Source of the DNA: Ceratorhiza oryzae-sativae
Taxonomy: Eukaryota > Basidiomycota > Agaricomycetes > Cantharellales > Ceratobasidiaceae
Direction of reading: 5' to 3'
Assembly (NCBI GenBank): GCA_030998015.1
Contig: JARWMV010000011.1
Span: forward strand, 1-64,000
DNA length: 64,000 nt
The notes under the pieces are model-generated. The model ran no database searches and was not told where the DNA came from. It was given only the letters and a program-made list of their open reading frames with translations. A program made the position numbers and the translations under genes. This document shows, piece by piece, positions 1-64,000 of the stretch; the first letter of the stretch is position 1; each line of letters starts with the position of its first letter.

Positions 1-499
1 TGCTTGACATTTACTGAGGCTTTTGTTTTCAGTCAAAGTTGTCTTGGTTACCATTAATCTACAAGCTTGCACTCAACCTTCTACCAGCTCAAGCATCCTT
101 GGTACCTTCTGAGCATGTCTTTTCATCCAGCAAAATGACTTGTACACATTTCCAGAATATGATATCAGCAGCAAATGACTAGGCATTGTAGATGCTAAAG
201 CATACTCTTCAGTCCAACCCTGATGCATTGCTAGACCACAAGGAGTGTACACTTGAGCTCATGGCCCAACATGACAAAGAGTTTTCTGGGCATAGTATCA
301 TATCCATTGTCAAATAAAATCCTTTTGTGTATATATTCCATCCTAAATCTGTCATGTACATCATTGCTTTGCACTCTATGGATGGCTCCAGTCCTTCAGG
401 GGTGTATCATCTGACCAATTGTGGCCACATTATTCAGAGACAGGGTCTCCTGAATTTGGCAACTTTGGAGAATCTTGGTAAGCAGAGGAGAAGGAGAAG

Positions 500-749
500 G
501 AGAATTTCTCCTTCTCTCTCCTCAACAACCCTATGCACAAGGTCCAAGGGTCATGTGATTTAAGTGCCAGGGTCATGTGACAACTTGCTCCTTGCTCCAA
601 GTTACAATGGAGAGAATTGTAGGAGCAAGTTAGTTAACCACAGTAAGCACCAATGTCATGTGACCTTGTTTATGGTTTTTGCAACTTAGGAGGAAATGCT
701 GTGAGCTGATGGTTAATATTTGTGTGACATTATGGCTCTCTGTGCAGGT
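500..749 (-). repeat. 3' LTR remnant of an AT-rich chromovirus
   Basis: The stretch ends on the plus strand with GGTCATAACA, the same terminus as the LTRs at 8,658-9,537 and 18,573-19,143. It shares with them a series of motifs in the same order: CAAGGTCCAAGGGTCATGTGA, ACTTGCTCC, GAGCAAGTT and TGTTTATGG. It lies directly downstream of the minus-strand integrase fragment, separated by a purine-rich tract (about 750-775 on the minus strand), as expected of a 3' LTR. It is much more AT-rich than the other LTRs. The far border is not recognisable; 1-500 holds nothing I can assign. Confidence 0.6.
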
Positions 750-774
750 CATAACAATTATTGCTTCTTATCTC

Positions 775-1668
775 TTACCAAGATAACTCCTTGGGTTCTG
801 TAACCCCTTGTAACTTGAGGTACCATTTCAGTGCCTCCAATTCACTACATTGTTGCAGTGATTCCCATGTCTGGTCCCCTTTGGACCATTTAACCAGAAA
901 CCTTATGTTTCTCCCTTTGTATTTATGGTTGATAATACTATCAACCATCCATTCTGTTTTGGGGTCTTGCCCAAAGTCATAGTAATGATAAGCTTCCCTC
1001 AATGGGAATAATTTATCATTATTTGGAAAATGCAGTCTTAATAGACTGCTGTGGAATACAGTGTGTATCCTCTGTTCCTTTAATTCCTCTGGTAATTCCA
1101 GAGTGTATGTGGATGCCTCCTGATTGATCAAGAGGATGTTGTATGGCCAAATATATTTTGGGAGTGATTTTTCAGCCCTTCCCTTCAGAAGGGTCAAGTT
1201 TTTGGTTGAGAGGTAGGCCTTTGATCCTATCTCTAAGGCTGGATCATCTTCTTGACAATTCTTATTTGATTGGCTGTGCATATATATGTGGCTAGCAATG
1301 ATTGCATCAAATGCATGATTGATGTTTTCAGCTGCCTGGTCAGCTATTATTTGTACACCCCTAAATGCAGTGTTTACTTTAGGATAGCCTATTAATTTTG
1401 GCATCCATCCATAATTCAGATCAAAAGGTGCATATCCTGTACTCAAGCTGATGCTTGAGTTGATAGCAAGTTGCATTGCTGGAATCCTTTCACTCCAGTT
1501 TAACTGGTCACTATCAATCAAAGATTGAAGTATTTGGGCTACAGTTCAGTTGGCCCATTCAGTAGATCCATCTGTCTGCAGGTGGAATGCTGTAGACATC
1601 AGTAATTTGACACTGAGTAATTGGTGTAATTCTTGCCACATCATGGCAATGAATTTTGATTCTCTATT
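775..1668 (-). pseudogene. Ty3/gypsy chromovirus integrase C-terminal fragment with chromodomain
   Basis: The reading frame starts inside the integrase core at the 1,668 side, passes a core motif of the type TAFHLQTDGSTE, meets an in-frame TGA near 1,545, then stays open for 248 codons. The open part holds the integrase C-terminal region and a chromodomain near its end (motif FLVKWSKGDQTWE), which marks the chromovirus branch of Ty3/gypsy elements. Reverse transcriptase, RNase H and the first catalytic residues are absent because an LTR of another element abuts at 1,669. The TGA fits a CGA to TGA change, since family members usually have Arg or Gln there. It cannot be functional. Confidence 0.85.
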
Positions 1669-2972
1669 TGTTATGGATTACTAACATTTTATTTCATTAT
1701 AGTCTGCCCTTGCCAACTGTGATGTGATCCCTTTTTTGAACTTTATTGTAAATGAAAGAATTTGTACATGTTCCATTTATACTGCTTTGTATCTCATAAA
1801 ATAGTATGAATTCTCCTCTTTCAAACGCATATTTCATCGTGATTTTATCTTAAGAATTCAGTAAGATATGAAGGTTGGGATATTTCCACCTTCAAGGTGA
1901 TTTTGATCACCGGATCGCATCGCTTATATCTCGGCAACCGCTAACGCTATAACGGTGGTCAAGTACTCATTCGATATCTAACATTCAGGCACATCTTCTG
2001 ACCGAAATCGATCGGCGATATCGAAGCGATCTACAGCCCGACGCGGCCCGAACATTGTCGGGATCTGATTGGATCATCAAACAAGATCCACTGACTCAAG
2101 TGAGTCAGGAGAACCACCCCAATTCATCTAGATGCTTCCTTGACTCACCTTATGACTCACTGAGAGGTTAGCTCACTTCTTTATATGTATATACCATGAA
2201 TAATATATGAAACAGCCAATAGCATGTCTTCAATTGCATGCTGCCATTGATCTGCTCCCATTCTTTAAACCACTCTTCCTATACTGGGTAATGGAGTCCC
2301 CTGGTATAGCAGTACCCTCTTTGATGATCAACTTGGCATGCATGCAGTTATTTGGCTCTGGAGTACCCTTTGCAGGGTATAACAGGACCTCCTCTGGGAC
2401 CCTTCCAGACCACTCCCTCCCTCTACTCACCCAGACAGCTATGGTTTCCTTTTCTCTCTTATATCTTTCTGTGTGATTCTCTTTGTAACTAGTCTGAACC
2501 ATAAGTAGTATCAGATATAGTTATATCCTGTGTGATTCATAAGTATCTTATACACAAAGATATATAAGGATACTTCCTTGCCTGATTGAGTGTGACTTGA
2601 GTACCAACCAGTAGAACTATAAGTATCTATTGGGATTGAGGTGCAGTACATGCATTAGGCAGTACCCCATTAATTCCATAAGCAACAGCTTAATCTAGAA
2701 TTAAGATTAGTATCAGTTAGTACAAGCAGCTAGGGCTGAACTACATTTAAGCTATCTAAGGGAGCCTGACCATAGTAGTCTTGCTCTTTATAACTCTAAA
2801 TTAGTCAGTTTATATTGTGAACAATTAAGACTATATTAAGTGTTACTTGATTGCATTGAACTACATTGAGCCTTCTTACTCAAGTCTAAGAAGTATTGAG
2901 TATGATTAGGGAATACTAACCTATCTTATTTTCTTAAGATACAGAAATCTAAGTGTAACCTGACCTGTAACA
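1669..2972 (-). repeat. Solo-type LTR (copy A), minus orientation, cuts the integrase fragment
   Basis: Read on the minus strand this begins TGTTACAGGTCAGG and ends near CCATAACA, with TG..CA termini. It aligns along its whole length, in inverted orientation, with the LTR at 3,785-5,094. Shared blocks include the TATCTCGGCAACCGCT motif, the GACTCAC repeats and the CATAACA end. No 5-bp TSD is seen (CTATT on one side, GGACC on the other), so a deletion or recombination has removed one flank. Copies A and B are clearly diverged, so they are not recent. Confidence 0.8.
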
Positions 2973-3784
2973 GGACCCTCACATTTTTCATGACTAATCA
3001 ATGAATTGGCCTCTCTTTTTGACATTTTCTCCACTCTTGCTCACATTTTTGGTACCTTGACTGAAGATGAGGTGGTATATAGGGGACTCAGGGCACCAGG
3101 GTACTTTGAATGAGCACCCATATACCCTGTGTTGTATGCTGTATGACATGGACACACCAGCAACCTGAGTGGATCAAGCCTTGTGCAAGGACTACTCTGG
3201 CTGTACAGTGTGCTGGTGTGTCCATCTCACATAAGTGAAGTGGGCTTGGCAGTTCATGTCTTCCCCAACAGCTCATGCATGCATGCAGTGCCAAGGGAAC
3301 ACATGCCCAGTGTGGGCATGCATATGCCATATGCACACCTGCACTCATGACTGCCTGCCAGATCCAAGGTCCTATTAACAATCACCTGTATACACTTTAT
3401 CTGACCCCCATCCTACCCCCATCCTACAGGATTCAATCCTAGCTCATCCTAGCTAGGCCTATAACCTGTGGCAAAGCCTATTATTAGGTACTTTGTTGGT
3501 CCTTGGGCACTATCAATGAATTTGAAGATACATTATTCCCAGTACTTCTATATACACGCAAGAACCCTGATGCACTGGGTCATAGCTGGGGGAGAGGCCT
3601 CCTTTTGGGGTCAATCTGGAAAGGGGGCACTTTCTCCAGAAATAAGGTATAGGTACTGATGAGTGAATAACTATACATTACAAATACATCCATTAAGCTT
3701 CACACATTCTATCCTATCTGATAGCCTGAATTTTTCTCATATATCTGACTTTTTTTCCAGCCTCATTTCATCAGGTGGGGCTGG
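2973..3784. other. Unassigned spacer between two inverted LTRs
   Basis: About 0.8 kb with no recognisable domain on either strand. The longest open frames have the repetitive, cysteine- and histidine-rich look of translated GCATGC-rich DNA. It may be leftover internal sequence of the elements around it. I see no gene here. Confidence 0.5.
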
Positions 3785-5094
3785 TGTTATGGGTCAGGGT
3801 ACACTTGAATATCTAGAGCTTAAGCAAATGTAGATATGTTAGTATACACTAATCGTACTCAATACTTCTTAGACTAGAGTAAGAAGGCTCAAAGTAGTTG
3901 CAATGCAATCAAGTAACACTCAAGGTAGTCTTAATCTTTCACAGTGTAAACTGACTAATTTATAGGTATAAAGAGCAAGACTACTATGGTCAGGTTCCCT
4001 TAGATATCTTAAATGTAGTTCAGCCCTAGTCGCTTGGACTAACTGATACTAATCTTAATACTAGACTTTAAGTGATAGCTTATAGGATAGATGGTGGGCT
4101 GCCTAATGCATGTACTTCCTCAGCTACAGGTACTTAGATTTCCTCTAATAGCTGGTACTTAATGTCATGCTCAATCAGGCAATATTGTATCCTTATATAT
4201 CTCTGTATATAAGATACAATGAATCAGATAGTATATAACTAATATGGTACTTTATTCCTCAGTACTAGTTATATAAGAAATCACACACAGACAAGAGAAA
4301 AAGAAAGAGAAAAAGAAACCAATAACCAGCCTGGGTTGAGTAGAGGAGGGAAGGTGGTCTGGAAGGGCCTCAGAGGAGGTCCTTTTATACCCTGAGGAGG
4401 GCATTCCAGAGCCAAATAGATGCATGTATGCCAGTGCAATCATCAAAAGAGGGTACTGCTATACTTGGGATACACCCTAGCCCAGTATAGGATAAGAGAG
4501 TAAAGACAGGGTGTGGATCAAAGGCATTGATCCATCTAAGACCTGCTATTGGCTTGTAGATCATATTATCATAGTATATACATGTAATGAATGGAGGCTA
4601 CATCTCAGTGAGTCATAAAGTGAGTCAGAGAAGCTTCTGGATCAATTTGGAAGGCTCTCCTGACTCACTGCAGTCATTAGATCTTGATTGATGGTCCAGT
4701 AAGATTCTAATGATCTTTAGGCCATTCTGGCACAAGGATCCGGTGGATCGCAACGATCTTCGGGCAGCAGATACTGCCGAAGATCAGCTATCGATAGAGC
4801 ATAAGATCGCTTTGATAGCGTAAGCGGTTGCCGAGATATGAGCGGTGCGATGTTGTAATCAATATCTCCTGATAAGAGGAAATATCGCAACCTCTGTATC
4901 TCTCTGAGATCTTATTGTAAAAACATAATAAAACATGCATTGGAAAGCAGGAAATTTGTACTATTTAATGGAACAGAAAATAGTACAATTTGGGGTGCAT
5001 ACAAATTCAAGTATTTCACAATTTAATTACAGAGGCGTCACTTGAGGTTGGCAGAGCAGACTAAAATAATAGAAAATGTTAGTGATCCATAACA
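3785..5094 (+). repeat. Solo LTR (copy B) with perfect 5-bp target-site duplication
   Basis: The unit begins TGTTATGGGTCAGG and ends CCATAACA. It is flanked by GCTGG at 3,780-3,784 and by GCTGG at 5,095-5,099, so both borders are fixed by a perfect duplication. It is about 1,310 bp long and is the inverted counterpart of copy A. No internal retroelement domain adjoins it, so it is a solo LTR left by recombination between the two LTRs of a complete element. Confidence 0.88.
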
Positions 5095-6760
5095 GCTGGA
5101 GATACTGTCAAAGGGTTCATTAGCCCCTACTCTCCTCCTTCCCTGCAGACTTTCCCTTGTTTTTTTTGACCCATTCATCCAAGCCGACCCCCTGAATCAT
5201 TGTGGATGAATGATAATTCCATTTGCTGGTGAAATTGGTCTTTTTGATGAGTGGTCACATGATCTATTACCAAATCTGGGCAAGATATTACCCAAAATGG
5301 AAGATTTCCCCCAAGTAAGGAAAACTCATGCTGCAATTGACACATATATCCAACAAGTGTATTCTTGGAAAAATGATGACTTTTCTCACTTTTCATAACA
5401 ATCAAATCTCACAAATTAACTATCCATCCATCACAAGTACAGATATAAATGATGATTTTGCCATATTCAGATTCTCCTTGAAATTTGGAATTGAATGGTA
5501 TATAACATGTGATATATGCTGTCCATTTCATATAACCAAGGAGCCCATATGCTTCAACGTTGTGGGAATTGATCATGTGGTCTACGTGCACCGCACGGTA
5601 GATCACGTGACTCGACATTGACGAAACTGATTGAGCTGAAAATTTCTGGGTAGGTGCGCGGGTACCAGGGCTACTATCTCACAAAATTTCAGCGCGATTG
5701 AATCACTGGTTCTTGAGTTATTTCACTTTTTTCAAGAATTTTCACCTTATTTCCTTCCTATAACCTATCATGTAATAAGAACAAAAAAATTGGAGCATAA
5801 AAAAAGCAGTAATAGGGATGTGATCCTGTCTTGCATGGAAAACAGAACAGTGCACCAGGTGCATACTTTGTACACACACAGACTATGACTTGCTGATGTG
5901 GCAGTGCTATTGTTAGGGTCAGGCAGAGTATGACAAAGCATGCTGGGTTCCCAACAAGGTTGCATACTTTGTACACAAAAGGTACTGTGCCATGTATGGT
6001 GCCAAGAAAAAACAAAAACTCTGATACAATACTATTCCAAATCATTGTACTGTCATTGTATGATAGTATGGGCTCTCATGTGGTGTGCATACATTGTATG
6101 CAACCCAGTCAGGAGGGACAAGTAAGGGCTTAAGGTTACTCAGGGACAGTGCTTGAGGTGACTGATTACTCATAGCTCAGTGGCCAGGACACACCACAGG
6201 GTCCACTACACATAGCCATGCTGCTTGGTCAGCAGCAGGTCTCCCACTGTAGAGTGGTAAAAAGTATGCAACTCTATGCTTGCAGTGTACTTAGATACCT
6301 GGGTGCAAGTTTTATTCTGCCATTGAGGCAGTGTTATTTTACCAACATGATTGGAAAGCAAAGAGGACAGTGCTTAACAGATCAAGTGGCCATGTGGCAC
6401 AGCCAAGTGATTTGTCAGCAGCCAATGCCATGAAGCAAGGGGTAGCACCGAAATAAGCACCCACCCAAGGTCTAGGTGGGTGGGTCCACTGAGGACCTGC
6501 CAACAAGTTTTTTCAGAATTTTTGTACCATATAAATATCACTTTTATGGAACTATAAGATGTAATTACCGATTGATAACCAATTGCTAAACAAAGGTATT
6601 AATTCAACCACATGGCACACTATTGCAATACAACGGAGTAGTAATAGATTTTTACAAAGGGATGGTGAAATCTGCAGGTGCAGCTGGGGGCAGCTGCTTA
6701 AGGTATACTTGAGAGATGACAGGATGTCAGATTAAGTTTCCCCATCTTGCTGGGTGTAAA
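5095..6760. other. Intergenic region without a recognisable gene
   Basis: No domain or credible spliced gene is seen. The motif GCATACTTTGTAC occurs near 5,862 and 5,972. Part of it recurs in either orientation near 6,262 and near 22,505, on the far side of the transposase gene. A short palindrome around CACCCACCCA lies near 6,456-6,482. This may be the worn 5' flank of the transposase-like element. Confidence 0.4.
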
Positions 6761-6762
6761 AA

Positions 6763-8657
6763 TGCCTGACAAAGTTAGTAACTCTCCTGACATCCTGAGG
6801 ATTGTTGATATATGTATATCAGAGCCCTAAATACACAGCCGACACGAAGGTCCAGTGTCTGGATTGTAACGAGCTAGTTCATGTTTTGTTTTGTGGTCCT
6901 GCAGGCCTTGTTGAACATCGAGGGAAAGCTAAATGCCTGCTTGCACAAGCTAAACAGTCCAAGGCAGAGAAAGACAAGAATCAGTCAACTCTGCTTTGTT
7001 TTGGAATTTCTTCTAGTACTAGAACTTTGGACACAGCCCACAGCTTGGTCTCTTCGCTGCCAAAGCTTTCAACAGCTAATTCTACATTATCACTTAGCAG
7101 CTCTGGCATCAATCGTTTGTCTGAGGGGCAGCGTTTGTGCTCTGATGTCTTGCCCATGGATGGGCTATATGCTTCAGACACTATGCTACAGGATTCACAC
7201 TTGGTAACGCCTCCCTTGACACACACTATTGAACTTGAAGACAGCGACAAAGAGATTATAGAAATCATGCCACCACCTGTGACAGTGCTCAATAGCCCTG
7301 GTGCAAATGCTAGAACGATCCGAATGGCAGTTTCGCAGCCTTCCAACACTATAAGCACCCACACAGGTACTGTAGCCATGCATACACGCTCTCCCCACTC
7401 TTCATTCAGGTGTAGGGGTATTACGTTTAGTTTTGCAAGTGGACAGAATCCCTTTTTGCATTATCCATATGCTCTACATGCTAGTCTTGCTTTACCTTGG
7501 GGTTTTGAGGTTCATAATCAACATATGATGCTTCGTGCCAATGCTTGCACAAGTTTCTCTTCTGGCACACTAGCTCCTGGGTTGCTCACATGTGCTCCAT
7601 GCAAAGCTTTGAATGGTTCTCAAGTACTTCGGGGAATCCAAGACCGCCTGACCACTGGAGCCCATGAGAACTTGTCCTGGCACTACCTATCAATGCATTC
7701 CTTACACGAGCTCCTTCAACAAAAAGCTAATCAGATTGATAGCTTTCAATCAAACAAACTGACTCAGGCTTGTAAACTTGCATCATGTGTACAGAATCTA
7801 GATGAACACAAGAAGTTCCTGGTAGCGATAGGAGCTGATCGTAGTGTACAGAGGGTAGGGGCACTAGTTGCCATCGCAGTCAAGCATAAACTAGGAGTTA
7901 GAGGCATTATTGAATGCTTCTGGAAGGCAGCTAAGGGGCTTTATCATCCAAAAGGATACTCTGATGAGGAGAAGATGAAGAGCCTTCTATTTTACTGATT
8001 AGGAGGTGTCCAAGTTGCCAATATTGCTCATCGAACTCTTGCACTCCCAGCAACATCGACCGTACACCAATATAAACTATCCTCAATGCTCAAGGCTTCT
8101 CCACAAAAACCTACACCAAATGAGGTTGAACACAACCTCAACAAAAACTTTTGTGACCTTGCTTGTTTACTTGGCACCAAATCAGCCCCTGATTATATCC
8201 TCATGTTTGATGAGCTTAAGGTGGAGGAGCGACCCTGTTTAGATGCAGTAACTGGGAAAGTACTTGGAATATGCAGGGAACATGGAGACTGTGTCTCTTT
8301 ATCAATAGATTCAGTACGGGAGCTTGAGCAGCTAGCTACTGCTGTTGATAACAAGGAAATCCATATTGCAACTGAGGTAATGTTATACCTGAGCAATCAT
8401 GTGTTAAAGATCTAACCACCATTATTGACAGTGTACTGTTGTGGCAATTGGGCTGCTGACATCAGAAAAGTGAATGTATGCAGCACGTCCTATCATGATA
8501 TCAGGGACATGCAAGTGCGAAAAAGCAAGCAAACATACAAAGCTTATCAGCACAGCTATTCAAGTCTGTAAGCAACTTGCTCCAAAACTTGGCCTTGGAG
8601 ATCTTCTGTCTATCACGTCTGATGGTGAGGCACGCTGAGGGGAGTCAATCTCTGAAC
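6763..8657 (+). pseudogene. P-element/THAP9-like transposase gene, 5' half (split by LTR insertion)
   Basis: The best start is the ATG at 6,763, although a 1-base shift lies between it and the long frame from 6,802. Near the N-terminus a C-x2-C..H..C cluster (VQCLDCNELV) suggests a zinc finger. A low-complexity Ser/Thr stretch follows. The RNase-H-like catalytic start is at about 8,190-8,380, where MFDELKVEE followed by GKVLGICREHG resembles the LxFDEM..GYVD block of P-element and THAP9 transposases. An intron of normal size lies at about 8,377-8,431. In-frame TGA codons occur at 7,996-7,998, 8,471-8,473 and 8,636-8,638, each where relatives as I recall them have Arg, fitting CGA to TGA decay. 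Reading continues in the segment after 19,148. The family assignment is inferred from motifs. Confidence 0.65.
8653..8657. other. Target-site duplication TGAAC, left copy
   Basis: TGAAC directly precedes the left LTR, and the same five bases directly follow the right LTR at 19,144-19,148. Five bases is the usual duplication size for Ty3/gypsy elements. The duplication shows that both LTRs belong to a single insertion event. Confidence 0.9.
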
Positions 8658-9537
8658 TGTCGTGACCCTCTGGAGGCTCCCTTGTGGAGCACTTAAGTAG
8701 TGGCTGTGTTTACGGTTTGGTGCTATGCAGTATGTATTGAGCGTTCTAGTTACAGTGTTTGCTATGGTCTATGGTGGTTGACAAGATAAAGCAAGCTGAG
8801 GCGTTCAGTCTTGCTTTACTCCCCTTATATATATGTGACTGTGGTTGCTGCAGTGGCCCCTCTTTCCTAAGTGCTGTCTATAGCAGTTATAGGTTCTATA
8901 TAGTACTAGGTCTTAGGTAATTGTTTATCCTATGTTTGTGCAGCTCCGAATCTTATAGAGCTGCACAAGGTCCGAGGGTCATGTGACCTTTTTGGACTTA
9001 AGCACCCGGCGCTTAATCGCTGGATAAGCGCCGAGGTCACGTGACAACTTGCTCCTCGCTCCAGGTAACATGGGAGAGAAACGCTGGAGCAAGTTCAGGG
9101 TAACCACCAGTGCTTAATCGTTGGTAAGCGCCGAGATCACGTGACAACTCGCTCCTTGCTCCAGGTAACATGGGAGAGAAACGCTGGAGCAAGTTCAGGG
9201 TAACCACCAGTGCTTAATCGTTGGTAAGCGCCAAGATCACGTGACAACTTGCTCCTCGCTCCAGGTAACATGGGAGAGAAACGCTGGAGCAAGTTCAGGG
9301 TAACCACCGGCGCCTAATCGTTGGTAAGCGCCAAGATCATGTGCCAACTCGCTCCTCGCTCCAGGTAACATGGGAGAGAAATGCTGGAGCAAGTTCAGGG
9401 TAACCACCGGCGCTTAATCGTTGGGTAAGCGCCAAGATCACGTGATCCTGTTTATGGTTTGTTCCGCTTTGGGAAAAATGCCATAAATCTGTACAATATT
9501 CGGTTGTTAGGTTATGTCTGCTAGGCAGGTCATAACA
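8658..9537 (-). repeat. 3' LTR with expanded 100-bp tandem repeats
   Basis: On the minus strand this starts TGTTATGACC and ends near GAGGGTCA..CA. It is 880 bp, against 571 bp for the partner LTR. The surplus comes from a 100-bp tandem repeat: the marker GCTTAATCG recurs at about 9,011, 9,112, 9,212, 9,312 and 9,412, whereas the partner LTR has only two such markers. Each unit carries the E-box CACGTG (9,038, 9,138, 9,238, 9,439), mutated to CATGTG at 9,338. A minus-strand TATA-type motif lies near 8,823-8,835. Confidence 0.92.
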
Positions 9538-9554
9538 TTATCCCCCCCTTTGGA
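9538..9554 (-). other. Polypurine tract of the retrotransposon
   Basis: Directly inside the 3' LTR the minus strand reads CAAAGGGGGGATAA, followed by the LTR start TGTTATG. A G-rich purine run touching the 3' LTR is the standard primer site for plus-strand DNA synthesis. It shows that the cargo block lies inside the retrotranscribed unit. Confidence 0.8.
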
Positions 9555-9615
9555 CATGTCTTGGGGGATCTCGAGGCATGTTTCTTTTCTGGGTTCTAAA
9601 AGTTTCTAAAAGGTA

Positions 9616-9745
9616 TCTCATATATCGAGGAGGTTAAGGGCGCTGGACTCGAACCCACAACCTTCCGTTCAATGTGTAATTGCTCAGCTAGGAGATGATG
9701 AGTCAGGCTAGACCCCTTAACCTCTACGCTACATGAGATTACTTT
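9616..9745 (-). repeat. tRNA-derived (SINE-like) sequence forming a long hairpin
   Basis: On the minus strand there is a perfect pol III B-box core, GGTTCGAGTCC, preceded by AAGGTTGTG as in tRNA genes, and a possible A-box near TAGCTGAGC. The outer flanks pair with each other: ATCTCAT with ATGAGAT, and GAGGTTAAGGG with CCCTTAACCTC. The T-stem is imperfect and no convincing anticodon arm exists, so this is not a working tRNA gene. It may be a SINE head or a decayed tRNA carried with the cargo. Confidence 0.4.
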
Positions 9746-9835
9746 CTCCTTGCTTATTTCCTTGTTTAAGCTTACTTCTCGACACATGGTCTGAGAATAA
9801 AAACAGCTTATACAAAGATAATTGATTTTTATTCT

Positions 9836-10840
9836 TTAAGGAAAAACAAAAAATGGCTTCCCTCCTGAGTATACCCAGTCTACGTTTTTGGATACCCATA
9901 GGTCCCCTTCTTCCCCCTCTATGTCTGTCCAACACTTCATTATGGCCGACCGGCTATTCCCCAGGATCACTGTCGGTTGTACCTTCATTGACTTCACATG
10001 AGCATATCTGCCTGTGAAGTCTGCCTCGTACTGGCTCAGGGCTTTGAGCGAGTACTTCCCGTTTGACTGGACCATGTCATCCAGGATCCAGATGTCGGCG
10101 TCCTCCGACAGATTCCCCACGTTCCAGACGTTGCACATCTGGCTATGGGAGCCCTTGGATCGTGCATACACCGTCTTCCCAGTTCCTGTTTTGCCTTCAA
10201 TCACCAGGATGCGATGGCGCATGCCCCTCCCTCTCTTCTCAGCCTCTTCCGCGAACCATCGGTCCACCCTGTCAATGTGAGCCTGGTCTTCTGGGGCTTC
10301 CAACTCCACCAGGATTGCAGGCATGCATCCCCAGTCCTCCTTATATGTGTACTCAGCATATGCTTGTACTGAGTTCCACGTTGTCACCATCTGGAGGGGG
10401 CGCAGGCGCTTGAATGCCTGGTAGTACTCTTTTTTTGTCGCCGAGGCAACAATCTCCGCCCTGTCCTCCAGGTCCACCTCCGCCCTTGACCTTTTCCTGC
10501 CCTTTCCCTTCACCAGGATTTCCTCCAACCTTTCCGAGGTCAGGTCCCCCGCCATCAGCTCCTCTACCTCCTTGCCGTTAGCTCCGACATCCTTCCAGAG
10601 GTAGTTGAAAGCCTCCCTTGCAGGGTTGCCTCCTGGTCCATCCTTGAGGTCCTTCGGCAGGATGTTGGGGTGTTGCCCCTCGAAGTCCCAGAACCAGGTG
10701 TTCTGGGTGTTCCAGCCGCCCTTCTGCTCCTGACTGATGGAGAGGGCGTGGACATGGAGGGGCCGGGCTGGGTCATAGTTCGGTTCCTCGGGGTTGTGGC
10801 GTTCCACCACTGCCAAAGTCGCCCAATGATTTGGCCGTTG
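9836..10840 (-). CDS. Geminivirus/genomovirus-like replication-associated protein (Rep), endogenous
   Basis: At least 326 codons are open without a break. Near the N-terminus is HVHALS, matching HUH endonuclease motif II. WFWDF..HPNI follows, which resembles the geminivirus Rep sequence. Then comes YLWKD, matching motif III with the catalytic Tyr. The C-terminal half is a superfamily-3 helicase: Walker A GKTGTGKT, Walker B WILDDM and motif C VILGNS. Such Reps nick and start rolling-circle replication of circular ssDNA viruses. Motif I is not recognised. The frame stops just upstream, so the 5' part lies in another exon or is lost. Integrated Reps are known from fungal genomes, but this one lies within an LTR retrotransposon and is intact while pol is broken. 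An unrelated SF3 protein is unlikely given the joint motif order. Confidence 0.85.
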   Translation of the reverse strand, partial: QRPNHWATLAVVERHNPEEPNYDPARPLHVHALSISQEQKGGWNTQNTWFWDFEGQHPNILPKDLKDGPGGNPAREAFNYLWKDVGANGKEVEELMAGDLTSERLEEILVKGKGRKRSRAEVDLEDRAEIVASATKKEYYQAFKRLRPLQMVTTWNSVQAYAEYTYKEDWGCMPAILVELEAPEDQAHIDRVDRWFAEEAEKRGRGMRHRILVIEGKTGTGKTVYARSKGSHSQMCNVWNVGNLSEDADIWILDDMVQSNGKYSLKALSQYEADFTGRYAHVKSMKVQPTVILGNSRSAIMKCWTDIEGEEGDLWVSKNVDWVYSGGKPFFVFP

Positions 10841-11165
10841 GCGGCAGAACGCCTTGTATCAGGCGACGAGCCCACTTGAGGGCTGATCGCGTAGCTTCAA
10901 CCAGGTCAGCAGCACCGCCCTGGTCTGGACGCGGAACCAAGGGGCCGGCATGGTTTCGGTCAGCTCTTTGGACCCTCAATCTGTCGGCATAGGCCGCATA
11001 GAAGTGGGTGAGGGGGCTTGGCTTGATACCGAGGGCGTTGGCGATGGCAATGCCGACCTCCACCCTTCGCTTGATCTGCTTGGCTGGGGTGTTGCCATGT
11101 TCGATCCATTTCTGCTTAGCATTGTTTACAGTTTTAGAGGTATTTGGGGACTGGGAAGAGAGCAT
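10841..11165 (-). CDS. Possible 5' exon or separate small ORF upstream of Rep
   Basis: A 130-codon frame starts with ATG at 11,165 and overlaps the Rep frame in another register. It encodes a basic, Ala-rich product with a possible helix (AADLVEATRSALKW). It has no recognised motif. It could be the first exon of the Rep gene, since a plausible splice acceptor with a CTGAT branch site precedes the Rep frame, or it could be the frame-shifted Rep N-terminus. Rep motif I was not seen in it, so the link is inferred from position only. Confidence 0.4.
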
Positions 11166-11662
11166 GAGAGTGCAGGTTATCTCAGGCCTTGTGCTTGTCT
11201 ATATAAGCTGCAAGGTCCGTTTTGATCATCACATGACTCCATCTTTCATTTGTTGTGATCACATGACCTTATTCCAGTGATGACGCATCTCCGAGGGGTG
11301 CCCTTCCATCCGTTCCTCCGCGTCAGCCTTGATCCTCGCTACACTCAGGGCCTCTGCTCCCCCACTTTGGTTGGTGCCCCCTCTCCGACCCCTCCGGTAG
11401 TTAGGGGATAGCGTATATTCACATGACTAGGCTAGGTCATGTGATTCCTGTGCTTTGTTGTTTGTTTTCTGGCAGGTGGTCACGTGACTAGGCTAGGTCA
11501 TGTGATTCCCGTGCTTTGTTGTTTGTTTTCCGGCAGATGGTCACATGTCTGTTGGTGTCACCTGACCAGACCTTGTTTTGATGTTTGTGCACGTTATTGT
11601 GTTGCACCGTGATTTTTAATGTTTGTGGTTTTGTTGTTTTCCTTCCTCATCCCGTCTTTACT
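11166..11662. promoter_or_regulatory. Divergent intergenic region with tandem palindromic repeats
   Basis: This 0.5-kb region separates the minus-strand Rep ORFs from a plus-strand gene. A roughly 61-bp unit is repeated. It contains the inverted repeat CACATGAC-TAGGCTAG-GTCATGTG at 11,420-11,443 and CACGTGAC-TAGGCTAG-GTCATGTG at 11,481-11,504, plus a partial third copy near 11,542. Further CACATGAC motifs lie near 11,230 and 11,263. It may be a two-way promoter or a relic of a viral-type origin with iterons. The TAATATTAC nonamer of geminivirus origins was not found. Confidence 0.55.
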
Positions 11663-12204
11663 ATGCGTGTTATTTCCCTTAACTACAATCCCCTTGACTG
11701 CACCTGCTGGTCTCTCCCTGAGGGGGAGTACTGCGCCTACTGTGATGCCGTGTGCGACGCCTCCCTTGAAGACTTCTATCGAGGTGTTGGGGACTGGTTC
11801 TTCTGTGGGGTGCCCAGTATGTGTGTTCGTTCTTTGTTGTTCTCACGTAGCTAACTTGTTCTGTAGAAGAGCGCATCCTCCTTGATGGTCGGGCCCATGA
11901 GGCCACCCTTGAGCGTGTCTGGGCGCTCGTTGATCAGGACCGCCAGTTATTTGAGCAGCAGCAACACCAGGCTGCCCTTGCTGAGTTTTTTGAGGAGGGC
12001 TCAGCCCCCTTGTTTGATGAGGCCTCACCCTTTGCGGCTTCTGGTTCTGGATGTTTCCAGAACTATATGGCCGATCTCCCAGGGGGGGAGGCCCCCTGGC
12101 TGTTGCCTGAGAACCGGGCTGGTGGTTCTGTGGCCCGTACTACTAGGAAGGATAAGCAGGCAAAAAAACCCTATACCCAGCCCCTCAAGGGCAAGAAAAA
12201 ATAG
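11663..12204 (+). CDS. Two-exon cargo gene, Cys-rich N-terminus and basic C-terminus, unknown
   Basis: Exon 1 is 11,663-11,816 and exon 2 is 11,867-12,204, joined across a 50-nt intron with a GTATGT donor and TGTAG acceptor; the frame is kept. The product is about 163 residues. The first 45 residues hold several Cys (CTCW, CAYCDAVCD), possibly a metal-binding knot. A Gln/Glu-rich helical middle follows, and the end is strongly basic (KGKKK). I do not recognise the family. It runs opposite to the retrotransposon and diverges from Rep across the palindromic repeats. A role as the second gene of an ambisense viral unit is only a guess from layout. Confidence 0.6.
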
Positions 12205-12286
12205 AAACATTTTGAAATGTATTATTATATGATTATGGAGATTATTCTTAAGACATTCCAAAAAAAACGTGTGATAGGCCCGATAA

Positions 12287-13105
12287 TCACAGGGGCTCCG
12301 GGGCCAGCAGGGGCACTTCCTCCAAGGTGCCTGCCAGCTCATCCTCCCATTTGGCCCAATCTGTTTGGACTCCCTCTTGGGCTGGGTCCGGGGTTGGTTC
12401 CTTTATCGTTACTCTCGGCTCCTCCTCCTTCACCACCAGGGACTCCAGGCTTGCCGTGAGGCTCAACATATCTGTGTCGTAACCGTGCAGGTTTGGGCGT
12501 ACCTTCACCCAGTTACGGAAGTCGGCCAAGTTTGCTTCCTTCAACCTGATGGCAGTAAACATTTCATCAGTGGTAGTGGCCTCAAGCAGTCCCACATACG
12601 GTGCCGCCGGTGCCAGCTTCCACTGCTCCAACAGTGCCTTTGCCCGGCGCTCCACCTCCCAGTCCCCTCCGTCTGCCATTTGGCCTGTGGCCCTCCTCTG
12701 TTGCCTTGCTGCCTTGGTCACCACGTCGACTGTTGGTCCCACGATATTGTCGACGACATACATCGGTGTTCTTAACAAGGCGTTTCTCGTCGTTGGCTTC
12801 CGGCTTCCATGCCATGTCAGGACCCCTAACCTGGGATCCAGGTACTTGTCATCGTCAATCCAGTTCCTTTCATCCCTTAACTTCTTTGGGATGTACACTA
12901 GGTTAGCCCCTGGCAACAGTCGTTCGGCGTACCTCTGGGCGTCTTCCACACTGGAGCAGTACATCCCTGGTTTAGGACGATTTTCCCTGCCAGGGTAGGG
13001 TGCTGGCCGCCTGGTGGTGGGTGGCTGCCGAAGTGGGGCCACCTGATTTTCGGCAAGTGGGGTGTAACGGTTGGGATGTGCGATTGGGTGAGTGACGAAA
13101 GGCAT
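12287..13105 (-). CDS. Cargo ORF of 272 residues, unknown function
   Basis: An uninterrupted frame starts with ATG at 13,105, about 90 bp after the integrase stop. It encodes a Pro/Arg-rich N-terminus, a central region with the motifs YCSSVEDAQRYAER and PMYVVDNIVGPTVDVV, and an acidic C-terminus. There is no signal peptide, membrane segment or zinc cluster. Its GC content is higher than that of pol. Extra ORFs downstream of integrase in LTR elements are sometimes env-like, but this has none of the hydrophobic segments expected of an envelope. Its transcription in the element's direction fits co-expression with pol. It converges tail to tail with the 163-residue gene. Confidence 0.6.
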   Translation of the reverse strand: MPFVTHPIAHPNRYTPLAENQVAPLRQPPTTRRPAPYPGRENRPKPGMYCSSVEDAQRYAERLLPGANLVYIPKKLRDERNWIDDDKYLDPRLGVLTWHGSRKPTTRNALLRTPMYVVDNIVGPTVDVVTKAARQQRRATGQMADGGDWEVERRAKALLEQWKLAPAAPYVGLLEATTTDEMFTAIRLKEANLADFRNWVKVRPNLHGYDTDMLSLTASLESLVVKEEEPRVTIKEPTPDPAQEGVQTDWAKWEDELAGTLEEVPLLAPEPL

Positions 13106-13192
13106 GCTTTTGGGGTTTCGCAGGTGTGTTGTGGTGCAAGTGAGGTAGTAGAGCAGGCTCTGGCCTTTCTTGGGTATCCTGGATGGCTCCTT

Positions 13193-14578
13193 TTAAAGCT
13201 TTCCAGATCCTCGTTTGGTTCTCTTTGGCCTGCCTTTCGAGTCACCTGAGTGCTGACTTGTCTTGACTGGCATTGGTGCGTCTGGTAAGCGCCTTTGCAA
13301 GTCATTTAGAACCTCTTTCATGTCAGCAAACTTGCTGGCACGTTCCATTGTGTCTTCTATTGGGTCGTAGCCCTTCCATCTGATTTGGTAAAACAGCTTG
13401 CCATTCCGCCATTCATAATTTGCAATGTGGTCCACCTCGTATTCCTCCTCTCCTTTTTCCGTTATGATTGGTGGTGGTTTGGCCTGCCTTCTTCGGAAGT
13501 CTTTATCTTCTGTGAATGGCGAGAGGAGATTTACATGGAATACATTGTGTACACGTATGGTTTTAGGTAGGTCCAGGCGATATGCATGGGATGAGATCTT
13601 TTCTGTGATTTCAAAGGGCCCCCCTTTTCGGTTGTCCAGTTTCTTGGAGGGTCTCTTGGACGAGAGGTTTGTTAGGAGCAGCCAAACCTTGTCTCCTACC
13701 TTGAATTCCCTCCCTTTCTTTTCCATTTGTTGGTGTAATTCCATTGAGGCTCTTGCCTCATCCCATACCTTTTCCATTTGATTACGCATGTTGTCTGCAG
13801 CGGGTGCCTCAGATGGTTCTTCTCCCTCTCGGACAACCCATCTTGGGTTTTTTCCATATACTGTTTCAAATGGGGTTTGTCCTGTTGTAGCATTTACGTG
13901 GTTGTTATGGCAGAATTCGGCAATGGGTAACCATTTTACCCAATCATCTTGTCTATAATTGCAGAAGGTTCTTAAGAACCCTTCTACCCATTGATTTGTC
14001 CTTTCCGACAGACCATCTGTTTCTGGATGGAAAGCAGTGGAGAATCTGGGCTTTGTCCCAATTCCTTTGTATAGGGCTTTAGGAATTGGCTGTTAAAGGT
14101 TGGCCCTCGGTCTGAGACAGTGGTTTCTGGGGTCCCGTGATGTCTCCATACTTCCCTTATGAATATTTCTGCCAGTTCTTCTGCATTGGTGCTCTCCAGA
14201 CATGGTACAAAATGGGCCTGCCGGGAGAAGCGATCTACAACTGTCAATACTGTCGTACCCCTTTGAGACAGGTAATTTGACGATGAAATCATATGCGACA
14301 TCTGCCCATGGTTTCCATGGGATTGGTAAGGACTTCAGGGGAGTGCCTTGTTTGTGTCCTTTGCTTCTTTGACACGTTTCACAAGATTCCACGTATCGGT
14401 TTACTTGGGCCTTCATTCCTGGCCAATAGTAATCCCTTGATAGTAATTCTAGTGTTCGGGCTTGTCCCTGATGACCTGCCACTGGGGCGTCATGGCACTC
14501 CTCAAGGAGACTCAACCTCAAGTCCTTGTCATCTGGGATGTAGAGCCTATCGTCATACCTTAATAGGCCCTCCTTCAT
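13193..14578 (-). pseudogene. Integrase with chromodomain of the retrotransposon (frameshifted)
   Basis: Three frames together give the usual order. First is an HHCC zinc-binding module (H-x-A-P-V-A-G-H and CETC). Then comes the DDE core with VDRFS and SDRG, and the TDG part is reached only after a shift near 14,030. Last are the C-terminal beta region (VGDKVWLL) and a chromodomain (EYEVDHI..FYQIRWKGY) at about 13,340-13,480. The chromodomain's usual TWEP is TMER here. Shifts lie near 14,265 and 14,030. Chromodomain integrases guide insertion to histone-marked heterochromatin. Confidence 0.9.
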
Positions 14579-15912
14579 TTCATACCGTCTAAATTCCTTC
14601 TGTACTGAGGGCGGTAGTTGTTCTTATTTGCCACACTCAGCCTTAAGGATCTGATAGATTCGTCTTCTTCCTGAGCTTCTTTAAGCTCTTCCCAGAAATT
14701 CCCCTGTACTTCTGCCATGAAACCTATGAACCTTTCTTCTGGAATCATGATCTGTGGTTCCATAGGGGTATCCCCATGGTCGCTCCTTCTGGAAAGGGCA
14801 TCTGGCTTCTGTGAGAGTTTCCCTGGTCTATACACAATCTGAAAATTGAAGGGTGCCAGAGTGAGATACCATCTGGCATGCCTTCTATTCCACATCTGGG
14901 CATTTTGCCAGTACTGGAGGTTCCTATGGTCAGTGTATATCACAATAGGTTCCTCTGTCCCTTCTAAGTATAACCTCCAGTGCTCTAAGGACCTAACAAT
15001 TGCAAGCAACTCCTTGTCGTAGGTGTCATAATTTTTCTCTGGTGGGGTGAAGCTCTTCGATAGGAAGGCAATTGGATGCAATCGGTTGTCATCACCCTTT
15101 TGGCTTAGTACCGCCCCCATGGCCACTCCTGAGGCGTCTGTTTCCAGTATGTATGGCCTGTTTGGGTTTGGGTGGATCAGGACCGGTTCTCTTGCTACTG
15201 CTTCTTTGATAGCTTCAAATGCTTCCTGTTGTTTTCTTTCCCACAGGAATTTGACATCTTTTTGGGTGAGATCTGTGAGGGGTTTGGCTAAGGTACTAAA
15301 CTTCTCTATCCACCTTCTATAGAACCCCACGAAGCCTAGGAAGGCTTGGACTTCTTTTACTGTGTTAGGTTCTGGCCATTCTAGAACTGCCTTTACCTTT
15401 TCCTTTTCCATCGATATCCCTTCTGGGGATATGACAATTCCAATGAAGCTTACCTCCTTCACAAAGAACTGACACTTGTGTGGTTTGAGGAAGAGGTGGT
15501 TTTCCCTCATTCTTCTTAACACTTCCCTGACATGTTGTACGTGTTCTTCCCTGTTTCTGGAAAACACTAGTACATCGTCCATGTAGATTACCACATAATC
15601 GTCTATTATGTCACGGAACTTTTCCATCATGAACCTGGTAAAGGTTCTTGGTCCTTCTTTTACTCCGAATGGCATGACCAAGCATTCAAACTGGCCTTCT
15701 CCTGTCCTGAAAGCTGTTTTCCATTCGTCTCCCTCTTTTACCCTGATGTTGTTGAACCCCCATCGAACATCCATTTTTGAATAGATGGTTGCATCCTTCA
15801 GTCTCTCAATCAATTCTATTTGGATTGGAAGTGGAAACCTGTCTGGCTTGGTGATGTCATTCATCTTACGGTAGTCGACTACCAACCTAAGCCCTCCATC
15901 TGCTTTGTTCAC
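14575..15912 (-). pseudogene. Reverse transcriptase and RNase H of the retrotransposon
   Basis: The 445-codon open frame covers RT and RNase H. RT shows LVVDYRKMND, the catalytic YMDDVL (Y-x-D-D) and the SFIGIVIS thumb-side motif. RNase H shows LETDASGVAMGAV and YTDHRNLQYW, typical of Ty3/gypsy. The N-terminal RT residues are read in the protease frame because a single base is missing near 16,007. The 3' end is shifted against integrase near 14,580. Both enzymatic domains look internally intact in sequence. Confidence 0.93.
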
Positions 15913-16489
15913 ATAGAAACAGGGTGCAGCTACAACTGACTGGCTGGGCCTTATTTTCCCGTTTCTTAGTTCCTCCTCTAGGTACTCCCTGAGCGCCTTT
16001 GTTTCTGCTGGACATACTGTACCTCTTTGCAGGCTTTGGCAGCTCCGCTCCCTCGATCAGGTCCATTTTGAAGTCTAGGTTACCTCGGTGGGGTGGAAGT
16101 TCTCGGAAACCTTCTTCCCCAAATAGGTCTTCAAAATCCCTAAATTCTTCTGGGATTTGTAGGCTTTCACTTGCTGCCCTTGCCTTGATTTCGTCTGGGT
16201 ATGAGATGGTAAGGTCTTTCCAATCTATGATAGGTTCTGCTTCTTCAAGCCATTCTTTCCCTAGGACTATGTCTGTGTCACCTAGGGTCATTACATAAAG
16301 GGAGCATTTTAGTGTCTTCCCTTCCACTTCGATGTTTAGTTCTGCCCTTTCTTCTATGGCATCCTTGATTTCATTTCCATCAATGGCCACAATTGATTTC
16401 TTGTGTTTGAGGGGAGTGGTTGGAATCCCTTTTTCCCTTGAATAGGCCTTATCGATGAAGTTGGTTGAAGATCCTGAGTCAATCAGCGT
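15887..16489 (-). pseudogene. Aspartic protease region of the retrotransposon
   Basis: The protease active-site motif LIDSGSS lies at about 16,465-16,485. A flap-side block (TDIVLGKEWL) and the protease-RT linker follow. A TAA at 16,490-16,492 stands two codons before LIDSG and cuts it off from gag, and the linker runs into the wrong frame near 16,007. The protease would normally cleave the Gag-Pol precursor inside the particle. Confidence 0.85.
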
Positions 16490-16616
16490 TTAGCTGGTTC
16501 CATGATTCCCTCTACCGTAGTGTATATTATTGATTGATTACTAGACTTCTTGAGGTAACATACATCTGCGGTAGGGGTTATATTGGGGTCCTCCAACATG
16601 GAAGTGGTAGGACCAA

Positions 16617-18451
16617 TTAGTTTTCCGACTCAGAGCTGCTTTCTTCCTCAACTTGTCTGCTGGCCTTCCCTTGTATCTTAGCTTTGTCGTAGGTCCACTG
16701 GCCTCGGCACTCCTTCAGGACATGCCCTGATTTACCGCATTTGATACAGAGTCCTTCTTTCCTTCGCCTGTCCTTTTCACTGTTTGGTATCCTTACCATG
16801 TTGTTGGTTTGGGTATTCCCCTGTTTGCCGCTGGTCCCTAAAGGCTTGTTCCCCCTTGTTTGTATTTCGCTGGTGCCCAGGTTGAATTTGATGAGTTGCT
16901 GGTCCTTGTATTCATTTTCTGGTTTGCAAACTGCATGTCATCCATTTTGCAGGCAAAGTCAATTAATTGATCTAAGGTATATGATGGACCTTCAGCCTCA
17001 TTTGCCAGTACTTCAATCCTTAAGATCTCTTGTCGTACTTCGGGTTTTAACCCTTCCCTGAATTGGTCCTTGAGGGCTTCCTGGTTCCAGTCTACCTCTT
17101 GGATCAGGATCCGGAATTGGGTAGCATAATCCAATGCACTCTTGGTCTGTGTTAATTTCCTTAGTTTCCGGATGGTCTTTTCCTTTATGACTGGGTCATT
17201 AAAAGCATCCAGGAATCCCTTCCTGAAATCCTTCCAGGATGCAAGAATACCTGTGTGTTCGCCTGCTAGTAGTTTCCGGCGGTAAGGTTGTGCCCAGTTT
17301 GCTGCTTCCCCATCCTCCATGTTCATTAGCACAGCAGATATCTTTTTTCGGTCATCAAAGGCTGATTCGTCATAGTCAGCAAAGAAAAGTTCCATGCTGA
17401 TTATGAAGTTCTCTGCTTCCTTCCCCTTTTTCCCATTAAATTTGCTGGGTCTCCCTAGTCTCGCCTCCTTAGGAGTGTGGTTTGCAGCAAGGGTAGGTTG
17501 GTTTGCTTGGGATGGAGGTTCTGTTCGGGGTCTTATTGTGGACTCAGCCTGGAAGGTTCTTCCCAGAAAAGGTGTTCGTACTGGGGAGGCTGAGGGGGAT
17601 CGTGAGGGGCTTCCTATGACCACCCTAGTTCTTCCCCTGGTTTCTTCTGTCCTTTCCCTTGGCCTTCCTGCTTCAGTTGTTTTCCGGAGCTCATTTCCTA
17701 GATCGGTTACCCGTTGTTCTAGTGCGATTAGGATCTCCCCTGTGTTTTCGGTTTTCTTCTCTAAGCTTTCGAGCTTTCGCTCTTGCATTCCCAGTACCCG
17801 GTTTATTTCCATGGAGATGTCCTTTAATTCTTTTATCAGGTTCCCCATTTCTGCTTTTAGGTCGTCCTGGTTCTTTGCCACATAGAGGACATTTTTGTTG
17901 GATGTTTCCATAGACCTTACCATCCAGTCCACGTTTCCTTCTTGTCGGGTTAGTGATATTTGACACTGATTTATACCCGTGATTGCCTTTTCTAGTTCCC
18001 TATGATTATTGTCTCTAAGTTCCTTGAGCCCCGCCCTGATGGCTGTGGCAATGGTGTGAATAGGGTTGGCAGTGGCTATGGTTCCGGGACCTGGCTGGGG
18101 TTGTGTCCTTGCCTCTTCCGCCAAGGCCGTGCCTTGTTCGTATATGGTTCGGGTCATATCTTCTACCTCATCCCTCTCTGGATTTGAGATATCTTCTGGG
18201 TCTGGATTTATCAGGTGAATTGGCGGTTGAGGGCTGCGGAGTGGTATTCCCCCTATTTCCCCTCCCAGGATGGGGGCCCGAGTGGGGTTGGGTTGAGCCA
18301 CTGGTCGTGGGTTTTGTGGCAACCCCCCTGGCATTCCTTGGAGGGTCTCATCTGGGTTACCTTCAGCCTCTGGGGAAGCAATGGGTTTGGGTGATTGTGG
18401 CCTACTATTTGCCACTCTGCTTTGAGATCGAGTTTGTGGTCTCTGTGACAT
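16617..18451 (-). pseudogene. Gag (capsid and zinc knuckle), frameshifted near the 3' end
   Basis: The 537-codon frame from the ATG at 18,451 has a Pro/Ser-rich head, a coiled-coil stretch (about residues 190-260) and a retrotransposon-gag capsid core (FNGKKGKEAENFI and WKDFRKGFLDAF). The nucleocapsid zinc knuckle C-x2-C-x4-H-x4-C (CIKCGKSGHVLKEC) lies at 16,617-16,799 in another frame, so a shift lies between about 16,800 and 16,840. Gag forms the particle that packages element RNA. Confidence 0.9.
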
Positions 18452-18572
18452 AGTTTCTTTGTGTTCTCTTATGTATCACAGGAGTTAGCTGGTTTTCTCG
18501 TGTACTCAGCCCTTAGTATCTGTGCAGTATACTTATGTTCGCCACTAGTTAAGTTAAGAGCTTGCTTTATAA

Positions 18573-19143
18573 TGTGTGACCCTCTGGAGGCTCCCTTGTG
18601 GAGCACTTAAGTAGTGGCTGCGTTGACGGTTTGGTGCTATGCAGTATGTATTGAGTGTTCTAGTTACAGTGTTTGCTATGGTCTATGGTGGTTGACGAGT
18701 AAAGCAAGCTGAGGTCCAGTCTTGCTTTATCCTCCTTATATATACCTGTGGCTGCGGTGGCTGCGGACGTATTATCTAAGCACACTCCGCAGTAGTAGGT
18801 TATGTACAGTACTATGGGTTAGGTAATTGTTTGTCCTAAGTTTGTGCGGCTCCGAATCTTATAGAGCCGCGCAAGGTCCAAGGGTCATGTGACCTTTTTG
18901 GACTTAAGCACCTGGCGCTTAATCGCTGGATAAGCGCCAAGGTCATGTGACAACTCGCTCCTCGCTCCAGGTAACATGGGAGAGAAACACTGGAGCAAGT
19001 TCAGGGTAACCACTGGCGCTTAATCGTTGGGTAAGCGCCGAGATCACGTGATCCTGTTTATGGTTTGTTCCGCTTCGGGAAAAATGCCATAAATCTGTAC
19101 AATATTCGGTTGTTAGGTTATGTCTGCTAGGCAGGTCATAACA
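18573..19143 (-). repeat. 5' LTR of the retrotransposon, 571 bp
   Basis: It matches the LTR at 8,658-9,537 along its length except for the missing three 100-bp units. Its outer end (TAACA at 19,143) touches TGAAC at 19,144-19,148. A minus-strand TATA-like motif sits near 18,731-18,742, consistent with promoter function. Base differences between the LTRs are frequent enough to show that the insertion is not new. Confidence 0.92.
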
Positions 19144-19148
19144 TGAAC
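19144..19148. other. Target-site duplication TGAAC, right copy
   Basis: It is identical to 8,653-8,657. If one copy and the element are ignored, the host transposase frame continues without a shift. Confidence 0.9.
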
Positions 19149-22100
19149 TCACTCTAGCTGAACCAATTCAACCTACTTCAGTGCTGTTTCCACTTCTCTC
19201 TGGGCTACGCTTATTCAATATGTTGGTTGGTGAACATGAGCTTACAGGTGACAAAGATTATAAACATATCTTTAAGCACTTGAGGAATCTTCTCATTGGC
19301 ACACTAGGGACTTTTATTGATGGCGTTCATGTTACTACAGCAGTCTTATGCTTGCATCTTTGTGACGGCAGCGTTTCAAAGACCCAAATTGACTATATGC
19401 TAAGCCCTGACGACAAACAAGATGTCACACTTGCTGTTCAGCTCCTCCAGAGCGTTGCTAATCTACCTCTGCCTGCCCAAGATGACAAACCAGCTTATGC
19501 ACAAAGTAGGCGTGCATTGAACATACTGGGATTACTTGTAGATCTGATTATCAAGCCATATACCAACATATCTTTGTCTCTTTCTACACAGCTAGAGAAA
19601 CTCTCTTCTGCAGCGCATTTGGTACTATGGCTATATACCCGCTCTTCTAAGTCTGCTTGCTTTTTGCTGCTTCAGCTCTATGGAGACATAATGGTTATGA
19701 TCAAGAACACTTATATATGTTTTGCTAAAGCTAAAGTTAAGAATCCCCAGGGCTCATTCTGGTTGACGCTTCTGGGTACAGACTGCTTGGAAGCTGCTTT
19801 TGGGATTGTTAGAACAATGATTGGGAATGATGCAAATGCCAATGTATTACAGCTGGCTAGTCGACTCTCTAGTGCAACAACCTGTGCTAATATCCTAGCT
19901 GAGCATCCGGAGTGGGATTGTGCACCCCACCATTTGAAGCTTTGCTCAGTTGACTTGTCTAGCATATCTGATACACCTACGGTAGACCACATAAGCCCAA
20001 GTGTCTGGAAGGGCAATTTATGTGTTGAAAATGTCCACCCTCTTACATGCTGGCAGAAAGGTCGACAGATACTTGGCAAACTCCTACCTGTCGCAATCAC
20101 ATCTATTATAGAGGAAGACTTAGCAAAACTGGCAAGTAACACTTCAGTGGACATCCTTGTGCCATTTGGTGAGCTTGTGATGAATCGTTCATGCAGGCCT
20201 GAGTCTCTAGAGATGGAGGTATCAGACATTGACTATGCTGGAGACCATGCTAGCAGCTCTTTGCCGATGCCTGTAGATCCTTCTCATCTTGATCTAGAAG
20301 ATCTGGCTGGTGCTGACCACACTGAAGAAACGCCTGGTGCGCCTTCGCCCTATCTCAAGCTGGATAATGGAGAAACAGTCCACAAAGCTCGAGTAATCAG
20401 CCAGCTTTTTTTCAACTCCAGGCGAAATTCCACTGATCGCCTCAGCCGTGTTGCTGGATTATCCAAATACGCAGTTTCAGCCAAGAGAACCAATTCATCT
20501 GGTATTATCGACCATGATTCAGCACTGGGAGAGCCTGCACTCCATGTCAACGATCCTGCAGCCACCTTGCTTCACTGTGGATTGCATATATTTTTGGCTA
20601 TCTTACAAATCAATCAACTTCAGTATGATGATATCTCAGTTCTCGAAATGACAACAGCTTGTTTGGGTGAGGCCATTGCTGATGCGACAGCTCAGATACT
20701 TTGTCTGGCTCTGTTTAGCATTTCTGTTTCTCAGGTGGCAAGTTCTGAGATAGACTGGAAGTGGATGCATAAATATGGTGCAGTGATCAAGATACCTGGT
20801 CGATTTATACAGCCAGTCAACCCTGCACTACTAGCCTCTGATACATGCAATGCTATGTATGTTTTCAGTACTAATGATCTCCTGGGAATTACTGCCTTGC
20901 TTGCCAACCAGTTATCGCCTAGAGATCTTTTGGAGCTCCCTCAAGTTGCTCAAACTGATTGTTTCCCTTACCTTCATGCCGGTTAGTCTCACTTCTATCA
21001 GAGCTTATGCATTATCTCAACTTTGTTGATACATTACAGGTAAAGCATGCTTTGTGTATGAGCAAGAGGCAGACACTCACAATACTAGTTGCACTCACAA
21101 TCATAGCACTTGCCCATCATGTATTTCTCCTGCTGTTCAGCTGAATCGGTCTAAGCCCCCACAAGTTCTTGAACACATGGGTGCTCACATCTTATTTGAC
21201 ACACTAGTTAACTGAGCTACTCAACCATGTGGGTTTTGCTTGCAGCCCTCTGCAAGCTGTCCAATCTTTTTGCTTCATAGGAAGGGCAAAGAAGCGAGCC
21301 TACAGATTGATCTGGCTCAGTCAAAGAGCTGCCCTTATGCAACAAGGTTCTCTTACAAAGCTGCATCCCAGTCTAAACCAGCCTCCCCATGCTCAAATGT
21401 ACCCCCAGTCTGCAATCTTTGCTCTTGAGATTCGCCTGCAATCTGGAGGTACAATTTTGAGGAGCACCTCAGAATTAGCCATCCTTTGGCTAATTGGAGC
21501 GCATACATTGACCTATTTCGACTTTCAGAGTTGGAAATTGCTGCCATGCAAATCACTTGGGATCAGCGTCGAACAGCCCCTCGACTTGCTCAAGGTAGGG
21601 TGGCTGGCCCTGAACTGGCAATATCTGAAGCGCACAGCTCTTGCATGGTCTTACGGTCAGTAGGAATCAACCAGCTGTATATCTATTACCTGATCAAAAT
21701 AAGCAGAACGATTGAGCTGCCAAAAAGGGATGAACAAGTCACTGACAACCTGGATCAAGACCCGAATCATGAAAGCACCACTTCAAGTGATGACAATGAA
21801 ATACTGGATAAATACAGCATGGAAATCGATACAATAGATGGTACATGCAGCCAACTCAGATCTTGTTGCGTTTTAACTGGCTCCTACCATACGATCCTAT
21901 ATCTATGTCAACCTCACTCTTTACTACAACTATAGTATCAAATTGCAGTGGGCGCACAAGGAAACAACGTCCCATATTGGACAAAATCACTGCATGTTAT
22001 ATGTGCAACATTAAGGTTACAGAGGAAGAGATTAAAGCAAACAAATTACCAGGTGCTGTTCCATGTGTGATGATGTGCAGTAACAGACACTGCAAAACAA

Positions 22101-22258
22101 AATGGGTATGTTTTTCAATAAGTGATGTATACTTAATTCTGATAAGCTCTCAGTTTCATCTTGGTTGCTACAACTTCTCGTACGTTCTGAAGGATTGGGA
22201 TTGCGGTGAGCATGGCAATAATCATTCAACAGCTCATAAATGTCAAAAGATCGCTTAA
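19149..22258 (+). pseudogene. P-element/THAP9-like transposase gene, 3' half
   Basis: The frame continues from 8,657. The long exon ends at 20,981. Its block GTDCLEAAFGIVR followed by GNDANANVLQL resembles the QD-LE-FFG-IR..N..P..QF block of P-element and THAP9 RNase-H C-terminal regions. Introns are read at 20,982-21,039, 21,841-21,935 and 22,106-22,153. The tail has two cysteine-rich modules: one near 21,200-21,440 (THNHSTCPSC, ATQPCGFC) and a PHD/RING-like C-terminus (CYMCN..CSNRHC..WDCGEH). In-frame TGA codons at 21,213-21,215 and 21,426-21,428 break it. With the 5' half it is one decayed gene. An alternative is a different RNase-H-fold transposase superfamily. Confidence 0.65.
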
Positions 22259-22805
22259 CACAACATCTTTTATTGCTTTTATTCTTTATGCATGGATTAC
22301 TCTCTATGTACTATACGACACAGTTTTCTTTTAACTTGTGGCGCCATGGATAGTTGTCACGTGCATATATACCCGATTTGGACAGTTTTATATGACATAA
22401 TCTATCAGGGGGTGGGTGGGTGCTCTTAGCGGCTGACTTCTCAAAATCCGACCTCGTGCAGGAATTTTTTTTTCCACCACCCCTTGCCATGAAGCATATG
22501 GGTACAAAGTATGCAACTTGCCCACTTAGCATGGCATGAGGGACCAGACTGGCATGGGGAAGAGTGCAGGCTAGAACATGGAAAAATCAGACCTACCAGC
22601 AGCCTACTACACCCTAATAACCTTGAAGCCAATGGCGGGGGCGGGAGGGCCAAGGGAGGGGTTTGCGGGGGTCGCAGGGTGACCAGGCATGGAGGCCTTC
22701 TGTTTGGCTAGAGTTCCTCTCGTTGTTGGACCGACGATTGGTCAAGAGGCGGCGCTCTTCCTTCCAGACATGATTAAAATTAGAAATAAGCAGAAGCCAG
22801 AGCAA
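22259..22805. other. Intergenic, no gene recognised
   Basis: Nothing codes convincingly here. TGGGTGGGTGC near 22,411 and TACAAAGTATGCAAC near 22,507 echo motifs on the left side of the transposase gene, in part inverted, and could be worn element ends. Confidence 0.4.
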
Positions 22806-23504
22806 GACAGATAAAGCGAAAGAGACAGTGTAGAGATTGAGCTAGTGGAAAGTCGAGGAAAATTTTCGGCCGCACAAGTTCTGGGGTCCTAGCGGTGCCA
22901 ATTGTGGTCGTCCTCCAGCCCATGTATGTTACTTCCTTAACAATCTCTGCATCATCTTCATTGTTATCATCTTCGTCACACCCGCCTTCCTCTATACCAC
23001 CATCATCTTCGCTTCCAGAGCCTATTGTACCTTAGTTGATTGTTTAAGACCCTGGCAGATTAACTTACCATCCTCGTCAATCTCTTCGTCTGAATCCGGG
23101 TCGCCGATATCTTCAAGGTTAAGCTGTGGCGCCGCGGCTATGTGGTAATCGAGTTAACGCAACCCTGCTAATTCTAAAAACCACTGACCAGGCTGAAAAT
23201 CCGGTGCAGGCAAACGATCAGCTTCGGAGCGAAGTACCTCGAACGGTAAGCTTGATTTGCATACAGTATGCGAGAGTGTAGGATAGGCAGACAAGGCACG
23301 ATCTATAAACAAGGTAAGCAATAGATTAGCACGCATACATTCGCGCTCACACTTGGTCTGGGTGAGATTGGGCCCTGGCGTGGCGCCCAGCTCACTCTGC
23401 CCACGAGAATGACCAGGACGCGAAGTCGCCATCTGTTTAGCTGAGCGCGCAGCCCGCGAAGGTCCGTAATTTGGCTTTTTCTTTGCTGCAGGTCGACCTG
23501 ACAT
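22806..23504 (-). CDS. Spliced gene with basic N-terminus and acidic tail, unknown
   Basis: The ATG at 23,504 opens MSGRPAAKKKPNYGPSR, a Lys/Arg-rich start. Two introns bring three exons into one frame. The first runs about 51 nt (donor GTCAGT, acceptor CATAG, near 23,180-23,130). The second has a GTAAGT donor near 23,070 and an acceptor near 23,025. After splicing the tail is highly acidic (DPDSDEEIDED, CDEDDNNEDD) and ends a little past WRTTTIG. Basic head plus acidic tail suggests a small nuclear or ribosome-biogenesis type protein, but this is only a composition argument. No domain is recognised. Confidence 0.45.
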
Positions 23505-24561
23505 AATGCTGGGGCGTAAGAATGGGCAAGGAGGGAGATGAGAGACAGCAAAACCGCCCCGGATACAATTAAGTCCCCCGTTATAACGGGATTCCTACGT
23601 CTGACGGATCGCGACCACAATCCCAAATAACGCGTGTACGCAAGCCCTCCAAAGTCGGTGTGTAAACAACCTAACCCAGCGCCGAAGGGCTTGGAGGATT
23701 GGCATTTACTTGATACAGCTACCCATGTAATCGTAGCAATATTATTCTATTTTAGCCGGACCAGATATGGGTAGATTAAAGTTAGCAATCATGTGATTAG
23801 ATATTGATTCGCCTTGATCAGGTATTGATTCATGCCGACCAGGTAGCGGACGCTGACTCTAGCCGATTTCTAACCAAAGACTGGTCATAAAGTGCGATAT
23901 TTGCCTAATCTAATTGTAGTTTATGCTTAATCATCGTCTAACCAAAGCCTCGACCCCCTCGACCACCCAGTGGCAAATCCGGGGTGAACTCCTGTGGCCA
24001 AGAGGGTTTTGGTGGAGTGTTCACGAGCGATCACGGCGTCTTGCTCTTGCTACCCGATGTCTGGACGAACTGAACGGACTCCCCCGCTTGGTCGAGACTT
24101 GGGGAACGCGACCTCAGTTTCTTGATGAAAAGCCTTGAACAAGGCTCAGTGTGATTCGGAAATTTCCACAAGTAAGAAATCTGGACAAACCACAACATGG
24201 TCTCCTTCATTACTCATACATTCTTTGCTCGGGAAACCCCCCATCCTCCGTAGAGTGAGGAAAGTGGAGGTGGTGACCAGTGGTGACTATCAGGAACATG
24301 TGCAAATACGACATTGGTGCCAGTCGTCCGAGAACAATTGTGCTGTCACACAAACGACCCTTAAAAGCACGAGACTTACGAGGGCAGACTGGGTAGGATT
24401 CTATGAATAACGGGACAAATCATAAAATAAGCTATGCAGTAGCCGCTCTGGGACACGGGACACTGCTTTGTTACAGGAGCCTACAGTAAAGCGGATCACA
24501 CAACCTCAGAGCCACCCTACATGAGGCAAACCCCACCGTAAACCTCATCGAGAGGCGCTAG
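23505..24561. other. Intergenic, no gene recognised
   Basis: About 1 kb without a recognisable domain. Open frames here are short and look random. It separates the 5' end of the gene at 22,806-23,504 from the 3' end of the next minus-strand gene. Confidence 0.45.
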
Positions 24562-26131
24562 CTAGTTGCCTTTTTTGCTTTTTTTCGCCTTCACGAAGGC
24601 ACTCGCACCAGCTCCAAAGATCCTTACGGGCTGCCTGTCAATGGCTACGGCAGCCCTCTTCTTGTCACGACCTGGCTCATCCCCATCAATTCTCGCTCGC
24701 GCTTCAGCTGCTTTGGCTTCATTTGCTTTGCGAATATCTTCCCGCTTCATCTTGAGCTTGCTCTGGATGTCTTCTCGAAGCGAATCCAGTGGCAAGGGTA
24801 ATTCAAGGTCAGGTAAAAATTCATTTGGGTGCGTGGGGCAGGGTCGGAGAAAATCGTAAACATTGAGGATCAGCGGCGGTAGAGGTAGTTTCGCTTTGTC
24901 TGGGTGCGCCTCGTCTATCAACACCTTTACATTGACAACGTCAGGCACATTCTGGCCTCGAGCATAATCACTCACAATACGGCCACCCCGACACTCTATG
25001 CCATAGTCATCAGATTCGCCCGTGGTGAAAGGGTCGGGGTGAGTCAGAATGATATCGCCCGTGGCGCCCGAGAAGGCTGAGGCAGAGGATCCCGCCGGGG
25101 ATGTTGGGGGAGAGTCAAGCTCCTGGGTCTCTTTCCCCGCCTCCTTTTCTATGCTGGGCATTGCTTGTTGCGACTTGGGTTGCTCTTCCGCGTTGGTATC
25201 TTGGGACTGGCGACGGAACCACTCCTCCATCTCCTCCTTAAGCGTTGCCAATCGAGGTGAAAGGTCGGCGGGTTCATGTTCGATGTGCTGAACCCCTTCC
25301 TCGGTCAAGTAGTCCACACCTTTGAGACATAGGCTCAGTACAGGTGGCTGTGGAAAGTAAAACACTCGCCGACAATACTTCCGTTGCGCTTTTTTACGTA
25401 CACACCAATGGTGGCATAGAAATCCTCCACCAGAGTAATCGACCTGTTCATTGCGACATGGATAGCGGCGTGAATCCGGCTATCGGGAGCGCACAGGAAG
25501 TATGCGATCTTTTGTACAGCCTCCTCGTTGTCTTGTGTGTATGAAGTTTCCAGAATGACACGTGGCTGGCGTATGTCAACACTGTCCTCGTTACCGAACT
25601 TGAGTCGGAGATGAAACTGGCCATCTGGTTCACGCCGCTTCTCTTCGACAGCAACGGTGCTTGAGCCAGCATAAACCACCTGTGGCTGCCCACAACGAGC
25701 TGGCTCCGCGAGCTTCTCAGTAAGATGATTGCCAAATTGCGAAAGCCAATTCCCGCCGGTTTCATGCATTGCACACGGCATCCTGAATGTCAGGATGCGG
25801 CAGCTGCTATCCCACTCGTATCTGGGCAGACCGATGAGAGCAACATAGCAGCAAAGAACGCGGCTCACTTTATTCTTCGTTTTGCGCGATGTATTTCTTT
25901 CTGCAGCGCCTCGACGTCCTCAATAGCGATGTCGAGTAGCTGCAGAAAAGGTGTGGGCTCAGATTCGGACAGCCAATCGTTGATTTCCCTGAGGTCCGAC
26001 GAGAGGTCTATATGCTGAAACTGCTTCAAATCGGGCGATTGAGGCGTCAGAATGCTTGCAGGAAGGCCTTCGCCACTGGGCTTATGTGCCCGATGTGTAA
26101 AATTGATATCAGCACCAAAGATTGTAGTCAT
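24562..26131 (-). CDS. Three-exon gene, possible PD-(D/E)XK-like fold, unknown role
   Basis: Exon 1 runs from the ATG at 26,131 to 25,869. A 47-nt intron at 25,822-25,868 (GTGAGC..CCCAG) joins it to exon 2 in frame (RIK then YEWDSS). A second intron near 25,354-25,415 leads to exon 3, which ends at 24,562. The protein is about 480 residues. The middle part has strand-rich blocks FRMP, VYAGSSTVAVEEK and QPRVILETSYTQ. These recall the Uma2-like restriction-endonuclease fold seen in many Agaricomycete proteins, but I cannot confirm catalytic residues. The C-terminal half is acidic and Ser-rich, then Lys/Arg-rich (KKSKKG), possibly nuclear. Function unknown. Confidence 0.55.
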
Positions 26132-26151
26132 GTTGAAAGGTTAATTCAAGT

Positions 26152-26157
26152 CACGTG
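26152..26157. promoter_or_regulatory. E-box CACGTG 20 bp upstream of a start codon
   Basis: CACGTG lies 20 bp before the ATG at 26,131 (minus gene), within TCACGTGG. It is a palindromic bHLH-type site. It may belong to the host promoter or to the first bases of the LINE fragment that begins here. Confidence 0.4.
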
Positions 26158-26159
26158 GC

Positions 26160-26715
26160 TCCGCACACGTTATGACCTCGCTAGCAGGCCCTCCGTCCCT
26201 TTGGCTTCACCCATTCCACAAGTCATTCGACGGTACACGGCGCATACACTCCCGGATAATTCAAATCATACTCGAGCACGCCTTCTGTGGCGAGTACTAC
26301 GCCCGGTTTGAGATTGCAGCGGACTCCGGTTGCCCATGCAACGATACACTGGAAGAGCAGTCGCTCCGGCATGTACTGCTGGAATGCCCCATGTACAATG
26401 TGGCTCGAATGAAACTGAGGAAGGCATCAAAGTACCTCCAGCTTCACGATCTTTCGAACACTGAGCCATGCCTTACAGCCGTGGCTAATTTCCTCTCTGC
26501 CTCGTATGCCTTCTCTAAGTAATCTACTGGCTATACGCGCCACTAGCCTGTCCGTACCTCCCATTTCGTAGCCTCACGTCCCGCTTGTTCCCACCTGTAC
26601 CTTAATTTTATCGTTCCAGGCCCTGCCTTTCTATACGTGCTTTGACTTTGCTCATGTAACGTGTTTCTATTTTCCTTACTATAGAACAAATGTAACCCAA
26701 AAAGAAAATCAAGTT
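26160..26715 (+). mobile_element. Tad-like LINE 3' end fragment (5'-truncated)
   Basis: The frame at 26,172-26,522 holds the C-terminal region of a non-LTR retrotransposon. ILEHAFCGEYYARF precedes a zinc motif of the type CPC..H..C (CPCN..RHVLLECP), as found after the RNase H domain of Tad-clade ORF2. A 3' UTR-like stretch and an A-rich tail (CCCAAAAAGAAAA) follow near 26,697-26,709. A weak 6-bp duplication TCAAGT (26,146-26,151 and 26,709-26,714) may be the target site. RT and endonuclease are absent. Confidence 0.7.
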
Positions 26716-27425
26716 GCTACGACCCGTAGGAAGGCTCGTACTAAAACCGACAGACACAGTAAGGGGGATGCAAAGGTATTTCGACCTGCGGAGCAGGCTC
26801 GAGATCCTTTGGTATATGTATTCACAGTAGCATACAATCGAAACCTAGTACATAAGCGAAAACCATACAAAAGAGGAAATACAACAAAGAAACGAGGCAG
26901 TCAGAATCTTGGCATTGCCCAATTGAGAAACAGGCCATATGGGCCATGGTATAAGTCCGGGGTAAGGCCGATTGGTGTGGCTCACGACACAAGTCACGTG
27001 AACAACAAGTCTTAGCTTACGCAACATACTGATCTTGGTGTGCATCACCCAATGGGTGATCTTGTGATTCTTCTGTGATCATAAACGTGGAAATCGATTA
27101 TGTGAATTATAAAACAGCCGGTTGCAGCAGACTCGACTAGAACCACTGAAGGCATTCATCTTTATGACTTAGCGCGGGGCATGAAGTGGAAGCGAGGGAT
27201 CTTGCAAAGTCGATCTTACAATCAGCGATTTACGGTAGGACTATATGTATACGCAAGCTGATACAACGAAACAGGACACGTATATGCATTGCAGGAGTGT
27301 CTTCCACATTCGGTCTGAGGATCAGCTCGGTTGGTTCGGGTTGATCGGATCACCCCCACCCCACATCCAACCCCGCACCTCCCTACTCCCCAGACCGCCA
27401 TGTTAGAACCTTGGGGCACAAGGCT
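26716..27425. other. Intergenic, no gene recognised
   Basis: No domain is seen on either strand and there are no long open frames. Composition is plain intergenic. Confidence 0.4.
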
Positions 27426-27429
27426 GGAC

Positions 27430-28145
27430 TTTATGCGAATTTTGAAACGGGTTTCCCTGATGGGCGCTAGCTCAAAATTTTGTGAAAAGTTGCAAGAGTA
27501 AATGGCGCACAGCTCCGCAACGAGAAACATACGAGAGACGAAATATGCACCGGCACAATCGGGCAAAAATAGCGCGCAATATGGTGATCTCCACACAAGA
27601 AATTTACAAGGTATGACAATGAGCCACATAAACAAAGAAACGCATATATCTCGATACAGAACGCACCTGTGGTTACAAGAATTGTGCATACACCACGTAA
27701 ATGCCTCTCCAATCTTCAATTAATTTTCCCTTTGGAATTTGATTTTTATATGGGCAAGTTAGAGCATTGTGGATAGTAACCTTCCGGTAGAGCAGACGTG
27801 ACCAATTCATTTTCGGGTGTATTGCTGTACTTCCAATTGCGCTTCTTTGGCCCAAAATCTCTTTTGTTACTCTCGGTCTTGTACGCACAGTTCCCATAAC
27901 TACAGGTGCGTTCTGTATCGAGAGATGTGCATTTCTTTGTTTATGTGGCTCATTTTCATACCTTGTTACTTTCTTGGGTGGAGCTCACCATTTTGCGCGC
28001 TATTTTTGCCCATTTGCGTTGTTACATAGTTCATCTCCCGTGCGTCTTGTTGCCGAGATATGCGCCATTTCCTGATGCGACTTTTTCATAAAAGTTTGAG
28101 CTAGCGCCCATCAACTAAAACTGTTTCTGAATTCGCAATAGAGAA
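27430..28145. mobile_element. Inverted-repeat (foldback/MITE-like) element
   Basis: Two arms of roughly 260 bp, about 27,430-27,692 and 27,882-28,145, are reverse complements with scattered differences. Matching pairs include TGATGGGCGCTAGCTCAAA at 27,458 with its complement ending at 28,113, and CTCGATACAGAACGCACCTGT at 27,651 with its complement near 27,907-27,927. The 190-bp centre codes for nothing recognisable. No clear target duplication was found, so the exact ends are open. Confidence 0.75.
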
Positions 28146-30060
28146 TTCGCGAGGATACCAAGCGTCAACCAGGGGGATTAGGCGCCAGTCATAGGGGTTC
28201 GATGGGAGTTGCTCGGGGAAAGCGGTAAGACATACCACATAAATGCGAATAAATAGAGCATAATTTGATACAATGCACAGAGCACAAATATGGTTACGCA
28301 ATAAGTCAGGAGCTCAGAAAGCGAGGTCCGATGGGATGAGGGTTGAGTAAGACCTTCGACTCGTACGTCTTGCGATAGTGGTCGAGAGCCGAACACACCG
28401 GGGGTGGATGTTGATGAGGGGTCAATATGAGAACAGTATATATGAGGGGGAATCGGTGCGAGACACGCCGAAATGTCTGAAGTTGTTTGTATGTTGGCGA
28501 GAGATACTGTAATCATGCTGTGGCCTGAGCTCGGGGGACTTGACGGTGCCCAGAAGGGGTAAAGGACACATTTGACTGCACGGAGGGTGGTTGTGGGCGT
28601 TGCGGGGGCACTCAGAATCGCCCAGTCGGTCGCGGAGATAGTCGGGGCGTTGAGCGAGTGGTGTTAACCTGACGAGAATGTTGATATCTATACTACGACT
28701 ATATATATATATCACGCTATATGCGCGGAGCTCAGCGTGCTTAAGACGAGTAAAAGTATAATAGATTCAAGTGTGTGGATAACTACCTACGGAGCGAAAC
28801 AGAGCTCCTTATATACACGAAAAGGAGACGTTCTAGTACATCGTAGAACGTTACAGTACGCACGAGGTTCGTACTACACGAGTCATGCGATTGCTAGTTC
28901 ATTTTGGTATATTCGATATGTATTTATATATATATATATATATTTGTATTCTACAGAGAAAGCGCGATTACGGTGTCACAAGGAGTTCGATTCGGGGTGC
29001 TCATCCTGTTGAGGCGTGGTCACTTGGCGGCAGGACTAGGGATGAGCAAGTGGATATCCTGGGTCAACTCTTCCTGCGCTCGTATGGCCGCTTGTTCAGA
29101 AAATAACTGGTGAGAGTCGTCGATGGAGGTGTGGCGAGCCTTGTAGTTTTGTTCCCCTATGTAGCCTCTCCAAATGGGGTCAGGAGCCTTTCTCTTTTGC
29201 CGCTCAGGTTTAGACGGCTCTTCCAGCGTTCGGATGGTCGAGGGTCTGGGGATTTTTTGAGAGCGATGGGTGGTGTGGACTCAAATGTGGCGGTTTCTGT
29301 AGCCCCAATTGGTACAGTAAATCCGCGCGGCCTTGAGCGCTTGTCACATTGAGTCGATTTGTGAGTCGACACGAGACCGTTTGACGAAGTGGGACGAAGA
29401 AGGTTGATCGGAGGAACAGGCGCGCAGCGAGAACTGCGCTAGAGCTCACTGTCGCTGATCAGTATAGCCGTGCCAAACATGGACAAGGTAAAAGCCAACT
29501 TTCGCCAGGCAAGCAAGCATGAAAGCATATCGAAGTTTGGTTTGCCAGAAACACAAGCGGCTCCTGGCGGTCCTTTCTGAGAAGGAAACGTAGGGCGTAC
29601 GATTTGCCCTGTGGAGTTTGGACTGCATAAGTCGCAGCAGTTGTGGGGTGGCACCCACGGTTTGTAGTCCCAAGGAATAATGCATAGTAAGTGGAAAAGA
29701 ACTATGGAATAGAACTGAGCGAACTCGCCGCATTGGAGATTCTTGTCCATGCGATTTGTAGAAATTAGTGTATTGGACCGATTTCTAATGTGAACAAATA
29801 GCTTCTTAACTAGAGCTGTGAGGCTCGTATGAGAGTGTATTCGACAGTAGATGAGAGTGCAAGAGGGTGAATAAACTACAGACTAGAGCGAAGCTCTTTT
29901 TACACAAGGTAGAGACAATAGACGATACTACATGTGTAATACGTGTGCGAAATGCAATCCTGCAAAGCATACATGTAATGCAAAGTAGAATGAAAAACGA
30001 GAGAAATGCACAGAGTGCATTGTACCAGTAGGATGCCATTCGCCATATCGCAACACGATT
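28146..30060. other. Intergenic with microsatellite; only weak ORFs
   Basis: A TA dinucleotide run lies at about 28,922-28,943, and a shorter one near 28,701-28,716. Minus-strand frames at 28,178-28,516 (one hydrophobic stretch) and 29,806-30,039 (Cys/Phe/Leu-rich, possibly two membrane segments) start with ATG. They have no known domain, and I do not call them genes. Confidence 0.4.
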
Positions 30061-30320
30061 GAGGTATTATCGATGGCACACACGCTCAAAAACGAGCTGA
30101 CGTACAAGGCGGTGGCATTTCTGTTCGACTTGGCTGGGGATTTGCCCTTGTTATCATCGGGGGTATAGGCCTCCTCATTAGATACCTTCTTCTTGCTGGT
30201 CGGGGTTTTTCTCTTGTAATTTGGAGATTCCTTCCGGTTGCAGCCGTGCTCCCATTTCTTATAAATCAGCCACCCCTCGCCATTACCGTCGGATCCGCTG
30301 CATAAACGCTTCTGGAAAGA
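30060..30320 (-). pseudogene. Coding-like fragment, unknown
   Basis: One minus-strand frame stays open for about 85 codons. It has protein-like composition: a Lys-rich stretch (KRKTPTSKKK), then NEEAYTPDD, then a hydrophobic end. There is no start codon in a sensible place and no recognised domain. It may be the remains of a longer gene. Confidence 0.25.
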
Positions 30321-30515
30321 CTAGAAAACGATTCGACTTAAGCTATCTATCATATCTGAATCACCCCGCTCATCTACTGATCCACAAACATCAAACTGAG
30401 CCATCTCACACAGGGAGGTAACTCGTGGCTAAGATACAAATCGTACTTAGCTCAACTACGAAGGTAGAGAACTAAGGAAGGAGAGAGGGGGACGGGTGAC
30501 AAACACAAATATGCT

Positions 30516-30810
30516 TTGTGGGCCCACTGCATGCGGGAAATTCCTATTTTGCTATGAAAAACCGCGTTTCCAACTATATACCTGGAATTTACACATCCAG
30601 GAGAATTTGAAGACGAGTTCCAATATGGCTTTATGAGCGGTGGGTACAATTTTATCTCTCACTAGGTCCAACCAAAATCAGAAAAATCCTGGTGATGTTA
30701 GCGTCCCCTTATCGGGATGTTTTAATCTGACCTAATGAATTCTATTGTATTTTGAAATGATGGCTGCGATTTATGTATCCGGAATTTCCAGAACAAACGG
30801 GTTTCAAGTG
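30516..30810 (+). repeat. 295-bp interspersed repeat, copy 1
   Basis: From TTTGTGGGCCCACTG to ACGGGTTTCAAGTG this matches 61,433-61,721 in the same orientation with only scattered substitutions and one short indel. Here it interrupts the left arm of the inverted-repeat element, so it behaves as an inserted unit. No terminal inverted repeats or coding capacity are seen. Confidence 0.85.
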
Positions 30811-30841
30811 ATGCGCATACATGCACGCATATGATTGTAAA

Positions 30842-31062
30842 TTCAACAAGCCACTCGTTCGATATTGGAGATATCGCATCCCGAGAGACCAGGAGGTATC
30901 ACTAAATAAAAAAAACACCACAGATAGCTTCAAACCCACCATACCTGCCGCTTCAGTGGCAATTATGACTCGCACCTCTCCCGATGCAAATTGTGCCATC
31001 GCCTCACCCTGCTACTTTGGAGTCATCCACGCATGCACTGGCGTAATCAGCGCTTGACCCCC
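30842..31062 (-). pseudogene. RecQ-like helicase C-terminal fragment
   Basis: The frame contains ITPVHAWMTPK, a stop, then MAQFASGEVRVIIATEAAGM. After an intron-like stretch GCDISNIERVA follows. This is the SF2 helicase C-terminal block with W.H..M, F.SG..R and ATEAAGMG.D as in RecQ proteins. Only about 60 codons remain, and a TAG breaks them. RecQ-type genes are multi-copy in many basidiomycetes, often in mobile or subtelomeric DNA, so capture by the surrounding element is plausible. Confidence 0.6.
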
Positions 31063-32181
31063 TGCCATTAAAAATGGCGCGAGACCAAACCTGCTAGGGC
31101 CGTGATTCAAGACAAACGCGGCGGCAGGTTGTGTCGTCAAAACTAGCTCAGGATTGATCGGTTGAATTCCCTGCAAACTCTCTGGCGTTACTCAAACGCC
31201 CTGAGAAACGTCATTTGTGTCACAAATACACGCATGAAGTAGGTTAACACCGCCGACTTCCCGCGATGCAGACGTGTCAGAGGTGGGAAAGTCTTGCGGG
31301 CGGCTAGGCCAAAAGCAAATTCGTTAGTTAGGGCTAGTTACAGCCTGGTTCTACCTAAGCAGAATTGGCGCCCGGGTAGCTCAGATTAGCAGCGCTACTG
31401 GCATTTATTCTGCATAAGTAGAACCGGCACTCTAGCTAGCCCTCAGTTGTAGCGAATCGGGTTTTGGCCAAGGGCGTAGCGCCACGACGTATTCGCTTCG
31501 ATATGCTGAACCGCCTCGATACACTCGTTTGCAATCAATTCGATGAGATGAAATTGCCATGATGGCAGAGGGACATGTTGAATTTACGATCATATGCGTG
31601 CATGTATGCGTATATTTGTTTCTGTTTCGTATCCCCCCTCTCTGATATCATGCGCGAGTTCGCGAGAACCCCCTTTCTCTTCCTTAGTTCTCTACCTTCG
31701 TAGTTGAGGTAAGGTATCGTATTTTCTTTCTTTTCTCATGTATTCTATTCACACTGTACTCTGTAGTACGATTTGTATCTTAGCCACGAAATACCTCCCT
31801 GCGTGAGAGAACACTGGCTCGTGATGATTGAAGCCCTGAATGGACCGGATTGTAAGGAGAATAGATCATTTTGAGCATGGTTACCACGTGATTGATGTAG
31901 TTGTGGCATGCCTCCCATTTCCCCTAATCATGGGCGCTATTAGTCCAGTCAACTCGGCTATCAACCCATTGTCGGTTCTCCCGAATGCGCTGTAAAAATA
32001 TTACGGCAAAAAGAAGTAGGAAATGGCTAAGCGGTGAGACAGCCCTACGAGAGTCGGGGCTCTCGGGCGAACGTATACGTACATGGCGCTTACGGCTGTA
32101 TATATATATACTGGCCCACTGCCGCTGATGTTCCCATCCCATATTTCAGACCATCTGTTGTCCTGTTGCCTTTACTACATC

Positions 32182-32940
32182 ATGAGAATCGCTTTCCCTA
32201 CTCTTTTTGCATTCGCTCTGAACTCTTGCCTCACATATGCCACTGTGATCCGTCAGTTCACACATTCATCCTTCAGTATCCTCGGTTTATCTCCTGAACT
32301 CTTTTCATTTTCCCAGAATCCAGGGAAATGCCGATCCCCGAAGGTATTGAAAGCATGAATTAGTAACTAGTTTGCTCTAATCACATAGATCATTTGTTAT
32401 AGTTAGCCTAGTTGCTCGTGCGGAGACCACTCAAAATTTTGCTTCGTATGCGGCGGCGTCTGTGGCTAGCTGCAAGTGGGTTAATCAAGGAAAGACGAAG
32501 GTTGTTCCGAAGAATTTGGTTCTTTATACCAGGTAACGCATTTGGTCGATTCTAAATTCAACCGCGAACTAAAATTCCGCCGCCTATAAATCTAGCCGCT
32601 TGAAGTCAAGTCCCGCATACAACAAGGTCGTAGGTAAGTGTAAAAACGGCTAAATAGCATCTAATATACTTAAACGTGTATCAAAGGCCTTGGATTGAAG
32701 ACCGCGGCAGGCTCTATCACCCCTCTCGTCCGTATCGATATGGACAACACCGGCAAAGGCATTCATTTCAATGCCGTTCAACTGGATAACTCGCAACAAA
32801 AACTAGCCGCTGTGCTCACTGCGACCGTTGGCATGAAAGAAGCCGCTCGTACCACCCTGTACCTCGACTATATCAAAGGGATTGAAAATAGGAGCGCAGA
32901 GTTTTTATGGAATTGGTGGAGCACTGGAGCCGCCAATTAA
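32182..32940 (+). CDS. Small secreted protein, five exons, unknown function
   Basis: Five exons fit one frame: 32,182-32,251, 32,317-32,343, 32,403-32,532, 32,596-32,633 and 32,687-32,940. The introns are 50-65 nt, with donors GTCAGT, GTATTG, GTAACG and GTAAGT. The product is about 172 residues. It opens with a clear signal peptide (MRIAFPTLFAFALNS), so it should enter the secretory pathway. The mature part has few Cys and ends with a strand-rich region and a Trp-rich tail (EFLWNWWSTG). I recall similar Trp-ended small secreted proteins in Rhizoctonia but cannot name a family. It sits alone in repeat-rich DNA, as lineage-specific effector candidates often do. Confidence 0.65.
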
Positions 32941-35173
32941 TCCGTGTCCAGATATCCATCTAGACGGAGGATGGAGCAGCTCTATATGGCTTTTCTCAAT
33001 CAATAAATATTTTCATTTGTGTGATACTGGAGACTGAAATAGCGGAACATCCGAGCTGAAGGTCAAGAGCTAGTGCAGTAGGCGGGATGAGACGCCCATG
33101 CTGGTGGTGACCCACCCTGAGCCTTGGGAAAGCTTGACACATCATACTGCTTGATTTGATCTAAATGGGGCCTCTGTGCCGATCTGAATCCAGCTTGTGC
33201 TAAAGGCTCGATTTATGTATCAGCAGAACCCGGTAAAAACATACGATCACATTGCAGAGACTGCTGAGCCTCGCTTACTGAATCCAGTTGGAACCCAAGG
33301 TAATTTTACATTATTGATAGCATAGATAGATGAAGGGAGTGAGCTATAGGTGCTGGAACAGCGAGACCGGGGCTACTAACGTCACAGCCCTGCAAGCTCC
33401 TGTGGCTATCATGGCAGATTCCGAAGTTTAAGAGGGCCGTAGTCGCGGGAACAATAGATTCCTAGTCCTCAAGAGGCCCCTGAGTTTCATATAGTCCAGA
33501 GTCTCGAGACCATCCCTGAACCACAGCTTCATCCATCCCGGAGACAAAGCAGATAGAAACGTTTGTTGAAGTCAATTTCGAACAGGGAAAGGCGGGGGGG
33601 GGGAAAGAGCAAACCGATGGGGTAAAAAACGGAAGCATATATTTCAGCAATTTGCCTCGTTTGTTCATAGGGGGCTGGCAAGAATGAATGTTCGACTAAG
33701 CCGACACGCATAAAAGCTTATTCTGTGCAGGAATGCAATGATACATGACCGTAACGCGCCTCAACTCTTTATTTTTGTCTTGAGAAAGACATTAAACTTG
33801 ACGTTCGGCTTATTGAGGTGGAGACCAGCTTGAATAATTTCCTCGCCTAAGCATATCTTCGTGATCCTCGCCTATACGAGCGCACGCAATTTTGATTCTT
33901 CCGATGCTGCTAGAGAGAAAATGGTCTAGAGGACTTTTCTACAATGACATGTACTGCAGGCGCGAGGGTGGGACGTCATCACAGGAGTTCGGACACCCTT
34001 AGAAGAGGCAAAGAACCCATCCCTCAGCTCCGATCCATCGTTTCTCAGTTTGAAACTCAGTACAGCGATTATGATCATACTTTAGGGCTCCAGCTTAAAT
34101 ATTAAGCTAGATTTTGTGACGGATTGAAATTGTCAAAAATGCATTTTGGGGGGTTTGGGTCCTGTGACCGACTTTCTACTCTTGCGCCTACAGTAAACTA
34201 ACCTGTGCCTGCAAATCCACGAAATCCAGCCAACCGGCAGCAGTGCTTCACTGTCTAAGTAAGGTTCTGAGCGCTCACTAGACCTCGGCAGCGCTGGAAG
34301 GTGGTGCTATTCTGGGTCTAGCACTTGCTCAGGAGCTTACTTAGAGATGTGGAGACGGTTTGCGCGAGTTAGCTTTTCGGCTTTTGGCGGAGTGTGATGG
34401 AGGGATTACGAGCCTGCGATCAAAAGGCATATACCATACTGGTGGGCTCGCGCGAAGGCCCGTAAGTTTTATGGTCCTATCAGGCGCCGGAATGAAACTT
34501 ACTATCCCCTGCAGAGGTTCGTGCTTGAAGCGTTCATATAATCAGCTACTCGCCTCGTTGCCGGGCCTAAAACCTGTTGGTAGGCACATATGGTGAATGC
34601 AAATTCGGTACCATAACAATGTGTTATTTTTGAAGCATGTATCGAACCCTACCACACGATCACAAGCTGAGAAAGGTTGGAGGAAAAAAAGATTTCTGGG
34701 TGGGGAGAAGCACGTGATCCTGTTATTTTTATTCAAACATGGTTATATTCCTACACGAACGCAACGGTGGAACAGGACACGAGGTAGAAACAGCAGGGCA
34801 CAGTGATCAGCACAATAGAATGAGACGGAACGTACGGACGCGGTAAACTGCCAGACTGCGTGCTGAGGGCAGTGCAGGGCCGACAGGATATGAAACACCT
34901 GAACAAAATCAAGTAAGAGGCGAATGATGAGGGAGATGGAGAATCCTAGAATCCTCGAGAAAATCAACGAAAGCCCTGAGAACCTTCATCGTACGGAAGA
35001 TTTTGGCCATCTCGAGCCATAGCGAGCCGTTGTGGAGATGGTATCGAGTGCTCGAGTAGGGGGCAGTATCGAAGCACATGTGGGGCGATGGATACGAGGA
35101 GTCCGGGGTGTTGTCGACATTGCATGAATGATGTTTTACCTTGTGCGCACCAGCCTATGATCACCTGGACGAG
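32941..35173. other. Intergenic, no gene recognised
   Basis: About 2.2 kb. A G run lies near 33,594-33,604. A minus-strand frame of about 70 codons near 34,925-35,140 has coding-like composition (SLWLEMAKIFRTMKVLRAF) but no start or known domain. Nothing else is supported. Confidence 0.4.
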
Positions 35174-35184
35174 CACGTGACCCA
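35174..35184. other. LINE target-site duplication CACGTGACCCA, distal copy
   Basis: The 11-bp CACGTGACCCA directly precedes nine T (the complement of the LINE poly-A tail). It is repeated at 36,029-36,039, on the other side of the LINE. Confidence 0.88.
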
Positions 35185-36028
35185 TTTTTTTTTGGCATAC
35201 ATATTTAACGAGCTACACGAACACGAGGTCAAACCGCTCGGGACAAGAAAAATACATCACAGCGGGAAGGGGTACAGGAAAAGGAGGACGATAGGCGGGA
35301 AGGGGACGGGCATGACAATAAAACCGGGGAGAGCGAAGAAGAACACCAAAGACGAGAATACACAAGAGGATAAAGTCGGGAAAGTCATATGGGCTTAGTG
35401 AAGGCACTAGAGTGGGACAGAAACTCGATCAAGGCAGTGAGGCCTTTCTTGGTGTTGAAGAGGCGTGGCAGAGAGAAGAAAGAGGAGGCGTGATGTAGGT
35501 GGCGTCGCGCATCGTCATGGAGGCGGCATTCCGTGAGGACATGGTTGATAGTCTGGATGGGGGCCTCGCCACAAGGGCACGACGGATCTTCGAGGGCACA
35601 AAACGGCTATAATATTCGCCAAAGAACCCGTGGCCGAGTGTCAGTTGATTCAGCCGGGTGTGGACTGACCTTGGCGCGCCGATCCTCAAGCCGACATGGG
35701 GTCGTAGCGACGGGGGTCTAGTAATTGTGCGTTTGACATGCTCGGAGCGATGACCATGTAGCCATAGCCGGCCCCACTCTTTGACCGCTGAACGCTTCGC
35801 TTGGGCACGAGCCCATGTGATTGAGTAGCTGAAGACTGGGGTGGGCGAGATGGTACCGCCTTGTACAGCCAGTCTGTCTGCGAGTTCGTTGCCAGGAATG
35901 CCTGAATGACCCTTGACCCAGTGGATTTCAACCTTCGAGCCAGGGCGCTTGGTAAGAAAGTCATCAACCGCTTTCCGGAAGACAAGCGAGGCGCTTTGAG
36001 CAGCGTGGTGGGTAAGGTTGGAGATGGT
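35185..36028 (-). mobile_element. 5'-truncated Tad-like LINE with poly-A tail and 11-bp TSD
   Basis: On the minus strand it starts at 36,028 within RNase H ([19 protein letters not shown]). It continues through [14 protein letters not shown], then after one frameshift near 35,600 through a CPCG..HVLTEC zinc tail, a 3' UTR and nine A at 35,193-35,185. The 11-bp CACGTGACCCA flanks both ends, so this is a complete target-primed insertion of a truncated copy. It ends 43 bp before the LAA1 start codon. Confidence 0.9.
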
Positions 36029-36039
36029 CACGTGACCCA
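36029..36039. promoter_or_regulatory. LINE target-site duplication with E-box next to LAA1
   Basis: CACGTGACCCA is the promoter-side copy of the duplication. It includes CACGTG in the longer palindrome GTCACGTGAC, 37 bp before the LAA1 ATG. The insertion thus duplicated the site and pushed upstream promoter sequence 0.86 kb away. Confidence 0.75.
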
Positions 36040-36071
36040 GTTACGTGCTCCTGGATGTTTGTCCATTAACC

Positions 36072-39000
36072 ATGACGGCCTCCGAGGATGATCTCAAACT
36101 TGACGAGGTGTGTCTTATCAGTTTCCGAGTCCAATGATATTATGAAAAACAGGTATTCCAGGGCAGAATATCTGGCGATAACGGCGAAATATATCTATTG
36201 CAATGGTCGCGTACAGCAGAAAAGACGCTTCATGAACTGCCTCCTGTAAGCAAATGAATACATATAACGCTACCTAAATAATGGCTGTAAAGGATATTGT
36301 TAAATCCAACCAATCGGCTGTCGAAGCGGTCCTTCTCAAGATTGTATCCGCAACTCCCCCGTTCCCGTTACCAGGTCGTCCAATTCGAGCTCTGGTTGCG
36401 CGTTGCTTCGTTGTCTTGTATTCGCGCGGTGAAACAAGGACTATGTACGATACCGTTCAAACATGTCTCAAAATTGCTGGGGACACTAAAGCTTCCGAAC
36501 GGGATGCGCGAGTGTAAGTTTCATTGTATGTATTGAGTGTGGTCGCTGACATATTGCAGGGGTGCGTTATATGTTGTTGGAGAAATAATGGCCGTACATG
36601 GTTCACAGGTTTGGATAGAGTATTCCCTTACTCCTTTGCACTAACGATGACCGTAGCTCATGTCATTCGCGGCCGAGATTGCGTTGATCGCAACTAGAAT
36701 TATCAAGTCATCTAATAATGTGCGCGTATTCTTTTTTTTTGCATCGAAAGGCCCACTTAAGTTGAAATGTGACAGAGCATCTTGCTGAGGACACACGCTC
36801 TGAGGGCCGTGAGCCGCATTATTCCCACGGCGGGAAAAGCCGTCCCAGAAAATGCCACGAAAGATTTGCTTAAACAACTTCGTTCAGGTCTGACGGATAA
36901 ATCCATGGCTCTGCAACGAGCTGCCGCCGAGGTATATATATTCATATCGTATATCCGTTTATGCCGTTATCCGACGTCTCATGACAGACACTCCTCGCGC
37001 TTCATTCTCACATGGGTCACTTGCGTTCTCCGCAAGAAATTGAGCAAATCATCTCGGCTTGCATCAAATCATTCGATAGCTCCGATAAACCTACTAGGCG
37101 TGGTCTCTCGCGACTTGTTGGCTCCATATTGGCTTCGACACAAACACCCGTAACGCGTCCTCCTGAAGGTCCCAAGAAAGGTGCTTCGAAAAAGGAACAA
37201 ACCGAAAGTGATGATGATCATGCCACGGCCACTACCCAAATTGAAGTTCTCTCCCCTGGTGTAATGCTCAATATGCTCGCTGCCCACTTCCACAAGCCCT
37301 CGACTCCTAGACGCTCACGAATTGTCATCGCCGAATGCTACGCTGCTTTATTTACAACCCTAGGTCGAAATTGGGTCGAGGCCCATTATCCCATCATTTC
37401 CGCTCACCTACTTTCATTGCTTGATCACCCCAGGCTCAAGGCATTGAACGCAACTTTGAACAGCAACTCACTTCGGTACGAGCGCCTTTTGATTCGCCAG
37501 ATCGTTGGTGCATTGCTTCGTCAGCGAACCCTCTCGGAGCGTGGTCAAATCGCCGCCGTCCGCACTCTTTCAACCGATTATCTGTCAAAATGGCCAGCAG
37601 TCATGCCAGGAACAGTCTCCCCTTCACCAGGGGTCCTCGTCGCCTCCTTAAGGGAGATCGCCGCGTTGCTTGACCAACTCGGAAACGCACCTCCTCCGGT
37701 CCAGGACGCTTTGGCCGACCCTTTGACCAAACTGATTTCCCATCCAAAGCATGCCGTACAAGTTGCCGCCTCTTGGAGTCTTAGGGCTTTTTGCAACGCT
37801 GCCCCCAACCGACTAGCAGGAACCATTTCTTCAACACTCGAGCAACTTCAGAGGGACGTGTCTGGTCTGGGAAATTCTGCCTCACCGGCCGATCTGGGGC
37901 GACGAGCGGTTGGACGGGCGAAAGCTCTTGCAGCTTTATTATCATTGGCTCCCACTCGCCTGTTATACGTGTCTGGCGAGCTTGCTTCAAAAGTGCTCGA
38001 CTGTGCCGTTTCCATGCTTAAGAAATCTGGCGAGCACCCTGTCGCTGTCGCGAGTGTCGAGGTTGAATGTGCTTGGGGACTGATTAGTGCCCTGACTGCT
38101 CTCGGAGGCACATTTGTCCGAGGGCACATAGCGAATCTGCTTGCGCTGTGGCGAAATGCAGTTCCCAAGGTCGGCGCAAAAGACGTGCCAAACAGTGGGC
38201 GAAGTGTTGACGAATGGGGATTCTTGTTACACGTACGAGGATCCGCGATAGGCGCCCTGGAGGCTTTCTTAGAGTCTTGCGGACCGAATTCCCCTCCCTC
38301 GACGACAGGCGGGCTGGTCACACTTGACGTCAGCCGGCGTCTTTCCACACTCCTTAGCAACGCGCTGGCCTTTTCCAATGCTACTACAGCCTTCCTATCG
38401 TCACTCGAGTTTGAAACCCAAGGGACTGCAGCAATATCCGGAATCGGCCTATCTCTTAGGGACCTGGAAAACATTCTTCGCGCTCGAACCTTGAACTGCT
38501 TCACCTTGCTCGGATGCAGTTCATTGACAGACTCCGCCCAAGCAGACTTGATCAAGAGTGCCATCAATACATTTGCGGGCCCTGGAGTCGGGAATGTGAT
38601 GCAAGCGGCAATTGCTACGGCTGCGGGGCTCTCCGTAGGAGAGGGTGGTGATGGATACGCTTGGGGATTGTCCAGCTTCGCCGCAGAAAAACCCCAAGAG
38701 CTCAGAGACAGAGATAGTGTAGAGGACGAATTAGGGCGGCTAGTAAGTGACAGTTCGTTAATCGCTGAGATCGCTGTTGAAGCAGGCCATATAGCTGACT
38801 CAGCCAATTCTGGGCTCGCTCGAACACAATCCCCTCCTTTTATGCTCGCCATCGACGAGCGGCGACGCATGGCCACAGCCGCCACCTCCCGCCACCGCAA
38901 TCACGGATGCATCTATTACCTTATTTTCTACCCTACTCCCATCTCAAGAATACTCAAGCGTGCAATCAAACATTCAGCTTTTGGTCGAGTCATGCAAGTC

Positions 39001-42000
39001 ATCTCGTCTCGATCGGAACGCCGCTCGCAAGGCATCCGTGATGGTCAATACTGCGACCGCTCTTGCTCGGATGTTGCGTATCGCAGTAGAAGGGACTGGT
39101 AGGAAAGCGAAAGACAATATCGGAAATCCCAATGTTGTTGGATTGCTTGGCGAGCTTCTGCAAGTGAGTGCGACGCTATTCCCAGGTCAAGATACTATAC
39201 TCAGTAGTTGCAGGGCTATATCCTAAGTTCTGATCATGTACTTCGTGATGCTGCCAGTGAGGCACTGGGCCGCCTGACTGCACTCGGAAGTACGAATTTC
39301 CTCACGTCGCAAGTAAAGTATCTAGTTGATCAAGTGGTTATCAACCGCGATCCGGACGGTCGTGCTGGATGCGCACTAGCCTTTGGAGCAATATACAGCC
39401 ACGTTGGTGGGCTAGCCGCGGGTCCTCTGTTGAAGACTACGGTCAACGTTCTCATGTCTCTAGGGAATGACCCGCATCCCGTTGTTCACTATTATGCTCT
39501 CAAAGGTCTTGCCCAGGTTATTGACGCCGCCAACCTATCTTACTCGCCCTACATCGCTAACACCCTGGGAATGCTTTGCACCCTGTATCTTCGAGATTCC
39601 CACGACCCTGCCGGCGGAACCCCCCATACCTCTAACCTGGCCGGTGATTTACCAGCATACGAAGTAGTTTGTCAAATCATAGATGCGCTGATCGGGGTGC
39701 TAGGGCCTGAACTTCAGGAGACATCACGAACACAATCCTTGATACTTGACCTGGTGCACGAGTTCTCAACCGAGCCCGACGAGGGTATCACCGTAGAGGC
39801 CATCAAATGTAGTCAGCATGTGTTGATGTTTGCCTCGGCCTTCGTTGACACGCCAGCGCTTGTCGATCGCCTTCGCGCCAATCTTATCAGTACGCGGCGT
39901 CTCTTGAAACTCGCAGCTATCAACGCGTTGTACCAGCTTGTTCAAAAAGATGCTCTGGTCATGTCGAAGGTCGGCGGAGACAAGCTCGTTGAGGACTTAT
40001 TTGGAATGCTTGATGACGACCCGACCATAGACGGAGTGCGCAATGTCATTTTGAGCTGGCTACATCAGACAGTAACGCTCAATCCATCAGCCTGGATTGA
40101 TCTATGTCAACGTATTATGGCTCGAACGACTGCCTCACAGCAGGTTGCAACTAATACGACTGTAGGCCTGCGTGACGAAGAGAGCGAGGGTCTAGGCGTT
40201 GGAACTACGTCATCCGAATCAAACGTACTTACATCTCGGTGGCGTACACAACTATTTGCGTTGCAATGCCTGCATGATATATGCACGCTTATTGTCCGGT
40301 CAGGACGACGAGAACATTTGGATATTCCGTTCGCCAAGCAGCATGGCTTATATTCCAACAATCTACTCGTAACTCGCGTTCCAGACCTGATAAAAATGGC
40401 ATTCACCGCCTCCGCAGCATATGTCACTGAAATTCGTTTGGAAGGGTTAACGGTGCTACGTGATGTTATTCGGGTTCGTGGTTTACTTCGCTCAGTAGCA
40501 TTGTTTTCACATTGTTTGTAGGCCTTTGCCAAATCCCCTGACCCGGATTATGAAGAATCATTATTACTCGAGCAACACCAAGCTCCCATTACAGCGGCGC
40601 TTACCCCAGCTTTCTCCAGTGATTCAACCCCTGACGTTCTAGCTACGGCGATCCAAGTGTGCGCCGCATTTGTTGGCAGCGGTTTAGTCAAGGACATTAA
40701 TCGGATGGGACGTATTTTAAAACTTCTAACTTCGGCTCTCCACCAGAGTAAAGGTAACGGGAAGACCTGAGACTTTCCACACATACTCACGTATTTTGCA
40801 GAACCAGGGCTTCTTTCGATCGGAGATGTTGCTCAACTTGGGCCAAACGCTTCAGTGATGCTTCAGGTGTCGACTTTGACGGCGTGGGCCGAGCTCGAGG
40901 TCGCCAGTGCTCGAGAGGAATACCTCCAGGCAGTCCTAAAGCCTCACAGGAAGACGCTATGTTTCCTCTGGGTTTCGGCACTTCGCGATTATGCCGGTAT
41001 ACGAGCAGAGGCTGAAGTGCAGCAGGATGGGTCTTCCGGGATGGAACCTTCGCATATTGGATTAGGTCGGGAAACTTTGTTGCCTGTGAGTAGGGTCGGG
41101 TTGCTCCGGACCTGGGCTGAACCTTTTCAAGTATTATACCGAAGCTTGGCCTAAGATCCTCGCAGCGATTGGATGTGGGATGAAAGCCAACGAACCGAGC
41201 TTGGCGGTGTCGATGGATGGGCTTGATCCTACAGTATCGACAAACCCTGTGAGCAAGGGGCCGAGGAAGGAGCCTACCGAATGCTTTTACGTAATTCTCG
41301 GTTTGGTCTACGAGGCGCTGTCAGCGATCACGTCGGATAGTGCCGCAACTCCAGAAAGTCGAGCAGTCGCATTGACGTCGATCCAAGTGATGACGTACCT
41401 GATTCGACCGGAATTCGCAGGTCAGGCGGTCTTAGAACAACCTATCTTTGATGAAATCATAGCGCTATGGTTCCGGATGTCGATGACTGAGCCGTGGGCT
41501 GTCCAAACATACCTCGTCGGCGCCATCACGTCGTTGGTTAAGACCCAGATGCAACCAGGATCGTAAGTAAACTTTAACTGTAAACCCGAGACTTGCTAAC
41601 ACTACAAGAACTGCAGTGGTGCGGTGAATGTAATTGGAGGCGAAACACCGGTTGCGCAATGCCTTCGAGTTTGCATTACAATCCTCAAAAATGCTATTCC
41701 AATGCCTCAAGCGCAAAGCAATAGTGAGGCTCAAAGTTTTCTATGAGTCTAAGCTGACGCGGTTTCACTTAGGCATACAGCAAAACCCTGCTGATCGGAT
41801 TCCACTGTTTATCAGCGCCTTCCAAGCGCTCCTTGTTATTGGTGAAGCCAGCGGACCGACGACGTTATCCAACGTTCGAGCGATCGGCTTGTCAATATAT
41901 GCGGGTGTGTGAAACCATAAGCCATGCCGACTCGCGACTAATGATCGTTAAAGACATTTTGAAAGACGAATACTCTGAGACAGATATCGCGGGCCCAACA

Positions 42001-42922
42001 CTACAGGCACTCCGAGGGTTGCTCTTGACCGATGCCAAGCAAGTTGAGAATGAAGCTATTTACCCACGAGTGGTCCATGGTTTTCTATCCGCATGTCTAC
42101 AAAACATTGACGATATGGGGTTAGTATTCCCCGTCTTCCGTCTACCAATGGATGACTTATCATATTTTTAGTGGGCGAGCAAGTAAAACAGCAGTTCTTA
42201 AAACCAAGAATAACATGCTCGCCGCCGTACTTGTTCTGACTGCCAGCCCAGTTGAAATCAAGTTAAGCCGTGCCGCAGTTGAGCATTGCTGCTTCTTAAT
42301 TTCCACCAAGCTCCTGGAGACGTCCGAAGTAAGTCTAATTTTTGTCATTTGAGGCGCGGAAGCTGATTGATAGAAAAGGTGTCGCTTGCCGCGGCACAGT
42401 GCTTGAAAACCTTGATTTCTATGTCACAGAAAAATCCGGTTTTACAGTTCGTGGCTTCTATGCTTTTACCTGGAGCAATATCCTTCCTGGTCAACTGCGC
42501 TGCGGAAGATGATAATGGCCAAGCCACTTGCCTGCCTGCGTTGGAAGAAGTTTTGCGAGCAATCACAACGCTATTTAGTCAAACCGCCGATGAGCATCGT
42601 AGGTTTTTAGTTGAATGACTTCAGGTGCGACTGGCTAATAAAGCGAAAAGGTTCACGCATTCTCGGGGCGCTCCTTCCTCCCATGGCTTGCCTCCTTCAC
42701 GTGGGATCTGAAAAGGCACAGCCCGTGCACACTGCGGCCGTTGCTCAAATACTTTTCTTCGCGACAACCTCGCCCACCGCGTTTAAGGAAGCTGCCGGGA
42801 TAATGCAACAGGATCAAAGGGATATGATGGAAAAGTCAATTAGGCAGGCCGTCGCGGATCAAGGGAAGACTAGTGCCCAAGCGTCTACGAGCAAGCCCCA
42901 AATCGCACTTCGTTCGTTTTGA
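36072..42922 (+). CDS. LAA1: HEATR5/Laa1 family HEAT-repeat protein
   Basis: The start is the ATG at 36,072. Early exons read 36,072-36,107, 36,153-36,245, 36,293-36,513, 36,560-36,608, 36,657-36,719, 36,776-36,931 and 36,988 onward, with later introns at 39,164-39,213, 40,474-40,521 and 40,754-40,801 among others. The product is about 2,000 residues, the usual HEATR5 size. Family signs are RPIRALVARCFVVLYSRGE near the N-terminus, GCALAFGAIYSHVGG followed by VVHYYALKGLAQVID in the middle, and the C-terminal end PQIALRSF. Laa1/HEATR5 binds the AP-1 clathrin adaptor and acts at trans-Golgi and endosome membranes. A 1-base shift near 38,870-38,905 breaks the frame and may be a sequence error. 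Confidence 0.85.
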
Positions 42923-43430
42923 ATAACATCTATCGACCGAAGTTCGAGGTGACCTGTTGTTTTCAGTATAGAAGTTCATCAATGTCATGGATTCACTCCC
43001 CTTGGGTCAGGGGGAGACCTGGGCTCCAATCAATACAATTTCAAGTGAATTCATCAGAGTGCGGACCTTGCGAGTCTGGGCTGAGTTGATAAGATTGACC
43101 TGGTGCGGTGCATGATCAACATCCACCGATGTGGGGCTCAGCCGCTTAACAGGGAGATTGCAAATTAAATTACGCGAAACCAATTGGTGCTTATGAGTGT
43201 GTCCTCGGGAACGAATTTCATTTCAAGACGATTATACCTTTAAGACTCATCCATTCTATCGTCTCTCGTAATACGAAATCACATACGGAATACAAAAGCA
43301 CGAGGCACAAGCTAAAAACCAATCGCACACAAAGCCAGAGCTCAAGAACAAAGAAATTAACAAGCCGAGAACAGACCTGGAACCAAAAGAAAAACAAGGG
43401 AAAAGACTGGGGATAGAATAAACAGATTGA
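42923..43430. other. Intergenic between convergent genes
   Basis: It holds the 3' ends of LAA1 (plus) and SET3 (minus). No further gene or repeat is seen. Confidence 0.5.
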
Positions 43431-46400
43431 TCATGGGCGCCAAGAGCCTCCACGGGGCGGACCTCCACGACCTCGGCCACGCCAACCTCTATCCGCAGAC
43501 GGACCTCTGGGTGGTGGTCCACTGTATCCACGTCCGCGACCTCTAAGATCTCGATCTCGGTCCCGCTCTCGCTCTCGTTCACGATCCCGTTCACGCTCAC
43601 GATCTCGCTCACGAGGTCCGGTCGGTGGTGACGGTCCAGCGTACCCGCGGCGCTCAGCTCGAGGTGCGGAAGGTGGCGCCCGAGGAGAAAGGTTGACCCC
43701 ACGCGACGGGCCGGAGGGGGGTGCACGGGGATATGGAGCAGAGCCGGGACGCGAGCCAGCAGAGCCTGACGGCGATGCAGTTGGAGGTGGGTCGGCAGAG
43801 AACCGTCGAGGTTGAGTGGGGGGTTGTCGGTCACGAGGGCCGGAAGGAGCGGCAGGCAAAGATGGGGCAGTGGTCATAGGGGAACTATCGCTGGCGGGGG
43901 TATGCAAGGGTGGTTGGTTTCGGGCGGCATTGGCGATTTCGCCTTCTTCCGGCGCATCACCAAATAAACGAGGTGCACGAGGTGGTTGGGCCAACGCGTT
44001 GGTAGAAACGGCCGAACCTGATTCTGGCTCGTCGGATAATTTAGGTGGTTCGACTCCAAGACCGCTCAGGCCCTTTGTGAGCGCAGGCATCACGCCAGGA
44101 CTACTGATAGACTGTACGACAGGAAGGGGCGACACGGGATTGGAAGGTGTGTGAGGAACAGACGGTTGGTACGATGCTCCATCTGCAAACGAAGCGGGGG
44201 ACGCACGAATCTGCCCCATGTCAGCAACGTTCGTAGCCGGTTCAACCTGGTCGACGTCCATCGCATCAGGGGCCGGTTGGGTAGGCGGTGGGGACGAAGC
44301 TCGAGGTGGGGTGCGAGAGGGCGAGGAGCACTCTGGGACGCTAGCGCTAGATTCGGCTTGGTAGACCCTGCTTGCCTCTTCAGCTTGCTTGCCGTTGGCT
44401 ACAAATGCAGGTGGATCGGCCATGTCGATATCGGCTGGAACAGCGGGGGGCGGATCTGGTTTTGGATCTGATGGTGGAGTAGCAGGCCGATGAGGAACGA
44501 CTCTCGAAACCGGCGGTACACCTGGGGGCGCCATGGCCGGGGCTGCAACGGATGTTTCAGTCGCAGGCAGTCCGGTTTCTGATGGATGAGTGTTGGTGAC
44601 CGGGACAGTTGTTGCCGTAGGGGACAACGACTGAGGCAACGACGGTGGAATCGATTCGACCTCGGTGTTTGCATGAGGCACTTCCAAATCGGGCGTGCCG
44701 GTTTCGTGGTGCATCGACGGGAGGCTCGTCTCAGCGGCCTGCGACTTGCGTCGTCGAGCCCAATCCAAAAACGACATCTTCTTTGGCGCCTCCGAGGCGT
44801 GGTCGAAATCATGTTCATGAAGGGCGTCGCCTGGGAGGTGAGAGACGTCCGAGGATGCTAAATACGATTTAATTACACAAGATAAGATAGTGAATAGCCG
44901 AACACATACCTAGCTCGGGTGCTTCTAGAGCCGGTTCGGCAATAACGTCAGTTTCCAACGCCGGCGGCTCGTCTGTGGCCGTTGGATGATCGTACTCTTC
45001 CCGCTCGACCTTGATTTCGTCCAGCTGTGTTGCGCTGGTATCCTTGGCAGCGGCTGGCTCATTCGAGGCCACTGAGGGCTCCGGTACCTCGGCCTCGGTC
45101 GTTGGGCCATCGCAGGTGCTGGGCCCTGTCTCCGCGAGCCTTGTCTCCGTTTCCTTGAGCGGCTCTACCTCATCCTCAGGAGTAGGAGACTTGATCCGTC
45201 GTATGTGCTTGGCCCGAGTAGAGTTCAAACCGCGATATCGTTTTGGCGCATGGTCGGGCGGGATTTCGTCATTGTTGTCGTCACCTACTTCCGAGAGCTC
45301 GCTGAGCGGCGACGAGGCAATCGACAATTTTCCAATCGCGCGCTTGGCAGGTGTAGTAACAGGGCGAGGTGGAGGGGTAGGGTCGCGAGGGGCAGGCGGA
45401 GTTGGGTCTCGAGGTGGAGACGGGGGCGGTGGCAGTTCAACCTTGGGCTCTGGTTTCGGCTCGGGTTCTGGTTCGGGCTCGGGTTTGGACTCAACCAGCT
45501 TGGGTGGAGGGGAGGGAGCCTTGGGAATGGGTGAAGCGACCCGGGGAGGAGGCTGACGCGCTTTGAGACCCCGGCCGCTCTTCCGGCCTCGACGCGTCTT
45601 GGTCGACACTGCGTGCATTGAAGGCTCGAATCCATGCTCGTATCTCCTGTACCCAACCAGCGGCCCGAGATCCTGTGCGTGTCCAACAGAATCGGCATCC
45701 TCAAGGAGCATTCGGCCGAACGATAGCGCGCACGTGGACGAATCGGGTTTACAGGCACATGTCAAAGACAGAGATCGGAGCAAATCGAGTATGTCCCACA
45801 AACGCCTGGTATCGGGATCACTGTAAAACAAATAAGTTGAAGTCATTTGAATGGGCGTGGCGTCGTACCTGAGCACATCCTCGTCCTCTGGCAGAGGCTC
45901 GAGTTTGGGATCCCGCACCAGCTTGTGTACTACGTGTTCGACTGACCATTCCCATCCCAGTATGATCTCCTCGCCCAGCTCCAATTCACGCAGTGCAAAC
46001 ACCCCAAACCTCGCTTCCGCGTCGTCCTCTTCGTCATCGTCCTCAAGCGCGCCCTCGACCGGGATAAACGGTCGCACAACCGCGTTTGGCCAGCATCCGC
46101 ATCGTACAAATCGTCCCTCGTTGCCCATGACTCGAGCGTCCAGGCAGATATCCAGCGGGGCGGGAACGAGCCGGACGTATTTCGTGCCAGTGCCCAGCAA
46201 TGCATATTGGTGAGCCTTGTTGGACATGTACGCATGGGCGTCAGACAGAGCACAACGGTACTCGAGAACGAGAGCGCCCTTGGGAATTGGGCTCGTCGCG
46301 AGAACGCCATAAGTCGGAGTATGTTGATTTGGCGGCGGCTTGATCTCCTTGACGCGAACGAGCGAGGTTGGCTGACTCGACGTCAGAAAAACGGGCTCGG

Positions 46401-49400
46401 CAGACGTAAATGGGGTTAGAGGCGGGACCGTCGGCTTTTCCCCCACAACCTGCGCTCGCTGGGCCAATCGTTCCCGACCAAACGTGCGTAATCGCTCTCG
46501 CAAAGAAGCATCGACTATGTTGGCGCTGATATGATCATACTCGGTCGCCCAAAGCGCTGCATCTATATCGTCATCTCCTGCATCTGGGGCTGGGGTGCTC
46601 GGCTTGGGCGGGGATGGGATCGGGGGAGTCGGAGGTCGGGGTGGAGACGAAGGAGGCAACGCGGTTCGAACCGCCACAGGGGAAGGATTGCTAGGTGGGG
46701 GTGTGGGCGCCTTTCCGACGACCTCGGGCGCCAATTCGACGCTTTTCGCGGGCTCCTCTGTCTCCTTCACTGCCGGAGACTGCGAACGCGGCGAGGGCGG
46801 AGCCGAGGGGGTCGGTTCAGGACTGAGTGGGCGCGCACGGACCATCGGGCTTCCGTGCATCGAGGATGCGCGCGAGCCGCTCTTGATGGCCTTCACTTTG
46901 GCCGGACCGCTGGAACTGGGCGGCTTCGAGGCCGAAGCCGGACGAGACGGACCGGATTTGGACGATGATGCGGCGAAGGTTTTGGACGGTTTGGGAGGGG
47001 CCGTGACCGTCCGGACGATTGGGTAAGGGATTTTGTCGAGGGCGGGATGATCGCGGCGGTTCCGGATTTGGCGGCTTTCGTGTTGGTCTTGAAACCGCCG
47101 AGCCCAGGTCGGGATCCTGGTACACGAGGTTTGGCCACGGTACCCTTTTTCTGAATGATCTCGTCAATGCAGCTCGTGAATAAGAATCAAACAGACGCAC
47201 GTTGAGCGCAACCGGTTTGGGCTCCAGCTCTTTCTCCTTTTCCTTTTCCGGCTCGGTCACCCGTTCTGGCTCAACCACCCTTGCTGGCTCCTTGTCCTTT
47301 TCTTTTTCCGCCACGGTCACCTCCATCTCCACATCGAGCAATCCACCGGGCTCGGCTTTTCCTTCTCCAACCTGCTCCTTGTGCTCCACCTGGACCACGG
47401 CCTCCATGGCCGGTTCCTCCTTTTCGCCATCCACAACCATTCCCGCCGGCTCGGATTCGACCGGCCTCCACCCAGCCTGCCTGTCATCGCACATCCCGCA
47501 CATCCATCTCATCCCATCAGGCCCATCCAACTTGTCCAACCCATAACACCGAGCGTGTTGCCTATGCGCGCATCCATCACACTCGATCGTATCTCCTCGG
47601 TCGTCCTTGGTCGATCGGCACACGCAGCGAATCTCCGCGCCGGTTGGGCTGATAAAACGGCCAAAGCGGGGTCTTTGGTCGGCGTCGGGAGCTGTCGAGC
47701 GGTCGCAACGGGGGAAGCGAGGGGTCTCGTCTGGGTAATCGGTGATGTCGGAAGTCGTCTCGTCCTCACGACCGGCGAAGTCGAAACCCGCTTCCTTGCT
47801 GCTCCAGTTCCGCTAGCATGCGCAGACCCAAAAACCTTTTTCGGCGCGGGGGGAGAGTTGGCTGGTAAATTTCCATGTCTCCATGCAACACGCGTGCATC
47901 TGCGCGATTTGTCGGAGTAGGGGGTTCGGTTCGGCTAAACGAAGGCGACGGATCTGAACGGTTTGACACGGGGGACGGACCCGACCGACTCGACACTGGT
48001 GAGTGAGCCGACCGGTTTGACCCTGGTGACGGCCTCGAACGATTCGAATTGGGGGATGGACCAGCTCGATGAGAAACGGGCGAGGGACCCGGCCTCGGCG
48101 GCCTGGAAAATGGAAACGGATGGGTGCTGGTCTCGGCGACCTTTCCTCCGATCACTTCGACCTCCATCCGGTCAGCCTCGTCGGCAGTTTCGTCCTCGCT
48201 CAACGGACTGCTCGGCGCTTCCTTGTCGGTTTCGGTGTCTGTGTATGGTTCAGGGGCACGGATTCGGGCGGGGTCGTATCGGGTGGCGGTGGGGGAGGTG
48301 GATACAGTTGGGGTATGGGTCATGTCGAGTCGTGGGGGATGGTCATACCGAGAAGGATCATATCGACTGGATGCAAGCGGGAACGAGTCCTGTCGAACAG
48401 CATCGTAGCGGCCGACGGCGGGGGAAACAGGAGCAGGCGCAGCGTCGAACCGCGCAGGGTCGTAGCGTGTACCGGGCGTAGCTGGGGGTTGATCGAAGCG
48501 TGTCGGATCATATCGCAGGCCGGGTGTGAGGCTCGACGTAAACGTTTCCCTCTTATCAAACGTTCGCGCGCTGGGCGTGACAGGTCCATCAAACCCTCTC
48601 GCGCTCGTTGGCCGGGAACCTCGAGCCCCAGCGCACCGCGTGTCTCGATTCTTGCCGGTCGATATTGGGGCACCGCGCTATCCGTAAAGCGGGCTCCCAT
48701 CATCGGTCTCGGCGCATCCTCCCGCGTCGAGCGTGGCACCTCGTCCCTCGCTGAGCCGATGGTTTCACCCTGCCGGGAGTCTCGTTCCAGGACGGGCGTA
48801 GGCACCCGATCGTCCCGCGGCAGACTTCGAACAGGTTCGGCCGGCGGGGGTGCCAAAATGCCATCCCATGCTGAGCGTCGGGGCTCGAGCTTGGGGACGA
48901 GGTCCTCTCTCGGCCTCGCCACTGGGTCTTCCCGGATCAGCCTCGACGCGGGCTCTTCCCTGGCCACGCGGGGCGCCTCTTCTCTCGCCACATCCCGTTC
49001 CCTCGCCTTTTCCTTGTCTCTCCTCACGACGACGGGCGCAGGTGGATGTCTGTCCTCGGGCTCGGGCGAGTCTTCAATCTCGATGGGTTCGTGCCTCAGC
49101 CCGCCAGGCACGACTGCGCGGTTCCATCAGCTTCTTGGTCTGAGAAAAACGCGAACAGACTGCTCACCGTTGGATGCAGCTCGCACGCGCGGGACACCGG
49201 CAAAAGGTGGGGCCCGAAACTTTCCGACGGATGGTTGGGCGGGGGCGGATTGGGGTAATCGACTCGAGGTCGGGGTTGGGAGAGGGGGCGGTGATAATTG
49301 TAATGGGCTACTCATCGATCATGAGCATATTCGAATGGTACAAAAGATAAGCACGAACCGATGGGAATTTGTCAGAGTCGAGCTGCGTGCTCGAACATAG

Positions 49401-50317
49401 GCTGGGGCTGGGACGGGCACGAGCGTCGACGTGGGAGTCGACACCCTCTCCCGATCTCGCTCGTCCACGCCCAGGCCATAGGGCGACATGGCCGGCTGGG
49501 GAAACTTGTATACATTGTCGGGCGCGGGGCGGTTATTCGTGGTCGTCTGGGCTGAGGCTGGGGCGGGGGGATGTCTCGTGAGGAAGAGGGCGGGTAATCG
49601 CGTGATGACGAAGGTGGATAATCTCGAGACGCCAACGGCAGATAGTCTCTGGATGACGACGGAGGGTAGTCCCTCGACAGCTGGAGATAGTCTCTCGACG
49701 TCGACGGTGGATAGTCGCGGCTGGACGGGGGCGCAAACTCGCGGGCGGCCGGGGGCAGGACATCTCTGTCCCGCGCAGGCAGATGGTCCCTGCGCTCGTC
49801 GCGGGGTGTGGGCGGGACGGGGCTGGCAAACTCGCGCGGGCGATCCGGTGGCTTGTCGGCGACGCCGAGCGCGCTCATGGTGAGGTAACCCCGCCGCCCG
49901 CCGCCCGGCTCGTGCGGGGGGAGCTGGTCGGGCTCGTGTCGGGGGCGGCGCACGGCGACGTCGCTCTCGGGCTCTCGTTTGCGCTTGGCGAGGGGCGGGA
50001 GGTGGGACTCGGGGTAGAGGAACGCATTGGGCGGGGCGGGCGAAAACGCAGGCGGGGTCGGGCGGGGATGGTCGGTGGTCAGGCGCTCGCTGGAGTTGGA
50101 GAAGCTGCGGGCGGGTCAGCGTGTGCGGCGGCGGACAAGAAAAGACGGACCGGTGCCAGTCTGCGTGGGCGAGAATCTCGTGCGGACTCGGGAGGCGGAG
50201 ATCCTGCGGGCGCATCGGCGGGTTGAACAGCGCGCTCGTGTGCACCACCGGGCTCGCCCGCAGCTCGCACAGCAGCGCCGCGGCCTCGGCGTCGTCGACC
50301 AGGCCGTGGCCGTTCAT
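43431..50317 (-). CDS. SET3: SET3-type chromatin protein with PHD finger and SET domain
   Basis: The likely start is the ATG at 50,317; an intron near 50,200-50,250 (GTCCGTC..CCGCAG) keeps the frame. The N-terminal third is disordered with RDYPPSSS repeats and an NLS-like KRKREPES. A PHD finger follows at about 47,470-47,640 (IRCVC..IECDGCAHRQHARC..WMCGMC). The SET domain is at about 45,940-46,290. Its cofactor motif is RFVRCGCWPNA instead of the usual R..NHSC.PN, so methyltransferase activity is doubtful, as known for Set3 and MLL5. The end is Arg-rich and RGG-rich (GRGRGGPPRGG). Set3 scaffolds the Set3C/Hos2 histone deacetylase complex. Shifts near 47,773 and 47,048 and an unclear stretch at 48,550-48,700 suggest indels or missed introns. 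Confidence 0.8.
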
Positions 50318-50354
50318 CGGATGTATGGTCGTCGACAACAATCGTCCTGCTGGT

Positions 50355-50360
50355 CACGTG
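50355..50360. promoter_or_regulatory. E-box CACGTG 37 bp upstream of SET3
   Basis: GGTCACGTGG lies 37 bp before the SET3 ATG, at the same distance as the E-box before LAA1. It is a likely bHLH-type promoter site. Confidence 0.5.
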
Positions 50361-50897
50361 GAGCCGCCCCTCACGAACAGCCACCTCCACCGTCGCCAGC
50401 GTGTCACTCTTGCCCACCACCGCCCACCGCCCACCGCTGGGACATCCTTCCCCAACCCACCGACTCGTTTGTCCAGCTGCAGACACCCAGCGACCGTCGT
50501 CCATCGTACAGCGTCCCCGACTCGGCCATCCTCACATCGATCCCTTTTCGCTCCCAACTTTGTCTACCTAGGCCGGTCTCGTGGCGCTCGTCATAACCCT
50601 TGGCCCTATAGCCATCACCATGGTCGCACCATCCCCACTCCGTCCCAAAATCGTGCTCTTGTAAAACCATGGTTGTTGTAACTACAAAAGCCCAAACCAA
50701 TTGATGTATTTATGGCTAAGGCACTGACATTTCGTCCATCAATGGGGTACCCGCGTTGCACCGGATACACGCCGCGTGACAATTGACCCAACGACCACCA
50801 AGGCCACCATGAAAATGGAAGCGTATGCACACAGGAGACTCGTCAAGGTAAGGATCTGATCTGATCAACCCCAATCACCTGGGGAATTTCGCTCTCG
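50361..50897. promoter_or_regulatory. SET3 upstream region
   Basis: No gene is recognised. It holds the SET3 5' flank and the left flank of the TPR pseudogene. Pyrimidine-rich CCACC repeats lie near 50,415-50,450. Confidence 0.35.
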
Positions 50898-52110
50898 TTG
50901 GATCAACAAGTCAATTGGACCCTCCCGCACCAAGCTTCGAGACACCAAACCCCCAATCCAATGCATGGTCCGTTTCAAGTCTCGACCCGCTGGGTCCCCG
51001 ACGAAGCTCGGAGTGCGCTGGGGATTGTCCCCAACGTGGGCCAACTCGCTCGGTTGAATCGCTTGGGGTTCACACACCTTGAATCAGGACGGATCCAAGC
51101 AGCCCAGGACCCTTTTCATTATGTATTGCATCACAGACAACGCGTGCAAGGTGACGATCGCGAGAACACTCTCCGGACCATGTTGCATCCTAGCAGTACC
51201 TACCGCGAACAAAATCGACTCGTGGAGTCGGAACACATGCGCTTGGCGGTCGTAACAACCTCGATGCGTGTATTGAGCAAGGAGCACGAACTCGCTCGCA
51301 CGTGTATGCACTCTCTTGCTGGTGCATACATCACACAACACCGACTGGGCCGGTCCGAGCAACCCCCAACAACGATTTCTCCCAACATTCAGGCGCCCAG
51401 TAGGCGACAACCATGTACACACGCCGAGATCCATGTTTGGCCTAGCCCAGGCTTACCTCTATCAGAGTCGACTGAGCGAGGCAGAATAACTCTTCTCACA
51501 AGCAGTGCCGGCATGCCTATCCGCACACGGCCAAGAGCGTTGGCTTGCTTTTCGCTGCATGCCAGGGCTCGCCACCACCCATTTTCATCAAGGGTAGCTC
51601 AGCAAGGCGGAGCCAGTTCTGTTGAACTTGATGTCGATGAGCCAACGTGTGCTGGGTGACGATGATCAGAATACACTCATGATCACGCGGGCCTTGGTCT
51701 CCGCCTACCTCGCTCACTGTCGAACAGATCAAGCTAGAAAACTGAGCTTGGCGGCTCTAGAATCATGTGAACCCCTGCTCGGCTATGAATATGACATGTT
51801 CAAGAGCATACTAGCTCGTGTACGTGATCACAAGGGTCGATTAACCCAGGCAGAGCAACTCTGGTCACAAGCTCTGCCGGTCCGTATGCGCGTCCCAGGC
51901 AGTAGGTACCCCGAGACTTCGAGGGCTATATTTAACTTGGCTCTTGTCTATAGTGGTCAAGGCCAGCTGGGCGAAGCCGAGTCACTATTTAAAGTCGCTT
52001 TGCCGGTATATCAACGCACATATGGTACAAACTATAAGTACACCCTGGGGGTTATGAGCCATTTAGCCAGTCTATACCGCCGCCAGGGCCGGTTAGACAG
52101 GGCCGAATGA
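50898..52110 (+). pseudogene. TPR (kinesin-light-chain type) repeat gene, decayed
   Basis: Successive 42-residue tetratricopeptide units can be followed, for example NRLGFTHLESGRIQAA, FGLAQAYLYQSRLSEAE and LALVYSGQGQLGEAE. They change frame near 51,430, and stops lie inside units at about 51,487 (after SEAE) and 51,597 (after HFHQG). From 51,622 one frame stays open for 162 codons to 52,110. These TPR_10/12 repeats are common in Agaricomycete signalling and NLR-like proteins. No effector domain is attached here. A kinase remnant follows 0.7 kb downstream and may once have belonged to a similar gene. Confidence 0.7.
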
Positions 52111-52850
52111 ATTGGCACAAGTTTGCTCCTAACAAACCAATATGTCCCTGGAGAGAATCTCTTCAATTCATTTCCCAGCTACGCCCACTCGCCCGCCAGT
52201 GCTGTCTACCATCAAATACAACCCGAGGGTGTTCGACCTCCCGATAGTGCATTGGGTCATGATCAGGTAAGCACCTTCTATTCCCTATTCGTCCCGACGA
52301 GTCCACAGGACTTGACGATTCGATATCCTTCCCTGCAGTCCACAGTTCTGAACTCGGAGCCACAATACTTCTCCGGACCAACCTCGAGGGGATCTTGGAC
52401 GGAAGAGTTTTTTCGTCAAGGGTTGACAGTGACCAGGACAATCACATTGTCATCCGGTGGACAACCCCAGCGAATTATGCCTGATACTGGCTGGCGGGGA
52501 TTTTGAAACCCATCTACAGGATGAAGGGATGACGAAGCCCCTTCAGTACGATTCGGTGGATGATCATTCATCCGTACGTTCTGCGCCTCCCCTCCCCCTC
52601 ACTCCCTGCCACGGTTCTTCACTTTTACTCGCTCCAGTTGACCGCTATGGCGAGGCAATCGTCAATAATCCAAACCCGAGGGAATGTACCGACAACGCAA
52701 AGTGCTATCCACAATATAGCTGTATCAACTGTGAGTATTCATTATTCGAGCGTTTCGTGGTTTCAAACAACTGACCAAAGACTTCGCTAGACTGGTACGG
52801 AGGCCTTTGGCTACCCAGTCCAACACTGATGCACCAATGTCACTTCTATG
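52111..52850. other. Intergenic between TPR and kinase remnants
   Basis: Frames at 52,123-52,506 and 52,457-52,774 are open but show no recognisable domain. They may hold worn exons of the neighbouring kinase gene. I see nothing firm. Confidence 0.35.
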
Positions 52851-52852
52851 TT

Positions 52853-54099
52853 AGACCCCCCCAATCATCCGGAAGATGCTACTGCGGGTGGGCACTTTGG
52901 TCGCGTTTGGCGCGCCGGGCTAAGCGATGGCAAACCGGTTGCAATTAAAACGCTACGGTTTCAGATCGCAAGAGCTCCAACGGCGTCAAGGTGGCCCTTC
53001 TAGCGTACCCCTCCAACTTGTTATACAGACGAGTGTCTCAGCACGCGACCAGAGAAATCTACACATGGTCTCAGCTCAAGAACACGAATGTACTTGAGCT
53101 CTTGGGAATTGCCATGTTTCAGGATCAGTTGGCAATGGTATCACTGTGGATGGAGAATGCTGCTCTGATAGAGTATGTTTGCGCGTTCCCCCATGCAGAT
53201 CGTTGGCCGTTGGTGAGTGAGAGGGACTCCCTCCCTGTGCTGAAGCTATGCATTTCGCATTGTATACAATTGGCGGGTAGGATGGAGTATACTCATAGCG
53301 TTGGGGTGGTTGGTATTAATACCTTTTCGCCCACCGGTATTCACCGACACATCTTCTTTGGAGACATCAAGGGGCTGGGTTTTTCTTTCACCAATAGTCC
53401 CACTAATTCACAAATCTCTCCCAATGCGCACAGGGCAACGTGCTAGTCTCAGGGCATGGTGTAGTCAAGCCCGGTGATTTTGGCAACTCGGTCATGGCGG
53501 CGCAGTCTCTTGCGTTCTCGCTTACAAAAGTCGCTGGAGGGGCAGCATCTCGCTGGATGGTTAGTGATACGTTGTGCTCGTTTAAAATTTATTCAAGCGA
53601 TTTTATGGGAACCAGGCCTCGGGGCTGGTTCAGCGTGAAGGCGCCGATGCCACTGATCGAAGTATGCCAGCCGACGTATATGCGCTCGGAATGGTGAGTT
53701 GTCAAGGGACATCTAATATTTAAGCTAAGCGAGCACGCATTTGTTAGATGATACTTGTGAGTTGGTTAGAAAATGTGGGGCTTATGTTAGTAAATCTCAT
53801 CTATCCAGCAATTTATGATGGTGTTGCGACCGTAAAATGAATTGAATCAAGACGTAGCTGCCACTATTTCAGCTTCAAATGGGAAACAACCTAAGCGGCG
53901 CGTTGAGCTTTCGGAAGACATTTCAAAAGGGAATGAGCTATGGGATATGCTGAGTCGTACTCCAGCAAGGATTCCGATCGACGTCCAACGGCCTCACACT
54001 TGTCACTTCATGTGGGCAACTAATTTCAACCACCAAGGGAAACTAGCGGATGCCCGCAAACTCTTCGCAGATGCAAGTTTTCCCTTAATACCGCTGTAG
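52853..54099 (+). pseudogene. Protein kinase domain with trailing TPR start, probably decayed
   Basis: Exon-like pieces give the Ser/Thr kinase order. The P-loop is GGHFGRVW, the lysine lies in VAIK, and EIYTWSQLKNTNVLELLGIA is the alpha-C region. The catalytic loop is GDIKG..GNVLVS and the metal motif is PGDFGNS. Then RWMASGLV stands where APE is expected, followed by ADVYALGM. A C-lobe end (VELSEDISKGNELW) and a TPR-like stretch (FNHQGKLADARKL) come at 53,842-54,099. Short introns are plausible near 52,997-53,032, 53,312-53,358 and 53,381-53,434. Loss of the APE glutamate, missing Cys/Trp at the C-lobe end and irregular spacing suggest a dead copy. Raf-like kinases of this type form large families in Rhizoctonia, as I recall. 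Confidence 0.65.
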
Positions 54100-55493
54100 C
54101 TTTGCTGCTTAAACCTGGTCGACCGTTTTTGACGCCGCTTCATACAAGGTGGTGTGTTGGCCTTGGAAACGTGATGAATTTCAGACTGGCGATAAGTAAA
54201 CAATGCACAAATCTTTCTGAAGCGACTGTAGCAGTTCTTTGTTAATAGCGGGTTCGTAAATTTAACATGATGTTTTAACTATCAAAATCGATTCACACTG
54301 ATTACGGTCTACGCGCTACCAGTCAGGGGCCCCCGGGGTATAATACGAGGACTATCAGTCGCCCCCGAGCACATAATGGCGGCCATCGTCACATACCGCC
54401 TTTGCCTCTTTCCACGGCATGTTGTTCACCGCAAGCAACTCCATCTGTTTTCGGATGCTTCCATTCCCTCATCGATGAAGGCGAGTTCGACATCGGTATC
54501 TGTTCTTTTTTCAGCCCTTCCTCGGCCCGTTTAAGCATTTCGATAGCGGAACGAATATGCCTAGCGAAATTAGGACTCAAAGACGCTTCGTGTACTTAAC
54601 TGTTGAATATATGCGCATTAACGATATAGATTAGGAGGCGGTACGGTATAAGCCGTTGAAAATAGGGGTATATGTACTATACAATGTCCATATAGCTATA
54701 GTACTGTAGATATAAGATATGGGGCAATATATCCGATACGAACATCATCTGGGCGACGGGTAAGCGCCATCATCACAGCCACACTAGGGTGTGTATCAAT
54801 CAGCGAGCCTTATGGTGCATACAAACAACATCTAGACGGAGTATAACCTCCTTACCCGCTATCCGAACGCATAAACCAGCCAGATTGTCACGTGAAGATC
54901 CAACCGAGACCACCTAGGGAACCCAATTGCAGGCAAATGCTTCGAGCAGAACTCATGTCGGATTCAAGTCCAGGCGGCGCCCGAGTTGGTCGAGGTTGAA
55001 CTTCGAGCTGGCATTCGTCGTCCGCTTTTCTGGCTGTCATATATGCATTGCCCTAGCCAGGTTGTCCCTCAGCTGAAGCGCGCCGAGTGTCAATTCTGAC
55101 AAGCACCGCGCCGCACTTATTGGCCCTGCCTCGTTTGGGGTGTTAATATCTGGACCGCGGCGAGACTGAGTTCGCAATTTCGCGCTCATAGACATTCGCA
55201 CAGCAATTCTGGCAGGTGTAAAAGCGCCCAGACCAGGAATGAACCATTATGGCACATCCATCGGTGAGTGGACAGCCAACGCGAGGGGTCGCATGTTGAT
55301 GGTGATGCCCGAGGCCAGATGATTGGATGCCTGCGACGTCGGCGCTTAGAGAAGCCCGAGATCTGCTCAGTCAGCCGCGGCCGGCCCTGATGGCCGAGCC
55401 CCAGCTAGGCACCACCACCATGGCTTGGGCGCTCAACGCAGGTATAACAGTCGACGTGGGTGGGCGACAAGACCAAAACTACTCACCCCTATC
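54100..55493. other. Intergenic, one weak minus-strand ORF
   Basis: A minus-strand frame at about 54,389-54,600 (ARHIRSAIEMLKRAEEGLKK, a predicted helix) looks coding-like but lacks an ATG start and a known domain. CACGTG occurs at 54,889-54,894. The 5' exon of the downstream calpain may lie near 55,327-55,440 but was not resolved. Confidence 0.4.
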
Positions 55494-58400
55494 ATGCTCG
55501 GTATCCTGTCGTCCCAGTTCCGCAAGCCAAATGCGCCCGAGAATCAGCCTCGCATCCTCGAGAGGGGCTCAGCACCCCCAGTCGAATTCGAGCAGCAGGC
55601 CGAGCGTGTTGTAAGTACGGTCAAATTCATTCTACTCATTACCCACTCATCCCCGCAATTAGGGTCTCTTGTGCACAGAAGAACTCGAGATCGTCACCGC
55701 ACGATGCAGGAAAAAGGTAGAAGCGATTGCTCGCGATTGCAGGTGGGGAATGGACAGAGACTCATACAATTGTCGACTCAATATCGATCATAGGGCACGT
55801 AATGCTCGGTTCCGTGACATTGAATTCGATCTTGAAGAGGACTCGCAACGCTGCCTCCGTGGTCTTGTAACCGACGACGATGACGACGGATCGGCCGGTC
55901 CCTCGGATGTTTTACGCGTCACACAAATCTTCCACAAGGTTGGTCACGCATGCCGTTTCAAACGAGACTAGACTCATGTACGCTCCAGCCGCGCTTTTTC
56001 ATCGACGGAGCAAACTCCTCCGACGTAGCCCAAGGTTGTGCAGGCGATTGCTGGTTCTTGGCCGCTGTTTCTGTAGTCTCGAGCATGGACGGCATGATCG
56101 AGCGTATTTGTGTTGCCGTGAGTCTAGACTACGATTGTTCGAGGCTTGAATCCTCACGAGATACCGCAGCGAGACGAAGAGGTCGGCGTCTATGGCTTTA
56201 TCTTTTATCGCGACTCGGGCTGGGTCGATGTCATCATCGACGATCTCCTCTTTGTCAAGATACCCAAATTTGAAGATCTATGGTCTGGAACAGAACTCTA
56301 TCACGATGACAGGGAAAAGTACGATAGGCTCGCTCGCAAAGGCACCAAGACGCTCTATTTCGGCAGGAGCAAAACCGAAAACGAAACTTGGGTGTGAGTG
56401 TTCTGCCAAAAGTTGGATTCCCATGTTGAATGATCGTGCAGCCCCTTACTGGAAAAGGCTTATGCAAAGTTGCATGGAGATTACACCGCCATATATGGAG
56501 GGTTTACGTCTGAGGGTATCGAAGATTTGACGGGGTACGATCGAGTTGACGCCTAGTATTAACTTGGACTAAAAACCTTCTAGTGGAGTCGCAACTGACT
56601 TTCATATTCGCGATATCATGGACACTGATAAATTCTGGAACGAACAACTACTCCTTGTCAACAAGGATCGATTGTTTGGGTGTGCTCTGGATGGATATTC
56701 ATGGACTAGAGGTACGACTTGAAATTGATCATGACGATTGGGCATGTCACGTCTTGTTTCTCCCAGGTCTTGTCGCTGGGCACGCATACTCTATCCTCGA
56801 CGCCGTCGAGGTCAACGGTTAGTTTCTTGCCAAATGATCATGTGAAATCCAATCTCAAACCTCTTTCAGGGAAACGATTCTTGCGAATCCGCAATCCCTG
56901 GGGGCGATCAGAATGGAATGGCCCTTGGTCCGACGGCTCGAAAGAGTGGACACCTGAATGGCTCGCGCTTCTTCCACAGCTAAAGCACAAGTTTGGCGAC
57001 GACGGCGAATTCCTCATGGAGTATAAAGATTTCCTCAAAACATGGGGGGTGGTTGAACGCACAAAGCTGTTCGATCAGGGGTGGAAGCTGAGCTCAATGT
57101 GGCTCAACGTGACGGCCCGAAGCTTCCCTTGCGCATGGAACTTTGGAGACGCAAGCTGTGAGTCTCATGGATGGGCCTAACGTTTTTTTCGTTAATGGTT
57201 CCAAAGTTACGCTGTCCATATCTGAGGACACACCGGCTGTGATTGTGCTTTCGCAGCTCGACACTCGCTACTTTTCTGACCTCTCGGGCATATACGTATG
57301 GTCGGTCGACTTTATCGTCTACCGGAAAGGTAAGATACTATTCAACACTCGCCACTTTTTTGCGCAATATTCAACCACCTGTCCAATTCAGGTGCCCCAG
57401 CCGATGAACCATATACCCGATCCGTACATAACCAGCTCTGGCGTCGTAGCGTCAACGTCGAGCTAGACAATCTTGAAGCCGGCGACTATGTCGTTCACGT
57501 CCGACTTGATCGTCAAAAGGCACGCGAAAAGGTGGGTGGATATTGATCCGTATAGATTCTCTCTTGAAATCCCCTCGATTTCACAGACATACTACAAGGA
57601 CTCGGTCGACAAGTGGAACCAGCGCAAGCTCAGCAAAGTCTGGGCCGAGGCGTGCTTGGCGAAATCAATTGCAGTCAGTACGTATCATCTCGTTCAGCCC
57701 AAACGAACTCGGACTGAGTCATTTGGTGATAGATTTCAATCCCGAGTAAGATGCCTCGTGCTATGCATCCCAATCGTTTACTCACACATCCAACCTATAG
57801 CGCCTACGGCGATTTCGTTCCGGCTTCGATTGAAACATTCGGAGGCGAAGACCTCACGGCGCTCGAACTTTCTCACTATGAGAAATCGCAGACCAAGCTC
57901 CCTGAAGTCGCTGCCCCACTCGCCGAGGCCGCCGTCAGCGCTGACGCTCCAGAAGTCAAGGTGCCCAAGTCGAGCGACGAATCGGAGAACAAGGACGGAA
58001 AAGGTCCCGAAGAGGCGACGTCGGAGTCTGGATCGACTGTGGTTATCGATAAAGAAGGCAAGGAAACGGACAAGGGTGATGCCCCGCCTTCGGTTCTCGC
58101 TTCAGAGTCGCGCAAACTTGGTGCGGCGAGTGGCCTGGACAGCGAGAACAAAAAGGAGAAAAAGGATGATTCCAAGATTGTCAAGGATGAGGACAAGAGC
58201 GACGACAAGGACAAGGACAAGGACAAGAAAGATGGTGACAAGGCTGACAAGGACGACAAGGACGGCAAGGACGACAAGGGCGAGAGCAAGGACGGCATCA
58301 AAGAAAAATCTGAGAGCAAGGGTCCAGACGAGGTTGTGCACGAAGGGTTTAGCTGTAACGAATGCCAGGTGGGTCCCAAGGCCCAGTGTCTCGTTTCTGT

Positions 58401-58824
58401 CAATATTGATGCTTTGGATAACAGGTTTCCCCGATCGTTGGTCCGCGATACCACTGCCTCAGGTCGGTGCTGAGACAAAGACGTCGGCTAGGCTGACATC
58501 AAAGCTTTGCAGCCCTGCGTGCCTGGACTATGACATTTGCTCCAAGTGCATGGATGCCAACAAGCACAATCCCACGCATCAAATGCTTTGCATAAGGAAC
58601 CCTGCAGACGGAGATAAACTCAAGGATGAGGTCAGTACCATACATTGATCACAACGCGAACCGAGTCCATTCAAAAAAACACGATAGATCGAAGAACGTG
58701 AGGACAACTCGATCACTCTGGGGCTCAAGGTATATACCAAGGGCAATGCGCTAGCAACCGTGGCTGGACAATTGCGCCACGGCAAAGTTGTGGGCTGGAA
58801 AAAGAAAGCTGCGGCTGCAGCTTA
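55494..58824 (+). CDS. Calpain-type cysteine protease with C-terminal ZZ zinc finger
   Basis: About a dozen short introns separate exons that read through a full calpain core. The N-terminal helix ([14 protein letters not shown]) precedes the protease domain. Catalytic Cys is in [12 protein letters not shown] (about 56,036), His in [11 protein letters not shown] (about 56,770) and Asn in RIRNPWG (about 56,887). A C2-like beta-sandwich region follows. Then comes a Lys/Asp-rich low-complexity stretch at about 58,140-58,320 ([16 protein letters not shown]). Last is a ZZ finger ([17 protein letters not shown]) at about 58,350-58,600. The end is at 58,824. Calpains cut substrates in limited fashion, often under Ca2+ control; ZZ fingers bind protein partners. 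The triad looks complete, so it should be active. The start is uncertain and could lie upstream. Confidence 0.85.
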
Positions 58825-59783
58825 GGAGCAGGCGTTTGACAAGTAACTGCATGTGTCCACAGCACAGAATGGTTTTGGGTTACCCCATGGGTCTGGACGT
58901 GGATGTTGAAACGGATAACAGAACTATGTAAATTTATCCAGTAGGATTACAAATCTTGGTTGAACTGAATACTGAATCGAAGTTTTCGTCACCGTTGGTC
59001 TGGAAACAAAAGTTTGAGTAATCGAAATCCAAAGAGCAAGATCGTCAGCCTCCCGCCATTTGATACATTGGCCTCAATGCAATAGCATGATCAGAAGACT
59101 GACTATCTACGCGCTGCCTGAGCCCGTTAGGGCGGCTTCAATGCGTCAAAGTAGCCAATCGGGTATTTCACGAGGGAGATTGAACGGAGCGTTGAACGAG
59201 ACTTTAAAATATGTTTTGCTGGCCAATCAATTTCGTGGAGCGTTAAGTGAGCATTAAAGCGTCCGTGCAAAGCCCGTTCGACCCCCTTCGTAAAACATCC
59301 TGATTTTTCCATTTTCATGACTTGTTCAGGTGCAGAAAGTGTGGTAGAGCTTGAAGATGTTGCTTTCAAAAGTCCTTCGAAGCGGCTAGAATGGAGTCCG
59401 TATTCGCGACCGCAGTGAGGCTCTTTTTACCAGTTATACTAAATTACGGAGCAAGAGTATGTCTGACTACAAGCGAAGACTGCAGGTGCGCGAAAATTGA
59501 ACAGGAGAATAAAGCCCTGGTGATGATACGCATTAGCCACCTGTATATGCGCCATAAGCGCCACGAGACTGAGTTTCCAATAGCTCCACATGTTTCAAGC
59601 TATATCAAAGCGAGTTCGTGTGGCTGTACTGTCTTGAAGGGCCGTTGTGCGCCCGAACACGTCGGGCGAGGCGGGCAAATAACCCCCTCGAGCTCGCAAT
59701 GCTCCCCGGGCAAAAAACTCCATTCGCTAGAAGTCACACCAGCTTGTGGAATTCTTCATCTATTACGAACACATAATGGCTAG
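58825..59783. other. Intergenic, no gene recognised
   Basis: About 1 kb. TACGCGCTGCC near 59,108 resembles TACGCGCTACC near 54,311, and CACATAATGGC occurs at about 59,770 and 54,370, so parts of these two regions may be diverged copies. No domain is seen. Confidence 0.35.
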
Positions 59784-60389
59784 ATGCAATCTTGGCAAGG
59801 TACGCGCCCTTGCAGTGCCAAGTGTTGTCACGTTCAGAGCATTCCCCAGCGTTCCGCGGGGCCAGAAGTAAACCAGAGCACTATTCCTCGTCCAAACAGA
59901 TTCAAGTCCAACTCTGATGTCGTCGGCAATGTCCAGCCAGTCGCCAAACCGGGCCCGGTAGCCAAACAAGTGAGATCACGGAGAGCAGAGTGCAAGGTCA
60001 TACTTCGGCAAGCACAGACGTCTTTAGGAGACAGGCACCCGGGGGCAATAAAGGCCATTTATGCATACCTCGGGCAAGACCTCCAAACGGCAGCAACTCT
60101 CCAACGCCAGGCGCTTAGCAGACAAAAAGAACTATTTGGTAGTAACCACCTGGATACTGTGCTGGGAACGTATGAACTAGCCGATACGTATATCAAGCAA
60201 AAGAGACTAAAGCAAGCAGAAAAACTGGCTCTCTGCGGCGTATCTGCTCTAAGTCAAGTCCTTGGCAAAATGCAGACTAATACTCTGTGGACCGTTTACC
60301 AATTGGCGTCTACGATGTACCAGCAAGGTCGACTACAGGAGGCGGAGTTCTTTGATCAAAAGACGCAGCAGCTCCGTTCGAGGAAATAA
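59784..60389 (+). CDS. TPR repeat protein fragment, 201 codons
   Basis: The frame is open from the ATG at 59,784 to 60,389. After about 70 residues of no clear type, three TPR_10/12 units follow: GDRHPGAIKAIYAYLGQD, LGTYELADTYIKQKRLKQAE and WTVYQLASTMYQQGRLQEAE. It is short for the family, which usually has six or more units, so it may be the 3' remnant of a longer gene. It resembles the decayed TPR gene at 50,898-52,110 and points to local spread of this family. Confidence 0.55.
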   Translation: MQSWQGTRPCSAKCCHVQSIPQRSAGPEVNQSTIPRPNRFKSNSDVVGNVQPVAKPGPVAKQVRSRRAECKVILRQAQTSLGDRHPGAIKAIYAYLGQDLQTAATLQRQALSRQKELFGSNHLDTVLGTYELADTYIKQKRLKQAEKLALCGVSALSQVLGKMQTNTLWTVYQLASTMYQQGRLQEAEFFDQKTQQLRSRK

Positions 60390-61432
60390 TCATATGGCAA
60401 CCAGTCGAATTCTTTGGGTTTCCTACCTTCCATTTTCAAATGTAACCAGGGGCGAATCTGCCAATTCTGAAAAAGAAGTCCTTGCTTAGGAGACATGAGA
60501 AGTGACCATCACCAGCCTGTCGCTTCGCAGACCGAACAAAAGTAACTCAGAATTACATGGATTAGAAGCAGCGACACCAATGTGCAATGTCATGAATCAG
60601 GATGTATGTAGATTCATAGCAGCAGCTACTCTTTCTCAGTGGCTTCGGAAATGGGTGATATCTGAGAGATTTGATGTCCCAACCAATCCATGCATTGGTA
60701 CCAAAACGGTAGCATAACCCCCGACCACACGATGTGCCGAAAAAAGATTGCGGTCATCATGCGTTTGGTCCCTCAACAGGTGCCCAGGTCTGACAGTTTG
60801 ACGCAGAGCTAGTGTCTGTAATCCCCACCTGGGTCATACTCGAATTCAACGCAAGCCAATTGCGGTTATGGCAGCCCGCATACATCCAAAATTTCTTTCA
60901 AAAATCTGCGATTCCGCTCGTGCAAATTGCCGCTCTATTTTTAATTGATTTGAATATGTTCGGTTCAATTTTAGGACCATAAAGCTTCACTGTCCAGTAA
61001 GTTCTCCTAAGCTTATATTGAGCATGGTACCACACAACCCAAAATGCTAGGACTTATGGACGTTAATGCAGCTAGATTGTCACCTATAACGTGACTGTTA
61101 AGTTGCTTTTTTATAATCGTGTATTTTATTGTTGTTCGAGGCCAGGCCTCATGTTCAGACACGACATTTCGTGCAGAGAAAAGCGACGCGAGAACAGAAC
61201 GACGCAAGGGCGAGAAAAGGGGAACAGAGAAGCATATCACAGGTCAATTATCAAGAACGCAAAGACCTGCCTAACTAAGAACGATTGAGTTTGAGACTAC
61301 CCCCTAATCATGGAAGCACGAAAGATCCAAAAATGTATACAGCAACTAATGTTACTTTATGATCCACCCTGTAACCAGAACCCCTATTCAAAAGCACATT
61401 TTGGGAATATCCTGCACTTGCTCTGTGGGCCC
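60390..61432. other. Intergenic, no gene recognised
   Basis: AT-rich stretch near 60,880-61,140 without a recognisable domain. Its right end borders copy 2 of the 295-bp repeat. Confidence 0.4.
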
Positions 61433-61721
61433 ACTGTATGCGGAAAATTCCTATTTTGCTACGAAAAACCGCGTTTCCAACTATATACCTGGAATTTACA
61501 CATCTAGGAGAATTTGAAGACGAGTTCCAATATGGCTATATGAGCGGTGGGTACAATTTTATCTCTCACTAGATCCAACCAAAATCAGAAAAATCCTGGT
61601 CATGTTAGCGTCCCCTTATCAGGATGTTTTACTCTGATATTCCTAATGAATTCTATTTTATTTTGAAATGATAGCTGCGATTTGTGTATCCGGAATTTCC
61701 AGAACAAACGGGTTTCAAGTG
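61433..61721 (+). repeat. 295-bp interspersed repeat, copy 2
   Basis: It matches 30,516-30,810 in direct orientation from TCTGTGGGCCCACTG to GGGTTTCAAGTG. No terminal inverted repeats were seen. The flanks differ from those of copy 1 on both sides, so the repeat is mobile or was moved as a unit. Confidence 0.85.
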
Positions 61722-61815
61722 TTGGTAAAACACCAAGCCACGCATACTCAAGGGTAACAAGGTGCCAACTTCCGTTTCGAACCAACTAACCAAACATTCA
61801 AGTTGGTGATACCTC

Positions 61816-64000
61816 TAGAAGAGAGAGCAAGACATACCACAATTCCAGCAATCTAACAAGGGAAACGGGTCGTATTGCTGCTTTATCCTCAAAAGCCGAG
61901 CATAATTTGATTTTCCCCAGAAGGAGCTTGGTGCATCCGGCTCGTACACGTCTGCTTCATTCTACATAAAAAATATTTTAATTAGTAATCCCAAAGCCTC
62001 AGAAAAGTACAGGCTTTCACCAACCAGATATGTACCACCACCGGGAGTGATTTTCCGAACTGGATTCATCGCCGCGGAGCCTATTGAATAGCCTGCTTTC
62101 GCTTCAGCTACAGTGGCATCCCAACCCCATTCGTGTGTTGCAACGACGTGCCAGATTGCGTCTCTCCATGCTGGTGTGACGCTCGTCAAGTCCGGATTCG
62201 TAATGTAGTTGTACGGAGTGGTGAAAAATAGCAATGCCTCACCGGAAGCAGCTTTAAACACTTCCATCGTTGCAGAATATAGCTGGCCCCGAGTATTTGG
62301 GCTGGCAAACAGAGACTTGGGGACCAAGCGAGACGAAACGACGCCATTGACTCCAGAAGGGGCTTTGATTTTCAAAATTGCTTCGAACAATGGTCGAAAG
62401 GTTGGGAAACTGTTCCACTGAACCTCGATTCCAGAGGATTCAAGAAAATCAGTGAGTGGTTTTAGGCTAGCAGCAGCGGCAGTCGCGTTGAGCTTCGGAC
62501 TCGCGAGAACCGACGTTGTGGCAGAGACGTATCCACCCCAGCCATCTTCGGTCCATTTCACAGAGTTGGCGAGCGCGATTTCTACAAGCTTGGCCAGATA
62601 ATCCTGATTATATGCTGGATCCCACAGCAGCGCCTGTTTCACATAGTCAATGTACACCAGGAAGGCGATACGATGATAGATGTGCTTACGACTGTGGGTA
62701 CCGGATTAGGGACTACTTCACTGGTTATCTCTATAACGACACCAAATGTTCCACCTCCACCACCTCACAATGCCCAGAAAAGATCTTCGTTTTGACATTT
62801 GTTGGCGGTATGATACTCTCCGTCGGGCGTGACAATTCTGAACTGCTTCACCCAGTCAACCCCTATACCATAGGTATTTGTGAAGACTGAGTGCCCGCCG
62901 CCCTGGTGATAAATGTTTAATGTCAAAGATATGAGCACAGAATTTGATTATGTCCCGCGTTACCATAGTCCATCCAGCAGCGCCGACGCTTCGGGCGGAT
63001 CCTCCAACGAAAGTGATTCCGTTGGCTTCGGTAAACTTGTATATTGATTCCAAGTATTCACCAGCCTAGTGGAAAGATCAGCCGGCAAGGATGTAGTCAT
63101 TACATTAGAGCATGAAATCGCCACCAACCCCGTAGGTTAGTGCAGGCACGCTAGGCCCTGTACACTTTTCCAGGACGAACTTGGGAGTGTATTTGATCTA
63201 ACCATTGAATTGAATGGATAAATCGACTTTTCCAGAGTTTGAAACTTACTCCTCTTAGGTTGTGAGTTTGGTAAGAGTCAATGAAGAGTGATAGGATCGG
63301 GTTGGATTTGAGAACAGACGCACCCAGAGAGCTAGTGTCCCAAATCCCGAGCTCCTCCCTGCAAAGTCATGCTGTTGGAACATGAGTCTTTATCTTGAAC
63401 CGCTCTGGAACCAGGACTCACACCAGTATTTTTAATGGAAAGCGGAACGCCGGTACGTTTGGAGAACAAAAATGCCTGTCGCGCGTCCTGGAACGTTTCA
63501 ACGGAAATCTTAAATATGCACCAAGCCAAGGTCGCAACATACGCCAGGAAATTAGATTGATATTTGGGCAACAAGTAGCCATGGACCAACGTAATACGGT
63601 GCAACGCTTCCTTGGTAGCACACTTTAGGAGAAGAGTAGGCGCTCGAGTTTGTTGGATCATTCGAGTCCAGTAAGCACCCTTGACTTGTCTTTCGACAGG
63701 TCTCCCATTGCGTCTGAGAAGTTATGGAATGTATCAAAAATCTTCCCGTGAAATAGAACCTTGGTCAAACTCACTCTCTGAGTCGATCCAAACTGGCTAA
63801 TTCTGAAAACTGCCTTGCTATCTAGGTAGCTGAAGGTATTGTTTTGGTAAGGAACTCACGATCTATGCCATAATTTGCTTGAACAATAGTGCAAGCAACC
63901 CCGCCGTCGGTCACATTGGGACCCGCTCGCTGAAAACAACTTCTAGCGAGGGGAACACCAAATGCCAATCTACCATGTACAGTCAAATTGAGAGCATCCC
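61816..64000 (-). pseudogene. FAD-linked oxidase of the berberine-bridge family, runs off the right edge
   Basis: Exons read from the right edge show an FAD-binding PP domain. KNTG then HDFAGRSSG (about 63,340-63,440) carries the His that binds FAD covalently. GGGHSVFTNTYG, GGGGGTFGVV and a BBE C-terminus (YLNEADVYEPDAP, FWGKSNYARLLRIK) follow. Such enzymes oxidise sugars, alcohols or secondary metabolites, usually outside the cell. The second flavin-binding Cys is not seen, so single attachment is likely. A TGA at 62,765-62,767 stands where relatives have Arg (FWALRGGGG type), and a 1-base shift lies near 62,670. The copy is either decayed or affected by sequence error. The N-terminus and any signal peptide lie beyond 64,000. 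Confidence 0.8.

What the first reader, a model, noticed from the sequence alone, without database searches (positions are those of the whole stretch)
9836..10840. Intact geminivirus/genomovirus-like Rep gene inside an LTR retrotransposon
The frame shows HUH motif II (HVH), a geminivirus-Rep-like block (WFWDF..HPNI), motif III (YLWKD) and an SF3 helicase (GKTGTGKT, WILDDM, VILGNS). It lies between integrase and the polypurine tract of a chromovirus, within both LTRs, so reverse transcription would copy it with the element. Rep-like inserts are known in fungal genomes. A Rep riding as cargo in a Ty3/gypsy element is, as far as I know, not described. The Rep frame is open while pol has five or more lesions, which suggests later acquisition or selection.
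Basis: partly seen in the sequence, partly recalled or inferred. Interest (0 to 1): 0.92.

Follow-up and report, generated by a model that had tools for sequence, protein, structure and literature searches.

The report
Retrotransposon family carrying virus-type Rep gene
A fungal retrotransposon family present in many copies carries, as a regular and selectively maintained part, a replication gene of the type otherwise used by small circular single-stranded DNA viruses and plasmids, so two very different ways of copying DNA are joined in one mobile element.

Summary
Window 8658-19143 is a 10,486-bp Ty3/gypsy chromovirus with two LTRs and a 5-bp target duplication (TGAAC), coded on the minus strand. 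Between integrase/chromodomain and the polypurine tract lies a cassette: an orphan ORF ('ORF301'), a small intron-bearing gene on the opposite strand, and a Rep gene. Rep is a two-domain relative of geminivirus-like Reps: its profile aligns with phytoplasma plasmid Reps over 306 columns (E 4.5e-7, 92.6%), far above reversed and shuffled controls. This copy is not intact (two in-frame TGA stops), but 32 of 123 Rep places in the genome have stop-free matches and open frames of at least 426 aa. In all 19 other fetched copies Rep adjoins the family's LTR; 14 of these also hold RT. A sister RT (65% identical) has Rep at nearly the same distance, so acquisition looks old. Between subfamilies Rep is under strong purifying selection. 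An intron-like insert in the sister's Rep is precisely absent from the abundant family, as copying through spliced RNA predicts. What Rep does is inferred: acting on element DNA, or on the host. No paper listing seen describes it.

The parts
8653..8657 (.). target-site duplication TGAAC, left copy
8658..9537 (-). 3' LTR (with 4.3 copies of a 100-bp tandem repeat)
   Evidence: TG...CA ends
9538..9551 (-). polypurine tract next to the 3' LTR (AAAGGGGGGGATAA on the minus strand)
   Evidence: sequence read directly
9836..11125 (-). Rep gene (HUH endonuclease + SF3 helicase type), homologous to geminivirus-like Reps; two in-frame TGA stops at 10978-10976 and 10861-10859, open from 10858 to the TAA at 9838-9836
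10592..10603 (-). motif III, YLWK (coordinates counted by hand from the translation)
11200..11205 (-). TATATA upstream of Rep: possible promoter of its own
   Evidence: sequence only; not tested
11211..11662 (.). divergent intergenic region; two 61-bp repeats at 11419-11540, each with TCACRTGACTAGGCTAGGTCATGTGA (transcription-factor sites or, conjecturally, an origin)
11663..12204 (+). antisense cargo gene, two exons with a predicted 50-bp intron (11817-11866), 163 aa if spliced; relatives not searched in the large database
12287..13192 (-). ORF301, orphan cargo ORF (301 aa stop to stop; 272 aa from ATG)
13193..14578 (-). integrase (H2C2 zinc finger, SH3, chromodomain)
14575..15912 (-). reverse transcriptase / RNase H
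   Evidence: RVT_1 7.7e-34, RT_RNaseH 1.8e-36
15887..16390 (-). aspartyl protease region (below cut-off)
   Evidence: RVP_2, 15.4 bits against cut-off 20.3
16600..18460 (-). gag region; CCHC zinc knuckle read by eye near 16690-16760
   Evidence: sequence only
18573..19143 (-). 5' LTR
19144..19148 (.). target-site duplication TGAAC, right copy

Best explanation
The Rep gene is an integral, old and selected gene of a chromovirus-type Ty3/gypsy retrotransposon family in a Ceratobasidium-like fungus. SHOWN: it lies with two further cargo genes (ORF301, antisense gene) between integrase and polypurine tract; the LTR unit, Rep included, is what sits at different genomic sites in the copies fetched; the Rep protein evolves under purifying selection. 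INFERRED with good support: Rep is copied with the element by reverse transcription in sense orientation (an intron-like insert precisely missing in the abundant family, present in the sister), while the antisense gene keeps its intron because it is not spliced out of the element's RNA. INFERRED, weaker (about 0.4 against about 0.35 for the host-directed rival): Rep works as an active nicking and helicase enzyme on the element's own extrachromosomal DNA, for example on LTR circles or cDNA, adding a DNA-level amplification or maintenance step to the reverse-transcription cycle.
For: Place: in the window and all 19 other fetched copies the Rep side ends at the same LTR edge, with 18 distinct adjoining 5-mers among 20; 40 of 41 junction matches run unbroken through LTR end, purine tract and Rep 3' end (40 of 410 candidates scored; the 41st covers the LTR part only). 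Linkage: 101 of 123 Rep places have ORF301 upstream on the same strand within 8 kb, 94 of them at 1.0-2.5 kb, against 2 and 3 of 123 in two controls; 59 of 97 RT places have Rep downstream within 9 kb, 50 of the 59 at 3.5-4.3 kb. Age: sister on C12, RT 65% and Rep 71% identical, 3,667 bp apart on the same strand. Homology. Selection: dN/dS 0.10-0.12 between subfamilies in the true frame, 1.09-1.84 in four of five other frames (the fifth, reverse +2, gives 0.21-0.23); outside CpG sites nonsynonymous:synonymous 13:63, 16:61 and 18:90 for L030 against L045, L047 and L046, where neutrality predicts about 2.4:1. Frame-shifting indels 0.25 per kb in Rep against 5.07 and 4.34 in the adjoining noncoding stretches (16 of the 19 other copies). 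Catalytic residues: 9 of 10 inspected positions identical in 23 of 23 loci, the tenth in 22. Intron: in L046 motif I stands in another frame, followed by a GTAAGC...CATAG stretch, before the block that is continuous in the abundant family; an insert at the same place is seen in several metagenome relatives.
Against: No transcript, protein, circle or activity data. No TATTAC-type nick site anywhere in the element on either strand; the palindromic 61-bp-repeat motif was found in 15 of 20 copies only and may be transcription-factor sites. Structure prediction failed twice (mean pLDDT 37.7 and 40.0), so the fold is not shown. 22 of 123 Rep places had no ORF301 and 65 of 123 no scored RT nearby; 38 of 97 RT places had no scored Rep. 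Among 64 database relatives the catalytic positions are not always kept: the tyrosine in 45 of the 52 that cover it, the second His of HxH in 39 of 41; many of those are gene models or fragments. dN/dS is 0.30 between L045 and L047 and 0.22 within the 20 copies, weaker than between subfamilies; L046 comparisons are saturated in dS. Intron loss rests on one sister copy (itself with a stop, and with LTRs unread) and on metagenome proteins of unknown DNA/RNA origin.
Confidence: 0.6

Rival explanations
1. Rep serves the element by acting on the host (cell cycle, replication factors, DNA methylation or silencing), not by replicating element DNA.
For: CpG decay is the main mutation between copies (CpG sites in Rep 10.1% minority states against 0.58% at sites outside CpG and TpG/CpA), which suggests DNA methylation of the element and a benefit from countering it; geminivirus Reps are known to disturb host methylation and cell cycle (recalled, no call); no recognisable origin in the element.
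Against: HxH, YxxK, Walker A and motif C residues are kept in 23 of 23 loci, one Walker B Asp in 22, more than a mere host-binding role would need; but most of the protein is conserved, so this is weak.
Confidence: 0.3
2. Neutral passenger: a viral Rep sequence captured by chance and carried along without function.
For: Capture of foreign genes by LTR elements is known (nodavirus-like gene in a Bel/Pao element, PMC5177903, abstract with introduction and one section read); 60 of 123 Rep places have a stop in the matched stretch.
Against: dN/dS about 0.1 between subfamilies and 13-18 against 61-90 changes outside CpG; few frame-shifting indels; present beside a sister RT of 65% identity.
Confidence: 0.06
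3. Rep is a separate mobile element (endogenous virus or DNA transposon) that inserted into retrotransposon copies.
For: Gemini-like Rep transposons with terminal inverted repeats exist in fungi (42 copies in Tuber, PMC3198968, passages read). Rep and pol can differ in divergence between copies, and ORF301 is replaced by a diverged version in L043/L044.
Against: The only common border in 20 copies is the LTR edge; order and spacing with ORF301 are kept in 94 of 123; unbroken junction with purine tract and LTR in 40 of 41 matches.
Confidence: 0.04

Closest known systems
Terminons (giant Penelope-like retroelements of rotifers; reviewed in PMC6431247, passages read)
   Same: A retroelement that carries a rolling-circle replication initiator (Rep) among accessory ORFs
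   Different: Penelope-like RT, endonuclease-deficient, telomeric, up to 40 kb; here a Ty3/gypsy chromovirus with LTRs, integrase and a Rep kept at a fixed place in many copies
Geminivirus-like TIR transposon of Tuber melanosporum and other fungal Rep-like sequences (PMC3198968, passages read)
   Same: Gemini-like Rep amplified in a fungal genome (42 copies in Tuber; 5 Rep sequences in Laccaria)
   Different: There Rep lies with transposase ORFs between 37-bp terminal inverted repeats; the paper has no occurrence of 'retrotranspos' or 'gypsy'
Phytoplasma plasmid geminivirus-like Rep (e.g. NC_007717.1, NC_010856.1)
   Same: Two-domain Rep, collinear over 306 profile columns
   Different: Plasmid replication protein; about 20% identical; NC_007717.1 scores PF00799 at 3.7e-20, whereas 1 of 37 fungal relatives matches it, at E 0.23
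Nodavirus-like gene in a Bel/Pao retrotransposon of Bursaphelenchus (PMC5177903, abstract with introduction and one section read)
   Same: Viral replication gene captured inside an LTR element
   Different: RNA-virus polymerase, Bel/Pao; no large family with the gene as a regular part in what I read
Ty3/gypsy chromoviruses (recalled)
   Same: Pol order, chromodomain, purine tract, LTRs
   Different: Extra 3.6-kb cassette with Rep, ORF301 and an antisense gene

Membership tests
Ty3/gypsy chromovirus (LTR retrotransposon) | two LTRs with short target duplication | tested here: met
   8658-9537 / 18573-19143, TGAAC on both sides
Ty3/gypsy chromovirus (LTR retrotransposon) | pol order RT-RNaseH-integrase with a C-terminal chromodomain | tested here: met
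   (Chromo 28.0 bits over cut-off 25.1)
Ty3/gypsy chromovirus (LTR retrotransposon) | aspartyl protease upstream of RT | tested here: inconclusive
   RVP_2 15.4 bits, below cut-off 20.3
Ty3/gypsy chromovirus (LTR retrotransposon) | primer binding site | not tested
   not examined
Geminivirus-like Rep (HUH + SF3), protein level | motif I, HxH, YxxK, Walker A, Walker B, motif C in order (motif names recalled) | tested here: met
   (in this copy motif I lies beyond a stop)
Geminivirus-like Rep (HUH + SF3), protein level | profile similarity over both domains to accepted Reps | tested here: met
Geminivirus-like Rep (HUH + SF3), protein level | Pfam Gemini_AL1 / Gemini_AL1_M above cut-off | tested here: not met
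   best 19.5 bits against 24 (AL1_M); AL1 E 0.23 in 1 of 37
Geminivirus-like Rep (HUH + SF3), protein level | HUH fold | tested here: inconclusive
   models of pLDDT 38 and 40, not usable
Integrated geminivirus/genomovirus genome | TATTAC-type origin next to Rep | tested here: not met
   no TATTAC in the element on either strand
Integrated geminivirus/genomovirus genome | capsid gene | tested here: inconclusive
   ORF301: no Pfam match, no protein relative at E 0.001; the antisense protein was not searched against Pfam or the large database
Helitron | one large Rep-helicase protein (over 1,500 aa), no LTRs | tested here: not met
   429-aa Rep inside LTRs; size of Helitron protein from PMC6431247
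Terminon | Penelope-like RT | tested here: not met
   RVT_1 followed by RNase H and integrase of the LTR-element type

The most novel reading that the evidence does not exclude
A hybrid replicon: an LTR retrotransposon that spreads by reverse transcription but also replicates its extrachromosomal DNA by rolling circle with its own Rep, starting in the divergent intergenic region, and that has kept this dual cycle through at least the split of two chromovirus families.
Probability: 0.25. Interest if true: 0.95.

Novelty: new variant of a known kind. Interest (0 to 1): 0.75.

Why it matters
It joins two replication worlds, reverse transcription and HUH/Rep DNA replication, in one selfish element, with evidence that the Rep is not dead weight. 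Copies with open Rep frames exist in number, so whether a retroelement can use a Rep on its own DNA becomes directly testable, and the case offers a route by which Rep genes of small DNA viruses and of mobile elements can exchange.

Tried and rejected
Structure prediction from 9 and 37 sequences gave unusable models, so no fold search was made. Viral contigs: no relative of the Rep family nor of a phytoplasma plasmid Rep was confirmed. tblastn of P0014: phages no match, plasmids 3 records with one weak match (E 9) under an integrase. PDB sequence searches: two or three matches each with E above 0.6, none a Rep. PF00799 gave nothing and PF08283 only two weak places in the own genome; neither model rang in any of the 14 control genomes. 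ORF301 has no relative at E 0.001 in the large protein database. A link between the antisense protein and the C-terminus of P0033 (AG-Ba) is too weak to use (E 0.087 in a set of 64). First thought: Rep diverges eight to ten times faster than pol (53 against 5-7 substitutions per kb), so it was swapped in recently. Much of this excess is CpG decay in a CpG-richer stretch; outside CpG the minority rate is 0.58% in Rep against 0.17-0.34% in pol, so I dropped it. Non-autonomous family: 4 of 20 copies share the junction 14006/17648 and lack pol, but all four also share the same 5-mer outside the 5' LTR, and only these four of 40 scored matches (298 candidates) carry the junction in full, so they may be segmental duplications. 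TATTAC-type origin: absent. tRNA-like stretch at about 9640-9750: neither ARAGORN nor Rfam agrees. The line that speaks of 17 copies is mislabelled: the set is 16 of 19.

Full report
What is there. The window's element spans 8658-19143 (10,486 bp) on the minus strand, with LTRs at 8658-9537 and 18573-19143 and TGAAC outside both ends. Pfam finds RT/RNase H (14575-15912), integrase zinc finger, SH3 and chromodomain (13193-14578), and a sub-threshold protease. A purine tract adjoins the 3' LTR. Between chromodomain and purine tract lies 3.6 kb of extra sequence with three gene-like units: ORF301, an opposite-strand gene with a predicted 50-bp GT-AG intron, and Rep. The intron pattern that I searched was found in 15 of 20 copies; it required a base before the donor that the window copy lacks, so 15 is a lower bound. 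Where a source names an organism, the Rep relatives are all Ceratobasidium (55 hits, 61; named only as hypothetical proteins or not at all), so the host is probably of that group; the genome itself is unnamed.

Is it a Rep? By family libraries alone one would hesitate. In the tables shown no Pfam or NCBIfam model reaches its cut-off for a Rep protein, and for the window's own frame an unrelated sub-threshold Transpeptidase match ranks first (0.0026). Over 37 relatives the best E-value is Gemini_AL1_M, 0.001 (19.5 bits against 24), matched by 11 of 37 at E 1 or better; nSTAND3, an NTPase model, is matched by 19 of 37 but more weakly (best 0.043). As a yardstick I took the rep gene of a phytoplasma plasmid: it scores PF00799 at 3.7e-20 but PF08283 at only 14.8 bits, so a low PF08283 score does not exclude a Rep. 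Eight such plasmid Reps (32 plasmid records match) were aligned and compared with the fungal family: 306 aligned columns from motif I to near the C-terminus, probability 92.6%, E 4.5e-7. The single plasmid Rep against the same profile had given only a 37-column Walker A match, probability 24.5%. The reversed profile gave 18.5 and twenty column shuffles at most 23.9, against 57.1. The names of the motifs are recalled. Fold not shown: both AlphaFold models are poor.

Is this copy intact? No. In the same frame upstream there are TGA stops at 10978-10976 and 10861-10859. In the whole genome, 63 of 123 Rep places have no stop in the matched stretch, and 32 of 123 have none and an open frame of at least 426 aa, 25 of them exactly 429 aa, the length of the largest AG-Ba cluster (P0001). 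The first look had 221 candidates of which 123 were scored, so the true number is probably higher; several LTR-Rep junction matches lie where no Rep was scored.

Is it part of the element? Twenty copies were fetched (L025-L044, L025 being the window; the best-scoring 20 of 123). In all of them the Rep side ends at the LTR edge; 15 of 20 (window included) also hold the RT stretch in order, two of these interrupted by other sequence (L036, L038); 4 lack pol through one shared deletion and 1 is truncated just after the Rep block. The 5-mers next to the 3' LTR edge are of 18 kinds in 20. Across the genome ORF301 (142 scored of 231 candidates) lies upstream of Rep on the same strand within 8 kb in 101 of 123, 94 of them at 1.0-2.5 kb, against 2 and 3 of 123 in controls. 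Of 97 RT places 59 have Rep downstream within 9 kb (95 of 1184 candidates had been scored), 50 of the 59 at 3.5-4.3 kb. Against: 38 of 97 RT places have no scored Rep nearby, and 65 of 123 Rep places no scored RT.

How old? A sister on C12 has RT 65% and Rep 71% identical to the window's, 3,667 bp apart on the same strand. Its Rep has a stretch that begins GTAAGC and ends CATAG, with motif I in another frame before it, where the abundant family reads straight on; several metagenome relatives show an insert at the same place. The simple reading is an intron lost by passage through spliced RNA. The antisense gene, whose intron would not be spliced from element RNA, keeps it.

Is it selected? Between subfamilies (L030 or L041 against L045 or L047) dN/dS is 0.10-0.12; the same DNA read in four other frames gives 1.09-1.84 and in the reverse +2 frame 0.21-0.23. 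L045 against L047 gives 0.30, and comparisons with L046 are saturated. Because CpG decay dominates old copies, I also counted only single changes outside CpG: 13:63, 16:61, 18:90, 25:99, 14:61 and 18:85 nonsynonymous:synonymous in six comparisons, where neutrality predicts about 2.4:1. Within the 20 copies the constraint is weaker (0.22 overall; 579:852 outside CpG over all pairs; CpG changes 124 nonsynonymous, 117 synonymous and 5 stop against 76:44:2 possible), as expected for decaying insertions. ORF301 (0.27-0.32, four comparisons) and the antisense second exon (0.28, 153 pairs) look constrained too, without a frame or CpG control. Frame-shifting indels per kb against the window in 16 of the 19 other copies (L034, L043 and L044 left out because ORF301 is diverged there): Rep 0.25, antisense CDS 0.87, ORF301 1.06, RT 1.11, integrase 2.50, gag/protease 3.01, intergenic 4.34, LTR-Rep gap 5.07 (the output's '17 copies' is a label error). 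With the three put back the counts are Rep 5, antisense 10, ORF301 36. Rep has none in 15 of 19. The pol values should not be used as evidence of decay: L030 matches the window at 100.0% in pol and yet differs by indels, which points to assembly error.

Mosaic structure. Copies with RT 99-100% identical in DNA to the window carry Rep proteins from 82% to 94% identical to the window's, and L043/L044 have ORF301 stretches at 74-85% where pol stays at 98% or more. Part of the Rep spread is CpG decay, but the pattern fits exchange of cassette pieces between elements, which template switching in reverse transcription would give (inference).

How it may work. Shown: place, homology, selection. Inferred: enzyme activity, because HxH, Tyr, Lys, Walker A residues and motif C Asn are kept in 23 of 23 loci and one Walker B Asp in 22; most of the protein is conserved, and among 64 database relatives (many of them fragments or odd gene models) the tyrosine is kept in 45 of 52, so this is supportive only. 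Two roles compete: acting on the element's DNA, or acting on the host. No TATTAC nick site exists in the element. The divergent intergenic region has two 61-bp repeats with the near-palindrome TCACRTGACTAGGCTAGGTCATGTGA, found in 15 of 20 copies; this is where a small DNA virus would keep its origin, but also where a bidirectional promoter would bind factors.

Novelty. Ten searches of the open-access library listed no paper that, by title and abstract start, reports a CRESS- or gemini-type Rep inside an LTR retrotransposon; some lists were capped (20 of 1,481, 20 of 44, 8 of 56). Nearest: Rep among accessory ORFs of rotifer Terminons (PMC6431247, passages), a TIR transposon with gemini-like Rep in Tuber (PMC3198968, passages), a nodavirus-like gene in a Bel/Pao element (PMC5177903, abstract with introduction and one section). 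Most subscription papers and preprints are not in that library.

Noticed in passing
window 1777-4988: Large imperfect inverted repeat: several arm pairs (70-91% complementary) nested around about 3400, perhaps a fold-back element.
   Followed up: no
window 9009-9445 against 18931-19030: A 100-bp unit is repeated 4.3 times in the 3' LTR but present about once in the 5' LTR; a diverged copy also lies at 561-660.
   Followed up: no
window 13193-18050 and L025-L044: Many single-base indels between copies with few or no substitutions: probable residual assembly error in near-identical repeats; pol lesions here should not be dated or counted.
   Followed up: partly
L029, L031, L032, L042: Four copies share one pol deletion (14006/17648) and the same 5-mer outside the 5' LTR, with different 3' flanks; origin unclear.
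   Followed up: partly
L043, L044 (and L034): ORF301 and intergenic region replaced by diverged versions while pol stays at about 98% or more: mosaic elements.
   Followed up: partly
window 9640-9750: tRNA-like stretch with complementary ends and a B-box-like sequence between Rep and the purine tract, seen by eye; no ARAGORN or Rfam support.
   Followed up: partly
window 6802-7998 (+): 398-aa open frame with no Pfam match just left of the element.
   Followed up: no
P0016, P0021, P0024, P0056, P0057, P0060, P0061, P0063 (metagenome relatives): Insert (whole or its end) at the position of the C12 intron; P0022 and P0027 lack it, so intron loss may be seen there too, unless they come from RNA.
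   Followed up: partly
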